IMG/VR virus record: IMGVR_UViG_3300025543_000030
Location: 1-55,994 of that record
Length of the DNA stretch: 55,994 bases
DNA from: a virus
Direction: 5' to 3' (one strand)
Shown in pieces: positions 1-55,994 of the stretch (its first letter is position 1; each line of letters begins with the position of its first letter). Below the pieces are notes generated by a model that ran no database searches, was not told the DNA's origin, and saw only the letters and a program-made list of their open reading frames with translations. The translations under genes were made by a program, and so were the position numbers.

Positions 1-34
1 GCTTTATTTGGATTAGGGTGTAAATAAAATATAT

Positions 35-136
35 TCATGTCTTATTTACTCTATTATAATGTTGATCAAGTAGCATGTTGGCAACTTCCATGCTGATCAT
101 ATTGTCGTTATATAATTGCCAAACTAGTTTACTCAT
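35..136 (-). CDS. Hypothetical 33-residue protein
   Basis: I do not recognise this small reading frame. It begins MSKLVWQLYN and ends RVNKT. Its ATG overlaps the end of the DNA ligase gene (ATGAGTAA), the same start/stop overlap used by its neighbours, which suggests translational coupling. No domain or membrane segment is visible. It could be a chance frame; the support is its position and overlap only. Confidence 0.4.
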   Translation of the reverse strand: MSKLVWQLYNDNMISMEVANMLLDQHYNRVNKT

Positions 137-983
137 AATTTCTAATAGTTTTAAATAGTGGATGTCTGTAACTACCGTATTGAGTACGTTCGAAATATGT
201 AAACGTAGCTCTTTGGCCCATATACTTGTGTATATTTTTAAGCATATTAGCTAAATCTTTGTAGTTGTAGCCTTTACCTGGAGGACAACCAAACTTATTA
301 CCATTGTCATCTTGCATTAAGAACTTGCCAAGAGTACCTTCACGTTTGCCTTTACCTTCTTCATAGCCAATAATTGTGGCTTCAGTGTCACTAAAGTCTT
401 TAAACTTTTGTAAGTTGTAAGATCGTTTTTGCTGATAGGGTTTATCTAGACGTAGTATAGAGCCTTCGTAACCGTTATTTAAGTTGTATTGATGTCTTAA
501 CTGTGCAGACTCTTTAGAATTAACTAGAGTAGTTTCTACATATTTAATACAGTAGTTGTACATATCAGAGCAAGTTAGTTGATCAGATCTGTAACTATAA
601 GGCTTGTTCATAACTGTTTCTATATAATCATAGCAATGAAACTGTATTAGTTTTTTAGCATCAGCCTTATCGGCATCAGTTGGTTTTTGTTTTCTAACTA
701 ATGATATAATCTTTTCGAAGTCATCTCTAAGATCATGATTGTATAATTCACCATCAAGAACTATATCTACATTAGCATAGTCAAAGAAAAATTCATTTAA
801 CGATAGTTTAATGTGTTCAAGATTGTGAAATTCTTTACCTGTACGTGAGAAACATCTAATGTTTTCTTTGTCGTCGACATATATAACACAACGTACGCCG
901 TCAAGCTTAGGTTGAATGTATACTTTCTCGGACCAGTCGACAGGTTTTTTGTCTACTTTGTATGCGAGCATTGGTTTAATCAT
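129..983 (-). CDS. ATP-dependent DNA ligase (phage type)
   Basis: Seals nicks in duplex DNA using ATP, during phage replication or repair. The nucleotidyltransferase motifs are visible in order: motif I KLDGVR with the AMP-accepting Lys26, the DGEL motif around Glu79, the YEG motif around Glu173, and the C-terminal motif V QKFK with Lys193 and Lys195. A short OB-fold domain follows, with the GKGKREGTLG segment. At 284 residues it has the minimal length of T7-like viral ligases, without extra DNA-binding domains. The start ATG lies just inside the stop of the upstream 90-residue gene, so the two are probably co-translated. It is the clearest sign that the minus-strand block serves DNA replication. 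Confidence 0.93.
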   Translation of the reverse strand: MIKPMLAYKVDKKPVDWSEKVYIQPKLDGVRCVIYVDDKENIRCFSRTGKEFHNLEHIKLSLNEFFFDYANVDIVLDGELYNHDLRDDFEKIISLVRKQKPTDADKADAKKLIQFHCYDYIETVMNKPYSYRSDQLTCSDMYNYCIKYVETTLVNSKESAQLRHQYNLNNGYEGSILRLDKPYQQKRSYNLQKFKDFSDTEATIIGYEEGKGKREGTLGKFLMQDDNGNKFGCPPGKGYNYKDLANMLKNIHKYMGQRATFTYFERTQYGSYRHPLFKTIRNYE

Positions 984-1252
984 AATTTATCTATTTTATT
1001 TTGTAATTTAGTTATTTTATTTTTCATTATCTCAGCTTTTTCATACTCTTCATCATCAATAAATTTGTTTTGAAGTGTACACAGTCTACCGAGTTCGTCT
1101 TGTAGTATTTCACGCTCAGACAATTTACCTTCATATATAGGTTCGTCTTCTACGTATTTAATACCATAAGATGCTGTTTCAGGGTTAATAAACTCCTGAT
1201 ATAGATCGAATTTAATTCTATCTAATAGTTTTTGATACTGTCTTTCTGTCAT
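980..1252 (-). CDS. Small coiled-coil protein with UVR-like motif
   Basis: A 90-residue charged helical protein. The C-terminal half (about residues 48-90) reads as a UVR-type helical hairpin: LGRLCTLQNKFIDDEEYEKA followed by KNKITKLQNKIDKL. The same pattern is found at the end of UvrB, the middle of UvrC, and in some clamp/adaptor proteins, where it mediates protein-protein contacts. The N-terminal half is not recognised. It overlaps the ligase start by 4 nt and the upstream gene's stop by 1 nt (TAATG), so it belongs to the same transcript. A role with the ligase is only an inference from position. Confidence 0.6.
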   Translation of the reverse strand: MTERQYQKLLDRIKFDLYQEFINPETASYGIKYVEDEPIYEGKLSEREILQDELGRLCTLQNKFIDDEEYEKAEIMKNKITKLQNKIDKL

Positions 1253-1407
1253 TAATAAGTTAATTTACTAGGGTTAGCTAAAAAATATCTAATATCTAAT
1301 TGTTTTTCTTCTAAGTCTTCAATTCTTACTAATAACTCTTTAAGAGTATAAGACTCACCATCTCGATGAGACTTTACTTTTATTGGTTCTTCAGTTGGTT
1401 TAAACAT
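1252..1407 (-). CDS. Hypothetical 51-residue protein, first gene after promoter P7
   Basis: Not recognised. A charged, probably helical protein with LKELLVRIEDLEEKQ in the middle. An in-frame ATG at 1416 would give MDNMFKPTEE, but that ATG lies at or before the likely transcription start (GGATAAT) of the T7-like motif just upstream. The internal ATG at 1407 (MFKPTEEPIK) is therefore preferred, leaving a leader of about 7 nt. The stop overlaps the next gene's start (TAATG). Confidence 0.55.
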   Translation of the reverse strand: MFKPTEEPIKVKSHRDGESYTLKELLVRIEDLEEKQLDIRYFLANPSKLTY

Positions 1408-1437
1408 ATTATCCATTTTATATCGTATTTACTTTGT
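1407..1437 (-). promoter_or_regulatory. T7-like phage promoter P7
   Basis: On the minus strand the sequence shows AAGTAAATACGA, 8 nt, then GGATAATA. It is one of seven copies with identical spacing in the left block. The AATACGA core and the downstream GG at T7-like distance suggest recognition by a single-subunit phage RNA polymerase. It overlaps the last codons of the 155-residue gene upstream, whose C-terminus is HKVNTI. Confidence 0.7.
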
Positions 1438-1885
1438 GTTTTTCTTTCCAATCAGTGTAACCATAATTGTTTTGTTTGTATTTGTCTAGTAGTTTTTGTG
1501 CACCACCGACAAATTCACAAGTGTTAGTATACTGATTATAAGCGCTTAGCCATACGTCAGGTTTACCTGTCCATATAATCCAAGTGTATTCATGGTCAAT
1601 AGAATCAACATTTGGGTATAAGTACTGACTATTATAATGAAAGTCATGTACTAAATGTGATGCTATTCTTGAACCATCACCGAAGTTTGTAAAACCTCGC
1701 TCACCTTGCATGTGCTGAATCCAGTTAGCAAGTTCTACACCTCTCCACTCAGGATAACCATCATGGTGCAGATACATATGAACATAAGCTTTATCGCTAA
1801 CCAACTGTGGTTTAACTGCAAAGCCTTTTTCAAATTCTTCTGCGTGTGATCTATCGACCACTAGTGTCATATTTCTTGTAGCCAT
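1418..1885 (-). CDS. Conserved-looking phage hypothetical protein, 155 residues
   Basis: Function not recognised. A soluble protein rich in His, Tyr and Trp, without membrane segments. Notable segments are YVHMYLHHDGYPEWRGVELA and GERGFTNFGDGSRIASHLV in the N-terminal half and YTWIIWTG around residue 100. The many aromatics and the compact composition suggest a folded domain, not a spurious frame. Its start overlaps the stop of the small membrane protein upstream by 1 nt. Its last residues, HKVNTI, are encoded by the AAATACGA core of promoter P7, so the tail was probably shaped by the promoter and not by protein function. Confidence 0.7.
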   Translation of the reverse strand: MATRNMTLVVDRSHAEEFEKGFAVKPQLVSDKAYVHMYLHHDGYPEWRGVELANWIQHMQGERGFTNFGDGSRIASHLVHDFHYNSQYLYPNVDSIDHEYTWIIWTGKPDVWLSAYNQYTNTCEFVGGAQKLLDKYKQNNYGYTDWKEKHKVNTI

Positions 1886-2046
1886 TATACTAATTCTTCA
1901 CCTATACTGATTATTTCAGCGATTATTAATACTGCTACACCTAATGACAACGATGACATTAGGATGCTAAAGCCCATTACTCTAAGTATAGACTTGAATA
2001 AACTCACTTTAAAATGTGGAGTGAGTTTGCTTTTAAATTTACTCAT
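1885..2046 (-). CDS. Small single-pass membrane protein, 53 residues
   Basis: Too short to be obvious but well placed: the stop overlaps the next start (TAATG) and an A/T-rich leader precedes the ATG. A basic N-terminus (MSKFKSKLTPHFK) is followed by one hydrophobic stretch (SILMSSLSLGVAVLIIAEII, about residues 27-46) and a short acidic tail. This gives a positive-inside, single-span inner-membrane topology. Function unknown. It lies directly after the tRNA-Gln gene. Confidence 0.6.
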   Translation of the reverse strand: MSKFKSKLTPHFKVSLFKSILRVMGFSILMSSLSLGVAVLIIAEIISIGEELV

Positions 2047-2068
2047 ATTTAATTTAATTTAATGTTAG

Positions 2069-2141
2069 TTGACTCGCTAGGGCTCGAACCTAGACTCTTC
2101 TGGACCAAAACCAGACGTGTTGCCAGTTACACCACGAGTCA
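2069..2141 (-). tRNA. tRNA-Gln (anticodon UUG)
   Basis: Folds by eye as a complete cloverleaf. The acceptor stem TGACTCG/CGAGTCA is a perfect 7 bp, the D-arm stem is GTGT/ACAC, the anticodon stem TCTGG/CCAGA carries loop TTTTGGT with anticodon TTG, and the T-arm CTAGG/CCTAG carries loop TTCGAGC. The discriminator base is A. No CCA is encoded, so the host must add it. It reads CAA, the codon that dominates the glutamine-rich structural genes in this AT-rich genome. Confidence 0.93.
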
Positions 2142-2146
2142 TTATG

Positions 2147-2377
2147 CTAATCTAATAGCACTTGATAAGCTTTAGGGTTGGCTTTTCTAAACCAGTCTAA
2201 GCCTTTTCTTGTTAAATCGTACTTTTGTACCATTTGAGAACCCATAATTAAGTCATACATACTTAATTCTAAGTTGTTTAGTTCGTAAGTATCGCCTGAA
2301 AAAGGGTTTGTTACTGTTTCGCCTTTGTCGTATATTGTACCGTCGAACCATTTAGGTAATTGTGTTTTGTTTTTCAT
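2147..2377 (-). CDS. Small conserved phage protein, 76 residues
   Basis: I recognise the overall pattern (QLPKWFDGTIYDKGETVTNP then FSGDTYELNNLELSMYD and KGLDWFRKANPKAY) as a small protein type recurrent in large lytic phages of aquatic bacteria. No function is known to me. The WFDG and NPFSG segments and the aromatic C-terminal helix suggest a real folded domain. It overlaps the upstream gene by 26 nt and ends 5 nt before tRNA-Gln. Confidence 0.75.
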   Translation of the reverse strand: MKNKTQLPKWFDGTIYDKGETVTNPFSGDTYELNNLELSMYDLIMGSQMVQKYDLTRKGLDWFRKANPKAYQVLLD

Positions 2378-2606
2378 AATCTAAGTAATCTATTCTTTCG
2401 TGATCTTTTTCTATTAATGATGCTATATAATCCCACACTTCACGTTGTTGTTTTGTGTGTCTCAATACGCCTTCTAGTTGGTCTATTGTTATAAAAGGTG
2501 TTATATTATCTTTTATTTCTTGCTTTAACCTGCTAATGTCAGTGTCTAGACTGTATACATTAGCAAAAGCTTTGTCATGAGCTAAATCTTTTATTCTACT
2601 TTCCAT
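2352..2606 (-). CDS. Hypothetical helical protein, 84 residues
   Basis: Not recognised. Predominantly helical and charged (DISRLKQEIKDNITPFITID and REVWDYIASLIEKDHERIDY), without membrane segments or cysteines. Its start shares one base with the previous stop and its 3' end overlaps the next gene by 26 nt, so translation is probably coupled. It is the second gene downstream of promoter P6. Confidence 0.6.
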   Translation of the reverse strand: MESRIKDLAHDKAFANVYSLDTDISRLKQEIKDNITPFITIDQLEGVLRHTKQQREVWDYIASLIEKDHERIDYLDYEKQNTIT

Positions 2607-2839
2607 TATTTATTAATTATATTGTTACCATATAATAAATCTTGAGCAGACAACTTGTAAGTTGGTATGTCACAGTAAACTGATATATCAGATACTTGAC
2701 TAACTGTTAAGTCATACCATGACGTTTTAGACATAAGTACATATTTAAGTCTTTTAGCGCTAGAATACTGTCTAGCATTTTTTTGCAGTGACGACTTAAA
2801 ACCTGGTTCTAGTCTGTCATAAATTGTTTTGATTCTCAT
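2606..2839 (-). CDS. Hypothetical basic protein, 77 residues
   Basis: First gene after promoter P6; the ATG lies about 13 nt after the predicted +1, a leader length shared with other promoter-proximal genes here. The protein is basic with many Ser and Tyr (SLQKNARQYSSAKRLKYVLM). A helix-turn-helix-like pattern cannot be excluded (TVSQVSDISVYCDIPTYKLS resembles a recognition-helix region), but this is weak. Function unknown; a small regulator or host-takeover protein is possible. Confidence 0.6.
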   Translation of the reverse strand: MRIKTIYDRLEPGFKSSLQKNARQYSSAKRLKYVLMSKTSWYDLTVSQVSDISVYCDIPTYKLSAQDLLYGNNIINK

Positions 2840-2844
2840 ATTTA

Positions 2845-2877
2845 TATTATCCGTGTTAATTCGTATTTAGTTTGTAA
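2845..2877 (-). promoter_or_regulatory. T7-like phage promoter P6
   Basis: The minus strand shows ACAAACTAAATACGA, 8 nt, then GGATAATA. The ATG of the 77-residue gene follows about 13 nt after the GG. The ACAAACTAA part also encodes the end (VTN, stop) of the upstream gene. Confidence 0.75.
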
Positions 2878-3079
2878 CATATCTTTCTTTGTTACTATCG
2901 ATTATTTCACCGATTTCATCTTGCATAGACACTATATCCATAGCAAGTAGCTGTAGTTCTGCTAAACCATTTACTTCGTAAGTACTTAGATTATTGACTT
3001 CGTTATCTTGTATAGCGTTTACGCAGTCTTGTAACGCTCTTGCAGTATTCTCGAATCTGCAGTAACTCATGTTTGGCAT
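2867..3079 (-). CDS. Small conserved phage protein with SYCRFENT motif, 70 residues
   Basis: Begins MPNMSYCRFENTARALQDCV, a signature I associate with a small protein of unknown function common in tailed phages, with two conserved cysteines and an acidic helical remainder. A longer in-frame version would start at 3112, but the ATG at 3079 follows a typical A/T leader and places the signature at the N-terminus, so it is preferred. It ends in VTN with the stop codon inside promoter P6. It lies immediately downstream of the structured RNA region. Confidence 0.75.
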   Translation of the reverse strand: MPNMSYCRFENTARALQDCVNAIQDNEVNNLSTYEVNGLAELQLLAMDIVSMQDEIGEIIDSNKERYVTN

Positions 3080-3112
3080 ATTTAATTTATTTAATGTTAG
3101 AGTGGCGACCAA

Positions 3113-3178
3113 CCTGTGAGCAATGTCGTAAGCTTCTCACGGTGAATGCAACGTGTGACTAATTTCACCAGTCTGTAG
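3113..3178 (-). other. Non-coding segment with hairpins, downstream of tRNA-like RNA
   Basis: No reading frame. The minus-strand transcript can form GGTGAA/TTCACC (plus positions 3141-3146 with 3164-3169) and a second GTGAG/CTCAC hairpin closer to 3113. It may be the 3' trailer or a third domain of the structured RNA cluster that starts at 3342. Function unknown. Confidence 0.35.
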
Positions 3179-3252
3179 TGGAAGTGGGCGGAGTCGAACC
3201 GCCGTTAGACACCTTTGCTTTCGCCGCGGTTGTCTCTTACCTTATCACTCCC
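3179..3252 (-). ncRNA. tRNA-like RNA lacking a normal D-arm and anticodon arm
   Basis: The minus strand has a tRNA acceptor stem (GGGAGTG with CACTTCC, one G-U), a canonical T-arm (GGCGG, loop TTCGACT, CCGCC), discriminator A, and the right total length (about 74 nt). The middle does not give a cloverleaf. Instead of a D-stem and a 7-nt anticodon loop it forms one long hairpin, AGACA-A-CC...GG-TGTCT, capped by GC-GAAA-GC. This resembles the tRNA-like domain of tmRNA without the messenger part, or a degenerate tRNA. No anticodon can be assigned, and no CCA is encoded. Confidence 0.5.
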
Positions 3253-3255
3253 ATT

Positions 3256-3342
3256 GGCCGGCTATTCACTTATGTGTGTGTAGCATTATCTCCAGTGGTT
3301 CTCGACACCACATACACACCTAATTAAGCTACTCGTCCGGCC
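3256..3342 (-). ncRNA. Putative 87-nt structured RNA next to the tRNA-like RNA
   Basis: Non-coding, GC-richer than its surroundings. The ends pair as GGCCGG with CCGGCC. Inside are GTGTGT/ACACAC and the hairpin GTGGT-GTCGAGA-ACCAC. A further GTAGC/GCTAC pairing crosses the GTGTGT stem and would make a pseudoknot. No known riboswitch or ribozyme core was recognised. It abuts the tRNA-like RNA and is co-transcribed from P5 through the 62-residue gene. Confidence 0.4.
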
Positions 3343-3346
3343 TCTT

Positions 3347-3535
3347 TTATTTTCTACGCCAAGCTTTGTGTACTTGATCACTTAGTTCTTGACTTACTAC
3401 TTGTATTTCTAGAACTTGTTTGTTAGCAATAATAGGTATATAGCTATATTGCTGAGTTGAACTACAGTTTACACAATTTGAATAACCTAATGCTATTCTG
3501 CCTGCCGGTATTTTGTTATTACATTTACATTTCAT
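3347..3535 (-). CDS. Small CxC...CxxC zinc-binding-like phage protein
   Basis: The N-terminus has MKCKCNNKIPAGRIALGYSN then CVNCS, four cysteines in a CxC/CxxC arrangement of a zinc-ribbon type, followed by a beta-rich tail (SYIPIIANKQVLEIQVVSQE). I recognise this as a small protein frequent in tailed phages; its function is not established to me. An upstream in-frame ATG (MDNNN, 3550) lies at or before the predicted +1 of promoter P5, so the ATG at 3535, with a 13-nt leader, is chosen. Confidence 0.75.
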   Translation of the reverse strand: MKCKCNNKIPAGRIALGYSNCVNCSSTQQYSYIPIIANKQVLEIQVVSQELSDQVHKAWRRK

Positions 3536-3540
3536 ATTAT

Positions 3541-3573
3541 TATTATCCATTAATAATCGTATTTAGTTTGTAA
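3541..3573 (-). promoter_or_regulatory. T7-like phage promoter P5
   Basis: Minus-strand ACAAACTAAATACGA, 8 nt, GGATAATA, with an ATG 13 nt after the GG. The promoter is wholly inside the 3' end of the upstream 42-residue gene, encoding its NYKLNTIING tail and stop codon. Confidence 0.75.
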
Positions 3574-3671
3574 TTAAATCGTCTATAATATTCTACTTCA
3601 AGCCTTTCCGCTTCATACTTAGTTATTTTAAGTAGTTTAATGTGCTTATGTCTTAGTTTTCTAGTCTTCAT
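3543..3671 (-). CDS. Hypothetical very basic 42-residue protein
   Basis: Starts MKTRKLRHKHIKLLKITKYE, a strongly basic N-terminus that could bind nucleic acid. It ends NYKLNTIING, encoded by promoter P5. Its ATG overlaps the last codons of the preceding gene. Function unknown. The composition and the start/stop overlap support it as a gene, but it is short. Confidence 0.5.
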   Translation of the reverse strand: MKTRKLRHKHIKLLKITKYEAERLEVEYYRRFNYKLNTIING

Positions 3672-3861
3672 CTAATCCAGCATGTAATTTTTCTATTGTT
3701 GCTATCATTATAGCATTGTGAACATGGTTATAATCCTCGCTGTCAAGTCCTTCAAACTCTTCAACGCCATCCATTGCCCAATTTACTGCTTCATACAATG
3801 TTTCTTTGATGTGAGACACTTGAGCGTCTGCTATTTCATCTATAATTTTCATTTTACTCAT
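3661..3861 (-). CDS. Hypothetical acidic protein, 66 residues
   Basis: Not recognised. An acidic helical protein (MSKMKIIDEIADAQVSHIKE, then WAMDGVEEFEGLDSEDYNHV) ending AGLDED. It overlaps both neighbours by a few bases, as is usual in this block. A small acidic phage protein of this kind could be a host-factor inhibitor or DNA mimic, but nothing in the sequence proves it. Confidence 0.6.
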   Translation of the reverse strand: MSKMKIIDEIADAQVSHIKETLYEAVNWAMDGVEEFEGLDSEDYNHVHNAIMIATIEKLHAGLDED

Positions 3862-4115
3862 AATATTGCTTTTTTAACTTGTTTTAAATCGTATTTTTCA
3901 TGTGAATCACGCCACATTTTGTGCATTGTGTACTTACTTGATTGAGTATACGATGTTTTACCACGTAATTTAACCTGTTTGTACTCGCGATCGGTAAATG
4001 GTTGGCATTCACCGTGCACTTTGTTAAGCTCATAGTGTTGAAAACTACGTTGTTTACGCTTGTTTTTAACATATTGCTTTAGTTCTTGCATATTTCTACA
4101 CATATATTCTATCAT
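3858..4115 (-). CDS. Hypothetical basic protein, 85 residues
   Basis: Basic protein (about one quarter Lys/Arg) with QYVKNKRKQRSFQHYELNKV and the C-terminal EKYDLKQVKKAIL. Not recognised; the charge suggests nucleic-acid contact. The annotated ATG overlaps the preceding gene by 20 nt. Internal Met codons (MCRNMQ, MQELKQ) could be the true start, so the N-terminus is uncertain. Confidence 0.6.
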   Translation of the reverse strand: MIEYMCRNMQELKQYVKNKRKQRSFQHYELNKVHGECQPFTDREYKQVKLRGKTSYTQSSKYTMHKMWRDSHEKYDLKQVKKAIL

Positions 4116-4242
4116 TTATGCGATAAAACGAAGTGTAATTTGTATACTCTATGTTTTGATGTAGTGGAGTAAGCACTTGGTAACCTTTGTCTGTTTCTAA
4201 CAGAACATTACCTGTTTCTTGATTGAATTTGATTTGTTTCAT
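4096..4242 (-). CDS. Hypothetical 48-residue protein, first gene after promoter P4
   Basis: Starts MKQIKFNQETGNVLLETDKG and ends RINDRIYV. The pattern is of a small beta-strand domain, not a random frame. The ATG is about 15 nt after the predicted +1 of P4. Not recognised. Its 3' end overlaps the next gene. Confidence 0.5.
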   Translation of the reverse strand: MKQIKFNQETGNVLLETDKGYQVLTPLHQNIEYTNYTSFYRINDRIYV

Positions 4243-4249
4243 ATACTTA

Positions 4250-4282
4250 TATTATCCATTAGTTTTCGTATTTAGTTTGTAA
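4250..4282 (-). promoter_or_regulatory. T7-like phage promoter P4
   Basis: Minus-strand ACAAACTAAATACGA, 8 nt, GGATAATA. It overlaps the 3' end of the 147-residue gene, encoding its NYKLNTKTNG terminus and stop, and drives the 48-residue gene and those below it. Confidence 0.75.
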
Positions 4283-4695
4283 TTTCTTATGTAGAAGTCT
4301 AACATAAATTTCATGCGAGCTAAAGTGTTCCAGATTTTAGTTCTAGTGTAACCATTGTAGATATATGTTTTAAGTGTACCTTCATCAGTTAGAAACATTT
4401 GTCTTTGCTCTCTTTTATAAACTGGATTTAGTTGATAGTTAGATGAGCAAGAGTTTACATTTCTTACATAACCTGATTTATACACTGCTAATCTTAGTTT
4501 TATTTTAGAGGCAAATCTCTCACCTTTTAAATGGAAATATCTTGATGGTACAGGAAATTCAAATTCTCTTGTGCCATTTATTGCTTGTCTTTGTGTGGTT
4601 ACTTCTTTGATATTATGCTCTATTAATAGTCTTCTAGCAAAAGAATCCTCGAGCATTTGATTTTCTTGTTGCCAAGTGTATTTATTTGTACTCAT
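4252..4695 (-). CDS. Hypothetical basic protein, 147 residues
   Basis: Not recognised. Starts MSTNKYTWQQENQMLEDSFA. The middle is basic and aromatic (FPVPSRYFHLKGERFASKIK, then LAVYKSGYVRNVNSC), and TLKTYIYNGYTRTKIWNTLA lies near the C-terminus. No signal peptide or membrane segment. It overlaps the preceding gene by 14 nt. The final NYKLNTKTNG is promoter-encoded and probably not functional protein sequence. Confidence 0.65.
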   Translation of the reverse strand: MSTNKYTWQQENQMLEDSFARRLLIEHNIKEVTTQRQAINGTREFEFPVPSRYFHLKGERFASKIKLRLAVYKSGYVRNVNSCSSNYQLNPVYKREQRQMFLTDEGTLKTYIYNGYTRTKIWNTLARMKFMLDFYIRNYKLNTKTNG

Positions 4696-4909
4696 TGTAA
4701 TAAGGTTTAGTATAGTTAGTATTAAAGTTAATTGATTTAGCTACATTTTGTCGCCATTGCCACTCACGCTTGCGATACTCATAGCTTTGACACCATTTTT
4801 TCACAGCAGTAACTTGTGGTATTTCACCGTATTTTGCTTCATAGTCAAGACATTGTTGTAACTTTGCTTTGATTTCTGACGCTGGATAGTCTTTAAATTT
4901 TGTATTCAT
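4682..4909 (-). CDS. Hypothetical Trp/Tyr-rich protein, 75 residues
   Basis: First gene after promoter P3. The ATG at 4909 (MNTKFKDYPASEIKAKLQQC) is chosen over the in-frame ATG at 4924 (MDNTS), which lies at or before the likely +1. The region VKKWCQSYEYRKREWQWRQN is rich in aromatics and arginine. Not recognised. Confidence 0.6.
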   Translation of the reverse strand: MNTKFKDYPASEIKAKLQQCLDYEAKYGEIPQVTAVKKWCQSYEYRKREWQWRQNVAKSINFNTNYTKPYYNEYK

Positions 4910-4914
4910 ACTAG

Positions 4915-4946
4915 TATTATCCATTAGTAGTCGTATTTAGTTTGTG
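4915..4946 (-). promoter_or_regulatory. T7-like phage promoter P3
   Basis: Minus-strand ACAAACTAAATACGA, 8 nt, GGATAATA, with the next ATG 13 nt after the GG. It overlaps the end of the 43-residue gene (tail HKLNTTTNG). Confidence 0.75.
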
Positions 4947-5048
4947 AGTTTCGATAATACCAAGAACATCTGCTCTTGTTAGTTTATTTTCCATTTGTAG
5001 ACCAATAGCCCACGTTAAATCATTATTATATTTATCAGTGAAAATCAT
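4917..5048 (-). CDS. Hypothetical 43-residue protein
   Basis: Starts MIFTDKYNNDLTWAIGLQME and ends with the promoter-encoded HKLNTTTNG. Its ATG overlaps the stop of the small membrane protein upstream (ATGA). Function unknown. Confidence 0.5.
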   Translation of the reverse strand: MIFTDKYNNDLTWAIGLQMENKLTRADVLGIIETHKLNTTTNG

Positions 5049-5185
5049 ACGCCTACAAATATTACTTGATAAAACATAAATAGTATTCCTGATACTGACA
5101 TTGGTAGTAATACTCCGAAAGCATAAACTTCTAGTATTACTAAGTGTAAAGGTTTTGACTTTACATATTTTCTTATTTTTCTCAT
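5045..5185 (-). CDS. Small membrane protein, 46 residues
   Basis: A basic N-terminus (MRKIRKYVKSKP) is followed by a hydrophobic segment of about 30 residues (LVILEVYAFGVLLPMSVSGI then LFMFYQVIFVGV), giving one long or two short membrane spans. The ATG is preceded by an A/T-rich leader. Overlaps the next gene by 4 nt (ATGA). Function unknown. Confidence 0.55.
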   Translation of the reverse strand: MRKIRKYVKSKPLHLVILEVYAFGVLLPMSVSGILFMFYQVIFVGV

Positions 5186-5210
5186 ATTATTAAATTTTAT
5201 TATTGTTAGT

Positions 5211-5250
5211 AGACATGGTGAGAATCGAACTCACATTAACCATTATGTCT
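5211..5250 (-). ncRNA. T-arm-like RNA element (tRNA remnant or minimal tRNA-like hairpin)
   Basis: The minus strand contains a perfect T-arm (GTGAG, loop TTCGATT, CTCAC) closed by AGACAT/ATGTCT with a 9-nt bulge. No D-arm or anticodon arm can be built upstream in the proper spacing. It may be a decayed tRNA or a tRNA mimic. A 10-nt repeat (TTGTTAGTAG on the plus strand) lies at about 5205 and again at about 5300, on both sides of the element. Confidence 0.35.
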
Positions 5251-5310
5251 TGTACTCATTCGCAATTTTATACTGTTAGAAACAAGTGGAACTCGCAGTG
5301 TTGTTAGTAG

Positions 5311-5538
5311 TTATACTAATTCTACATTTCTTAGTGCAACTGGAATATTATTAGTTGCGGTGTAAGACTTGTACTTTTGAAAGCAATTCATACTTTGTAA
5401 CTTACTTTTCATAATGTTGTACGCTATGTCATGATTGTAAGTGTATGTAATACCTTTTTTGTTAGTAAATTCTATTGTTACATTTTTTCCGATTAGTGAC
5501 TGTCTGATGACAAATCTTTTTGAAGTTATTTTACTCAT
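5311..5538 (-). CDS. Hypothetical protein, 75 residues
   Basis: Starts MSKITSKRFVIRQSLIGKNV at the ATG preceded by an A/T-rich leader. A longer frame up to 5589 would need a TTG start overlapping the promoter P2 start site and is not favoured. Beta-strand-rich (KNVTIEFTNKKGITYTYNHD) then helical. Resembles small beta-barrel phage proteins, but I cannot name it. Confidence 0.6.
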   Translation of the reverse strand: MSKITSKRFVIRQSLIGKNVTIEFTNKKGITYTYNHDIAYNIMKSKLQSMNCFQKYKSYTATNNIPVALRNVELV

Positions 5539-5579
5539 ATTATATTTATTTATTTTATTTATTAGTTGTTTTACATTTA

Positions 5580-5612
5580 TATTATCCAATTGATGTCGTA
5601 TTTAGTTTGTAA
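5580..5612 (-). promoter_or_regulatory. T7-like phage promoter P2
   Basis: Minus-strand ACAAACTAAATACGA, 8 nt, GGATAATA. The stop codon of the 41-residue gene (LTN, stop) lies inside ACAAACTAA. The leader to the next ATG is about 48 nt. Confidence 0.75.
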
Positions 5613-5727
5613 GTTCTACTACGATTTCTTCATATAGATAATCTAGTATAGTCTCATTGTACTTATCTTTACACATAGTATTGTCATATGGAAACTTTAC
5701 TTTTAACTCTTGTATTAATTCATTCAT
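5602..5727 (-). CDS. Hypothetical acidic 41-residue protein
   Basis: Starts MNELIQELKVKFPYDNTMCK and ends YLYEEIVVELTN. Acidic and helical. It is the first credible gene after promoter P1. Function unknown. Confidence 0.5.
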   Translation of the reverse strand: MNELIQELKVKFPYDNTMCKDKYNETILDYLYEEIVVELTN

Positions 5728-5782
5728 AGTAGTGTATATTTATTTGGTAGTTAATATTAGTCGAATGGTATACCACACTCAT
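5720..5782 (-). CDS. Possible 20-residue leader peptide
   Basis: ATG at 5782 opens a frame of 20 residues (starting MSVVYHSTNINYQI) whose stop overlaps the next gene's ATG. It is the only open frame between P1 and the 41-residue gene. It may be a leader peptide or chance. Confidence 0.2.
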   Translation of the reverse strand: MSVVYHSTNINYQINIHYYE

Positions 5783-5822
5783 TCTTATGAAGTAACTATT
5801 ATTACTTAATTACTTACATTTA

Positions 5823-5855
5823 TATTATCCAAGTAGACTCGTATTTACTTTGTAA
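5823..5855 (-). promoter_or_regulatory. T7-like phage promoter P1 (most upstream)
   Basis: Minus-strand ACAAAGTAAATACGA, 8 nt, GGATAATA. It is the outermost of the seven copies, at the head of the minus-strand block, and the only one not lying over or at the 3' end of a gene. Confidence 0.75.
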
Positions 5856-5927
5856 TATAAGAAAGTTAGTAGTGTAGAGTAAATATGTAAACATGTATAC
5901 GAATATAAACAAAAACGTAAAACATTA

Positions 5928-5939
5928 TCACAATTGTGA
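5928..5939. promoter_or_regulatory. Perfect 12-bp palindrome, operator candidate
   Basis: TCACAATTGTGA is a perfect inverted repeat in the divergent intergenic region. This is the typical size and symmetry of a dimeric regulator site. It adjoins the A-tract of the terminator hairpin. The 147-residue winged-helix-like protein encoded in the window is one possible binder; this is speculation. Confidence 0.35.
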
Positions 5940-5958
5940 AAAAAAGTGGGGCCGCCCC
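5939..5958 (-). terminator. Rho-independent-type terminator, minus strand
   Basis: On the minus strand GGGG-CGG-CCCC is followed by AC and seven T residues, a standard intrinsic terminator shape. It stands out in AT-rich surroundings. It would stop leftward transcription arriving from the fibre side before it reaches promoter P1. Confidence 0.55.
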
Positions 5959-6206
5959 GCCAAACCAAAACGATTTTGTGTAACACGTTGATAACCAGAG
6001 GGATAGGGGTAACACCATACTTCTATATATCTAACAACTTTTTAGTGACATAAGCCTATTAATAGTATAGAGTAACAGGCTATTGTCACACTTTGCTTTT
6101 ATTCAGTTCTATACGCAAGTAAACCTTAGCAAAAACCTGTGATATTACTAACCATAGTGCGCTTCACAAAAGTCCGTATAGAATAATGCATTAAAAAAAA
6201 TAAACA

Positions 6207-6869
6207 ATGGCAATAATCTCTTCATATCCTCAACTTACACCACAGCTTGGTGATAAAATACTAGGATCCAACGTATATGACAGCTCAGGCAATGTTGTAC
6301 CTAACAATCCTACATGTCAATTTAGCTTTTCAGACGTAAAAGCTTTAGTGGATCAAAACTACGTAGAACAATTCACATCTTCTTCTGCGGTTGCATCACA
6401 GCAATCAGGATTAAACTCTATTTATAGTATACAATTTGGAACTATAACTGGTACTAGCACTAGTAATGTTCAATTGTTACAAGGTGGTGGTTCTCCTACT
6501 GCAGGTGATAAAGTACAATTTAACACTTTAGGTACATATCAAATAACATTAACGTATTCTGTTGGTGTAAATCAATCAGCGACAAACATACCTTACTTAA
6601 TATTTAGAACATTACAAGACGGAGCAACTCAAGTTGGACCAACTATAGTGTACAATCAAAAGTTTGAAACAATAAACAACCCTGTCCCACTTATTATTCC
6701 TATAACAGTGAATATAACAACAGCAGGTACGTATTATAATTTCCAAATGGCTAGAAACGGGGTCAACGACGGAGGTTTAGTTAAAAACGCTAACCCTATT
6801 AACGGTGCTATTTTACCAGCACCTACAGCTCCTTCAATAGCAACAATAAAAATATCTAAACTAATATAA
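6207..6869 (+). CDS. Putative tail-fibre/virion protein, 220 residues
   Basis: The N-terminus (MAIISSYPQLTPQLGDKILG) is paralogous to that of the next gene (MAIIYSYP, then TP and D(I/L)VLG spacing), suggesting a shared attachment module. The remainder is Ser/Thr/Gly-rich and beta-rich (TLGTYQITLTYSVGVNQSAT, VPLIIPITVNITTAG), as expected of a receptor-binding or decoration domain with a jelly-roll-like C-terminus. No catalytic motif. It opens the plus-strand block after an A-rich leader. It could be a short accessory fibre. Confidence 0.65.
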   Translation: MAIISSYPQLTPQLGDKILGSNVYDSSGNVVPNNPTCQFSFSDVKALVDQNYVEQFTSSSAVASQQSGLNSIYSIQFGTITGTSTSNVQLLQGGGSPTAGDKVQFNTLGTYQITLTYSVGVNQSATNIPYLIFRTLQDGATQVGPTIVYNQKFETINNPVPLIIPITVNITTAGTYYNFQMARNGVNDGGLVKNANPINGAILPAPTAPSIATIKISKLI

Positions 6870-6870
6870 C

Positions 6871-9800
6871 ATGGCGATAATATATTCATACCCTATAGTA
6901 ACACCAACATCTAATGACTTAGTATTAGGTACAGATGTAGATGCACAGGGTAAACCAACTAAAAACTTTACGATTCAAAGTATTGTAGACATTGTACAAG
7001 GTGGTGCAGCTGGACTAGGCGCCGTGTTAACAATTAATAACAGTGCCCAGAATACAGCAGGTGCTAATCAATCAGCAATAGACTTTTTAAACATACAAGG
7101 TACAGGTACATCAACGTTTAACACGTTTAGTGATGGTATTATGAATATATCAGGTGGTATAGGTACTGCTTTTACTAGTATAACCTCCACTGATTTTGCA
7201 GGTGATTTAACAGGTATTGTAAAAGCTGGATCTAGTATTGAAGGTACTGTAATAGGTGTTACACAAGCGGCTGGTGATAACAGTACTAAACTAGCAACAA
7301 CCGCTTATGTCGATGGTAAAGTTGATCCTTCTGTGCTACAGTATTTAGGTGATGCAACTGGTCCTTTTGATTTAAACCTGGTAACTGATGATTTTAAAAT
7401 AGCAGGTACAGCTAATCAAATAGAAACCACAGCGACTACAGTTGCTGCAAACATAGGTACAGTAACTTTAAGTTTTCCTACAGCAGGTGTAACTTTACCG
7501 GATGGTTCAGTTGCTACAACACAAGCTGCTGCAGATAACACAACTAAAGTTGCTACTGATGAGTTTGTGCAACAAGAAAACAATGCGCAAGATTTAGACT
7601 TTACAGGAGATACTGGAACATCGTCAGTTCTTTTAAATAGTCAAACATTAGACTTTGAAGGAACAGCTAACGAAATTACAACAGCAGTAACAGCTCAAAA
7701 GGTTAAATTTACTTTACCAACCGATGTTACCATTGCAGGAACATTTACAGGTACTACTTTTGCTGGTGATTTATTAGGTACAATAAATACAGCCACAATT
7801 GGTACAACTCAAACAGCAGGTGACAATTCTACTAAAATAGCCACTACAGCTTATGTAGATGCTGCTGCTGGTGCTAAAACGTTAGATTATGCCGGTGATG
7901 CTACTGGACCATTTAGTTTAAATTTAACCGATGATGATTTAGAATTTAACGGCGATTCAAATATAACAGTAACTGCTGCTGCAGTAGCTGCTAACAAAGG
8001 TATCGTAACTATTGATTTAAATAATGACGTTACTATTTCAGGGACAATGCAAGCTGGTACGCTTTCTGATGGTACATTTTCTGGCTCAGCCGGTACATAC
8101 ACTGGTGGTGTCAGCATAACGTCTACAGCTTTTGTAGGTGATTTAACCGGTAACGCAAGCACAGCAACAACTTTAGCGGTGGCAGGAACAGTTGGTGTAA
8201 CAGGTGATGTATCTACAGTACCAGCAGCTCCAACATATACAAGTGGTGGTAATATACTTATTGATACAACCATAGCTGATACTGTGGTAACTGGTAAAAC
8301 ATTATTTAATTTACCAACTGCAACATCTCAAGTTATAGCAGACTCAGATACTATATTAGAAGCTTTATCTTATTTACAAGGTCAGATAACTGGTATACCA
8401 CAAGGTTTAGTTTATAAAGGAACTTGGGATGCTAGTACTAACACACCAACACTTGCTAGTGGTACTGGTGTCACTGGTGAATTTTATATTGTAAGCGTTG
8501 CAGGTACTACAAATTTAGATGGTATTACAGATTGGCAAGTTGGTGACTGGGCTATATTTGTAGAAGTTGGGGCAACTGATACTTGGCAAAAAATTGATAA
8601 CACTTCTGCTATACTTGGTAGTGGATCAGCTAATAAAATAGCTAAATGGACAGGATCTAATACTTTGGCTACTGGGCTTATAGACGATGATGGTACGGAT
8701 GTTACAATAGGTAACTCTGGTAATTTAATAGTTGAAGGTAATACAACACTTGGTAATGCTACAACTGATACAACTACAATAGTTGGTCCTGTTGAAATGC
8801 AAGAAACTGCTAGATTTAATGTAGGTATTAGTTTAGGTGCCGCAACTTATGGTACAGCAGGGCAAGTGTTAACATCAGGTGGCGGCGCTGCCACGGTTAA
8901 CACATGGACAACACCTACTACAGGTACAGTTACAAGTGTAGATTTAACAGAAACAGGTGATGCACTTACTATAACTGGATCTCCAGTAACCAGTAGTGGT
9001 ACAATTAATATAGCTGGTGCAGGTACTGCATCTCAATACATAAACGGTGAATTAGATTTAGTTACATTCCCAACTTTAGATAATTACCAATACTGGACAT
9101 TATCTGATGGAACGAACACAAGTAATATACTTACAACTAATACAGCAACGTTCACAGGCGGTACATATATTACAACTGGAGAATCTAATAAAACATTAAC
9201 TATAACACACGATGCTACATCAAGATCAGATACAACTTCTACAGATGCGCCTGCTTTTGGTGGTACATTTGATGCTGTTACTAGTGTAACAAGTAATGCA
9301 ACAGGACACGTTACAGCAATAGATGTTTCTACTGTAACAATACCGGCTAACCCGGTTTTTGTTGGTCCTGCTGATGCAAATACTGATGGGGTTGCTGGTA
9401 TAGTTCCAGCTCCGGGTCAAGCTACTTATAATGGTGGATATTTCTTAAGACAAGATGCAACGTGGGCTATTCCACCAAATGATGATGGTGTAACAGCAGT
9501 AACGGCAACAGCTCCAATATCTTCTTCAGGTGGTGATACACCAAACATAACTCATGATGATTCTGGTGTAACAGCTGGAACTTACGATAGTGTAACCGTT
9601 GATGCTAAAGGCCACGTAACAGGTGGTAGTAATCCTGGCGGTGACGGTGGTGGTATATTTTCTGGGGATCAAGCTGTTATTACAGCTTCAGCTTCTCTAG
9701 CATTTACTTTAAATAGAGCTACTACAGGAGCGTTAATATTTGATGTATGGTTAACTTCAGAAACAAGTACAGGAACTTCTGTAACTAAAAAATACACTGT

Positions 9801-10014
9801 TGCTCATGCTAATAATGCTACCCCAGTTTATAATAAAATAATAGACACAGGACCAGTTGGATCAAATGATTTTCTAGTTACTTTCTTAAATGCAGGTTCT
9901 GGATTATCCGTTACATGTAATATACAAGCTGTTGGTGTTGCTCAAAATATAGGTTACACAGTTCAAGTCGGGCACGATAGTACAAATACTCTTACATTCA
10001 CTGCAGCATCATAA
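6871..10014 (+). CDS. Large modular tail-fibre protein, 1047 residues
   Basis: Composition (Gly, Thr, Ser, Ala, Asn) and repeats are those of a trimeric phage fibre. After the MAIIYSYP attachment-like N-terminus come about three repeats of roughly 110-140 residues containing TQ(A/T)AGDNSTK(L/I)ATTAYVD and LDYAGDATGPFSLNL-type segments. These are followed by a GGNILIDTTIADTVVTGKTL and YKGTWDAST region, common in marine phage fibres, then the TTSTDAPAFGGTFDAVTSVT module (about residues 785-825) and a KGHVTGG segment. A C-terminal beta domain ends the protein; no S74 domain is present. It probably contacts the host surface. Confidence 0.8.
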   Translation: MAIIYSYPIVTPTSNDLVLGTDVDAQGKPTKNFTIQSIVDIVQGGAAGLGAVLTINNSAQNTAGANQSAIDFLNIQGTGTSTFNTFSDGIMNISGGIGTAFTSITSTDFAGDLTGIVKAGSSIEGTVIGVTQAAGDNSTKLATTAYVDGKVDPSVLQYLGDATGPFDLNLVTDDFKIAGTANQIETTATTVAANIGTVTLSFPTAGVTLPDGSVATTQAAADNTTKVATDEFVQQENNAQDLDFTGDTGTSSVLLNSQTLDFEGTANEITTAVTAQKVKFTLPTDVTIAGTFTGTTFAGDLLGTINTATIGTTQTAGDNSTKIATTAYVDAAAGAKTLDYAGDATGPFSLNLTDDDLEFNGDSNITVTAAAVAANKGIVTIDLNNDVTISGTMQAGTLSDGTFSGSAGTYTGGVSITSTAFVGDLTGNASTATTLAVAGTVGVTGDVSTVPAAPTYTSGGNILIDTTIADTVVTGKTLFNLPTATSQVIADSDTILEALSYLQGQITGIPQGLVYKGTWDASTNTPTLASGTGVTGEFYIVSVAGTTNLDGITDWQVGDWAIFVEVGATDTWQKIDNTSAILGSGSANKIAKWTGSNTLATGLIDDDGTDVTIGNSGNLIVEGNTTLGNATTDTTTIVGPVEMQETARFNVGISLGAATYGTAGQVLTSGGGAATVNTWTTPTTGTVTSVDLTETGDALTITGSPVTSSGTINIAGAGTASQYINGELDLVTFPTLDNYQYWTLSDGTNTSNILTTNTATFTGGTYITTGESNKTLTITHDATSRSDTTSTDAPAFGGTFDAVTSVTSNATGHVTAIDVSTVTIPANPVFVGPADANTDGVAGIVPAPGQATYNGGYFLRQDATWAIPPNDDGVTAVTATAPISSSGGDTPNITHDDSGVTAGTYDSVTVDAKGHVTGGSNPGGDGGGIFSGDQAVITASASLAFTLNRATTGALIFDVWLTSETSTGTSVTKKYTVAHANNATPVYNKIIDTGPVGSNDFLVTFLNAGSGLSVTCNIQAVGVAQNIGYTVQVGHDSTNTLTFTAAS

Positions 10015-10023
10015 CAATAAAAT

Positions 10024-13000
10024 ATGGCAAATTTATCTAATATAAATAATAAATTCATCGTAGAAGATAGCGGAGATGTTGGTATTGGTGTAACTACTGC
10101 TAACACTAAACTTCATATAGGTGGTACTGCACCTGGTGATTCTATTATTCGTCAAGATTCTACAGTATCAGGTACAAACTGGGAAATTGGAGAAAGAGCA
10201 GCTGGTAAATGGCAAATATTTGAAGATGATGGTGACACTATTGTTACTACCTTTATGTCTACCGGAAACGTAGGAATCGGGGTAACAAACCCGTCAAGTT
10301 ATTGGGCAAATGCAAATAATTTAGTAGTAGGAGGTTTAGGAGCTGTTAGTGGAATTACAATAGCAACGGATGGTAACTTAACAGGTTCTTTAATTTTTGC
10401 CGATAGTACAGCAGCTGCAGATAATACAAGAGGTGGTTTACAATATAACCATAGTAATGATAGTATGTTATTTAGAGTTGATAATGAAGAAAGATTTCGT
10501 ATAGATGACGTCGGAAGTGTATATAATAGTGCATCATCAGGATCAGTAACTAAATATGGTTTTAACGCTTTAAATGGTACTAGTTTTACTGGTGACGAAA
10601 GCTCTGCTTTTGGTACCAATGCTTTAGGATCTTCTACAACTGGTAGAAACCATGCATTTGGTTTTAGAGCTCTTCAAGATTTAACAACAGGTATTTATAA
10701 CACAGCTGTTGGTGGAGAGTGTTTAGAAAATAATATTGATGGAAATGCTAACACGGCTGTTGGCGCTTTTGCAATGAGAGTTTTAACCACTGGTGATAAT
10801 AACACTGCTATTGGACGTCATGCTTTATATAATAATAATAATAGTTATAACGTAGGGGTTGGTTATTATGCTGGTACAGCTATAACTGACGGCTCAAGGA
10901 ATGTTGCTGTAGGAGCTCAGTCAATGGAAAATGGAAGTGGCGTTACTGGAGACGATAACGTAGGGCTTGGTCATTATACTTTAAATTCTGTGACAAGTGG
11001 TCATTCCAATACAATGGTTGGAAACTATGCTGGAGATTTAATTACCACTGGTATTAACAATGTTGGTTTAGGTTATAAAGCGCTTTCTGCAATATCAACT
11101 CAAAGCAATAATGTTGCTATAGGTAGAACAGCTATGCAAACCGCTCTTGCTGAAAATTGTGTAGCTATAGGTAATGACTGTTTAGAAACTACAACTGGAT
11201 CTGATAATACAGCTGTTGGAGCTTTTGCAGGAAGAGCAGTTAGTTCGGGTATCAGTAACACTTTAATAGGTTCTAGAGCAGGTTATGATGTAACAACAGG
11301 TAGTTACAATACTTTAGTTGGAAGAGCAGCAGGTCAAAGTATTGTTAGTGGTGAACGAAACACGGGTATGGGTTATGCTGCATTAAATGGTAATACCGGT
11401 AGTTATAATACTGGTATCGGTATGGAAACTTTAAACGGTGATACCCATAGTTATAATACAGCCTTGGGTTATGAAGCTGGTAGAGATAATAATGGTCAAG
11501 AAAATACATACGTAGGTTATTTCGCTGGTAGATTATCAACAGGTGGCAACGAATGTACATTTGTAGGTTCGCATGCAGGTTATAATAACGCAAATAGTGA
11601 TAATACAGCTGTTGGTCGATATGCTTTGTTTCAAAACACGGTAGCTTTTAATACGGCTTTTGGCCACCAAGCTGGTTACGGGGTTACAACTGGTAATTTT
11701 AACACTTTTGTTGGAGAAAGAACTGGGGGATCAATAGGGGCTGGAGCAGGAAATGTTGGAGTTGGTAGAAGATCATTATATAAAGCAACAAGTAGTAATA
11801 ACACTTGTGTTGGTATGCAAGCTGGATATGGAATAACCTCTGGTGATAATAATATAGCTATTGGTAATGGTGCTATGGAAGTAGCATTAACAACAGGTGA
11901 TGACAATGTAGTCGTGGGAACGAGTGCGGGTACAAACTTAACAAGTGGTAACAAGAACGTGGTTATAGGTAATTCTGCGGGATATGCTATAACAACTTCG
12001 GTTAATACTGTTGCTGTTGGTCATGAAGCATTAAAAGCATTGGTTGACGGGGCCCATAACGTAGCTGTAGGTGCATTTGCTTTACACGATGTAACAAGTG
12101 GAGGAGTTAATGTAGCTATGGGTTTAGCAGCTGGTTCTCATATAACAACTGGAAGCCATAACACTTGTTTAGGTTATGATTCTTTTCAAGCTGTAGTTGG
12201 TGCAGGTTATAATACTGGTGTAGGTTCAAGCACTGGTGTTTATCAAACTGGTAATTACAATACAGCGGTAGGTTATTTTTCTCAATATGGTGTTAGTGGT
12301 AGTTCAAGTGGAAGTTATAACACAACTAGTGGATACTTTGCAGGAGCATATAACAGAGGGGAAAATAATACATTTTTAGGCGCTCTTGCCGGTAGATTTA
12401 ATTCAACAGGTGATAGAAACACAATTGTTGGATCCCAAGCTGCAGATAACGCTGCTATAACTGGTAGTGATAACACTTCTTTAGGTTTTGGAAGTGCACA
12501 TAATATAGCAAGTGCATCTAACAATGTATATCTAGGTGCAAATGCTGGTTTTATAAATAGCGGCTCAGAAGGGAATGTTGCTATAGGATCTTCAGCTTTA
12601 TATTCCGGTACAGGAGGTGGAAATATTGCTATAGGTAAAACCGCTATGCAATCTGCAACATCAGCTTCAAGTAATATAGCTATTGGTTATGCAGCTGTAG
12701 GAGGTGCCGCAGCGACGGGCTCTGCTAATATTATAATAGGTGATGCTGCTGGTTACAACCTTACAAGCGGTTCAAATAACATTTTAATAGGGCAAAATGC
12801 GGGTAGAACAGGTTCAAACAACCCAGGTCAATTAGGTTCAGTTGTTACAGTTAGTAATGAAATACAAATGGGTAATACTAGTCATCAAGGGGCTTTTATT
12901 CAAATTGGTTGGACTACTGTTTCTGATGCAAGGGATAAGGGGCAAATTAAAGATCTGCCTTATGGATTAGATTTTATAAATCAATTACAGCCAAAATCAT

Positions 13001-13239
13001 TTGAATTTAAACCAGATAGAAATTCAGAAGAAACTGATGGAATCGAAAGATATGGATTTTTAGCTCAAGATGTTTTAGAAATAGAGGGAGAAAGTCCTGT
13101 TGTAGTAAATAAAAATGATGAAGATAAATTGAAAATGACTAATGATTATTTAGTGCCAATATTGGTAAATGCAATACAAGAATTAAAAGCAGACAACGAT
13201 AGCTTAAAAGCTAGAATAGAAACGTTAGAAAATAATTAA
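10024..13239 (+). CDS. Tail fibre with YadA-like head repeats and S74 chaperone domain, 1071 residues
   Basis: The N-terminus (MANLSNINNKFIVEDSGDVG) resembles those of the next two fibres. Residues about 170-960 are more than 30 short repeats of 20-25 residues (such as GSYNTLVGRAAGQ, NTAVGAFAG), the pattern of left-handed beta-roll YadA/Hag head domains. The C-terminus (from about residue 960) is a Peptidase_S74 intramolecular chaperone: Ser967-Asp968 in SDARDK with Lys972, then RYGFLAQDVLE and a terminal coiled coil. In this family the domain trimerises the fibre and cuts itself off at the Ser. The gene follows the 1047-residue fibre with a 9-nt gap. Confidence 0.85.
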   Translation: MANLSNINNKFIVEDSGDVGIGVTTANTKLHIGGTAPGDSIIRQDSTVSGTNWEIGERAAGKWQIFEDDGDTIVTTFMSTGNVGIGVTNPSSYWANANNLVVGGLGAVSGITIATDGNLTGSLIFADSTAAADNTRGGLQYNHSNDSMLFRVDNEERFRIDDVGSVYNSASSGSVTKYGFNALNGTSFTGDESSAFGTNALGSSTTGRNHAFGFRALQDLTTGIYNTAVGGECLENNIDGNANTAVGAFAMRVLTTGDNNTAIGRHALYNNNNSYNVGVGYYAGTAITDGSRNVAVGAQSMENGSGVTGDDNVGLGHYTLNSVTSGHSNTMVGNYAGDLITTGINNVGLGYKALSAISTQSNNVAIGRTAMQTALAENCVAIGNDCLETTTGSDNTAVGAFAGRAVSSGISNTLIGSRAGYDVTTGSYNTLVGRAAGQSIVSGERNTGMGYAALNGNTGSYNTGIGMETLNGDTHSYNTALGYEAGRDNNGQENTYVGYFAGRLSTGGNECTFVGSHAGYNNANSDNTAVGRYALFQNTVAFNTAFGHQAGYGVTTGNFNTFVGERTGGSIGAGAGNVGVGRRSLYKATSSNNTCVGMQAGYGITSGDNNIAIGNGAMEVALTTGDDNVVVGTSAGTNLTSGNKNVVIGNSAGYAITTSVNTVAVGHEALKALVDGAHNVAVGAFALHDVTSGGVNVAMGLAAGSHITTGSHNTCLGYDSFQAVVGAGYNTGVGSSTGVYQTGNYNTAVGYFSQYGVSGSSSGSYNTTSGYFAGAYNRGENNTFLGALAGRFNSTGDRNTIVGSQAADNAAITGSDNTSLGFGSAHNIASASNNVYLGANAGFINSGSEGNVAIGSSALYSGTGGGNIAIGKTAMQSATSASSNIAIGYAAVGGAAATGSANIIIGDAAGYNLTSGSNNILIGQNAGRTGSNNPGQLGSVVTVSNEIQMGNTSHQGAFIQIGWTTVSDARDKGQIKDLPYGLDFINQLQPKSFEFKPDRNSEETDGIERYGFLAQDVLEIEGESPVVVNKNDEDKLKMTNDYLVPILVNAIQELKADNDSLKARIETLENN

Positions 13240-13240
13240 T

Positions 13241-15676
13241 ATGGCGTCATTATCCAATATAAACGGATTATTTGACGTTCACTCTACAGGAGCTATACTA
13301 TTTAGTACATCTCATGGAACTAGTGGACAGATATTAAAATCAAACGGTAATGCAGCCCCAACTTGGGTTGACGCTTCAACTGTTATTGGTGGTCCTTATT
13401 TGCCTTTATCTGGTGGAACACTTACTGGCAATTTAGATATTAATGGTAGTAATAGTTTAACTGTTGGTGGAGTTTTAAATGGTACTAGTGCAACTTTTTC
13501 AGGATTAGTAAGTGGTATAACACCTACTGCTGCTGCAAATTTTGCAACTAAAGCTTATGTTGATGCTCAGCCTCAAGGTGATTTAACATCAATAACCTTA
13601 GGCAATGGTTTAACTGGATCAAATTTAAGTGGACCTATACCTGATGTATTAATGTCTGGTTCTTATACTGGAACTTTTACAGCAACAAGTTTAGCTTCAG
13701 ATTCATTTTTAAACAACGCGGGTAATTTATTATTTTCAGCAGGAAACACAACAACTGGAGCGTCTAGATCTTTAAATTTAAGAACTATTAGCCCTACTAA
13801 TGATCCATCGTCTGTTGATATAACTGATGCAACAGGTATTACATGGGGGCAAAGAACTGATAGTCAGCCATACTATATAATATATCCAAAAAAAGAAAAC
13901 TGGAATTCAAGTGGTAATTATTCTAAATTAACTTTGGCTTGGCACACAGGTATAAAAATAGGTGCAAATGATGCTTATGGTGGTACAAGATTTTATGATG
14001 ATTCACCTGATATTTCAGGTGCTGCAGTAATATTAAATGTTGGTGTTGGTAACACAAATGTTGGTGTTGTAAATGCTTTAACCGTGGGAACAACAATTAA
14101 TGCTGGTGGAGACATTAAAACAACAGGTGCGGCAATAGGAACCACTCAAGCTGATGGTGATTATTTATCTAAATTATATAGTTCAGCTTCTGATGGGTAC
14201 ATGGCATTATACACAGGACAAGCAACACCTATAGAACAAGTTAGAATTAGTTCTTACGGCCCAAGTTATATTGTTACAGGTACTTCAGGAGGTTTTGGAC
14301 TTGGTAGTTCTGTTACAACTGGAGGTTTTAATGTTAACTGGACTTTTGCAGGAAGTTATTACAATATGAGTAATAATGATTCTGGTAATTTTAAATATAC
14401 AAATCCAAACGGTAGGTTGCTTACTTCTAATGGAACTGGATGGGTTGCAGATGGTAGAGATCCGATTTTAACTTTATCTAGCGCAGGAAATGGTGGAGCC
14501 ACTACAGTGGGTTATTCTGTAGGTTTAAATCTTTACAGTAATACAGCTACAAACAACACTTATTCACCTTTAATATGTTTTAGTAATCTTTCTAATTCAG
14601 GTAATTATGCAACTGCCTATGCGGCAATTGGTGGTAAAAAAGTAGGGGCAGGTACAGATAGTAATTGGTCAACTGGAGAATTACATTTTTGGACAGCAGG
14701 TCCTACGGGATCAGGTTCAGCTTCATACATGCAACAAGCATCAGCTATGATGATAGACGATGCTGGCAAAGTCGGGATCGGGACGAATACACCTGCTGAA
14801 AAATTAGAGGTAGCCGGGAATATTAGAATGTTTAGTGCAGGTTATCCATTAATTGATATGGGTATCACAACCTCTAACTACTTTAGACTAATTCACGATA
14901 ATCCTAATGACGTATTTAAGATTGGAAAAAATGGAGCAGGAACTTTAAACATTACAGGAAGTGGCAACGTAGGGATTGGTAATTCACCAGCCTCTGATGC
15001 TAAACTTGAAGTTTGGAATGGTAATTTAAGGGTAAGAGGTGATCAAAACGCTGTTATACAATTAACTAACGTAGCTGGTAATACAAAGTCTCAATTAGGT
15101 AATGCTGGTAACGAAGGTGATTTATCTTTATATACTTCTGGAAATATTAAAACAGTTTATTTAAGTTCTTATTACGATAGTTATATAAATCCAGCTGGCG
15201 GCAGCGTCGGGATCGGGACTGATTCGCCTAGTGGACCATTTCACGTTAAAGTTGGTACAAGTACTCCACTTATTGTAGCAAGTAGTAGTTATTGTAATAA
15301 TGTAGGTATAAGAACCACAACACCAACCGCAAGTCTTCAGGTTAAAGGTAACGTTTCTTATAGTTATAATAATTACACTAATGTAGCAACTACTTGGGTA
15401 AATGTCTTTAATATGGCAAGTTACCCTACCGGTTTGTATCAGGTTAGCATTATTAAAAAGACAAATGCTTCTGCTTATATAACAGCTATAATAAAATGGG
15501 ATGCAACAGCTTCAGCTTCTACAGCAGGAACTATTGTTAATACTATAACATCAAATCAATTAGGTGTAAGTTTTAATGGCTCAACTACACTACAGTCTAT
15601 ATCAGCTCTTGCAACTGGAACTCTTATGTCAGCAAACTTACAATGTTTAGTAACAAATGAAGATTTTTGTAGTTAG
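13241..15676 (+). CDS. Modular tail fibre that has lost its S74 domain, 811 residues
   Basis: Starts MASLSNINGLFDVHSTGAIL, matching the N-termini of the flanking fibres, then a YLPLSGGTLTGNL segment (a widespread fibre motif) and several VGIGT(N/D)(T/S)P motifs (about residues 509, 655 and 695). The C-terminus ends in a small beta domain (NEDFCS) instead of a chaperone domain. Directly after the stop lies an out-of-frame coiled-coil remnant typical of S74 ends. Either the protein folds with another chaperone or the C-terminus was replaced by recombination. Starts 1 nt after the previous stop. Confidence 0.78.
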   Translation: MASLSNINGLFDVHSTGAILFSTSHGTSGQILKSNGNAAPTWVDASTVIGGPYLPLSGGTLTGNLDINGSNSLTVGGVLNGTSATFSGLVSGITPTAAANFATKAYVDAQPQGDLTSITLGNGLTGSNLSGPIPDVLMSGSYTGTFTATSLASDSFLNNAGNLLFSAGNTTTGASRSLNLRTISPTNDPSSVDITDATGITWGQRTDSQPYYIIYPKKENWNSSGNYSKLTLAWHTGIKIGANDAYGGTRFYDDSPDISGAAVILNVGVGNTNVGVVNALTVGTTINAGGDIKTTGAAIGTTQADGDYLSKLYSSASDGYMALYTGQATPIEQVRISSYGPSYIVTGTSGGFGLGSSVTTGGFNVNWTFAGSYYNMSNNDSGNFKYTNPNGRLLTSNGTGWVADGRDPILTLSSAGNGGATTVGYSVGLNLYSNTATNNTYSPLICFSNLSNSGNYATAYAAIGGKKVGAGTDSNWSTGELHFWTAGPTGSGSASYMQQASAMMIDDAGKVGIGTNTPAEKLEVAGNIRMFSAGYPLIDMGITTSNYFRLIHDNPNDVFKIGKNGAGTLNITGSGNVGIGNSPASDAKLEVWNGNLRVRGDQNAVIQLTNVAGNTKSQLGNAGNEGDLSLYTSGNIKTVYLSSYYDSYINPAGGSVGIGTDSPSGPFHVKVGTSTPLIVASSSYCNNVGIRTTTPTASLQVKGNVSYSYNNYTNVATTWVNVFNMASYPTGLYQVSIIKKTNASAYITAIIKWDATASASTAGTIVNTITSNQLGVSFNGSTTLQSISALATGTLMSANLQCLVTNEDFCS

Positions 15677-15729
15677 CAGGTACTATACAAGAATTACAAA
15701 AAAGAATAGAAATATTAGAAAATAAATAA
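15673..15729 (+). pseudogene. Remnant of an S74 C-terminal coiled coil
   Basis: In the -1 frame relative to the preceding fibre, the codons read LAGTIQELQKRIEILENK then stop. They match the end of the S74 domain in the 1071-residue fibre (AIQELKADNDSLKARIETLE). There is no start codon, and a stop lies just upstream in the same frame. It looks like the tail left behind when the rest of the domain was deleted or replaced. Confidence 0.6.
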
Positions 15730-15730
15730 T

Positions 15731-18421
15731 ATGGCATTATTAACAAATATAAATGGTAAATTCAGCGTTAGTGACGCAGGTGCAGTAACTTTTAATAATG
15801 CATTTACTTTTCCAACTACAGATGGTACTGCTAATTATGTGTTAAAAACAAATGGTAGTGGGCAGTTAGCTTGGGCAGCAGATAATTATGAAAACTATGA
15901 TTATTGGACTTTACAAGGTGATTCTGCTGCTAATGTGAATATAAATTCTACTAACACATTAAAATTTATTGGAGGAACATATATAGATACTTCAGCAACT
16001 TGGGCGGGTGGATCTAACCCTAGAAAATTAACAATTAATCACGAAACTACAAGTAGAACTGACACAACCTCTACGGATGCACCAGCATTCGGTGGAACTT
16101 TTGAAGCTGTGACTAGTGTTACAACTAACACAACAGGGCATGTTACAGCTATAGATGTTTCAACAATAACTATACCAACTGATCCAGGTGGAACTGTAAA
16201 AGGAACTGGTACCGCAACAAGAGTAGCTTTTTGGTCAGCAAGTGATACTATAACTAGTGATGCTGATTTATATTGGGATAACACAAATAAAAGATTAGGG
16301 ATCGGGACAACTTCACCTAGTGCAACTCTTAATATTAAAAGCTTAAATAGTTCAAATTCTGATTCTTTATCTGATGTAATTACAAATTCAGAGTTTAAAT
16401 TACAATATAGAGCCGACGATTTATCTTCAATGTATCTTGGTGGCCTAGGAAGTGAAAGAGGATATTTACAATCTATAAATAATGCTGAAAACGCTGGTAC
16501 ATCATTTTCTTTAAATCCTTATGGAGGCAACGTAGGAATCGGAACGACTTCGCCCGCAACTAAATTAAACATTAGAAGTGACGCATCTGATGATGGTATT
16601 TTATTAGAAAAATCTGATGGTACAGATATAGCTAGATTATTTTACGATGGCACTTCTACTAATGCACGACTTGATATGTTTAGTGGTGGTTCAGCCACAA
16701 TACAATTAAAAGCAAATGGAATTACACATTTTTCAGGAGGAAACGTCGGGATCGGGGTGGCTTCAGGAATAGATGCAAACTTAAGAGTAGACGCAAACTC
16801 AGCCACCTTAACACAAGAAATATTAAAAGTAAAAGGAGGCGGAAGTGGAGGTGCTTATGGCTTTTTAGTTGAAGCAAATAATGGAGATGATTTATTTAAA
16901 GTAGATACTTTATCTTATAATTCTTATTTTACTAACGGCAACGTCGGGATCGGGACGACTGGGCCGGTAAATAAATTAGGAATAGAAGTTGCAGCAAATT
17001 CAAACACAAAAGCAATTAATATATACAGTAAAAATACAAGTCCTAATTCTTATACAAGTATTGGTTCGCAGTATTCAATTTCTAATACTTATGTTGAATC
17101 AGAAATAAGGTTTGGAAATGAAACACAAAGCGGAGGAGGTTCTTATTTAGGTTTTGTTGCAGGTGGGACAAATACTGGTAATACAGAAAAAATGCGTATT
17201 ACAAGTGGAGGTAACGTAGTAATTAATTATAACGCTACAGGTGGTGTTGTAGACCCTGTTAATAGTAAATTTACAGTTGCAACACAACCTCCTTATAATT
17301 ACGCTAACTCAAAAATTGAGCCTACAACAGCAACATTCTTTTCCGATAAAATGACTAATAATGATTATAATTCTATATTACAATTAGTGTCAGTTAGAGC
17401 TTCTTTAACATCAGGGCAAAATTCTAATGGATATTTAGGATTTTCTACACTTGATAATTCTAACGCTCAAGGTGTTATTGATGCAGGTAGAATAGCTATT
17501 GTAAACGAAAATGGTGTAGCAAGAAATTCCCCAACAGCTTTAAGTTTTTGGACTAATACCCCTAATGGAAATGTAGATAATACTCCTGCTACAGAAAAAA
17601 TGCGTATTGGCTCTTCAGGAGATGTAAAAATTACAACAAATGGCAAGTTTTTACAAGGAGTAAGAAATACTGGAAGTGCGACTATTGATATGATAGGTTT
17701 CGTTAGTGGAACAGATACATTACAAATAAAAGGCGGGACAAGTGGTGCAGCAAATGCTATTAGTTTTTATGATACTGGAGGGTTTTTAGGCACATGGTAT
17801 AACGGCAACTTTGGGATCGGGACGACTTCGCCTGGGGTTAAACTTCAAGTTCAACACGATCAAGCCGCGGAAAGTAACGTTATTTTTATGAATAACAGCA
17901 CGAGCGCAGGGGCTGCAATACGACTATCATTAAATGTAGGTAATCCAGCAGGTGATGATCCTATGATTTCATTTAACATAGGTGATGGAGGTTTAGATTG
18001 GACAATGGGTGTGGATAACTCAGATAGTGATAAATTCAAAATATCAGGAGGTACAGACAGTCATAATCCAAACTTAGGAACTAATGATCAATTAGTTATA
18101 GATAGTTCAGGTAATTTAACTATGACAGGAGATGTAATAGCTTATTCTGATAAAAAATTAAAGAAAAATATTAAAACTTTAGATGGTTCTAAGGTTTATA
18201 AAATGAGGGGTGTTAGTTTTGATAGAATTGATACAGGTAAAGCAAGTTCTGGAGTTATAGCTCAAGAAATACAAAAAATAGCACCTGAATTAATAAGTGA
18301 ATCAAATGATACATTAGGTGTTGCTTATGGAAATATCTCAGGATATTTAATTGAAGCAATAAAAGAATTAAAAGCGGAAATAGAGGAATTAAAGTCTAAC
18401 AAATGTAATTGTAATAAGTAA
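15731..18421 (+). CDS. Modular tail fibre with S74 chaperone domain, 896 residues
   Basis: N-terminus MALLTNINGKFSVSDAGAVT, paralogous to its neighbours. A TTSTDAPAFGGTFEAVTSVT module near residues 110-150 is shared with the 1047-residue fibre. Six VGIGTTSP-type motifs, each followed by a short beta segment (TKLNI, KLQVQ), run through the body. The C-terminus is a Peptidase_S74 domain: Ser806-Asp807 in AYSDKKLKKNIKTL, then SSGVIAQEIQKIAPELI, and a coiled coil ending KSNKCNCNK. The terminal cysteines are unusual. It should self-cleave after trimer assembly. Confidence 0.85.
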   Translation: MALLTNINGKFSVSDAGAVTFNNAFTFPTTDGTANYVLKTNGSGQLAWAADNYENYDYWTLQGDSAANVNINSTNTLKFIGGTYIDTSATWAGGSNPRKLTINHETTSRTDTTSTDAPAFGGTFEAVTSVTTNTTGHVTAIDVSTITIPTDPGGTVKGTGTATRVAFWSASDTITSDADLYWDNTNKRLGIGTTSPSATLNIKSLNSSNSDSLSDVITNSEFKLQYRADDLSSMYLGGLGSERGYLQSINNAENAGTSFSLNPYGGNVGIGTTSPATKLNIRSDASDDGILLEKSDGTDIARLFYDGTSTNARLDMFSGGSATIQLKANGITHFSGGNVGIGVASGIDANLRVDANSATLTQEILKVKGGGSGGAYGFLVEANNGDDLFKVDTLSYNSYFTNGNVGIGTTGPVNKLGIEVAANSNTKAINIYSKNTSPNSYTSIGSQYSISNTYVESEIRFGNETQSGGGSYLGFVAGGTNTGNTEKMRITSGGNVVINYNATGGVVDPVNSKFTVATQPPYNYANSKIEPTTATFFSDKMTNNDYNSILQLVSVRASLTSGQNSNGYLGFSTLDNSNAQGVIDAGRIAIVNENGVARNSPTALSFWTNTPNGNVDNTPATEKMRIGSSGDVKITTNGKFLQGVRNTGSATIDMIGFVSGTDTLQIKGGTSGAANAISFYDTGGFLGTWYNGNFGIGTTSPGVKLQVQHDQAAESNVIFMNNSTSAGAAIRLSLNVGNPAGDDPMISFNIGDGGLDWTMGVDNSDSDKFKISGGTDSHNPNLGTNDQLVIDSSGNLTMTGDVIAYSDKKLKKNIKTLDGSKVYKMRGVSFDRIDTGKASSGVIAQEIQKIAPELISESNDTLGVAYGNISGYLIEAIKELKAEIEELKSNKCNCNK

Positions 18422-18888
18422 TGGCAGTACCAACTTCAGGAACATTATCAATGCTAAATATAGCCCAAGAAGCTTTATACGGAACTTGGGGATCAGGAAC
18501 AATAACTGGACCAATATCCATATATGATATGATTAATGGAGGTAATAGCAATGGTTCAGGTAATTCATATCCTACGGTAAACGATGGGTGTACGCCAAAT
18601 CCTGTTGATAGGAGTTATTATCAAATTACCTTAACATTAGCTCAGTCCGGTAATGAAATAAAAACAACTGTTTTCACAACAAGAAACCCCATTACAGGGT
18701 TAGTAACAAATGATGTTTTATATGACTACGTAAATGGCTCATATACAGCTTGGACAGGAGCATCGCAAACTTATTCATATTGGATATTTGCACAAGGAAC
18801 ATTTTTTGGTTGTACATCAAGTGAGTGTCCTAACATTTCAGTTAGTTCGTCTGGGGTAGTAACTACTAACGGGTGTCTTTGCCCATAA
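18421..18888 (+). CDS. Small Ser/Gly-rich virion protein, probably fibre-associated
   Basis: 155 residues starting MAVPTSGTLSMLNIAQEALY, a pattern often seen at the N-terminus of phage tail or base proteins of Bacteroidota phages. Then a Gly/Ser linker, a beta-rich middle, and cysteines in CTSSEC and NGCLCP. Starts on the last base of the fibre stop codon (TAATG). Probably an adhesin tip or accessory; function not proven. Confidence 0.6.
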   Translation: MAVPTSGTLSMLNIAQEALYGTWGSGTITGPISIYDMINGGNSNGSGNSYPTVNDGCTPNPVDRSYYQITLTLAQSGNEIKTTVFTTRNPITGLVTNDVLYDYVNGSYTAWTGASQTYSYWIFAQGTFFGCTSSECPNISVSSSGVVTTNGCLCP

Positions 18889-18898
18889 AATATAAATT

Positions 18899-19231
18899 AT
18901 GCCTATAGCTTATCCATATAGATTTTCAGATTGGTACGGTTATGATAAAGACTGTGCATCAGTAACTGGTTTTTTAGCTGGCTCTGGTCAATCAAGTAGT
19001 TCGGGAATATGTAATCAATTATCTTCGCAAACAACATATTATCACAACGGTAGCGGAACTTATCCAGTAGTAGGTGATATAGTATATACAAATTCAGCTG
19101 GAACAACACCATTAAATGGAGGTAGCGGAACTAACTGGCCTTATTTTCCATCAGGCCCTAACCCACCAGACGGCTGGTTTAGAATAACAGGAAGCACAGG
19201 AACAGTTCAATCACAAAGTAACTGTCCTTAA
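18899..19231 (+). CDS. Small cysteine-containing adhesin-like protein, 110 residues
   Basis: Starts MPIAYPYRFSDWYGYDKDCA; the FSDWYGYD motif occurs in short tail-associated proteins. The rest is Ser/Gly/Thr-rich with repeated GSGT segments and a WF(R)ITGSTGTV end. Four cysteines in total (about residues 19, 37 and 109, with one close to the C-terminus). Adjacent to the similar 155-residue protein; both may be secreted or virion-surface proteins. Confidence 0.55.
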   Translation: MPIAYPYRFSDWYGYDKDCASVTGFLAGSGQSSSSGICNQLSSQTTYYHNGSGTYPVVGDIVYTNSAGTTPLNGGSGTNWPYFPSGPNPPDGWFRITGSTGTVQSQSNCP

Positions 19232-19254
19232 ATTAATAAATTAAAACAATAAAA

Positions 19255-19614
19255 ATGGCAATTACTTACAAATGGACAATTAACCAAATGAATGCACATA
19301 TTCAAGCTGAAGGCGAGGATAATGTTATATACACAGTGCATTGGACTTACTCAGGTTCTGAAGAATCTGGAGGGCAAACTTACAGCGCATCACAAATAGG
19401 TGCTCAAAGCTTTACTTATGTAGCTGGAGAACCTTTCGTACCTTATGAAAACACTGAAGCTTTTGAAAATGTAGTAATCGGATGGCTTGAAGATGCATTA
19501 GATGTAGCTGCAATGGCAGCTAGTATTGAAGCACAAATACAAAAAGAAATTACACCAGTAAATGAAGATTTATACTTTACATGGCAAAACCCACCTGTAC
19601 CACCTGTGGAATAG
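19255..19614 (+). CDS. Conserved phage structural-region protein, 119 residues
   Basis: Starts MAITYKWTINQMNAHIQAEG, followed by VIYTVHWTYSGSEE and a C-terminal NVVIGWLEDALDVAAMAASI segment with a proline-rich end (NPPVPPVE). I recognise the pattern (YTVHWTY, then VxxWLE, DVxxM) as a small protein common near tail fibres in marine phages. It is acidic, without cysteines. Biochemical role unknown. Confidence 0.65.
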   Translation: MAITYKWTINQMNAHIQAEGEDNVIYTVHWTYSGSEESGGQTYSASQIGAQSFTYVAGEPFVPYENTEAFENVVIGWLEDALDVAAMAASIEAQIQKEITPVNEDLYFTWQNPPVPPVE

Positions 19615-19655
19615 TGTAAGTTTTGTAAAAAACAAGTGATAGTATAACTAAACCT

Positions 19656-19676
19656 ATATTGCTAGCGAAGCAATAT
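19656..19676 (+). terminator. Perfect hairpin after the fibre module
   Basis: ATATTGCT/AGCAATAT pairs perfectly (8 bp) around loop AGCGA between the fibre genes and the chaperonin genes. There is no T-run immediately after it, so it may be a processing or attenuation site instead of an intrinsic terminator. Confidence 0.45.
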
Positions 19677-19715
19677 TAACCAAAAATAAAGTTTAACCCT
19701 TAAAACCAAAACACG

Positions 19716-20015
19716 ATGACTTATTTTTATTCGTTGAGCTCAAGTATGGGCCAACCACAAACACCGCAGATTACCGAAGAAACTATTAACGTATGGAAAC
19801 ATTTATCCAAAAAGAAACATTGGAGAATAGTTCAGTTACCTAATGGTTATTTTCAAACCGAACACCGTGACCTTGTAGAAAAAGACAAATGGTACGATGT
19901 AACAAGACGTGAAACTATGGAAGCCGCAGAAATTGCAATTGATGGTAGTGTTGATCACTATGCAAAGAAAGTAGATTTCTTAAAAGGACCTAAAGTAGTT
20001 AAGACGTTTAAATAA
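19716..20015 (+). CDS. Hypothetical protein, 99 residues
   Basis: Soluble protein with WKHLSKKKHWRIVQLPNGYF and EHRDLVEKDKWYDVTRRETM. The WRIVQLPNGYFQTE segment suggests a small beta domain followed by helices. The first gene after the 19656 hairpin and possibly the start of the chaperonin transcript. Not recognised by name. Confidence 0.6.
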   Translation: MTYFYSLSSSMGQPQTPQITEETINVWKHLSKKKHWRIVQLPNGYFQTEHRDLVEKDKWYDVTRRETMEAAEIAIDGSVDHYAKKVDFLKGPKVVKTFK

Positions 20016-20047
20016 TATTAATCAATCAAATTAAATTAAATTAAATT

Positions 20048-21607
20048 ATGTCAAATGCAATTGTGAAAAATCTGAACTTTGGTTCAGATGCTAAAAACAA
20101 TGTGTTTGCTGGTATTACAAAACTTACACAAGCCGTTAGCTCCACTCTTGGAGCTAGTGGTAAGTGTGTTATGTTAGAAGATCAAACCGGTGAACCTATT
20201 ATTACAAAAGATGGTGTAACAGTGGCTGATGCCATTACACTTCTTGATCCTGTTGAAAACATGGGAGCAACTTTATTAAAGCAAGCTGCTAGAAAAACAG
20301 TGAGAGAAGCTGGAGACGGTACAACAACCGCAACAGTATTAGCTCATTCTATTTTAGATGAAGCTTATAAAGTTATAACAAAAGAAAACGCTAGAGATTT
20401 AAAAAAGGGTATTGAAACAGCAACTGATAAAGTTGTTGATTATTTAAACTCAATAGTTACTACAGTTAAAGACGATATGATTGATCAGGTAGCAACTATA
20501 TCTACTAATAACGACCCTGAACTTGGTAAAATTATTGCTAATGCTTTTAGATCTGTAGATGAAACTGGTGTTGTTATACTTGAAGTTTCTGATTTACCAG
20601 AAACTATATTTGAAACCATTGATGGTATACAATACGATAGAGGATTAAAAAATATACATTTTGTAACTAACAAAGAAAACAATACAGCTGAACTAGATAA
20701 ACCATTAGTATTGATAGTTGAATCAGAGGTTGAAAATGTTAGAAAAATACAAAGTGTTTTAGAGTATGCTATAAAACAAAATAGATCATTACTTATTATA
20801 GCTGATGTAGACCAACAAGTTATGTCCGCTTTAGCAATGAATAAATTAAAGGGTAATATTAAAGTTAATTTAATTGACGCTCCTGTTTACGGGGTTAATA
20901 AAAAAGAAACATTAGAAGATTTGGCTTTACTTACAGGAGCCACTGTTATAAATGAAGATCTTGGAGATGATATTGATTTAATAGGCCCTGAACACTTAGG
21001 TGAAATACAAAAAAGTGTTACAAGCCAAACAGAAACTATACTACATGTTGGTGAAGTTTGTAAAGAGGTTAAAGAAATCATTAAAGATTTAAAATCTAAA
21101 CTTAAAACAGCTAAGCACCCTGGAATAGTAGTTAATACTGAAAAAAGACTAGCTAGATTATCAGGTAAAGTTGCTGTAGTGAAAGTAGGGGCTAATTCAG
21201 AAGTTGAATTAAAAGAAAAGAAAGATAGAGTTGAAGACGCAATATGCGCAACTAAAGCTGCTATAAAAGAAGGTATTGTTCCAGGTGGTGGTATTGCATT
21301 ACTTAATGCATCACAAAAAGTTCAAACTTCTAACGCTTATGAAAACATACTTTTAAGAGCAATTAAAGCACCTTTTAAGACCATTTTAAGCAATGCAGGT
21401 ATAGTTAACCATAAAGTATCTTTAACAGAAGGAAAAGGTTTAAATGTAGTTACAGGAAATATGGTTAATATGATTGAGTCAGGGATTATTGATCCTTTAC
21501 TTGTCACAAAAAGTGCGTTAAGAAACGCGGCATCAGTAGCATCAACTATTTTATCAACCGATTGTGTAATCAATAATCTTAGAGTTAATGAAGGCAATAG
21601 GGAATAA
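20048..21607 (+). CDS. groEL: Phage GroEL-type chaperonin (Cpn60)
   Basis: ATP-driven group I chaperonin, 519 residues against about 545 in bacteria. Conserved elements: TKDGVTV with Asp55 (equivalent of the ATP-site Asp52), the GDGTTTATVLA signature at residues 89-99, Asp397 in EDAICATKAA (equivalent of catalytic Asp398), and PGGGIALL. The protein is divergent, and the C-terminus ends RVNEGNRE without the usual GGM repeats. The next gene encodes its GroES partner and overlaps its end, an order reversed from bacterial groESL. It likely folds phage capsid or fibre proteins. The leader is a repeated ATTAA tract. Confidence 0.95.
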   Translation: MSNAIVKNLNFGSDAKNNVFAGITKLTQAVSSTLGASGKCVMLEDQTGEPIITKDGVTVADAITLLDPVENMGATLLKQAARKTVREAGDGTTTATVLAHSILDEAYKVITKENARDLKKGIETATDKVVDYLNSIVTTVKDDMIDQVATISTNNDPELGKIIANAFRSVDETGVVILEVSDLPETIFETIDGIQYDRGLKNIHFVTNKENNTAELDKPLVLIVESEVENVRKIQSVLEYAIKQNRSLLIIADVDQQVMSALAMNKLKGNIKVNLIDAPVYGVNKKETLEDLALLTGATVINEDLGDDIDLIGPEHLGEIQKSVTSQTETILHVGEVCKEVKEIIKDLKSKLKTAKHPGIVVNTEKRLARLSGKVAVVKVGANSEVELKEKKDRVEDAICATKAAIKEGIVPGGGIALLNASQKVQTSNAYENILLRAIKAPFKTILSNAGIVNHKVSLTEGKGLNVVTGNMVNMIESGIIDPLLVTKSALRNAASVASTILSTDCVINNLRVNEGNRE

Positions 21608-21848
21608 TTTAATAGTAAACATGACTAAGCAAGGTGTCTCTGAAACAAAAGGAGGTCTTTTCTTAGCAGAAAAACAACGAGAGGATATAAGATACGCTGA
21701 AGGCACTGTATTATCAGCTGGAAGCAATGTTATTGGAATTAATAAAAATGATGTAATTTATTTTGATAAAAATAATTGCCATCAAATAGAAATTAATAAA
21801 GAAATATATCAAGTTGTTAATATGGCTAACGTAGTAGTTGTATTGTGA
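21588..21848 (+). CDS. groES: Phage GroES-like co-chaperonin
   Basis: 86 residues starting MKAIGNNLIVNMTKQGVSET. The segment VSETKGGLFLAEKQRED sits where the GroEL-binding mobile loop of GroES lies, and the C-terminus (IYQVVNMANVVVVL) fits the last strands of the GroES barrel. It caps the phage GroEL, or possibly the host GroEL. It overlaps groEL by 20 nt in another frame. The size is slightly below bacterial GroES (about 95). Confidence 0.85.
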   Translation: MKAIGNNLIVNMTKQGVSETKGGLFLAEKQREDIRYAEGTVLSAGSNVIGINKNDVIYFDKNNCHQIEINKEIYQVVNMANVVVVL

Positions 21849-22288
21849 GATTAGAAGCTAGTGACATTAGAAGTTTAAATCTTTTAAAACATTACAGAAT
21901 TATTAGAAAATGGGCCTGTAAAAATAATGATTTAAATGATGCGGATCTAGAATTACTTATATACTTCGATTGCATGGATCTTTTTAAACGAGAAGATTTT
22001 AAAATCGGTACATATTCTTATAGTTGGGATAATAGACGCTGGAACAGATTACTTAAAGAAGGTTGGATAACGGTTTGGAGAAAACACAACCGCACAACTC
22101 AAAAGTACAATATCTATAAAGTTTCCTTCAAGTGTAAACAACTAATAAGTCGAATGTACCGTATCATGCTTGGTATTGAAGATATACCGACTTCAACCTC
22201 GAGAAATAAAATAATGAAAGGCAAAACCTATATAGACAAAGTTATGATTACGTCTATAAATAATGTAAATAAAGATAAAAACCGATAA
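21845..22288 (+). CDS. Putative winged-helix DNA-binding protein
   Basis: 147 residues, very basic. GTG start overlapping the groES stop (GTGA). The N-terminal 100 residues read like a MarR-type winged helix: SLNLLKHYRIIRKWACKNND, then DADLELLIYFDCMDLFKRED, RWNRLLKEGWITVWRK and YNIYKVSFKCKQLISRMY (recognition helix, wing, dimer helix). It may regulate phage or host transcription. Assignment rests on pattern only; the position after groES is the clearest context. Confidence 0.6.
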   Translation: MRLEASDIRSLNLLKHYRIIRKWACKNNDLNDADLELLIYFDCMDLFKREDFKIGTYSYSWDNRRWNRLLKEGWITVWRKHNRTTQKYNIYKVSFKCKQLISRMYRIMLGIEDIPTSTSRNKIMKGKTYIDKVMITSINNVNKDKNR

Positions 22289-22290
22289 TC

Positions 22291-22398
22291 ATGGGAAAAA
22301 AAGAAAAAAAAGTAGAAGTAAAAAAAGAAGTTTCGTCAATTGATAAAAAAATTGCTAAACTACAATTAGCTATTTCAAAATTACAAAAAAGAAAATAA
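22291..22398 (+). CDS. Lysine-rich 35-residue coiled-coil peptide
   Basis: Starts MGKKEKKVEVKKEVSSIDKK and ends LAISKLQKRK; nearly half lysine, with a heptad-like helix. Its stop overlaps the next ATG (TAATG). Similar short Lys-rich frames occur in AT-rich phage structural regions. Function unknown. Confidence 0.5.
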   Translation: MGKKEKKVEVKKEVSSIDKKIAKLQLAISKLQKRK

Positions 22399-22793
22399 TG
22401 GCATTTTTTGGTTCAATAGCTAGTGCTCTTATAGGTGCAAAGTTATCTAAAAAGAAAACTGCTGCTAGTAGTATTGGTGGTATTCTTGGCGGAAGTCAAA
22501 CAACTTCTGACAAACCTATTGCTACAGATCACAAGCACTCAAGTGATTCATCTAAAGAAGATATACAAAATGAAGCTATTTCAGTTAGACCAGATCCAAG
22601 TTTTATGGGTAAAGGTCAAATGAAAAACTTTTCTTCATTAACAACACCTGAGAGTGTAGATAGAAGTGGTAGAGCGATTAGTTCACAAGAACTAGATCCT
22701 GTTGGTATAAAACCAGCAATGAATCCACCATTAGCTACACCAATAGATATAGATCAACAAGGAGTAAATAGTTTATACTCTGATAAATTTTAA
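22398..22793 (+). CDS. Putative small virion protein, 131 residues
   Basis: A short hydrophobic/Gly N-terminus (MAFFGSIASALIGAKLSKKK) like membrane-active ejection proteins, then a Ser/Asp-rich, probably disordered middle, ending QQGVNSLYSDKF. The aromatic, acidic end resembles that of the frameshift extension at 45603-45704 (FYSSLFDD). A minor virion or ejection protein is plausible; not recognised. Confidence 0.5.
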   Translation: MAFFGSIASALIGAKLSKKKTAASSIGGILGGSQTTSDKPIATDHKHSSDSSKEDIQNEAISVRPDPSFMGKGQMKNFSSLTTPESVDRSGRAISSQELDPVGIKPAMNPPLATPIDIDQQGVNSLYSDKF

Positions 22794-22796
22794 ATT

Positions 22797-23009
22797 ATGG
22801 CAAAACAACCAGGACAATTAGGACAAAATACAATATGGGACGGACCCTTATCAGAAGTAGGAAGACCTTTAGCAAAAGGTAACTCAAGATATGGTGATAA
22901 CTGTATGCAAGTATTAAAAGCTCCAACACCTTACAGCCCAGGACCAATAACTACTAAGACTTACAAAAGTCAAATGAGTCAAGGTGTCCCAGGTTTAAGT
23001 TCAAAGTAA
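22797..23009 (+). CDS. Hypothetical protein, 70 residues
   Basis: Pro/Gly/Gln-rich, starting MAKQPGQLGQNTIWDGPLSE, with no secondary-structure-rich region. Located among small virion-like genes with a 3-nt gap to the previous one. Probably a minor structural or disordered protein; not recognised. Confidence 0.5.
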   Translation: MAKQPGQLGQNTIWDGPLSEVGRPLAKGNSRYGDNCMQVLKAPTPYSPGPITTKTYKSQMSQGVPGLSSK

Positions 23010-23021
23010 AAACTCACTATA

Positions 23022-23486
23022 ATGAGTGATAGAATAAGTGAACACATCTCGCTTAAAGAAGGGATTAAATCTCACACGGCAACTAGGCTTGGTATTGACA
23101 ATACACCTAGAGAAATAGATTTAATTAACATGAAAACTATTGCAGAACAAGTGTTTGAACCTCTACGCAAATGGGTGGGTGGTCCAATCGCTATTAATAG
23201 TTTCTATCGCTCGCCCCAACTCAATTCTGCCATTGGCGGAAGTACAACCTCTCAACATTGTATTGGTTGTGCACTTGACTTAGACGATAACTATGGTCAT
23301 AAAACTAATGCAGAGATGTATGAGTATATAAAAAATAATTTAGATTTCGATCAGATTATTTGGGAATTTGGTACAGATAAAAACCCTAATTGGGTGCATG
23401 TAAGCTATGTGTCTGAAGATGCAAACAGAAGAAGATGTTTAAAAGCTTATAAAGAAAACGGTAAAACTAAATACAAAATAATATAG
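23022..23486 (+). CDS. M15-type peptidase, endolysin candidate
   Basis: 154 residues with the zinc site of the M15 (D-Ala-D-Ala carboxypeptidase/VanY-like) family: SQHCIGCALDLD gives His79 and Asp86, and NWVHVSY gives His126. INSFYRSPQLN (about residues 58-68) is the usual preceding motif. It would cleave peptidoglycan cross-links at lysis. No signal peptide, so it probably needs the holin encoded about 3.5 kb downstream. Within M15 it fits the compact phage/M15_3 type. Virion-associated use is also possible. Confidence 0.85.
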   Translation: MSDRISEHISLKEGIKSHTATRLGIDNTPREIDLINMKTIAEQVFEPLRKWVGGPIAINSFYRSPQLNSAIGGSTTSQHCIGCALDLDDNYGHKTNAEMYEYIKNNLDFDQIIWEFGTDKNPNWVHVSYVSEDANRRRCLKAYKENGKTKYKII

Positions 23487-23488
23487 TT

Positions 23489-23689
23489 ATGTTAAATTCA
23501 CCATTATTAAAAAAATATTGTGGCGGACCATCAAAAAAATCACACGGTCCTGTTAAAAGTAGAAAAGGAAAAAGAGTATCTTGGAAATATGGAAAAGGCA
23601 CTTATTCAGGAACTTGTATAAACGATAGCTGCAGTAGAGCTAGAACTGAAAATGGAAAAATTAAAATACTACCTAAAAACAGAAAGTAA
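23489..23689 (+). CDS. Small basic protein, 66 residues
   Basis: Basic, Gly/Ser-rich, starting MLNSPLLKKYCGGPSKKSHG, with cysteines in CINDSC. Likely a minor nucleic-acid-binding or virion protein. Not recognised. It starts 2 nt after the peptidase stop. Confidence 0.5.
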   Translation: MLNSPLLKKYCGGPSKKSHGPVKSRKGKRVSWKYGKGTYSGTCINDSCSRARTENGKIKILPKNRK

Positions 23690-23692
23690 ATT

Positions 23693-23992
23693 ATGGCTTA
23701 TAAAGTAGAAGGTCCAGCTATAAAAGAAAAAGCTTACGAAAAACAAAATCGTAAAATGCGATCTGACTATACTAAAGAAACTGGTAAAAAATTAGGTAGT
23801 AGACAAACGTCTGGTACTGGTGCTAGAAGAGTTTCTTTTGCTTGTAGATTTGCTGGTATGAAAGGAGCAATGAAAGGTGCTAATGGTGAGCCAACTAGAA
23901 AAGCTATGGCTTTAAAAAAATGGGGATTTGGTAGTGTTGAAGCTGCTAGAAACTTTTGTAATAAAAATAAAAATAAAAAAAATAAAAAATGA
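23693..23992 (+). CDS. Conserved basic phage protein (DUF6321-like), 99 residues
   Basis: The middle VSFACRFAGMKGAMKGANGE followed by TRKAMALKKWGFGSVEAARN matches a domain I recall as a phage domain of unknown function (DUF6321), with conserved Arg/Lys, the FACRFAGMKG turn and the KWGFGS motif. The C-terminus is a run of Lys/Asn. Probably binds nucleic acid or packs in virions, but no role is established. Overlaps the next gene by 4 nt (ATGA). Confidence 0.7.
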   Translation: MAYKVEGPAIKEKAYEKQNRKMRSDYTKETGKKLGSRQTSGTGARRVSFACRFAGMKGAMKGANGEPTRKAMALKKWGFGSVEAARNFCNKNKNKKNKK

Positions 23993-24729
23993 TTAGAAAT
24001 TATTACACAGAATCTTACAAGAGTGGAGTTGTTCCTGTTGTAAGCGCAACTCAATTAATTGATGGTACGGTTAAAGTAATACAATCGACAACAGCAACTT
24101 CTGTTGTTAATGCTGTTCCTTCTGTTACTTTAGTTTTAACTTTAAATAGAAATATTCAAGTGGGTATGTATATAACATGTCCTACAATGAATCCAGTTAT
24201 AGGTATTAACGATCATCTTATGGTGGCTCGTGTTGTACACGATACAAACACAACTGTAACTTTAAATAAATCAGTTGTAATGCAAGCTGGTCAAACACTT
24301 ACATTTTTTAGTATAAATCAAGGAAGTTGGAGTGAATATAATTTGTTTGTAGGTACATCACCTGGAGCTGATGGCTCAACTATTACTACTAATAACAACA
24401 ACGTATCAACAAACACAGCTTTAGTTTTAAAATCACCTAATACTTTAATTCAAGCAGGTATGAACGTGGGTGGTGTAGGTGTTCCTGCTGGTACTAAAGT
24501 TGCAACTGTAACTAATTCATCTAACTTTATATTAGATCAAGCTGTTAATATTGCAGCAGATATACAATTAGTTTACAGTTTTGATGTATTACCTAGTATA
24601 TCAGTTTTAACAGCTGATAATGAAACAATAACATTTACTAATCCTGCTCAAGGATTTGTATTACCAGTTTCTGTTGTTCAAATAACAGGTGTTGCTGGAG
24701 GTATATCAAACTTGGTGGCATTAAATTAA
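23989..24729 (+). CDS. Putative beta-rich virion protein, 246 residues
   Basis: Thr/Val/Asn-rich beta protein without cysteines or charged clusters: segments such as VPSVTLVLTLNRNIQVGMYI and TNTTVTLNKSVVMQAGQTLT recur, as in capsid decoration or tail-surface proteins. Start ATG overlaps the previous gene. Not recognised by name. Confidence 0.6.
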   Translation: MIRNYYTESYKSGVVPVVSATQLIDGTVKVIQSTTATSVVNAVPSVTLVLTLNRNIQVGMYITCPTMNPVIGINDHLMVARVVHDTNTTVTLNKSVVMQAGQTLTFFSINQGSWSEYNLFVGTSPGADGSTITTNNNNVSTNTALVLKSPNTLIQAGMNVGGVGVPAGTKVATVTNSSNFILDQAVNIAADIQLVYSFDVLPSISVLTADNETITFTNPAQGFVLPVSVVQITGVAGGISNLVALN

Positions 24730-24739
24730 AAAATAAATT

Positions 24740-24958
24740 ATGGATACAAAAATAACTAAAGGTAACGCAAAAGATGCTATCAAAGATGACAAAGCTCACA
24801 TAGATTATTTAAAAAGAGATGTTTTAGATGATCAAAAAAAAGGAGGCAAATATAAAGATATTAACCAAACAGCTGATGAAAAACATATATCAAAATTAGC
24901 TGGAGACATTAGACACGATCATACTTTCTTGTCTAAACATATGCAACACAATAAATAA
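24740..24958 (+). CDS. Small charged helical protein, 72 residues
   Basis: Asp/Lys/His-rich, starting MDTKITKGNAKDAIKDDKAH and ending TFLSKHMQHNK. The AKDAIKDDKAHIDYLKRDV pattern suggests helices, possibly metal or DNA binding. Not recognised; probably a minor virion protein by context. Confidence 0.5.
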   Translation: MDTKITKGNAKDAIKDDKAHIDYLKRDVLDDQKKGGKYKDINQTADEKHISKLAGDIRHDHTFLSKHMQHNK

Positions 24959-24966
24959 AAAAAATT

Positions 24967-26187
24967 ATGGGATCAGCAAAACACATTAGAAACAACGGTG
25001 AACAAATAAATATTCACGGTCATGACAACTACCAAATGCCAGGCACTTACAAGCAAATGGGGGATATGAATCAAAACCAATCTCTTGGTGCTTATAAATT
25101 AGTTGGAGATCAAGAAATGATGCAACCTGGCAAAATATCAGGAGGTGCATCTAAATACATAAAAGAAGCATATGGAGCAGGTAAACTTGATGATCCAGAA
25201 ACGGCAGCTGAAAAAGCAGCTAGATTAGCTAAAGCAAAAAAAGATCAAAAACCAAAAAATTCAACAACAGGAGATGTTAGTTTTAAAATAGATGATAGTG
25301 GTGCTACTTTAAGCAAAAGCAAAACGACAACTTCAAGCACGCCTTCTAGTTCTAGCTCAAAAAGCTCAACACCAATTGTAGATAAGGGGGAGGATGTTTT
25401 TTATAACAATCTTACATCTTCTGCAAAAGATATGAGTGCTATGGCTGCAGCTGGAATTGATGTAAACGATAGAAAAGCTGTTTTAAATTATGGAAATACT
25501 AAGGCAAAAAACATGAAATCTAGTTCTAGCTCGTCTACAAGTAGCTCTTCAAGTTCTGAAAATAATCCAGTTACAATTAAATCTATTAATAGCGCTAGTA
25601 ATTACGCAATGCAATCGATGTTAGGCGATAGAAATAGAGATGTTTACGCAGGGGAAATGCAGGCTAAAAAAGACTCTGCTTCAGCTTATCAAAAAACATT
25701 TAAAAATTTATTACAAAACAATTCAAGTGCAGGTTTAGGACAAAAGGTTTTAAATGATTTTGGTGATATTGCTGGAAGATATGCTAGCAAAAAAGCTAAT
25801 ACAACAAGGAGAGGATATGGTATACCTGAAGTAAAATCTAAAAAGGATTTAAAAGGTAGAACTTATGGCAATATTGGTGGTGGTCGAACAGGCGATACTA
25901 CACCTTCATATAAAAATCCCGACGCTCCTGGTGGTAGAAGTAGAATCGCAAACTCTCCTACTACATACTCTAGATCAACTCCTATATATGCTGATTTTAA
26001 AAAGCTTTATGGGACAACGAATGATGGACCAAATAAAGGTATTCACAGCTCTAAAAGTTATGGTATAAATAAAATTTTAGGAGACTTAGATAACAGCGGG
26101 GACTTAAGTGGTTATGAAGCTAAAAGACAAGCTGCTATTGAAAAAAATATGTCTAAAGGTTCTACTAAAAAAGGATATAAACATTAA
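24967..26187 (+). CDS. Serine-rich, largely disordered virion protein, 406 residues
   Basis: Two serine tracts (TSSTPSSSSSKSSTP and SSSSSTSSSSSSEN) separate a His/Asn/Gln-rich N-terminus from a Gly/Arg/Lys C-terminus. LGDLDNSGDLSGYEAKRQAA near the C-terminus is a calcium-binding-like (EF-hand/dockerin) loop of the DxDxSGDLS type. The composition suits a low-copy structural or tail-associated protein. No enzyme motif. Confidence 0.55.
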   Translation: MGSAKHIRNNGEQINIHGHDNYQMPGTYKQMGDMNQNQSLGAYKLVGDQEMMQPGKISGGASKYIKEAYGAGKLDDPETAAEKAARLAKAKKDQKPKNSTTGDVSFKIDDSGATLSKSKTTTSSTPSSSSSKSSTPIVDKGEDVFYNNLTSSAKDMSAMAAAGIDVNDRKAVLNYGNTKAKNMKSSSSSSTSSSSSSENNPVTIKSINSASNYAMQSMLGDRNRDVYAGEMQAKKDSASAYQKTFKNLLQNNSSAGLGQKVLNDFGDIAGRYASKKANTTRRGYGIPEVKSKKDLKGRTYGNIGGGRTGDTTPSYKNPDAPGGRSRIANSPTTYSRSTPIYADFKKLYGTTNDGPNKGIHSSKSYGINKILGDLDNSGDLSGYEAKRQAAIEKNMSKGSTKKGYKH

Positions 26188-26250
26188 ACCAAATAACACC
26201 ATTATTAGTATACCCAAATAAAAACAATTAACAAAACAAAAATTATTATT

Positions 26251-26574
26251 ATGAGTTATTTACAAATCCCGCTTACGCCAGCGGTTAATGGCCAAACAAG
26301 TGTAGTTATTCAGAAAAAGGATATTTTAAGTGTTCTTGCTGTAAACGCTACAAGCACAGTTATCAACATGAACACAGGTGTTGCCGCTGAAGACGTGCTT
26401 ACACTAACGCACACAGCTGCTGCAGCTGGATACAATGTTGCTGATGTTGTACAAGATGCTTGGGTTTCTAATCCAGGAGGTATTGTTGCAAAAATAGGAG
26501 GTATTCCTGCAACTGTTAGTGCAACTGGACAAGCTTTAACATTTGTTCAATTCTCAGCAGCAGTATTTAGCTAA
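26251..26574 (+). CDS. Putative virion decoration protein, 107 residues
   Basis: Starts MSYLQIPLTPAVNGQTSVVI. Ala/Val/Thr-rich and beta-rich, with the segments LAVNATSTVINMNTG and AAEDVLTLTHTAAAAGYNVA. This is a pattern I associate with small abundant capsid or structural proteins in Bacteroidota phages. It has a long A-rich leader (TTATTATTATG), like the capsid gene, hinting at high expression. Function unproven. Confidence 0.55.
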   Translation: MSYLQIPLTPAVNGQTSVVIQKKDILSVLAVNATSTVINMNTGVAAEDVLTLTHTAAAAGYNVADVVQDAWVSNPGGIVAKIGGIPATVSATGQALTFVQFSAAVFS

Positions 26575-26575
26575 G

Positions 26576-26728
26576 ATGAAACCTAAAGGCTTAGGTGATA
26601 AAATAGAGTCTTTCACTAAAGTAACTGGTATTAAAAAAGTTGTTGATGCGGTGTCACAGGGTTTAAACATACCCTGTGGCTGCCAACAACGTAAAGAGAC
26701 TCTTAATAAAATGTTTCCAGGAAAATGA
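26576..26728 (+). CDS. Small conserved protein with CGCxxRK motif, 50 residues
   Basis: Starts MKPKGLGDKIESFTKVTGIK and contains NIPCGCQQRKETLNKMFP. The CxC-xx-RKxxLN pattern near the C-terminus recurs in small proteins of large phages. The ATG at 26576 is used; a longer frame to 26543 would need a TTG and would overlap the preceding gene. Overlaps the next gene by 4 nt (ATGA). Confidence 0.65.
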   Translation: MKPKGLGDKIESFTKVTGIKKVVDAVSQGLNIPCGCQQRKETLNKMFPGK

Positions 26729-27036
26729 GTTTTAAACTAAAACCACCTTTTGATAAATTTCCTACTCCAATAGTTAATGTTGCTTTTGAAGAAAGTGATG
26801 TTATAGGTAGAGCTGACAAAAGGGGAACCATTTTAATAAATAAAGATATAACTGATCCAGAGTTAATAAAAGAAACTATAAATCACGAAAATGTTCATAT
26901 ACATCAAATGGCAAGAGGTGATTTAGATTATGATAAAGATGCAATGTACTGGAAAGGAAAAAAATATTTAAGATCATCTTTTGATGAAGGTGATAAAACT
27001 TTACCGTGGGAAGCGCCCGCATATAAAGCAGAATAA
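26725..27036 (+). CDS. Small HExxH metallopeptidase-like protein, 103 residues
   Basis: KETINHENVHIHQM gives the zincin motif HENVH at residues 54-58. The conserved-looking PWEAPAYKAE end (Glu96) could supply a third ligand, as in minimal gluzincins found in phages and bacteria. The protein is soluble with no signal. It lies between small virion genes and the holin, so it may process virion proteins or help lysis. The zinc-binding motif is visible; the activity is inferred. Confidence 0.7.
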   Translation: MSFKLKPPFDKFPTPIVNVAFEESDVIGRADKRGTILINKDITDPELIKETINHENVHIHQMARGDLDYDKDAMYWKGKKYLRSSFDEGDKTLPWEAPAYKAE

Positions 27037-27038
27037 AT

Positions 27039-27500
27039 ATGTCTAAACCTAAAAAAAAATTCGCAGAAACTACAGTAGGTAAACTATTGTTCGGTGCTGC
27101 ATCATTAGTTAACCCCGCGTTAGGTAGTGTGCTAAGCGGTGTAACATCACCTGCTGAAGCTATAGCCGCTATCGGTAAATCCGACGTAAGTGGTGAAGAT
27201 AAAATAAAACTACAACAGCTTATATTTGAACAACAAAATAAAGAGATGGAAGCTGTTACATCAAGATGGAAAGCCGATTCAATGTCAGATTCGTGGCTTT
27301 CGAAAAATGTACGCCCACTAGTTTTAGTGTGGTGTATTGTTATATTTTCTATTGCTGGTTTACTTGATAGCATAGATTCTATTCCGTTTCATATAGGCGA
27401 AACGTGGAACGATACTTTTGAAAAAGTAATGATGTCTGTTGTTTTAGCCTATTTCGGTGGTCGGACAACTGAAAAAGCTACAAGTTTATTTAAAAAGTGA
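27039..27500 (+). CDS. Holin of the 3TM / gene-transfer-release type
   Basis: 153 residues. Central TSRWKADSMSDSWLSKNVRP motif followed by a membrane segment (LVLVWCIVIFSIAGLLDSI, about residues 94-112) and a second (VMMSVVLAYFGGRTTEKA, about residues 130-147). An amphipathic or hydrophobic stretch at residues 15-45 may be the third. The RW.AD...DSWLSKN.RP and YFG.R..EK signatures match the 3TM holin family. It would permeabilise the inner membrane to release the M15 peptidase. Confidence 0.83.
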   Translation: MSKPKKKFAETTVGKLLFGAASLVNPALGSVLSGVTSPAEAIAAIGKSDVSGEDKIKLQQLIFEQQNKEMEAVTSRWKADSMSDSWLSKNVRPLVLVWCIVIFSIAGLLDSIDSIPFHIGETWNDTFEKVMMSVVLAYFGGRTTEKATSLFKK

Positions 27501-27552
27501 AGAAAACCTGTAACTATATTAATACATTAATAACCAATTAAATTAAATTAAA

Positions 27553-27807
27553 ATGAGTGAAGTAAAACAAATGATTACCAAAGACCAACTGAAAAAAATT
27601 CAGGACTTTCAAAAAGAATTAAACAAATTTTTAAACGAAGTTGGATTTTTAGAAGCCCAAAAAACCGCAGTATTGGGTAAGTTCCATGAAGTTAACAAGC
27701 AGACTGAAGACTTCAAAAAAGAATTAGAAGACGAGTATGGATCTATTAATATTAATTTAGAAGATGGATCATTTACTCCTATTGAAAAAGAAGAAGATAA
27801 GAAGTAA
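27553..27807 (+). CDS. Coiled-coil phage protein, 84 residues
   Basis: Acidic helical protein, starting MSEVKQMITKDQLKKIQDFQ, with an EFLNEVGFLEAQK-like centre and a C-terminal acidic tail. The pattern is familiar from small proteins between holin and terminase genes of marine phages. Preceded by the ATTAAATTAAATT leader shared with groEL. Function unknown. Confidence 0.6.
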   Translation: MSEVKQMITKDQLKKIQDFQKELNKFLNEVGFLEAQKTAVLGKFHEVNKQTEDFKKELEDEYGSININLEDGSFTPIEKEEDKK

Positions 27808-28034
27808 TGTCGTCTGTAATTAGAAAGATAAGTATTGGTTCTGACTATAAAACTGATGCTATGCACTACTCGTTGGGGCAGTCAGTATATGGTGGTCATA
27901 CAATATCTCATATACTTTCCGATAAGACAGATAATTCTTATAATATTTACATCAAAAAACGAGACGAGGTATTGCCATGGAAAAAGTTCAACTGTAACAT
28001 GGCAATCTCCGTTGAGTATGATTTAGAATATTAA
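27807..28034 (+). CDS. Hypothetical protein, 75 residues
   Basis: Starts MSSVIRKISIGSDYKTDAMH, followed by YSLGQSVYGGHTISHILSDK and a KKRDEVLPWKKFN segment: a small beta domain. The YSLGQSVYGG.I..I motif seems recurrent in phages. Start and stop both share bases with the neighbours (TAATG type). Function unknown. Confidence 0.65.
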   Translation: MSSVIRKISIGSDYKTDAMHYSLGQSVYGGHTISHILSDKTDNSYNIYIKKRDEVLPWKKFNCNMAISVEYDLEY

Positions 28035-28639
28035 TGAAAAGTTTATTTGATTTTATCGTTGAGCCTGTTGGCCAGCGATATTCTAATAAAGTCAAAGTAG
28101 GTGACAAAAGCCTTATAATCAATACCCAAGTAGAAACTTTTAAGTCTGTAAATAATATAGCTAAAGTTATAGAAACACCTTTATCATTTAAAACTGATAT
28201 TAAAAAAGGTGATTTAATAATGATTCATCATAACGTGTTTAGAAGATGGTACAACATGAGAGGTGAAGAAAAAAATAGTAAGTCTTATTTCAAAGATGGT
28301 TTATATTTTGTTCAATTAGATCAAGTTTACTTATACAAAAGAAAAGATAAATGGATAACTATCAATGATAGATGTTTCATAAGTCCAATCAAAAGTAATG
28401 ACAATACAGTGTCAGATCAGGAGCAATATCTTATTGGTGTATTAAAATATGGTAATAGTGCCTTAGAAGCGCTAGGACTCAACGAGGGAGACTTAGTTGG
28501 TTACACACCTAACGGAGAATATGACTTTGTCGTTGATGGCAAACGTCTTTATTGTATGAAATCTAATGATATTGTAATTAAACATGAACGTCAAGGAAAC
28601 GAAGAAGAATATAATCCACGCTGGGCACGTAGCGGTTGA
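28034..28639 (+). CDS. Putative GroES-like (double barrel) protein, 201 residues
   Basis: The N-terminal half has KVGDKSLIINTQVETFKSVN, ...IETPLSFKTDIKKGDLIMIH and a HHNVFRRWYNMRG...YFKDG segment. The C-terminal half has EGDLVGYTPNGEYDFVVDGK followed by RLYCMKSNDIVI. The KKGDL and VDGKRLY.MKSNDI elements resemble the ends of GroES barrels, and similar proteins precede terminase genes in related phages. It might be a second co-chaperonin. Structure prediction would be decisive; other beta-barrel folds are possible. Confidence 0.45.
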   Translation: MKSLFDFIVEPVGQRYSNKVKVGDKSLIINTQVETFKSVNNIAKVIETPLSFKTDIKKGDLIMIHHNVFRRWYNMRGEEKNSKSYFKDGLYFVQLDQVYLYKRKDKWITINDRCFISPIKSNDNTVSDQEQYLIGVLKYGNSALEALGLNEGDLVGYTPNGEYDFVVDGKRLYCMKSNDIVIKHERQGNEEEYNPRWARSG

Positions 28640-28859
28640 AGAATTAATTAAAGTAGCTAAAGAAGCTATTGTAGATTCTGATGACGATATATCTGCTGAT
28701 AGATTAAAAAACGCCGCTGCAACTAAAAAGTTAGCTATATTTGATGCTTTTGAAATACTCAACCGTATTAAAGAAGAAGAGGATATGTTAAACGATAAAC
28801 CAAAAGAAGAAAAGAAAAAAGAAGCTTTTGGAGGTTTTGCAGAAAGAAGATCTAAATAA
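28584..28859 (+). CDS. Putative small terminase subunit, 91 residues
   Basis: Short helical protein (VAVEELIKVAKEAI, then AFEILNRIKEEEDML) directly before the large terminase, with which it shares the stop/start overlap TAATG. Such a location and size suit a small terminase (TerS), which selects DNA for packaging. The start overlaps the upstream gene by 56 nt in a different frame, and there is no later Met before residue 72, so the long overlap seems real. Assigned mainly by context. Confidence 0.5.
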   Translation: MNVKETKKNIIHAGHVAVEELIKVAKEAIVDSDDDISADRLKNAAATKKLAIFDAFEILNRIKEEEDMLNDKPKEEKKKEAFGGFAERRSK

Positions 28860-31063
28860 TGTACGAGCAAACATTATACAAAGTAATTGATCATATAAAA
28901 CCACAAGCCATAAAAAGATTAAATAAATCTAAAAAATGGGATTATGGTTACAATAAAGAATATGATGTTATTGTTATATCTAAAACCGGTGAAATAGGTG
29001 AGGTTTATGAAATACAAAATTTAAAAATAGCATTACCAAAACAAAAAGATGTTAACAAGGATTACGACAAATGGCAAGTACATGAGTATCCTAAAACATT
29101 AAATAAAATTAAAACAATATTTGACTGGAAAGAATATCCAGATGATTTTAAAGAAAAATGGTATGCGTATATTGATAGAGAATTTGCTAGGCGCCACGAA
29201 GGCTATTGGTTCACTAATAAAGGTGAAGCTACTTATATTACTGGTACTCATTACATGTACCTGCAGTGGTCCAAGATTGATGTTGGGCAAGCAGATTTTA
29301 GGGAAGCAAACAGATTATTCTATATATTCTGGGAAGCTTGTAAAGCAGATTACCGTTGCTACGGAATGTGCTACCTCAAAAACAGACGGTCTGGTTTTTC
29401 ATTCATGGCATCAGGTGAAACTGTCAACCTTGCCACTATCTCTAGTGATGCTAGATACGGTGTCCTTTCGAAGTCCGGGGCTGATGCAAAGAAAATGTTT
29501 ACCGATAAAATCGTACCAATTTCCGTCAACTATCCATTTTTCTTCAAACCGATTCAAGACGGTATGGATCGACCAAAAACAGAACTTGCATATAGAGTTC
29601 CCGCTAGTAGATTTACAAGACGTAAATTAGATAGCAATGAAAAGTTAGAGGAGATAGAAGGATTAGATACAACTATTGACTGGAAAAACACTGGAGACAA
29701 CAGCTATGATGGTGAAAAATTACAATTATTAGTACACGATGAATCTGGTAAGTGGGAAAAACCTGATAATATATTAAATAACTGGAGAGTTACGAAAACT
29801 TGTTTACGATTAGGTTCTAGAATTATAGGTAAGTGTATGATGGGGTCAACATCAAACGCTTTAGACAAAGGAGGTAGAAATTATAAAAAACTATACGATG
29901 ATTCAGACGTTACCAGAAGAAACCGCAATGGGCAGACTAGCTCGGGATTATATAGCTTGTTCATACCTATGGAATGGAATTACGAAGGATACATCGATTC
30001 TTATGGGTTACCTGTCTTTGAGACACCCAAAAAACCCAAAAAAGGACCAGATGGTTTCCCGATTGAAATTGGTGTTATCGAACACTGGGAAAATGAAGTA
30101 GATGGCCTTAAGGATGATCCTGACGCGCTTAATGAACTATATAGACAGTTTCCACGTACAGAAAAACATGCTTTTAGAGATGAGACTAAACAATCTTTAT
30201 TTAATTTAACAAAAATATACGAACAAATAGATTATAACGAAGATTTAAAACACTCAAACACAGTTACACAAGGTAATTTTCAATGGGAAGGTGGGATTAA
30301 AGATACAAGCGTTATGTTTGTTCCAAGCAAACAAGGTAGGTTTTTTGTTTCTTGGGTGCCAAATGTTAGTCAACAAAACAGAGTTCTTGTAAAAAATGGT
30401 AGAAAGTTTCCAGGAAATGAACACATGGGTGCTTTTGGGTGTGACAGTTACGATATATCAGGAACTGTAGACGGTAGAGGTTCTAAAGGTTCATTACATG
30501 GTTTAACTAAGTTTAGCATGGAAGATGCTCCACCTAATTTATTTTTTTTAGAATATATAGCTAGACCACAAACTGCTGAAATGTTTTTTGAAGATGTACT
30601 TATGGCTTGTGTTTTTTATGGTATGCCTATACTTGCAGAAAATAATAAACCAAGACTATTGTATCATTTTAAAAGAAGAGGTTACAGAGGTTATTCTATG
30701 AACCGACCAGATAAAACAATGCACAAATTATCTGTAACTGAAAAAGAAATAGGTGGTATACCTAATTCGAGTGAAGATGTAAAACAAGCCCATGCTGCGG
30801 CTATTGAAGCTTATATTGAAATGTTTGTTGGCTACAACAATGAACAGTATGGAACGATGTATTTTCAAAGAACATTAGAAGACTGGGCAGCATTTGATAT
30901 AAACAATAGAACAAAACACGATGCATCTATAAGCTCTGGTTTAGCTATCATGGCTTGTAATAAAAACAAATATAGACCCATACCTGAAACTGTAAGACAA
31001 CCTGTTAATTTAAGTTTTGCAAAATATAATAACAAAGGTAGAGAATCAAAAATAATTAATTAG
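28859..31063 (+). CDS. Terminase large subunit (packaging ATPase/nuclease)
   Basis: 734 residues. N-terminal ATPase: a non-classical Walker A-like LKNRRSGFSFMAS (residues 173-185) and Walker B LLVHDES with Asp294-Glu295. C-terminal RNase H-like nuclease: GCDSYDISGTVDGRG with Asp529, and KHDASISSG with Asp688. It drives DNA into the procapsid and cuts the concatemer. Length and layout match terminases of crAss-like and related podoviruses. The portal follows directly. Confidence 0.88.
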   Translation: MYEQTLYKVIDHIKPQAIKRLNKSKKWDYGYNKEYDVIVISKTGEIGEVYEIQNLKIALPKQKDVNKDYDKWQVHEYPKTLNKIKTIFDWKEYPDDFKEKWYAYIDREFARRHEGYWFTNKGEATYITGTHYMYLQWSKIDVGQADFREANRLFYIFWEACKADYRCYGMCYLKNRRSGFSFMASGETVNLATISSDARYGVLSKSGADAKKMFTDKIVPISVNYPFFFKPIQDGMDRPKTELAYRVPASRFTRRKLDSNEKLEEIEGLDTTIDWKNTGDNSYDGEKLQLLVHDESGKWEKPDNILNNWRVTKTCLRLGSRIIGKCMMGSTSNALDKGGRNYKKLYDDSDVTRRNRNGQTSSGLYSLFIPMEWNYEGYIDSYGLPVFETPKKPKKGPDGFPIEIGVIEHWENEVDGLKDDPDALNELYRQFPRTEKHAFRDETKQSLFNLTKIYEQIDYNEDLKHSNTVTQGNFQWEGGIKDTSVMFVPSKQGRFFVSWVPNVSQQNRVLVKNGRKFPGNEHMGAFGCDSYDISGTVDGRGSKGSLHGLTKFSMEDAPPNLFFLEYIARPQTAEMFFEDVLMACVFYGMPILAENNKPRLLYHFKRRGYRGYSMNRPDKTMHKLSVTEKEIGGIPNSSEDVKQAHAAAIEAYIEMFVGYNNEQYGTMYFQRTLEDWAAFDINNRTKHDASISSGLAIMACNKNKYRPIPETVRQPVNLSFAKYNNKGRESKIIN

Positions 31064-33472
31064 ATGAAATTAAACACTGGTGTTAATAGTGCGTTTCCTG
31101 ATCAGATGGTATCTGAAGAGGAAAAGAGAAGTTTAGAATATGGGTTATTAGTAGGACAAGCCATTGAGTATGAATGGTTTAGAGGTGGTAGAGTTAATGG
31201 TAGTAGATGGAATACAGGTTACCAAAATTTTCATAATCTTAGGTTATATGCTAGAGGAGAGCAAAACGTACAAAAATATAAAGATGAATTATCTATAAAT
31301 GGTGATTTATCTTATTTAAATTTAGACTGGAAGCCAGTACCTATTATACCTAAATTTGTAGATATAGTAGTAAATGGTATTGCATCTAAAAATTATGATA
31401 TAAAAGCTTTTTCACAAGATCCTTTTGCTTTAAAACAAAGAACTCAATATGCAACTAACATAGTTAGAGATATGTACTCTCAAGATTTGTTAGAAACAGC
31501 AAAGCAAAATACTGGTCAAGACTTTTCACAATCAAATATTCCAGCTGTAGATCTTCCAAGAACTAAAGAAGAATTAGAATTGCATATGCAATTAAGCTAT
31601 AAACAAAGTATAGAAATAGCTGAAGAAGAAGTTATAAACAATGTTTTAGCTAATAATAAATATCATTTAACTAAAAAAAGAGTTATTGAAGATATTACAA
31701 CAATAGGTATAGGATCTGTAAAAACAAATTTTACTAAATCTAATGGTGTTTTAGTAGAGTATGTTGATCCTGCTAATTTAGTATATTCTTATACTAATGA
31801 TCCTAATTTTGAAGACATATATTATATAGGTGAAATAAAGTCAATGACTTTAGCTGAAATTAAAAAAAGGTTTCCATATTTAACTGATCAAGAGTTAGAA
31901 AAAATGGTTAAATATCCAGGTAGAGATGGTTATATAGCTAATCCTAATTACGATAATGATTTAGTTCAAATATTATTTTTTGAATATAAAACATTTATTG
32001 ATCAAGTTTTTAAAATAAAACAAACTGATACCGGTTTAGAAAAAACTTTAGAAAAACCAGATACTTTTAACCCTCCACCTAGCGATAACTTTAATAGGGT
32101 TTCAAGATCTATAGAGGTTTTATTTAGTGGAGCTAAAGTAATGGGTGTACCTCAAATGTTAGAATGGAAATTAGCTGAAAACATGACAAGACCAGTTTCT
32201 GACACAACAAAGGTTAATATGAACTATACTATATGTGCGCCTAATTTATATCAAGGTCGTATAGAGTCTCTTGTTAGTAGAATAACTGGTTTTGCCGATA
32301 TGATACAATTAACATCGTTAAAATTACAACAAGTAATTCAACGTATGGTTCCAGATGGTGTTTTTGTAGATGTAGATGGTTTAGCAGAGGTGGATTTAGG
32401 TAATGGAACTAATTACAATCCACAAGAGGCTTTAAATATGTACTTTCAAACTGGTAGTATAGTTGGAAGAAGTTTAACACAAGATGGTGATCCTAATAGA
32501 GGTAAGGTACCTATACAAGAATTACAAACCTCCAGTGCAAACGGAAAAATAGCATCACTTGTAAATACATATCAGTATTATTTACAGATGATAAGAGACG
32601 TAACAGGTCTTAATGAAGCGCGAGACGGCAGTTTACCAGACAAGGACGCTTTAGTCGGATTGCAAAAAATGGCTGCCAATGCTTCTAACATAGCTACAAA
32701 ACATATTTTAGATGCTAGCTTATATTTAACTTTAAGAGCTTGTGAAAATGTTTCATTAAGAATAGCTGATGCTTTAATGTTTCCATTAACAGCCAACTCT
32801 TTAAAAGAAAGTATATCTGTTTTTAATGTTCAAACATTAAAAGAAATAGATTCTTTAAATCTTCATGATTTTGGTATATTTTTAGAACTAGAACCTGATG
32901 ATGAAGAAAAAGCACAGTTAGAACAAAATATTCAAATAGCATTACAAAATCAAGGTATTGATTTGGAAGATGCTATAGATATTAGACAAATAAAAAATCT
33001 TAAGTTAGCAAATCAAATGCTTAAGCTTAAAAGAAAGCAAAAGCAAGAAAGAGATCAAGCTAATCAACAACAAATGATTCAAGCTCAAGCACAGGCTAAT
33101 ATGCAACAGTCTGAACAAGCGGCTATGAATGAAGTTGAAAAACAACAAGCTTTAGCACAAACTTCAATACAAATTGAACAAGCTAAATCTCAATTTGAAA
33201 TACAAAGAATGGAGCAAGAAGCATTAATTAAAAAACAATTAATGGCTGAAGAGTTTAATTATCAGTTACAATTAGCACAAGCTAAAATTAACACCGATAG
33301 ACAAAAAGAACAATTTATAGAAGATCGTAAAGATAAAAGAACAAAAATACAAGCAACGCAACAATCTAAAATGATTGAGCAACGTCAAAATGACTTGTTA
33401 CCTACAGATTTTGAATCAGCAGGTATGGATAATTTAGGCGGATTTGGTTTAGAGCAGTTTGAACCGCAATAA
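31064..33472 (+). CDS. Portal protein
   Basis: 802 residues, starting 1 nt after the terminase stop. The size, the position between terminase and scaffold/capsid genes, and segments such as DIVVNGIASKNYDIKAFSQD, RVIEDITTIGIGSVKTNFTK, LQQVIQRMVPDGVFVDVDGL and TGLNEARDGSLPDKDALVGL are typical of the long portals of such phages. The last 160 residues are a Gln/Lys-rich coiled coil (QQQMIQAQAQANMQQSEQAA). It forms the dodecameric DNA gate and packaging-motor docking site. Glutamine is mostly CAA, the codon read by the phage tRNA. Confidence 0.85.
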   Translation: MKLNTGVNSAFPDQMVSEEEKRSLEYGLLVGQAIEYEWFRGGRVNGSRWNTGYQNFHNLRLYARGEQNVQKYKDELSINGDLSYLNLDWKPVPIIPKFVDIVVNGIASKNYDIKAFSQDPFALKQRTQYATNIVRDMYSQDLLETAKQNTGQDFSQSNIPAVDLPRTKEELELHMQLSYKQSIEIAEEEVINNVLANNKYHLTKKRVIEDITTIGIGSVKTNFTKSNGVLVEYVDPANLVYSYTNDPNFEDIYYIGEIKSMTLAEIKKRFPYLTDQELEKMVKYPGRDGYIANPNYDNDLVQILFFEYKTFIDQVFKIKQTDTGLEKTLEKPDTFNPPPSDNFNRVSRSIEVLFSGAKVMGVPQMLEWKLAENMTRPVSDTTKVNMNYTICAPNLYQGRIESLVSRITGFADMIQLTSLKLQQVIQRMVPDGVFVDVDGLAEVDLGNGTNYNPQEALNMYFQTGSIVGRSLTQDGDPNRGKVPIQELQTSSANGKIASLVNTYQYYLQMIRDVTGLNEARDGSLPDKDALVGLQKMAANASNIATKHILDASLYLTLRACENVSLRIADALMFPLTANSLKESISVFNVQTLKEIDSLNLHDFGIFLELEPDDEEKAQLEQNIQIALQNQGIDLEDAIDIRQIKNLKLANQMLKLKRKQKQERDQANQQQMIQAQAQANMQQSEQAAMNEVEKQQALAQTSIQIEQAKSQFEIQRMEQEALIKKQLMAEEFNYQLQLAQAKINTDRQKEQFIEDRKDKRTKIQATQQSKMIEQRQNDLLPTDFESAGMDNLGGFGLEQFEPQ

Positions 33473-33502
33473 ACTATTTATTAATTTTTATTATATTATA
33501 TT

Positions 33503-34660
33503 ATGTCAGAACAAGTAAAAGAAGAAGGCACGTTTAAAATTAAACGTAAACCTAAACAATTGGTAAAAGACGATGTTATTAAAGTCGATTTATCAAAACC
33601 TAAAACAGAAGAAACAGATGCCATTCAAGTCGGAGAAACAAAGAAGGTGGTTGTGGGCGAACAAACCGGAAATAGCCCTAAAGTGGACGAACAAGTATCA
33701 GAGCCCAGCCCGATTTCTGAAGTTGAAGAAGAAGTAAAACCTATAGAAGAGGTCGTTGAAGAAGAAATAGTAGAATTAGGGGAAAAAATTGAAGAAAAAG
33801 TTATTGCTCCAACTCCAGAAGAGGCAAGAGAAATAGCTAAGCTACCAGAAAACATTGAAAAAGTCGTAGACTTTATGAAAGAAACTGGTGGAACATTAGA
33901 AGATTATGTAAGATTAAATGCAGATTATTCTAACGTAGACAACGATACTCTATTAAGAGAGTATTACAAACAAGCCAAATCACACTTAGATTCAAGTGAA
34001 ATTAATTTCATGATTGAAGATAATTTTTCATATGATGAAGAAGTGGACGAGGAACGTGAGATTCGTAAAAAGAAACTTGCGTATAAAGAAGAGGTTGCTA
34101 AAGCCCGAAAGCATTTAGATGGTTTAAAAAGTAAATATTACGAGGAAATCAAGTTGAGACCTGGTATTACACGAGACCAACAAAAAGCTATGGACTTTTT
34201 CAATCGCTATAATGAAGAGCAAAACACAGCTCAACAACAACATGAGGCTTTTAAAGCTAATACTAAAGAGTATTTCACTAATGATTTCAAAGGTTTTGAT
34301 ATTAATGTTGGTGAAAAAAAATTTAGATACGGTGTTAAAAATCCAAGTGAAGTTGCAACTAAACAATCGAATATTGCAAACACAATTAAGAAGTTCTTAG
34401 ATGACAAAGGTAATGTAAAAGATGTTAAAGGTTATCATAAAGCTATGTATGCCGCTGAAAACGTTGACAAGATAGCACAACATTTTTATGAGCAAGGTAA
34501 ATCCGATGCTACTAAAGATCTTGTTGCTAAATCTAAAAACATATCCGAAGATGTTAGGCCATCGCCTACCGGAGACGTATTTGTTGGTGGATTAAAAGTT
34601 AAATCGATCAGTGGTCTTGATTCTTCAAAACTGAAGATTAAAACAAGAAAATTTAACTAA
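33503..34660 (+). CDS. Putative scaffolding protein
   Basis: 385 residues. A basic N-terminus (TFKIKRKPKQLVKDD) is followed by an acidic, probably disordered region (SEVEEEVKPIEEVVEEEIVE), then a charged helical middle (EEREIRKKKLAYKEEVAKAR), and a C-terminus ending SSKLKIKTRKFN. The location just before the major capsid gene, the acidity and the helicity fit a scaffold that guides procapsid assembly. The leader TTATTATATTATATT resembles those of other highly expressed virion genes here. Confidence 0.7.
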   Translation: MSEQVKEEGTFKIKRKPKQLVKDDVIKVDLSKPKTEETDAIQVGETKKVVVGEQTGNSPKVDEQVSEPSPISEVEEEVKPIEEVVEEEIVELGEKIEEKVIAPTPEEAREIAKLPENIEKVVDFMKETGGTLEDYVRLNADYSNVDNDTLLREYYKQAKSHLDSSEINFMIEDNFSYDEEVDEEREIRKKKLAYKEEVAKARKHLDGLKSKYYEEIKLRPGITRDQQKAMDFFNRYNEEQNTAQQQHEAFKANTKEYFTNDFKGFDINVGEKKFRYGVKNPSEVATKQSNIANTIKKFLDDKGNVKDVKGYHKAMYAAENVDKIAQHFYEQGKSDATKDLVAKSKNISEDVRPSPTGDVFVGGLKVKSISGLDSSKLKIKTRKFN

Positions 34661-34677
34661 AAACAAAATTAATTATT

Positions 34678-36159
34678 ATGGGACAAATTACTCCTGTGTT
34701 TGGAAGTATAATACCTTCTCAACAACAATTAGCGCTACAAAACAATTATTTAGCGTTTAATACTGGTGGTGCAAACGACTTTGTACAACAGTACCTACCT
34801 GAAGTATATGAAGCTGAGGTAGAAAGATATGGAAACAGAACTTTAAATGGTTTCCTTAGAATGGTTGGCGCTGAAATGCCAATGACATCTGATCAAGTAA
34901 TTTGGTCAGAACAAAATAGATTACACGTTTCTTATAACAATGTAAATCAAACTGGTGGTGCAGGTGTTGCACAATTAGAATTTGCTTTAGGTGGTAACCC
35001 AGCTGTATCAAATGCTATTTTTCCAAATGATACAATCGTTGTAATGAACCCATCTACTGGTGTTACACTAAAAGGTGTGGTATCTACTAGTTTACCAGGT
35101 GGTATTGGACAAAGAGTTATTGCTTATCCATTTACTGCAGCTAACTGGGATGCTTTAGGAGTTGGAGCTACAAACCTTAAAATGTTTGTTTACGGTTCTA
35201 TCTTTGCTAAAGGATCTGTTGGACCTGTAGACAATGGTTTAGCCGCTGGTTCTTACAAATCTATTCAACCTTCATTTACTCAATATTCTAACAATCCTAT
35301 TATCATAAAAGATTCATTCCAAATTAATGGTTCTGATATGGCACAGATTGGATGGGTAGAAGTTGCTACAGAAGATGGTACATCAGGATACTTATGGTAT
35401 CTAAAGTCTGAGTCTGAAACAAGACTAAGATTTGATGACTACTTAGAAATGGCAATGGTTGAAGGTGAATTAGCTACTGGAGCTGGTGGACAAAGTTTTG
35501 CTGCTCAACAAGCTAACATCCAAGGATTTGGTGGTGGTATCAACGCTTATGGATCTGAAGGTCTTTTTGCTGCTATTCAATCAAGAGGTAACATACTATC
35601 TGGATTTTCTGGAGGTACTGGTATTTCTGATTTTGATCAAGTACTTAAAAACCTAGATACTCAAGGAGCTATCGAAGAAAACATGCTTTTCTTAAATAGA
35701 GGTCTTGATTTAGATTTTGATGATATGCTAGGGCAAATCTCTGCTGGACAATCTGGTGGTACTGCTTATGGTTTATTTGAAAACTCTGAAGATATGGCAC
35801 TTAATTTAGGTTTCTCTGGTTTTAGAAGAGGTTCTTATGACTTCTACAAAACTAGCTGGAAATACTTAAACGATGCTTCTACAAGAGGTGGAGTTGCAGT
35901 AAGTGGAATAGAAGGTGTATTAATACCTGCTGGAACATCAACTGTGTATGACCAACAATTAGGTACTAACATAAGAAGACCATTCTTACACGTTAGATAT
36001 AGAGCTTCTCAAACTGAAGACAGAAGATACAAAAACTGGATCACAGGATCTGCTGGTGGTGCTTACACTACTAACTTAGACGCGATGCAAGTTAACTGGT
36101 TATCTGAAAGATGTTTGGTTACTCAAGCTGCGAATAATTTCGTATTATTCCAACAATAA
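34678..36159 (+). CDS. Major capsid protein
   Basis: 493 residues, starting MGQITPVFGSIIPSQQQLAL. It lies in the place of the capsid gene (terminase, portal, scaffold, capsid). Features fit an HK97-fold capsid: a short N-arm, LPEVYEAEVERYGNRTLNGF helix, long Gly/Ala-rich beta regions, and a late TRGGVAVSGIEGVLIPAGTS segment. The length agrees with crAss-like-type capsids. Codon choice is more regulated (more C-ending codons) than in its neighbours, consistent with high expression. A strong hairpin follows its stop. Confidence 0.82.
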   Translation: MGQITPVFGSIIPSQQQLALQNNYLAFNTGGANDFVQQYLPEVYEAEVERYGNRTLNGFLRMVGAEMPMTSDQVIWSEQNRLHVSYNNVNQTGGAGVAQLEFALGGNPAVSNAIFPNDTIVVMNPSTGVTLKGVVSTSLPGGIGQRVIAYPFTAANWDALGVGATNLKMFVYGSIFAKGSVGPVDNGLAAGSYKSIQPSFTQYSNNPIIIKDSFQINGSDMAQIGWVEVATEDGTSGYLWYLKSESETRLRFDDYLEMAMVEGELATGAGGQSFAAQQANIQGFGGGINAYGSEGLFAAIQSRGNILSGFSGGTGISDFDQVLKNLDTQGAIEENMLFLNRGLDLDFDDMLGQISAGQSGGTAYGLFENSEDMALNLGFSGFRRGSYDFYKTSWKYLNDASTRGGVAVSGIEGVLIPAGTSTVYDQQLGTNIRRPFLHVRYRASQTEDRRYKNWITGSAGGAYTTNLDAMQVNWLSERCLVTQAANNFVLFQQ

Positions 36160-36176
36160 GATTGCGGTAGTACTTA

Positions 36177-36197
36177 CCCTCGTTAAACTAACGGGGG
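36177..36197 (+). terminator. GC-rich hairpin after the capsid gene
   Basis: CCCTCGTTA pairs with TAACGGGGG (9 bp, one T-G pair) around loop AAC, followed by TAACTATTACTTTTATT. It is probably a terminator or a stabilising 3' hairpin giving high capsid mRNA levels. Confidence 0.6.
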
Positions 36198-36233
36198 TAA
36201 CTATTACTTTTATTAATTATATTATATTATATC

Positions 36234-36998
36234 ATGTCAAAAACTAAAGAAATACAAGCCCCTAAATGGGAGATGAAAGATAGAAGATACTATCTATTAA
36301 ACGAAAAAGAACCGTTAACATATACTTTAAATTCTAGAAACACTAGTAGACATCCATTATTATGGTTTGACGAAAAAACAGGGGAGCAAAAAGAATTAAG
36401 ATATGCAACAAATCAAAATTCACCGTTTGTTAGTGAACAAAAAGGTGAAGTAACGCTAGGACACATTGTATTTGAAGATGGAGTTTTAGCTGTTCCAAAA
36501 GAAAAACAAAATTTACAAAAACTACTTTCATTATATCATCCAAAGAAAAATACTATATATACCGAATGGGAAGCAGAAGTAGTAGCGGAAGATGAATTAG
36601 AAGATATTAACGTAGAATTAGACGCAATGCTTGCAGCAAAAGAAATGGATATAGACCATGCAGAAGCTGTATTAAGAGTTGAAATAGGATCAAAAGTTTC
36701 TTCGTTAAGTTCTAAAGAATTAAGAAGAGATTTATTACTTATGGCAAGAAAAAATCCAACTGCTTTTTTAGCTATAGCTAGTGATGAAAACGTAGGTTTA
36801 AGAAACGTAGGTATTAGAGCTGAAGAACAAGGCATAATTAAAATATCTCAAGATCAAAGAACTTTTCATTGGGGATCTAATGATAGAAAACTAATGACTA
36901 TACCTTTTGATGAAAACCCTTATTCTGCATTAGCAGCTTGGTTTAAAACTGATGAAGGTGTTGAAGTTTTTAAAACAATTCAGAAAAAGTTACAATAA
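36234..36998 (+). CDS. Virion-module protein after capsid, 254 residues
   Basis: Charged soluble protein: starts MSKTKEIQAPKWEMKDRRYY, has an acidic middle (VVAEDELEDINVELDAMLAA), a helical region with LSSKELRRDLLLMARKNPTA, and a C-terminal WGSNDRKLMTIPFDENPYSA. Located between capsid and neck genes, set off by hairpins on both sides, so it may have its own expression level. Possibly a head-completion or minor capsid protein. Not recognised. Confidence 0.6.
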   Translation: MSKTKEIQAPKWEMKDRRYYLLNEKEPLTYTLNSRNTSRHPLLWFDEKTGEQKELRYATNQNSPFVSEQKGEVTLGHIVFEDGVLAVPKEKQNLQKLLSLYHPKKNTIYTEWEAEVVAEDELEDINVELDAMLAAKEMDIDHAEAVLRVEIGSKVSSLSSKELRRDLLLMARKNPTAFLAIASDENVGLRNVGIRAEEQGIIKISQDQRTFHWGSNDRKLMTIPFDENPYSALAAWFKTDEGVEVFKTIQKKLQ

Positions 36999-37013
36999 TA
37001 TGTAACTATAATA

Positions 37014-37050
37014 TAGTGAAGGGTCACTTAAAATGTGGCCCTAATCACTA
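37014..37050 (+). terminator. Long hairpin between head and neck genes
   Basis: TAGTGA plus AGGGTCAC pair with GTGGCCCT plus TCACTA (14 bp with a 2-nt bulge) around loop TTAAAAT. There is no T-run after it. It may be a terminator or RNA-processing site separating the capsid-region transcript from the neck/tail genes. Confidence 0.5.
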
Positions 37051-37067
37051 TTAACTAAAATATTAAA

Positions 37068-38012
37068 ATGGCAATAAACGTAAATACTGTATATCAAACC
37101 GTTTTATTAATACTAAACAAAGAACAGAGAGGTTATATGACACCTGTTGAGTTTAATAAAACAGGTGCTCAAGCTCAACTGGAAATATTTGAAACATATT
37201 TCGATAGTTTAAATCAGCAGATACGTATTCCACAAACAGATACAGATTACGCAGATAGAGTGGCTAATCTTGATGAAAAAATCTCTATATTTAAAGAATT
37301 TGGAAACGCTACATCAATATCTTCAAGTAACGTTTTTAATTTACCACAACAATTTTCCGGTTCAGGATCTATAGCAACAACAACTTTACCAGCCGCAACA
37401 GCGGCAGCAACCACAGCTTATGTTATACAAACAGCTACAGCTGATCAAGTTGCTAATGGAGTTGTAGAGATATTTGCTAATGGTATATTGCTTTCTGAAG
37501 CTTCTTATGATATATCTGGTACAACAATAAATTTCTTTTCACAACCAACAGCTGGTCAAACGTTAATAGTCAATGTTTATCCAAAAGAGTTTTATAGATT
37601 AGGTGACTTGTTCTATCAAACAGGTGCTTTACCAACTCAAGAACTAGAAAGAGTAGGAACTAAAGATCTTTTCCATTTGTTAAGTTCTAAACTTACAGCA
37701 CCAACTACAACTTACCCTATATACACTTACAAAGATAATAAAATAACTGTATACCCTAGTTCTATAACCAATGGTGTTACAGTATCTTATATAAGAAAAC
37801 CAATTGCTCCTATATGGAATTTTACAACTGGTTTAAATAATCAATATATATTTAATGCTTCTACTTCATTTAATTTTGAATTACATCCAGCTGAACAAAT
37901 TGAATTAATATTAAAAATATTACTATATGCAGGTGTTGTAATTAGAAGCCCAGAAATAGTACAAGTAGCAGCTCAACAAGTTGCACAAGAAAATATTAAT
38001 CAACAAAGATAA
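37068..38012 (+). CDS. Putative neck/head-to-tail connector, 314 residues
   Basis: Starts MAINVNTVYQTVLLILNKEQ with RGYMTPVEFN next; a beta middle (GVVEIFANGILLSEASYDIS, then YPKEFYRLGDLFYQ) and a C-terminal helical part (FELHPAEQIELILKILLYAG, then AQQVAQENINQQR). I associate the MTPxEFN and GD(L/F) elements with ring/adaptor-type neck proteins of podoviruses. Function inferred from position after the capsid. Confidence 0.6.
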   Translation: MAINVNTVYQTVLLILNKEQRGYMTPVEFNKTGAQAQLEIFETYFDSLNQQIRIPQTDTDYADRVANLDEKISIFKEFGNATSISSSNVFNLPQQFSGSGSIATTTLPAATAAATTAYVIQTATADQVANGVVEIFANGILLSEASYDISGTTINFFSQPTAGQTLIVNVYPKEFYRLGDLFYQTGALPTQELERVGTKDLFHLLSSKLTAPTTTYPIYTYKDNKITVYPSSITNGVTVSYIRKPIAPIWNFTTGLNNQYIFNASTSFNFELHPAEQIELILKILLYAGVVIRSPEIVQVAAQQVAQENINQQR

Positions 38013-38018
38013 TAAATT

Positions 38019-39452
38019 ATGCCAACACCTAATGGAGGTTTAATAACCGAAACTAATAGACAATATTACGCTGGAGCTCAGCAGTTTACATCTAATGGTA
38101 CAGCTAATCAAACATTTACAAGTACATTTAACACTGATTTAGTTGTTGGTTTAGGTAATTATTCTGATCCTGGAACCAATGGATATAATTTAAATAATTT
38201 TAAAATTTTTACTAGCCCTGATGCAAATGTTTGGACTGAGTTAACGCCTAAAAATACTGATTTTGACGCTACACTTAATTCTCCTGCGGCAGGAAGTCAA
38301 AACGATGTAGACGTTATTGCAGATCCTAACATTGTTGGTGGTAATATTTTTTCTTTAGTAAATAAAACAACTGGTTTTGTTTATGGAACAATTGTTACAT
38401 CTGTAAACAATGGTGGTTTTGATACATTAACTTTAAATCAAGCTTTGCCAGCTGCTGGTATTGTAGCTGGAACCTTACTTAGTATTAGAAGAAATGTAAC
38501 TTGGACAATGTCTAGTCCTGGTGTTATTACAGTGCCTCAAGCTTTAACTGTAAACACTTATTTAAAAATACAATTAAACGACAATACTATAGATAATGTT
38601 CATGGAGATTATGAATATACTAGACTAGATGATGTTATTAATAATTTTTTAATTGCTTATGTTGGTGCTGGTAAACTTATAACAAGTGTAAAAAGAACAG
38701 ATGTTATATTTCACGCTAGACGTGGTTTACAAGAATTTAGTTACGATACTCTTAAAAGTATAAAATCTTCTGAATTAACAGTTCCTTCTAGTTTAAGTTT
38801 AACTATACCACAAGATTACGTTAACTATGTTAAATTATCTTGGACAGATGAATTAGGTGTCTTACACACTATATATCCTACAAATAATTTGAATCAAAGC
38901 CCTTATTATACGTTTAGTCAAGATGACGAAGGTAATCCTATACAAGATAGTAATGATGCAAATACTGAAGTAACTTCTAAAGCAAATGCAGCGTGGAATA
39001 AAACAGATCCTAGATATATAAGTGGAGGTTTTAGAAATGATTTAGATAATGCTAATGTATTAGATAGAAATTATACAGACGGAGCTTTAGGTCAAAGATA
39101 TGGTTTAGAGCCACAAACAAGTCAAAAAAATGGTTGGTTTAAAATTGATGAAAGAAAAGGTACGTTTAATTTTACCAGTAATCTAGCTAATAAATTAATA
39201 TTATTACAGTATATTTCAGATGGTAATGCCTATGATCTTGACGCTAGAATACCTAAACTTGCTGAAGAAGCTTTATATGCTTATATATTGCACGCTATAT
39301 TATCTGTATCCTCTAACGTTCAAGAGTATATAGTAAGAAGATTTAAACAAGAAAAAAGTGCTAAATTAAGAAATGCAAAAATTAGATTATCTAATCTTAA
39401 ACTTGATCAAATTATTCAAGTTATGAGAGGTAAATCTAAATGGATTAAATAA
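38019..39452 (+). CDS. Putative tail tubular/ring protein, 477 residues
   Basis: A beta-rich N-terminal domain (to about residue 190) is followed by a helical region FLIAYVGAGKLITSVKRTDV with FHARRGLQEFSYDTLKSIKS, and SLTIPQDYVNYVKLSWTDEL, which resembles the adaptor/tail tubular proteins of marine podoviruses. The C-terminus is helical and basic (RRFKQEKSAKLRNAKIRLSN). Adjacent to the tail accessory gene. Likely part of the neck. Confidence 0.62.
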   Translation: MPTPNGGLITETNRQYYAGAQQFTSNGTANQTFTSTFNTDLVVGLGNYSDPGTNGYNLNNFKIFTSPDANVWTELTPKNTDFDATLNSPAAGSQNDVDVIADPNIVGGNIFSLVNKTTGFVYGTIVTSVNNGGFDTLTLNQALPAAGIVAGTLLSIRRNVTWTMSSPGVITVPQALTVNTYLKIQLNDNTIDNVHGDYEYTRLDDVINNFLIAYVGAGKLITSVKRTDVIFHARRGLQEFSYDTLKSIKSSELTVPSSLSLTIPQDYVNYVKLSWTDELGVLHTIYPTNNLNQSPYYTFSQDDEGNPIQDSNDANTEVTSKANAAWNKTDPRYISGGFRNDLDNANVLDRNYTDGALGQRYGLEPQTSQKNGWFKIDERKGTFNFTSNLANKLILLQYISDGNAYDLDARIPKLAEEALYAYILHAILSVSSNVQEYIVRRFKQEKSAKLRNAKIRLSNLKLDQIIQVMRGKSKWIK

Positions 39453-39458
39453 TAATAC

Positions 39459-42400
39459 ATGGCAGAAATTAAAAATAGTTTTCTAAGGTCCAAGATGAAT
39501 AAAGACTTGGATGATAGATTAATACCTAACGGTGAATACAGAGATGCGCAGAATATATCTGTAGGAAAGTCAGAAGCTGATGATATAGGTGCTTTAGAAA
39601 CTGTTTTAGGTAATACTTTAGTTACTAATTTTGGTTTAAGTGGTGTAGAAACAATTGGTTATAAAACAATAGAAAACACAAATCAAATTATTGTTTTTTT
39701 AACTGATAACACTAATCACTATATATATAGTTACATACCTAATACAACTCCTGTTCTTTTAGTAACAGGTTCTTTTTTAAATTTTTCTACTAATAGCCCT
39801 ATAACTGGTATAAGTGTTATAGAAAATTTATTATTTTGGACAGATAACAGAAATCAACCAAGAAAAATAAATTTAAATTCAACTAACAATGGTGCGTACT
39901 ACACTAAAGAGAATCATATATCTGTAGCTAAATATAATCCTTATCAACCTATAGGTCTTTTAAGTAAAACTTCTAAAATCACATCTGGTTTAGTTGGTGA
40001 CATATTAACTGTTCCAAACACTACTGGCATAGTAAAAGGAATGTCTGTGGTAGATTATTCTAACAATACTTTAGGCCCTGAAGATTATGTTTATGTTTTA
40101 GATATACCTTCTTCAACAACAATACAATTAAAAATTCCTATAGGTCACACTATCACTGGTGTAACAAGTGGAGACACTATATATTTTCTTCAAACAACAA
40201 TGACAGGTGAGTCTATTACTTTTGATTTTAATCAAGGTAATACTTGGCCTGGTGATCCTGATTATTTAGAAAGTAAACTTGTAAGATTAAGTTATAGGTT
40301 TAAATTTGATGACGGTGAATATTCTTTAATGGCTCCTTTTACTCAAATTGCTTTTATACCTAAACAAAAAGGTTATTTTTTAGGAAGTGGAGAAAGTACT
40401 CCTGGCGCAGGTGATCAAACGACTGAAGATGAAAACAGTGCGTATAGAAGCACTATTGTAGAATTTATGGAAAACGGAGTTCAAAATATTAAATTATTAA
40501 TTCCTTTTCCTGATACATTAAATAAAATTCAACCTTCTTCAGAAGCATCTTATAAAATAAGATCAATTGATATACTTTATAAAGAATCTGATGGTTTAGC
40601 TGTAAAAGTTATTGATACAATAGATTATAACGAGCCTTTTAATGAAACTAATGGAGATGCTTGGACAGCAACAACCGATACTAATATTTTAACATATAAT
40701 TATCAGTCTAGAAAGCCGTTTAGAACACTTCCCACCGCACAAACTACAAGAGTTTATGACAAAGTACCTGTTAAAGCTTTAGCTCAAGAAACAGCAGGTA
40801 ATAGAATTATATATGGTAATTTTTTAGATAAATATACTTCTCCTAGGTTTTTAGAATATATAATTGGTGTTGGGCCAAAATCATTAGCTAAAAATTACGA
40901 CAACTGGGCAGAGTATCCAAATCATACCGTAAAACAAAATAGAAATTATCAAGTAGGTTTTGTTTTAGTTGATAAATTCGGTAGACAATCAGATGTTATT
41001 TTATCTGGAGTAAAAACTCAAGCAACAGTAGCTGTTGATGGTACAGTATATGGTGGTGACACTATTTACAACCCTTATAATTCTAGCGTAAGTGATTTAA
41101 AAAATTGGTTTGGAGATGCATTAAAAATAGATATAAGTTCACCAATAACTGTTGCAAAAGATGATACTGTTGGAACTCCTGGTTTATATGCTAATCCTGG
41201 AACTGGTTATAATACATATAATGCTACACCTGGAAACCAACCTGTTATAAACGGTAATACATACACATTTACGTTAGGTTCTGGTCAAACACAAGTGCCA
41301 ACTATTGGTTCTTTTTTAGAGGGTGAGTTTACGGATTATGTTAAAGTTGCAAACGTTACAAATGTAAACAATGATTACACTATAACAACAATCGGTCAAG
41401 TAAGTTCTATATATTTGCAACAATCACCATCTGATCCTGATGTAAAATATAAATACACTATTAATCCTACTGGTTGGTATTCATATAAAGTTGTTGTTAA
41501 ACAACAAGAACAAGATTATTACAATTGTTATTTGCCTGGTTTTTTAAATGGTTATCCTGAGTTTCAATCAGGTGCGACACCTTTTCCAACTGGTGAAGAT
41601 AATAAAACGGCACATACGGTTTTAATAAATGACAACATAAATAAAATACCTAGAGATTTGTCTGAAGTTGGACCTCAGCAAAAACAATTTAGAAGTTCAG
41701 TTCAACTATTTGGTAGAGTTGAAAACACTTTAATAGTTAGTTCTCCACCTACAGTTAATGATCCTAAAAATAATAGACAGTTTTTTCCAGGTGTAAACAC
41801 TGATACGGCTATTACTATAGGTACAGCCACTGATTTAAACATGAGCTACTCTGATTTAAAAGAGCCTCAAGGTCATAATAACTTTTATCAATTAGATACA
41901 GATCCTCTTATAGCTAGAATTAGTACATCTCAACCTATTGGTCTAATACATACTAATAATGATAATACGAACATGTATTATAATTTATCTATTTATGAAA
42001 CCGAGCCTCAGGATTCTTTATTAGATATATTTTGGGAAACGCCAACGGTAGGTTTAATATCAACATTAAATGACGCTATTCTTTCTGAATATGAAGGCGC
42101 TGTTGGTTGGTCAACTTATAGTTCTAGCGGTTTCACAGAAAGCATGAGTGGTGATTTTATAACAGGATTATCACCAGTTGATCAATCTGGTAACAATCTT
42201 TTTAATACATCTGCTTCAGCAATAACTGTTCTTGACGGGGCTGATAATGATGTTTCAGGTCAATTCAGTATCACAAGAACTGGGGCTGGAACTTTAGGTG
42301 ATCCGTATTTATATAATTTTGGAAAAATTGGTGATGATTTTGTTTACAATTATAACCCAAACCCAAGATCTTACACTATATCAGCGGTAATAACAAACAA

Positions 42401-43094
42401 TGAACCTGTTAGTCCTGTTACAAACCCAACACCTTTACAATTAAACGTTTTTTTACAAAACACTCAGCCAATTATAAACAGCGGTAATCCTTTACCAGCT
42501 GTAAACGATGTTAATCAAAATTTTGAAGGAACTATAGTTACAATAACCGGTGAAAACGGTGCGGCTAGTTCTAGTAGAAAATCAGAGCAATTAAAATGGA
42601 GTATTTCAAACGTCAGTCCTTCGTTATACGCTGGAGTTTTTTCTATAAATGAAACAACAGGGGTTATAACTAAAACAGGCACAGGAACAAACCCTGGCAC
42701 ATGTACATTAACTGTAAAATTAGAAGATGCTTATAATGGTTCTGCTTTATCTAGTGGTTCTTTAAGTCAAACTGCAACACAAGAAATTGGTATTGTTTCA
42801 GCTGTTATAGGTTATGCATTTTATGCATCACCTCCTGGTGTGTTTAATGCATCTTGTAATATTGATGGTTCACAAAATAATGCTTGTGGCTCTAATTTAT
42901 ACTACAATACTACAACAAACAGTGCTACGCCACAAGTTAATGATATTATAAGACAAGGACCAAATGGAACTAGTTCACCGTTTGCTGATGCAGGATATTA
43001 CTCTTATAATTGCGCAGAAACTGGTTTAAACAATAGAAGAGTATTTTTTATTCAAGGAAATGATGGTAAAGTTACACAAGTAATTACATGTTAA
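39459..43094 (+). CDS. Tail stabilisation/tail accessory protein, 1211 residues
   Basis: The N-terminus MAEIKNSFLRSKMNKDLDDR with LIPNGEYRDAQNISV matches the hallmark NKDLDxRLxPNGEYRDAxN of P22 gp10-like stabilisation proteins widespread in marine podoviruses. A long beta-rich body follows (SITFDFNQGNTWPGDPDYLE and RLSYRFKFDDGEYSLMAPFT). The C-terminal part includes Ig/cadherin-like repeats (VTITGENGAASS, TGVITKTGTGTNPGTCTLTV) and a small Cys-containing end. It probably plugs and stabilises the tail tube. Confidence 0.75.
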   Translation: MAEIKNSFLRSKMNKDLDDRLIPNGEYRDAQNISVGKSEADDIGALETVLGNTLVTNFGLSGVETIGYKTIENTNQIIVFLTDNTNHYIYSYIPNTTPVLLVTGSFLNFSTNSPITGISVIENLLFWTDNRNQPRKINLNSTNNGAYYTKENHISVAKYNPYQPIGLLSKTSKITSGLVGDILTVPNTTGIVKGMSVVDYSNNTLGPEDYVYVLDIPSSTTIQLKIPIGHTITGVTSGDTIYFLQTTMTGESITFDFNQGNTWPGDPDYLESKLVRLSYRFKFDDGEYSLMAPFTQIAFIPKQKGYFLGSGESTPGAGDQTTEDENSAYRSTIVEFMENGVQNIKLLIPFPDTLNKIQPSSEASYKIRSIDILYKESDGLAVKVIDTIDYNEPFNETNGDAWTATTDTNILTYNYQSRKPFRTLPTAQTTRVYDKVPVKALAQETAGNRIIYGNFLDKYTSPRFLEYIIGVGPKSLAKNYDNWAEYPNHTVKQNRNYQVGFVLVDKFGRQSDVILSGVKTQATVAVDGTVYGGDTIYNPYNSSVSDLKNWFGDALKIDISSPITVAKDDTVGTPGLYANPGTGYNTYNATPGNQPVINGNTYTFTLGSGQTQVPTIGSFLEGEFTDYVKVANVTNVNNDYTITTIGQVSSIYLQQSPSDPDVKYKYTINPTGWYSYKVVVKQQEQDYYNCYLPGFLNGYPEFQSGATPFPTGEDNKTAHTVLINDNINKIPRDLSEVGPQQKQFRSSVQLFGRVENTLIVSSPPTVNDPKNNRQFFPGVNTDTAITIGTATDLNMSYSDLKEPQGHNNFYQLDTDPLIARISTSQPIGLIHTNNDNTNMYYNLSIYETEPQDSLLDIFWETPTVGLISTLNDAILSEYEGAVGWSTYSSSGFTESMSGDFITGLSPVDQSGNNLFNTSASAITVLDGADNDVSGQFSITRTGAGTLGDPYLYNFGKIGDDFVYNYNPNPRSYTISAVITNNEPVSPVTNPTPLQLNVFLQNTQPIINSGNPLPAVNDVNQNFEGTIVTITGENGAASSSRKSEQLKWSISNVSPSLYAGVFSINETTGVITKTGTGTNPGTCTLTVKLEDAYNGSALSSGSLSQTATQEIGIVSAVIGYAFYASPPGVFNASCNIDGSQNNACGSNLYYNTTTNSATPQVNDIIRQGPNGTSSPFADAGYYSYNCAETGLNNRRVFFIQGNDGKVTQVITC

Positions 43095-43113
43095 AATAAG
43101 TGATAATAAAATT

Positions 43114-44457
43114 ATGGCAATAATAGAAATAAAATACTTTAATTCTTTTTTACTTAAAAAAATTAAGACTATTGTAGATGCTGCTACAAAACCTGCAGCG
43201 CCATACGCTAACGTGCCTGGTGACTATGCGGCTGTTGCGGCAAATGATTGGTATATAGAAGAGGCTAGAATACGTGGAGGTTACAATAACACAACTGTTG
43301 ATTTTGGTGTTAAAGCTTATTTAGATGAAGAAAATACTGATCAACAAAATAGATTTAATACTTTAATTTATTCTGGTATTTTTAATTCTAGAACTGGAGT
43401 TAATGATACTAATCAATTTTCTGTAGGTCAAGACATAACTAGATCTGCCGATCCAGCAAACGGTTCTATACAAAAGCTTTATGCAGAAGATACTAACTTA
43501 ATTATATTTCAAGAAGATAAAGTTAGTAGAGCTTTAATAGATAAAGATGCTATATATTCAGCAGAGGGTGGCGGTAGTGTAACCTCTAGCAATTTAGTAA
43601 TAGGACAAATAGTAGCTTATGCGGGTGAATACGGTATTGCTACAGATCCTTTTAGTTTTGCTGTATATGGTTATAGAAAATATTTTACAGATAGAAAAAA
43701 AGGATGTGTATTAAGGTTGTCTGCTGATGGTATTACAGAAATATCATCTTATGGTATGCATGACTTTTTTAGAGATGAATTAGCCGGTGTAAACAATAAC
43801 ACTGGTAACGCTGAACCAGTGCAGCAAATAAGAGCTGGATGGGATATTCACACTAAAAATTATGTTTTATCTATTCAAAAAACAAACGGTTCTTATAAAA
43901 CAGTTTCATTTGATGAAGGTGTTTTAGGTTGGACAAGCTTTTTTGATTATAAACCTGATTTTTTAGTTAGTTTGCAAAATAATTTTTATAGTTTAAAAAA
44001 TGGACAGCTTTGGCTACACAATGCTGGTAATTATGGTAGTTTTTATGGAACTACTTATGACTCAAACGTAACAGTTATTTTAAATAAAGAACCATCATTA
44101 GTTAAAAACTTTAAAACAATTAACTATGAAGGAGGCGATGGTTGGCAGCTAGAAAGCATGGTAACTAGCTCTGGTGATATTTCTGTTCCAGTTGGTGCAT
44201 ATACATTGCAAACAACATTAAGCTCCTTAGAATCAAATTTATTTGTAAATAATTTTAAAAGAAAAGAAAATAAGTTTTTTGCAAATTTAATAAATAATTC
44301 ACCTGCAACTGGAGGTGAAATACTTTGGGGAGCTTCATCTACGGGTTTAAAAGGTTTCTTTACAGAGGCTAAAATAAAACTTGTTAATAGTGACTACCCA
44401 ACAACTAAAAAAGAATTATTTGCAGTATCATCTGATATTGTAGAATCATCATATTAA
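43114..44457 (+). CDS. Tail accessory/needle-region protein, 447 residues
   Basis: A beta-propeller-like pattern: EDTNLIIFQEDKVSRALIDK, YGIATDPFSFAVYGYRKYFT with DRKKGCVLRLSADGI, and VLGWTSFFDYKPDFLVSLQN. These resemble the second half of stabilisation-type proteins of other phages, suggesting that the adjacent 1211-residue protein and this one were once a single long protein or act together. A structural role in the tail is inferred. Confidence 0.62.
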   Translation: MAIIEIKYFNSFLLKKIKTIVDAATKPAAPYANVPGDYAAVAANDWYIEEARIRGGYNNTTVDFGVKAYLDEENTDQQNRFNTLIYSGIFNSRTGVNDTNQFSVGQDITRSADPANGSIQKLYAEDTNLIIFQEDKVSRALIDKDAIYSAEGGGSVTSSNLVIGQIVAYAGEYGIATDPFSFAVYGYRKYFTDRKKGCVLRLSADGITEISSYGMHDFFRDELAGVNNNTGNAEPVQQIRAGWDIHTKNYVLSIQKTNGSYKTVSFDEGVLGWTSFFDYKPDFLVSLQNNFYSLKNGQLWLHNAGNYGSFYGTTYDSNVTVILNKEPSLVKNFKTINYEGGDGWQLESMVTSSGDISVPVGAYTLQTTLSSLESNLFVNNFKRKENKFFANLINNSPATGGEILWGASSTGLKGFFTEAKIKLVNSDYPTTKKELFAVSSDIVESSY

Positions 44458-44462
44458 ATTAA

Positions 44463-44870
44463 ATGGAATTAAACATACGTATGCTAAAAGATTCTGATTG
44501 GGATACTTTAGTAGAATGGTGGGATGCTTGGCCAAACTGGGTTAATCCACCTAAAGAATTTTTACCAAATAATGGTACAGGAGGGTTTATGGTTGAAAAA
44601 AATAGTCAACCAATAGTTGCAGGGTTTTTATATACTACAAACTCTAGAGCAGCTTTACTTGAGTGGATTGTTTCTAATCCTAAATATAGAGAAGACGATA
44701 GGCAGAAAGCTATAGAGCTTTTAATAGAGGGTGCTGAAAGCGTTTGTAAAAAACAAGGTATAAGATATATATTTAGCATAGGAAGAACTAAAAAACTTAT
44801 AAATACACACAAAAAATTAGGTTATCATGTAGATGATAATCCTTCATATGAAATAACAAAAAAATTATAA
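44463..44870 (+). CDS. GNAT-family acetyltransferase, 135 residues
   Basis: The whole protein fits a GNAT fold: N-terminal IRMLKDSDWDTLVEWWDAW, central strand AALLEWIVSNPKYREDDRQK with a helix AIELLIEGAESVCKKQGIRY, and a C-terminal HKKLGYHVDDNPSYEITKKL. The acetyl-CoA loop is degenerate (no clear Q/RxxGxG/A). Single-domain GNATs within virion modules are known in T7-like and marine phages; the target is unknown. It follows the tail gene with 5 nt. Confidence 0.7.
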   Translation: MELNIRMLKDSDWDTLVEWWDAWPNWVNPPKEFLPNNGTGGFMVEKNSQPIVAGFLYTTNSRAALLEWIVSNPKYREDDRQKAIELLIEGAESVCKKQGIRYIFSIGRTKKLINTHKKLGYHVDDNPSYEITKKL

Positions 44871-44871
44871 T

Positions 44872-45609
44872 ATGGCAGCATTTACAGCAATAGCCGCTGG
44901 TGTTAGTGCAGCAGCAGCAGTAGGAGGAACAATAGCTGGTGTTTCAGGCGCTAACAAACAACGAAAAGCCGCGGAAAGAGATAAAGCGAGAGCGCAGAGA
45001 GAAGTTGAGTCTTTAATAAGATCTAGAGAGACGGTTATAAACCCTTATGCTGGCACTACAGATTTAAGTTCTATGGCTAAGGATTTGTCAGGACAAATGT
45101 CTAATCCTTTTGCTAGTTTAGGCGTTGCTACGCAAGCCGCTGAAATTAAAATTGAAGAAGCTGATATAGCGTTAGCAAATACTTTAGATACATTGAGAGC
45201 CACAGGCGCTAGTGCTGGCGGTGCAACCGCTTTAGCACAGGCCGCGTTGCAAAGTAAAAAAGGTGTTGCTGCGAGTATAGAACAGCAAGAGGCTCAAAAT
45301 GAAAAACTAAGAGCTCAAGGCGAACAGCAGTTGAATCAAATGAAAATTTCTGAACAACAAAGATTACAAAGTATAGCTATATCTGAAGGTCAAAGAGTCC
45401 AAGCTGCTGATGCTGCGGGTAAACAGTTTGTGTTTAATACTGAAGAAAATAGATTAAATGCTGATTTAGATAGAGCTTCTGGTTTACAGACTCAAGCTCA
45501 ACAAAGTATTGCAGATGCTAATGCTGCAAAATCTTCTGCTATTGCTGGTGGAATAAGTGCTGTAGGATCTATTGGAGCTGCATTTGCAACCGCGCCGGGA
45601 AAGCCGTAG
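44872..45609 (+). CDS. Putative internal virion (ejection) protein, zero-frame form, 245 residues
   Basis: Ala/Gln-rich helical protein with a hydrophobic N-terminus (MAAFTAIAAGVSAAAAVGGT), a long coiled coil (about residues 28-200) and a second small hydrophobic segment (SAIAGGISAVGSIGAAFATA). This resembles the T7 gp14-type internal core proteins that enter the host envelope with the DNA. The gene ends P-stop right after a GGGAAAG slippery heptamer, so a longer -1 frameshift form is likely (next entry). Confidence 0.65.
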   Translation: MAAFTAIAAGVSAAAAVGGTIAGVSGANKQRKAAERDKARAQREVESLIRSRETVINPYAGTTDLSSMAKDLSGQMSNPFASLGVATQAAEIKIEEADIALANTLDTLRATGASAGGATALAQAALQSKKGVAASIEQQEAQNEKLRAQGEQQLNQMKISEQQRLQSIAISEGQRVQAADAAGKQFVFNTEENRLNADLDRASGLQTQAQQSIADANAAKSSAIAGGISAVGSIGAAFATAPGKP

Positions 45610-45704
45610 GGAGTGGTCCCTCTAATACCTCCGCTTCTGTAAATATTCCAAAATATAAACCTAATGATACTGTAGGCTTTTACTCAAGCTTATTTGATGA
45701 TTAA
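44872..45704 (+). CDS. Putative -1 frameshift form of the ejection protein, 277 residues
   Basis: The slippery heptamer G-GGA-AAG at 45597-45603 is in the correct phase. Slipping by -1 there skips the TAG at 45607 and adds 33 residues (AVGSGPSNTSASVNIPKYKP then NDTVGFYSSLFDD) to a stop at 45704. A hairpin AGGGA-GTGG-TCCCT starts 5 nt downstream. GGGAAAG is the same heptamer as in the lambda G/GT frameshift. The extension reads as a natural C-terminus. A sequencing indel is the main alternative. Confidence 0.6.
45597..45621 (+). promoter_or_regulatory. Programmed -1 ribosomal frameshift signal
   Basis: Slippery GGGAAAG (45597-45603), a 4-nt spacer, then a hairpin of 5 bp (45608-45612 with 45617-45621, loop GTGG). 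The zero-frame stop TAG lies inside the hairpin region at 45607-45609. All elements of a bacterial -1 frameshift site are present. Confidence 0.65.
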
Positions 45705-45714
45705 AATTAAAAAT

Positions 45715-47367
45715 ATGAGTTATAGAAACCCACAAATAATACGAGACACCTCAGGTCAAGCATATGGTCAAGCTGTGGCAAACATAGGTCAATCTTTAGC
45801 TAAAGGTATAATTACAGCAAGTGCTAGAAGAGAACAACAAAGAAAAGAAGCTGAAGCAGAAAGAAAAAGAACTCAACAGATAGGTTACGGTATACAAAGT
45901 AAAGCTTACGAGCAAAGAAACAAAGTGTATTCAGAAATGCTTAAAAAAGAACCTGGTTTAGCTGAGCAATTTAAGCAGCAAACTGAAATATTATTAATGG
46001 GAGGTGAAGGAGTAGAAATGGGTGCTATCGAAGCTAGAACTCTGCTTGCTACATCAGATAATTTAGATATAAAAGAAAAACAAAAACTACAAGGTATAAT
46101 AAATAGATATGATGTTTTTCAAAACGGATTACAAGGTAATGCTGGTAAAATACTAGCTGAAACAGAAGTTTATAGTAAAACTTCACCTGCTGATTTTGAT
46201 AGTAAATACCGTTGGACCGGTTCTAATCAATATGAAAGAACCGCATCACAATTTGCAGCCGCAGCTTTGTCTAATGAAGAAATACCAGGCGCAAGATATG
46301 AAAAAAAATTATACACACCTACAACCGATGGTGAGCAAGTGGTGGGTATAAAAGTTTTTGTAGATCCAAACGATCCTTCAATGAAAGGTAAATTTGATGA
46401 TGAAAAAATGTACCCAAGAAATCAAAATGGAGAAGTAGAAATAGAATGGAAAAAAGATTTAAATAAATGGGACGAAGGTTTGTTAGAAGAAATAGTTAAA
46501 GTTCCTGATAGCGTAGAATTATTTAAAACATCAGGTATCACTAATGATGAAGGTAAATTTAATGAAGATCAATATTTAAACATATCTGGTACATCTGAAA
46601 AAATAAAAGGTATAACTCAATATAGTCAAGTTAAAACCACTAGAGATGTTAATGTAGCGGGTTGGGCTAATAATACTGTACTTCAAGATGAAATTTTAGC
46701 CAAATCAGAAGGTTTACAAGGTATGAGAGATGATGAATTATCTGCTTTTATGGAAGTAAAAATGCAAATAGGTGGATTTGATATAGCAAAATTTAGAGAA
46801 AAAAGTACGGAAGATCAAGTTTTAGAAATAAAAAAAGAACTTAACGAAGAGTATATTATCCAAAAAACTAAAAACTTAGACAAAAGATCAGCTAAAGAGG
46901 GTGAAGCGGGTGCTGTAAAAGATCCTTTAAATTCAGAAAACTATGTGATATATTACGAGGGCACTTCTGATATAAGGTCTACGCCATCCGATGACGGGAC
47001 TTATACTAAAACGCAAGTTTCTAATAGTATTAAAGTAAATAAAAACTGGACTAAAAATGAATCTGTTCTTAAAGGAATATTTAACTCATTAACTGCACCA
47101 GGCAGTACTCAGCCACCTGCTAAAAAAGTTATGGCTGATTTTGCAAAAACAAATATAGCGGCTATGCCAATATATGGTGAAGATGACAATCTAATTGGTT
47201 ATGAGTTAAAAAATCAATTAGTATCTACAAAACCAGCACAAATATTGCTAAACGAATCACCAGAGTCTATAAATCAAGCGATTAAAGTTGCTTCTGGTTT
47301 ATCTTATTCAATTGGAACTGAATGGGCTGATTTGATGCCAGATGAATTTAGTGTTTATGAAGAATAA
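45715..47367 (+). CDS. Putative internal virion protein, 550 residues
   Basis: The ATG at 45715 (MSYRNPQIIRDTSGQAYGQA) is chosen: it follows an A-rich leader, while a longer frame would need a TTG and overlap the frameshift extension. N-terminal 100 residues are helical and basic-acidic mixed (ASARREQQRKEAEAERKRTQ), the rest is a soluble mixed domain without membrane segments, and the C-terminus is acidic. Position between the gp14-like and the giant protein suggests a T7 gp15-like ejection role. Not confirmed by motif. Confidence 0.6.
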   Translation: MSYRNPQIIRDTSGQAYGQAVANIGQSLAKGIITASARREQQRKEAEAERKRTQQIGYGIQSKAYEQRNKVYSEMLKKEPGLAEQFKQQTEILLMGGEGVEMGAIEARTLLATSDNLDIKEKQKLQGIINRYDVFQNGLQGNAGKILAETEVYSKTSPADFDSKYRWTGSNQYERTASQFAAAALSNEEIPGARYEKKLYTPTTDGEQVVGIKVFVDPNDPSMKGKFDDEKMYPRNQNGEVEIEWKKDLNKWDEGLLEEIVKVPDSVELFKTSGITNDEGKFNEDQYLNISGTSEKIKGITQYSQVKTTRDVNVAGWANNTVLQDEILAKSEGLQGMRDDELSAFMEVKMQIGGFDIAKFREKSTEDQVLEIKKELNEEYIIQKTKNLDKRSAKEGEAGAVKDPLNSENYVIYYEGTSDIRSTPSDDGTYTKTQVSNSIKVNKNWTKNESVLKGIFNSLTAPGSTQPPAKKVMADFAKTNIAAMPIYGEDDNLIGYELKNQLVSTKPAQILLNESPESINQAIKVASGLSYSIGTEWADLMPDEFSVYEE

Positions 47368-47382
47368 TTAAAATTTAATATT

Positions 47383-50300
47383 ATGCCAAGATATAAAGCT
47401 AACGGAAAAATATATAATCTTCCTGAGGAAAAAGTAGAGCAATTTTTGCAAACTTATCCAAATGCAATTTTAGTTGAAGATGAAGAAGTAAAGTTAAACG
47501 GTATTGCGGAGACGGATGCGTCTGTAATACCAGGGAAAAATATGGCGTCCACATCGGATCCTGGTTCTTCGGGTTTACCAAAAATACCAACTCAAATAGG
47601 TGATGAGTTGCAAGGTGTATCTATAGATGATATACCAAGAGAAACACCAACTAATGGTGAATTAGTATTTGGTGACCCTAGAGATTTAAATACGCAGATT
47701 ACAGATTATAGAAAAGATTATATTGATGCTTTTAATGGTAGAGGTCGATTTGCTGAAATGTTGGTTGATAAAAATCCTAAAGAACGTTTAGAATTAATTG
47801 AGAGATTAATACCTAAACCTAAGTATGTAGATAAAAAATACAATAAACAAACAGATTCTTATGATGAAAAACCTACAGAAGAAGCTGTAGAAATTTTTAG
47901 CTCTTATTTACCTTCTGATTTTGATTTATTTGATAAACCTGAGCAGTTTAACAAAGCTATGGAAGATGCTAAAGTGCAAGCTTTAAATAATGATCCTGTA
48001 GTTAAAATTATGTTAGGCGCAAGAATGTCTATTGTAACTAAAGAAGCTGAGCAATATAAATTAGATTTAGCTAAAAAATATAATTTAAACGATCCTAATG
48101 ATTATGACAAAGCCGAGAAGGATTATCAAAATTGGTTTAATACAAATGTTGTACAATATGTAGAAGATTCTGAAACCGTGCAAGCAATAGAAGATCAATT
48201 AGAAGATGTTGGAAACGTTGCTATGTCAAATAGAAACACAGAATATGGTCGTGATAAAGATTTTATGCTTTCAGCTTTTGATTTTGACAAAGATTCTAGT
48301 GTTTTAGATTTTGGAGAAGCAATGTATAAAAGTGTAAGACAAATGGGTGTTAGTTATAGAAAATCTGTAACTAGTCAATTTCATGGTAATATAATAAAAT
48401 ACGATAAAAAATTACAAGATTATAAAAAAAGACTGGATGCTGGAAAAATTAGTCAAGAAAAATATGATGGCTTAGTTAAGTATTATGAAAATAGAAAAGA
48501 AAAAGCTCAACGCTCTATAGTAAACAACGTTAAAGCTATTTCTGAAACTGAAGGTTATTTAAGTTTATTTGAAAAATCTGATTTAAAAGATGGTGCGCAA
48601 TTTGAGGATCTTATAAGAATAGTTGGTGAAGCAATACCTCAATTTGCTGCTGCTGGCGCAGGTGCTGTAACAGGTAATCCAGCTTTGGCGAGCATGGGTT
48701 TAATTTCTATATTTGGTCAAGAGTATGGCAATAATTACTACGAAGCAATAGCAGAAGGTCTTTTAGCTGAAGGTATTAAACCCACGGAAGAAAATATAGC
48801 TAAAGCCATAAGCGATGGTAAATATGCTAATAGAGCTGAAGCTGCTGCTTTTGCTGCTTTAGGAACTGCTTTAGAAAGAGTTGGAGCTAAAGGCATTATG
48901 AAAGATCTTGCTAAAAACATAGGTTTCCAAAATCTTAAAAAAATGTCTTCATCAATATATAAAAATGGTATAAAAGATTTTGTTAAAAAATTAGTAAAAA
49001 AAATACCAAGTTTTGCTAAATCCCCTGCAAGAGAATATTTAACTGAAGGCGCTCAAACAGGTTTATCACAATTATCTGTTGGTTCACAACTAGAATTAGA
49101 AACAGATTTAAACTTAGGGTATACAAAATTTTTAAATGGAGAAGAAATATTAGAAGCCGCTGAAGCAGGTGGTTGGGTTGGTGGAATACTACGCGTAGGC
49201 GGCGCAACAATAAACCAAACAACTCTTGAACTTAGAAATTCAGCTAGAGATGTTGCTACTAAATTTGATTTAAAAGGTAGTATGCTTAAAAAAGTTAATG
49301 GATTTTTTAAAGCTGTAGAACAAGATTTAAAAGTTAGGTTTGAAAAAGGAGAACTTACACAAGATCAATATCAAGAAGAATTACAAAATCTTAGTAACAC
49401 TAGAAATACAGGTATTAAAATACCTAAAAATTACAGCGAAGAAAGCAAACAAAGAGCTTTTGATTTAATTTTTGAAAAAACTAAACTTACTAATGAAATA
49501 GCTGGTTTAGATGAAAGTTCAGTTGAGCCTCAAAAAGAACAAATAAAAGATATAAACACAGAGTTAGCTGTAATATCTTTAATTGAAAAAGGTAGAATTA
49601 AAGCTGATCAAGACAGTGCACAAGATACCGCTAGCGCTACTAAAATAGGTAAACAGTTAGGTTTTAGTGTTAACAAGCTAACGCCAGAACAGATAAAAGA
49701 AAAAGGATATAACGTTAAAGAAGATTTAGGTTTTATAGAAGGTGATCAAATATTTTTAAATGAAGATTTGATTGGTAAAAGTACAAACGTTAAAACAGCT
49801 TCTCACGAGCTGTTGCATGGTATACTGTATAATTCTATAAAAAATGGTAAACTAAGTAGATCTATTATAGAAAAATGGTATAAAAATAATTTGTCAGAAG
49901 AGCAAATAAAAGTTTTAGATCAAAGAATGGAAGATGGGGGTTATAAAACTCTTAAAACTAAAGAAGGTAAAAACTATTTAGATGTAAGACCCGATGAATA
50001 TTTAACTCAAATATACGAAGCTGGTTTAATTGATCAACCTGGTATGTTTGAAAAAGTAAAACTTTTAGTTCAAGATATTTTAAATTTAATCCCTGGCGTA
50101 AATGTTAAGTTTGTTAAAAAAGATGATTTAAAAGATTTTTTAAGAGCTTATCAAACAAGCATAAAAACAGGCAAGTTATCTCAAAAAGTTGTAGATGTAG
50201 TGGGTGGTAGAATTGATGTTAAAGCACCGGTTGCTTCTTCAAAAATAACACCTAAAGCTCAAGAATTTATTGCATTAAATAAAGAAGGTGTTATTACTAA

Positions 50301-53300
50301 CGAAGCGTTAGTAGATATTATAAATTCTCCTTCATCTACTTCGGTAGATAAATTTGGAGCTATAGAAGCTGTTGTAGAGGCTAATTGGCCTGTTATAAGT
50401 AATGCTATAAAGTTTAACCCAACAGGTGCTATACCTATGGATGCTGTTAAAACAGCTGTAACAGAGCAAATTCAAGGTATATTTCCAGGTAGAAAAGTTC
50501 CTTTGTTTAAAGGTTATAATGAAAGCCAAGGTAAAGTAAATACTGTTATTAGTAGTTTTTTAAGACCAAGACAAGCTGAAATATTAGAAAGAGCTAAAAA
50601 AATAGGTGGAATAACACAAGAAGGTGCTAGTGTTGACTCTAAAGAAGCTAAACAAATTAAAGATACTACTACAGAAAAACTTACAGAACAAGTTGCTACA
50701 AAACCTGTAAAGGCTAAAGAAAGTTTAAGAAAAAAAATTAAACTTACTGATGCTACGAGCAAAAAAGTAGTTGATGCTGTTGTAAAAACATTTGGTACTA
50801 AGTTACCTCCTGCAGATTCTAAACAATTTAAACAAGCGTTGTTAAAAGCTTTTAAAACAGAATTAAAAACAACTATAGCTAAAGACGTTTTAGGATCAAG
50901 AGCGGCTTATGAAACTTTTTTAAGAGATAACTTTGAAGCTATAATAGAAGCATTACCTCAAGACGTTATAAATAAAAGGTTTAGACCGTTTGCAGAAGAC
51001 ACTGGTAAAAGAGAAAAAACCAAAGAAGGTAAAAAGATATTTAAGAAAAAAGATATTACTAAAGCGGAATTTATAAAATACTTTTTAGGTAGAAATGTAG
51101 GTACATCAACTAAAGGTACTAGAAAAGATGCTTTAGCAGAGGCTTTAGCTCAGGAATTTGCAACAGATGCTACTATGCAAACTATACAAAGACCTGATGT
51201 AAAAGAAAAAAGAGAGTTTGTAGACAAAACACAGACTACGGAAAAAGTTAGTAAAGCAATAGATAGACCTACAGATTTTGCTTTTAGTAAAGTAGCTCAA
51301 GACGCAATAGATAATATTGATTTTGCAGTTGAAGCTGCTCAAGGAAGAGTTAAAGTTGATGGTTTATTAAAGTTTTATAAATTACAAAACACTTTAGTTA
51401 TTAAAAGTGAAAAAGATATAGATGCTTATGTTGATAAAATGATTGAAGATGTTTTTCCATTACTACCAAGAGAAGCATTTTTTGGTCCTAGTGGAGGAAC
51501 TGCATTTACAAGTAGTAGTAAAATATTTGGTTTTAAAACATCAAAAGATCCTTTATGGGAAAAGGTTGTAAATAAATTTAAATCTTTAAATAAACCTAAA
51601 ATTGATGGTAAAGATAATCCAAACTACGTTCCTGATAGCGCTTTTGGTAAACCAATATTAGATAATAGAGGTAATCCTATTGATTTTAAAGTTTCTTCAT
51701 ACGCTACTTTGTTTAAAAATCCAGCTACTATAGAAAAAAATATTAAAAATGGAAACATTGATAAATTTAATACTAAAGTTAGATTGATTCATGAAACTTT
51801 ATGGAAAAGAATAAATGAATCTATTTCAAAAAACAAAAATGCAGCTACAGGAATAGCTACATATTTAAGAATAACAGCGAACGATACTAAACATTGGCAC
51901 AAACAAGGCGCTGCTTTCGTAGGGTATTCTACAAAACCTGTTGGAAAAGTTAATTCCAAAGGTAAAAGAACGTTATATGAATATGAGCACGCTATGCCTG
52001 CTACCGCTGCTTACTTATATTTATTAGATGTTGCTTTGAGTAAGGGCAATTTTAAACCTGCTTATAATGCTGTAATGGATAATTACAAGTTAATTGCATT
52101 AGACAAGGCAGATAATGCTAAATTAGCTAAGGCTAAACTTGGAATTGGTATGCCTAAAGGCTGGAAGCTAGGTGAAAATTTTTGGTGGCAAAGATATTTT
52201 AACAGTGAAGTTGCTAAGTTCGACGGCGGAATAAACCCTATTTCTTTAACATTCACCAATGGAAGAACTTTTGCTGACCAACTTCAAATAAATTCATCTG
52301 GTAATTTTTCAACACCAGCTTTTTCTAAAGCTAGAAAACAGGCTAAAGTTTATAATGAAAAAATATTACCACCTGTTATAGATAAAAAGTTTGACAAAAA
52401 TACAACTAATGATCAGGTTTTAGATGAAATGGAAAAACTTGATAAAGAAGCTTCAGACGCTAGAGTTGCTTTTAGTAAAACTCAAGATCTTAATAAAGAT
52501 TTTAATGATATAATTGAAAGAGCTACAGGTATTGGTACGGAAAAAAGATATGGTCAAACTAAAGCTAGAGCTGTAGGCGCAGATAAAGGTAAATTTAATT
52601 TACTAGGTATACCACCGTCTGCTCAAGACTTTGTAGGTTTAACTAGGTACTTTGCTGGTAAAGGAAAACAAGGTGATGAAACTATTGCTTGGGTAAAAGA
52701 AAACTTTTTAGATCCATTTGCTAGAGCTAATATAGATATATCAAATGCTAGAGTTGCTTTAGCTAATGACTTTAAAGCTTTAAAAAAGCTATTAGGTGTT
52801 AGTCCTAAAGATTTAAATAAAAAAATAACTGGTGAACCTTATACTGTAGGTAATGCTGTTAGAGTTTATACGTGGATACAACAAGGTATGACTATACCAG
52901 GTTTATCTAAGACTGATCAAAAAATACTAGAAGACTATGTTACTGCAGATGAAAACCTAGTTACATTTGCTAATGAGCTTATAGCTATAAACAAAGATAA
53001 CGGTTACCCTAAACCTACTGATGGTTGGTTGGCTGGAACTATTACTACAGATTTACTTTCAGGTTTAAACACTGTAGTAAGAGCTAAGTATCTAAAACAA
53101 TGGCAAAATAATGTTGATGAAGTATTTAGTGAAACTAACATGAACAAGCTCGAGGCAGCTTATGGTAAAGGCTACAGAGATGCTTTAGAAAACATGCTTG
53201 GTCGTATGAAAACTGGTAGTAACAGAGGTTTTAAAGGTGATACATTAACTGGTAGATTTATTGATTGGATTAATAATTCTGTTGGGGCTATCATGTTTTT

Positions 53301-54495
53301 TAATATGAGATCTGCTGTGTTACAAACTATATCAGCTGTTAACTTTGTGAACTGGTCTGATAACAACCCATTAAAAGCAGCGGCTGCATTTGCAAATCAA
53401 CTTCAGTATTGGAAAGATGTAATGAAACTCATGAACTCTGATTACTTAGTTGAAAGACGTAATGGTTTAAAAATAAATGTTAGTGAAGCTGATATTGCTG
53501 AGATCGCTGCTGAGTCTAAAAACAAAGCTAAAGCTTTTATAAGTAAAATATTAAAACTAGGTTTTCTACCTACACAAATAGCAGATAGTTTTGCCATTGC
53601 TTCAGGTGGTGCTACGTTTTATAGAAACAGATATAAAAGTTTAAAGAAAGAAGGTTTATCTGACAAAGAAGCTGAGGCGCAAGCATTCCAAGATTTTAGA
53701 GAAATAGCTGAAGAGTCACAACAATCAAGTAGACCTGATAGAATTAGTCAACAGCAAGCAGGGCCAATGGGACGTATTATATTAGCTTTTGCTAATACCC
53801 CAGCCCAATATGCTAGATTAATGCAAAAAGCCGCTAGTGATCTTAAGAATCGCCGAGGAGATGATAAAACTAATATATCTAAGATATTATATTACGGAGC
53901 TATACAAAATGTTATATTCAACGCTTTACAACAAGCTTTATTTGCTATGGCGTTTGGAGATGAAGAGCCTGATGAAGAAAAACTAAACAAAAAGTATACA
54001 GGTATAGCAAACGGTATGGCTGACTCATTATTAAGAGGTGTTGGTTTTCATGGTGCCGCTATATCTACACTTAAAAATGTAGTAATGAAATTAGCAGAAG
54101 GTAAAGAAGCTCAAGACGCTGCAATAGAGTTGTTAGATATTTCACCTCCTATATCTTCTAAAATAGGTAAATTAAAATCTGCAGGTAGAACGTGGGACTG
54201 GAATAAGAAAGAGATAATAGAAAAAGGTTGGTCATTAGATAACCCTGCTTATTTAGCTGCTGGCCAAGTTATTAGTGCTGCTACAAATGTACCGCTTGAT
54301 AGAGGTATAAGAAAGTTACAAAATTTAAAAGATGCGTCTGATGCTGAAAATGAAGAGTGGATGCGAGTGGCTAATGCTTTAGGTTGGGCAAAATGGGAAT
54401 TAGAGTGGCAAAAAGATAAACCAAAAAAGAAAAAGAAAAAAAGAACATTAGGTAAAAGTTTAAGAAAAAGTTTTGGAAAAAAATTAAAATTATAA
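47383..54495 (+). CDS. Giant virion protein with HELLH metallopeptidase motif, 2370 residues
   Basis: The largest gene in the window, probably an ejected internal virion protein (T7 gp16-like position). Starts MPRYKANGKIYNLPEEKVEQ. Residues about 410-450 are a hydrophobic Ala/Gly region. TASHELLHGI at residues 804-814 gives a zincin HELLH (808-812), with Asp871/Glu872 as a possible third ligand, fitting large polyvalent phage proteins that carry peptidases. The C-terminal third contains NSVGAIMFFNMRSAVLQTIS (possible membrane segment) and IILAFANTPAQYARLMQKAA, and the end is a Lys/Arg tail (KPKKKKKKRTLGKSLRKSFG). Function in DNA entry is inferred. Confidence 0.75.
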   Translation: MPRYKANGKIYNLPEEKVEQFLQTYPNAILVEDEEVKLNGIAETDASVIPGKNMASTSDPGSSGLPKIPTQIGDELQGVSIDDIPRETPTNGELVFGDPRDLNTQITDYRKDYIDAFNGRGRFAEMLVDKNPKERLELIERLIPKPKYVDKKYNKQTDSYDEKPTEEAVEIFSSYLPSDFDLFDKPEQFNKAMEDAKVQALNNDPVVKIMLGARMSIVTKEAEQYKLDLAKKYNLNDPNDYDKAEKDYQNWFNTNVVQYVEDSETVQAIEDQLEDVGNVAMSNRNTEYGRDKDFMLSAFDFDKDSSVLDFGEAMYKSVRQMGVSYRKSVTSQFHGNIIKYDKKLQDYKKRLDAGKISQEKYDGLVKYYENRKEKAQRSIVNNVKAISETEGYLSLFEKSDLKDGAQFEDLIRIVGEAIPQFAAAGAGAVTGNPALASMGLISIFGQEYGNNYYEAIAEGLLAEGIKPTEENIAKAISDGKYANRAEAAAFAALGTALERVGAKGIMKDLAKNIGFQNLKKMSSSIYKNGIKDFVKKLVKKIPSFAKSPAREYLTEGAQTGLSQLSVGSQLELETDLNLGYTKFLNGEEILEAAEAGGWVGGILRVGGATINQTTLELRNSARDVATKFDLKGSMLKKVNGFFKAVEQDLKVRFEKGELTQDQYQEELQNLSNTRNTGIKIPKNYSEESKQRAFDLIFEKTKLTNEIAGLDESSVEPQKEQIKDINTELAVISLIEKGRIKADQDSAQDTASATKIGKQLGFSVNKLTPEQIKEKGYNVKEDLGFIEGDQIFLNEDLIGKSTNVKTASHELLHGILYNSIKNGKLSRSIIEKWYKNNLSEEQIKVLDQRMEDGGYKTLKTKEGKNYLDVRPDEYLTQIYEAGLIDQPGMFEKVKLLVQDILNLIPGVNVKFVKKDDLKDFLRAYQTSIKTGKLSQKVVDVVGGRIDVKAPVASSKITPKAQEFIALNKEGVITNEALVDIINSPSSTSVDKFGAIEAVVEANWPVISNAIKFNPTGAIPMDAVKTAVTEQIQGIFPGRKVPLFKGYNESQGKVNTVISSFLRPRQAEILERAKKIGGITQEGASVDSKEAKQIKDTTTEKLTEQVATKPVKAKESLRKKIKLTDATSKKVVDAVVKTFGTKLPPADSKQFKQALLKAFKTELKTTIAKDVLGSRAAYETFLRDNFEAIIEALPQDVINKRFRPFAEDTGKREKTKEGKKIFKKKDITKAEFIKYFLGRNVGTSTKGTRKDALAEALAQEFATDATMQTIQRPDVKEKREFVDKTQTTEKVSKAIDRPTDFAFSKVAQDAIDNIDFAVEAAQGRVKVDGLLKFYKLQNTLVIKSEKDIDAYVDKMIEDVFPLLPREAFFGPSGGTAFTSSSKIFGFKTSKDPLWEKVVNKFKSLNKPKIDGKDNPNYVPDSAFGKPILDNRGNPIDFKVSSYATLFKNPATIEKNIKNGNIDKFNTKVRLIHETLWKRINESISKNKNAATGIATYLRITANDTKHWHKQGAAFVGYSTKPVGKVNSKGKRTLYEYEHAMPATAAYLYLLDVALSKGNFKPAYNAVMDNYKLIALDKADNAKLAKAKLGIGMPKGWKLGENFWWQRYFNSEVAKFDGGINPISLTFTNGRTFADQLQINSSGNFSTPAFSKARKQAKVYNEKILPPVIDKKFDKNTTNDQVLDEMEKLDKEASDARVAFSKTQDLNKDFNDIIERATGIGTEKRYGQTKARAVGADKGKFNLLGIPPSAQDFVGLTRYFAGKGKQGDETIAWVKENFLDPFARANIDISNARVALANDFKALKKLLGVSPKDLNKKITGEPYTVGNAVRVYTWIQQGMTIPGLSKTDQKILEDYVTADENLVTFANELIAINKDNGYPKPTDGWLAGTITTDLLSGLNTVVRAKYLKQWQNNVDEVFSETNMNKLEAAYGKGYRDALENMLGRMKTGSNRGFKGDTLTGRFIDWINNSVGAIMFFNMRSAVLQTISAVNFVNWSDNNPLKAAAAFANQLQYWKDVMKLMNSDYLVERRNGLKINVSEADIAEIAAESKNKAKAFISKILKLGFLPTQIADSFAIASGGATFYRNRYKSLKKEGLSDKEAEAQAFQDFREIAEESQQSSRPDRISQQQAGPMGRIILAFANTPAQYARLMQKAASDLKNRRGDDKTNISKILYYGAIQNVIFNALQQALFAMAFGDEEPDEEKLNKKYTGIANGMADSLLRGVGFHGAAISTLKNVVMKLAEGKEAQDAAIELLDISPPISSKIGKLKSAGRTWDWNKKEIIEKGWSLDNPAYLAAGQVISAATNVPLDRGIRKLQNLKDASDAENEEWMRVANALGWAKWELEWQKDKPKKKKKKRTLGKSLRKSFGKKLKL

Positions 54496-54528
54496 TTATG
54501 TAAAAAATGTGGAGAATAAAATTAAAAT

Positions 54529-54900
54529 ATGAAACTATGGAAAATTGTCCTTTTTGCGGCAGCTGCACTTGTCACTAGCTGCTCAATACAACAAAAAAAA
54601 CCTAAAATACAGATAACCCATGTGTTAGCTGTAACGGAACAAGGTGACACCTTGAGATTACCTATAAACATGATTAAACCAAATGTTTATTATAATATTG
54701 TATCGTATCCCAGTTATCCTAGATATTATAGCAACTGGTACAATGAAGGCTATTACGGATATAGGAGTAAACCTATTTATGTACCTAGCAATAATAATTC
54801 TAATAACAATAACAATAACAGTAGTAATAAAGGTTCAGTTGAATCTAAAGACATATCAAGACTAGATGTTAATGCTACTAAGGTAAAAATGAAAAATTAA
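54529..54900 (+). CDS. Asn-rich lipoprotein, possible outer spanin, 123 residues
   Basis: Type II signal peptide MKLWKIVLFAAAALVTSC with lipobox LVTSC; Cys18 would be lipidated. The middle has aromatic repeats (YNIVSYPSYPRYYSNWYNEG) and a run of Asn/Ser, then a charged tail. The next gene encodes a membrane-anchored coiled coil, so this pair could be an outer/inner spanin for the last lysis step. Other envelope functions, such as superinfection exclusion, are equally open. Confidence 0.65.
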   Translation: MKLWKIVLFAAAALVTSCSIQQKKPKIQITHVLAVTEQGDTLRLPINMIKPNVYYNIVSYPSYPRYYSNWYNEGYYGYRSKPIYVPSNNNSNNNNNNSSNKGSVESKDISRLDVNATKVKMKN

Positions 54901-55185
54901 ATGGCTCAAAAAATTTCAGAAAACACAGAAATACAATTAGATTTAAAAACAATCGGTATGCTAGTTGCAGGTGCCGTGAGTTTAGCAGCTATGTATTTTA
55001 CTTTGCAAAAAGATATTGATCTCGCAAAAGAATTACCTAAACCAGAGGTGAGTAGAACAGAGTATGATCTTAAAGATGAGCTAGTAAGATCTACTATCAT
55101 GGACATTGACGAAAAAGTTCAAGACAATAGTGAAAAGCTAGATAAAATCGACGACAAACTGTTCACAATTATAAACAACAAATAA
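54901..55185 (+). CDS. Membrane-anchored coiled-coil protein, possible inner spanin, 94 residues
   Basis: One membrane segment (about residues 18-35, IGMLVAGAVSLAAMYFTLQK) is followed by an ELPKPEVSRTEYDLKDELVR stretch and a coiled coil to the C-terminus (DNSEKLDKIDDKLFTIINNK). The ATG follows the lipoprotein stop directly. A similar small protein is frequent in marine phages. A type II membrane protein with periplasmic coiled coil is what an inner spanin needs, but this is inference. Confidence 0.65.
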   Translation: MAQKISENTEIQLDLKTIGMLVAGAVSLAAMYFTLQKDIDLAKELPKPEVSRTEYDLKDELVRSTIMDIDEKVQDNSEKLDKIDDKLFTIINNK

Positions 55186-55189
55186 TCAA

Positions 55190-55543
55190 ATGAAAAAGCT
55201 TTTAATTATATTTACTTTAATGTGTGGTTATTTTTCAAGTGCACAATACGAAGTATTACACATCAATAGCGCATGGAACTCTAGACATAATTTAGATTTA
55301 AGTGGGCTTAAACATGCTAAGGTAAAATATATGTTTTTAGAAGATCAACCACCTTCTTTTAAACAGCAAATCAAGTCTGTGCCAACTATACTAGTTTTAG
55401 ATAAGAATAAAAAGACTAAAGGTCTTTGGAATGGAGGTATTGCATTAAAATTAAAGATAACAAAACAAGACATTCAAGATCATATTGATAAATTAATAGC
55501 CCAAGAAGCTGCCAACCTTTCAAGAAGAAGATCAACAAATTAA
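55190..55543 (+). CDS. Exported thioredoxin-fold-like protein without CxxC, 117 residues
   Basis: Signal peptide MKKLLIIFTLMCGYFSSAQ (residues 1-19). The mature part has the thioredoxin-like strand SVPTILVLDKNKKTKGLWNG with the cis-Pro-type VPT at residues 64-66 and an ending helix KQDIQDHIDKLIAQ. The active-site CxxC is absent, so it is not a classical oxidoreductase. Perhaps a periplasmic chaperone-like or exclusion protein. Starts 4 nt after the previous stop. Confidence 0.6.
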   Translation: MKKLLIIFTLMCGYFSSAQYEVLHINSAWNSRHNLDLSGLKHAKVKYMFLEDQPPSFKQQIKSVPTILVLDKNKKTKGLWNGGIALKLKITKQDIQDHIDKLIAQEAANLSRRRSTN

Positions 55544-55624
55544 GACATCTGCAAAAGTGATTTTAAGGGTGTAAATAACAGGCAATCAAGTGATTATAAT
55601 AATGTAACGCTTTAATTATTATAA
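55544..55624 (+). other. Short intergenic segment with a leader
   Basis: 81 nt without a gene. It contains AAGGGTGTAAATAA, which is nearly repeated at the left end of the window (14-27), and an A/T-rich leader (TTAATTATTATAA) before the next start. A promoter may lie here, but none can be assigned. Confidence 0.3.
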
Positions 55625-55954
55625 ATGAACTTAATTTTATCTTTCTTGTTATTTTTCAATATGTCAAACGATATTGAAACAGAACTGTTAAACGCTATTA
55701 ATGAAGGGAATTACAACAAAGTAAATTCAATGTTGATAGTAAACCAAATCCACGCCACAGAAAAAATTGATGGTAAACCACTATTAGTCCATGCTATTAT
55801 AGCGGATAAAGCTAATATTGTTTACTTATTATGTTTAAGAGGAGCACAGCCTTATGTAGATATGTGTGATGAAGGCTATAATGCTATGGATTGGGCAAAG
55901 AAAAGTGGTAGTTATTACGCACGAGCCGAGTTAATAATGATAACCACACAGTAA
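55625..55954 (+). CDS. Ankyrin-repeat-like protein, 109 residues
   Basis: After a hydrophobic N-terminus (MNLILSFLLFF) come helices of ankyrin type: DIETELLNAINEGNYNKVNS, GKPLLVHAIIADKANIVYLL then CLRGAQPYVDMCDEGYNAMD. Ankyrin repeats bind other proteins. A second start at 55661 (MSNDIETELL) would give a cytosolic form, while the longer form could be exported or membrane-attached. The actual start is undecided. Confidence 0.6.
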   Translation: MNLILSFLLFFNMSNDIETELLNAINEGNYNKVNSMLIVNQIHATEKIDGKPLLVHAIIADKANIVYLLCLRGAQPYVDMCDEGYNAMDWAKKSGSYYARAELIMITTQ

Positions 55955-55965
55955 GGAATAACAAA

Positions 55966-55994
55966 ATGGGCACCATACCCAAACATTCCTGTAA
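55966..55994 (+). CDS. Possible start of the next gene (truncated by window edge)
   Basis: ATG followed by an open frame (MGTIPKHSC) to the end of the window, 11 nt after the previous stop with an A-rich leader. Too short to identify. Confidence 0.3.

Follow-up and report, generated by a model that had tools for sequence, protein, structure and literature searches.

The middle promoters of phage T4, which depend on MotA and AsiA, combine a sigma70-like -10 element with a phage-specific box in the place of the -35 element and are used by the host sigma70 together with an activator. Phages phiEco32 and 7-11 encode sigma factors of their own, gp36 and gp47, respectively, which read the phages' own promoters, transcription starting 6-9 nt away from the promoter element (PMC8948821). 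We propose that the DNA described here belongs to a comparable system, in which a phage sigma factor redirects the host polymerase to repeated phage promoters. It differs from phiEco32 and 7-11 in that the consensus is unrelated, the promoters serve a block of small genes, where those of the two phages serve middle or late genes, the protein is a clear sigma70-type protein with regions 2 and 4, and many of the predicted starts are leaderless. As in the T4 middle promoters, a sigma70-like -10 element is found with a phage-specific box in the -35 place, but here the phage carries the sigma gene and no MotA-like protein was identified. No description of a promoter or sigma factor of this kind was found in the literature searched, of which the coverage was partial.

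The window, that is the whole stretch of DNA analysed, is the 55,994-base IMG/VR record IMGVR_UViG_3300025543_000030, which is linear and probably partial. A scan of the whole window for ACAAASTAAATACGA-N8-GGATAATA gave seven exact matches, all on the minus strand, against a chance expectation of zero in 100 dinucleotide shuffles, and no eighth copy was found even when up to three mismatches were allowed. Seven minus-strand copies with a fixed 8-nt gap, as reported in a preliminary description of this DNA, are therefore borne out; the copies given there are real, although for six of them the ends were set 1-2 bases too long. Its remark that the plus-strand block has no copies is true of the window, but the truncated relative contig G043, in which just the junction and the late block are present and no sigma gene is visible, has one copy facing the late block.

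The motif occurs in at least 118 stretches of IMG/VR contigs, and in all 47 long contigs the copies lie on one strand per contig. In ten motif contigs that were taken whole and compared, most copies are located between a divergent junction and a ligase gene, where small conserved genes form a block. As the motif is found near the starts of many different genes in many genomes, it is not an artefact of a conserved protein repeat, an explanation that the preliminary description had named as fatal to its reading. A collection of bacterial and archaeal genomes gave 45 motif stretches, 44 of which were single matches, about the level that we estimate for chance, and the only contig with several copies (four, on one strand) belonged to a Flavobacteriaceae MAG. 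The motif therefore looks phage-specific.

An alignment of 312 copies (217 non-redundant) gave the consensus TTACAAACTAAATACGA-N7-Y-GGATAATA, which has a sigma70 layout with a -35 CAAACT, 17 bp and a -10 GATAAT. The TAATA following GGA, which lay outside the search seed, is conserved in 99% of the copies, and no gap other than 8 nt between AATACGA and GGATAAT was found. For a GATAAT -10 element, the expected +1 falls on position 14 if the first G of the GG is taken as position 1 (GG+14). This position is a purine in 211 of 217 non-redundant copies (97%, p~1e-31) and still in 112 of 118 (95%, p~2e-14) once copies with an ATG overlapping the +1 are removed; the preceding base is commonly a pyrimidine. 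The elements are thus repeated and carry a -35, a -10, a spacer within the 16-18 bp range and a purine at +1. The first ATG is found exactly at the predicted +1 in 73 of 312 copies, and since the predicted first nucleotide is then the A of the ATG, these mRNAs would be leaderless. In 54 of the 312 copies, of the longer-leader class and including those with predicted starts at 5574 and 5817 of the window, ATGTAA spans the predicted start, which would give an RNA beginning with GUAA.

The seven elements of the window are very probably promoters. Read along the minus strand, the first (5823..5853) has its -35 CAAAGT at 5852-5847, its -10 GATAAT at 5829-5824 and a predicted +1 G at 5817; the first ORF starts with the ATG at 5727, giving a predicted 90-nt leader. 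Upstream of this copy, in the divergent region, GGGGCGGCCCC followed by ACTTTTTTT forms a terminator-like palindrome at 5930-5975 (minus strand). The second copy (5580..5610; -35 5609-5604, -10 5586-5581, +1 G 5574) precedes an ATG at 5538, with a predicted leader of 36 nt, and the gene family behind it is present in nine of the ten related contigs compared. Three copies are predicted to be leaderless, with the +1 being the A of the ATG: the third (4915..4945; -35 4944-4939, -10 4921-4916, +1 A 4909), the fifth (3541..3571; -35 3570-3565, -10 3547-3542, +1 A 3535) and the sixth (2845..2875; -35 2874-2869, -10 2851-2846, +1 A 2839, ORF 2606-2839). Homologues of the gene behind the fifth copy start at the same Met in several other genomes (e.g. 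MKCRC..., MRCKC...). The fourth copy (4250..4280; -35 4279-4274, -10 4256-4251, +1 A 4244) would give a 2-nt leader before the ATG at 4242. The preliminary description had placed the copies usually just before a gene start, and indeed, for six of the seven, a frame of 30 or more codons starts with an ATG 0-90 nt past the predicted +1. In the seventh (1407..1437; -35 CAAAGT 1436-1431, -10 1413-1408, +1 A 1401), the sole nearby ATGs (1416 and 1407) lie upstream of the predicted +1. A few other copies in the alignment likewise have their only good ATG upstream, which counts against a sigma reading.

The position of the copies near start codons, with GGATAATA 5' of the ATG, could also point to an RNA or translation element, or to some other DNA-binding site at gene starts, and not to a promoter. 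We consider this very improbable, as conservation begins as far as 38 nt before the predicted start and the distance to the ATG ranges from 0 to ~100 nt while the +1 purine is fixed.

The promoter-rich block is closed by an ATP-dependent DNA ligase gene (129..983, minus strand). The block also contains a phage-borne tRNA-Gln (TTG) gene at 2068-2141 (minus strand) and an ORF-free stretch at 3100-3345, which has partial DNA matches in contigs G022, G030 and G033. Within this stretch, a tRNA-like domain at 3176-3252 (minus strand) matches the Rfam tmRNA model with 36 bits, where the gathering score is 47, and may be a phage tmRNA that is shortened or otherwise unusual.

The preliminary description had read the motif as T7-like promoters, used by a single-subunit RNA polymerase that starts at the GG. 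The likeness is real, as T7 promoters have AATACGA, ACTA and GG at similar, if not quite identical, spacing, and in the phage copies ACTA is enriched in the spacer at the corresponding -6..-3 (47 versus 11.7 expected), which counts against a sigma reading. The strict spacing and the clustering on one strand would also suit such an enzyme, and a fully fixed 8-nt gap together with an invariant AATACGA between the -35 and the -10 is unusual for a sigma promoter. However, no match to PF00940 was found in any of the 47 long motif records or the eight named relatives, while the T7 RNA polymerase used as a control was found with an E value of 1e-109. Contig G009, the two ends of which have gene content in common, also has no such polymerase among its proteins scanned. 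A start at the GG is not supported either: the purine signature is found at GG+14, a position without meaning under the T7 model, and the GG becomes AG, TG or CG and AATACGA becomes ACACGA or is lost in relatives that carry the sigma gene described below. We therefore regard a T7-like system as very unlikely. The broader expectation of the preliminary description, that directional, repeated promoter-like elements point to a transcription factor which is specific to the phage and encoded beyond the window, is upheld.

A protein of ~250 amino acids with sigma regions 2 and 4 is encoded in nine of the ten contigs compared whole, and the tenth (G025) is cut off at the ligase gene. In these relatives, the sigma gene is located ~1-3 kb past the ligase gene; in the window, this place lies beyond the left end, so that the window stops short of the gene. 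In G013 (65743-66503, two frames) and G004 (55767-56520, frame shifts or stops), the sigma frame is broken, perhaps by sequencing error. When all 47 motif contigs are considered, a sigma70-family protein was detected by PF04542 or by a family profile in 39, and the other eight end before the place of the sigma gene, as does the window. The protein matches PF04542, PF04545 and phrog_351, and its profile finds FliA and SigA in the PDB with E values of about 6e-10. A predicted structure, of modest confidence (pLDDT 72, pTM 0.49), had RNA polymerase holoenzyme or sigma chains as its best 50 Foldseek matches. The family was not found in named phages, apart from a cyanophage, where the match was distant and partial. 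By eye, sigma region 2.4 seems to differ from E. coli sigma70 at two residues that we take to face position -12 (Q437 to G and T440 to R), and these changes would be compatible with the G at -12. Directly before the sigma gene, there is a gene for a ~205-amino-acid protein whose C-terminal part weakly matches an HTH (12457-13071 in L135, with homologues in the compared genomes), which is a candidate partner or regulator.

An outward search from the sigma gene yielded 80 loci, 68 of which hold the motif with at most three changes in the upstream box, with 378 copies on the sigma strand and six on the opposite strand. Promoter and sigma gene thus occur together both in the motif contigs and at the sigma loci, and both are absent from all eight named relatives tested. 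An unseeded search of the sigma loci without the motif revealed the variants ACACGA-N9-GATAAT, CGGACT-N17-GATAAT and CAAACT-N16-GATATT, which also mostly carry a purine at +1. Across the loci, the base preceding GATAAT can be G, A, T or C, while the GATAAT-like -10, the spacing and the +1 purine largely persist in a clustering that was seeded on GATA[AT]T. That the GG and AATACGA drift while these features are kept fits a sigma factor and not a T7-like polymerase.

One observation that weighs against the sigma model concerns co-variation of the upstream box with the sigma sequence. Over 54 loci, the correlation of the box with the whole sigma sequence was low (Mantel r 0.11, p 0.09), with other genes being equal or higher, and it was r 0.17 (p 0.03) for sigma region 4 and r 0.06 for the HTH neighbour. 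No convincing co-varying partner of the box was found among the sigma factor, its neighbour and 26 gene families. As the box tracks the sigma factor no more than it tracks other genes, a second factor is possible, and one might speculate that a phage or host sigma factor acts on GATAAT while a separate phage DNA-binding activator acts on the -38..-22 box, much like MotA in T4. The box fills the -35 and the spacer and is invariant in the main group, it differs between L192/L204 and L188/L194, phages almost alike in sigma region 4, while the -10 is kept, and a gene with an HTH adjoins the sigma gene. On the other hand, no neighbouring gene family, including the HTH neighbour, convincingly co-varies with the box, and an activator is unnecessary for explaining the spacing and the +1. 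We regard such joint reading as less likely than not; it is a refinement of the sigma model and not its opposite. In its composite form, which we hold to be similarly doubtful, the phage sigma factor would read only the -10 and a second phage protein would read the 17-bp box from -38 to -22.

The promoter block looks early, and early promoters can also be thought of as targets of a packaged virion RNA polymerase of the N4-like or crAss-like kind. Giant virion-block proteins of ~1,700-3,900 amino acids exist in the motif phages, and the candidate enzyme in the window would be a 2,370-amino-acid protein encoded at 47383-54495 (plus strand), for which no match in Pfam, PHROG or the PDB and no relatives in named phages were found. 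The giant proteins tested likewise gave no polymerase match in Pfam or PHROG, DxDGD signatures are sporadic and at no common place, and the +1 signature is of the sigma70 type. We regard a virion polymerase as very improbable.

We consider it highly likely that all seven elements act as promoters of the sigma70 type within a phage regulon, used by the host core polymerase with the phage sigma factor. In this model, the host multisubunit RNA polymerase would carry the phage-encoded sigma factor of ~250 amino acids, which would bind the -35 CAAACT within TTACAAACTAAATACGA and the -10 GATAAT within GGATAATA, 17 bp apart. RNA would begin at the purine 7 nt past the -10, and at many promoters this purine would be the A of the ATG, yielding a leaderless mRNA, with a short leader at most of the others. 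As the sigma gene lies downstream and in the same direction, it is probably itself transcribed from these promoters as well. From the sequences, we infer the sigma factor as the reader of the promoters, as well as the start sites and the timing.

The terminase of the window resembles those of Flavobacteriia phages (62% for MW202828, 44% for Flavobacterium elemo phages), its portal protein also matches that of Cellulophaga phage phi38:1 (35%), and GroEL/GroES-like genes are present. Terminase and portal are homologous to those of MW202828 and of the Pervagoviridae, Pachyviridae and Elemovirus flavophages (phi38:1, Calle_1, phi18:3, Gundel_1 and the elemo phages), with the virion block and GroEL in common where compared. 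These named relatives infect flavobacteria; unlike the motif contigs, the eight that were tested have neither the sigma gene nor the promoter motif. In Flavobacterium psychrophilum, the housekeeping -7 box is TAnnTTTG, and leaderless mRNAs make up only 5.5% of those examined (PMC9723704). GATAAT is unlike this box, as would be expected if the phage sigma factor is needed. Flavobacterial housekeeping promoters (TTG-N17-24-TAnnTTTG) were not clearly enriched over shuffles, so that no positions could be assigned to early host promoters.

Taken together, this gives a transcription system, with a sigma factor, a promoter, predicted starts and a regulon, for uncultured marine phages that form a large group and have flavobacterial relatives. 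It also illustrates that T7-like letters by themselves are no proof of a T7-like polymerase. Most small genes of the promoter block in these phages are unknowns, and the promoter marks both their starts and the regulon. Should the composite promoter prove true, the box would switch between phages whose sigma factors are almost alike, and many mRNAs of the regulon would be leaderless in hosts that seldom make such mRNAs.
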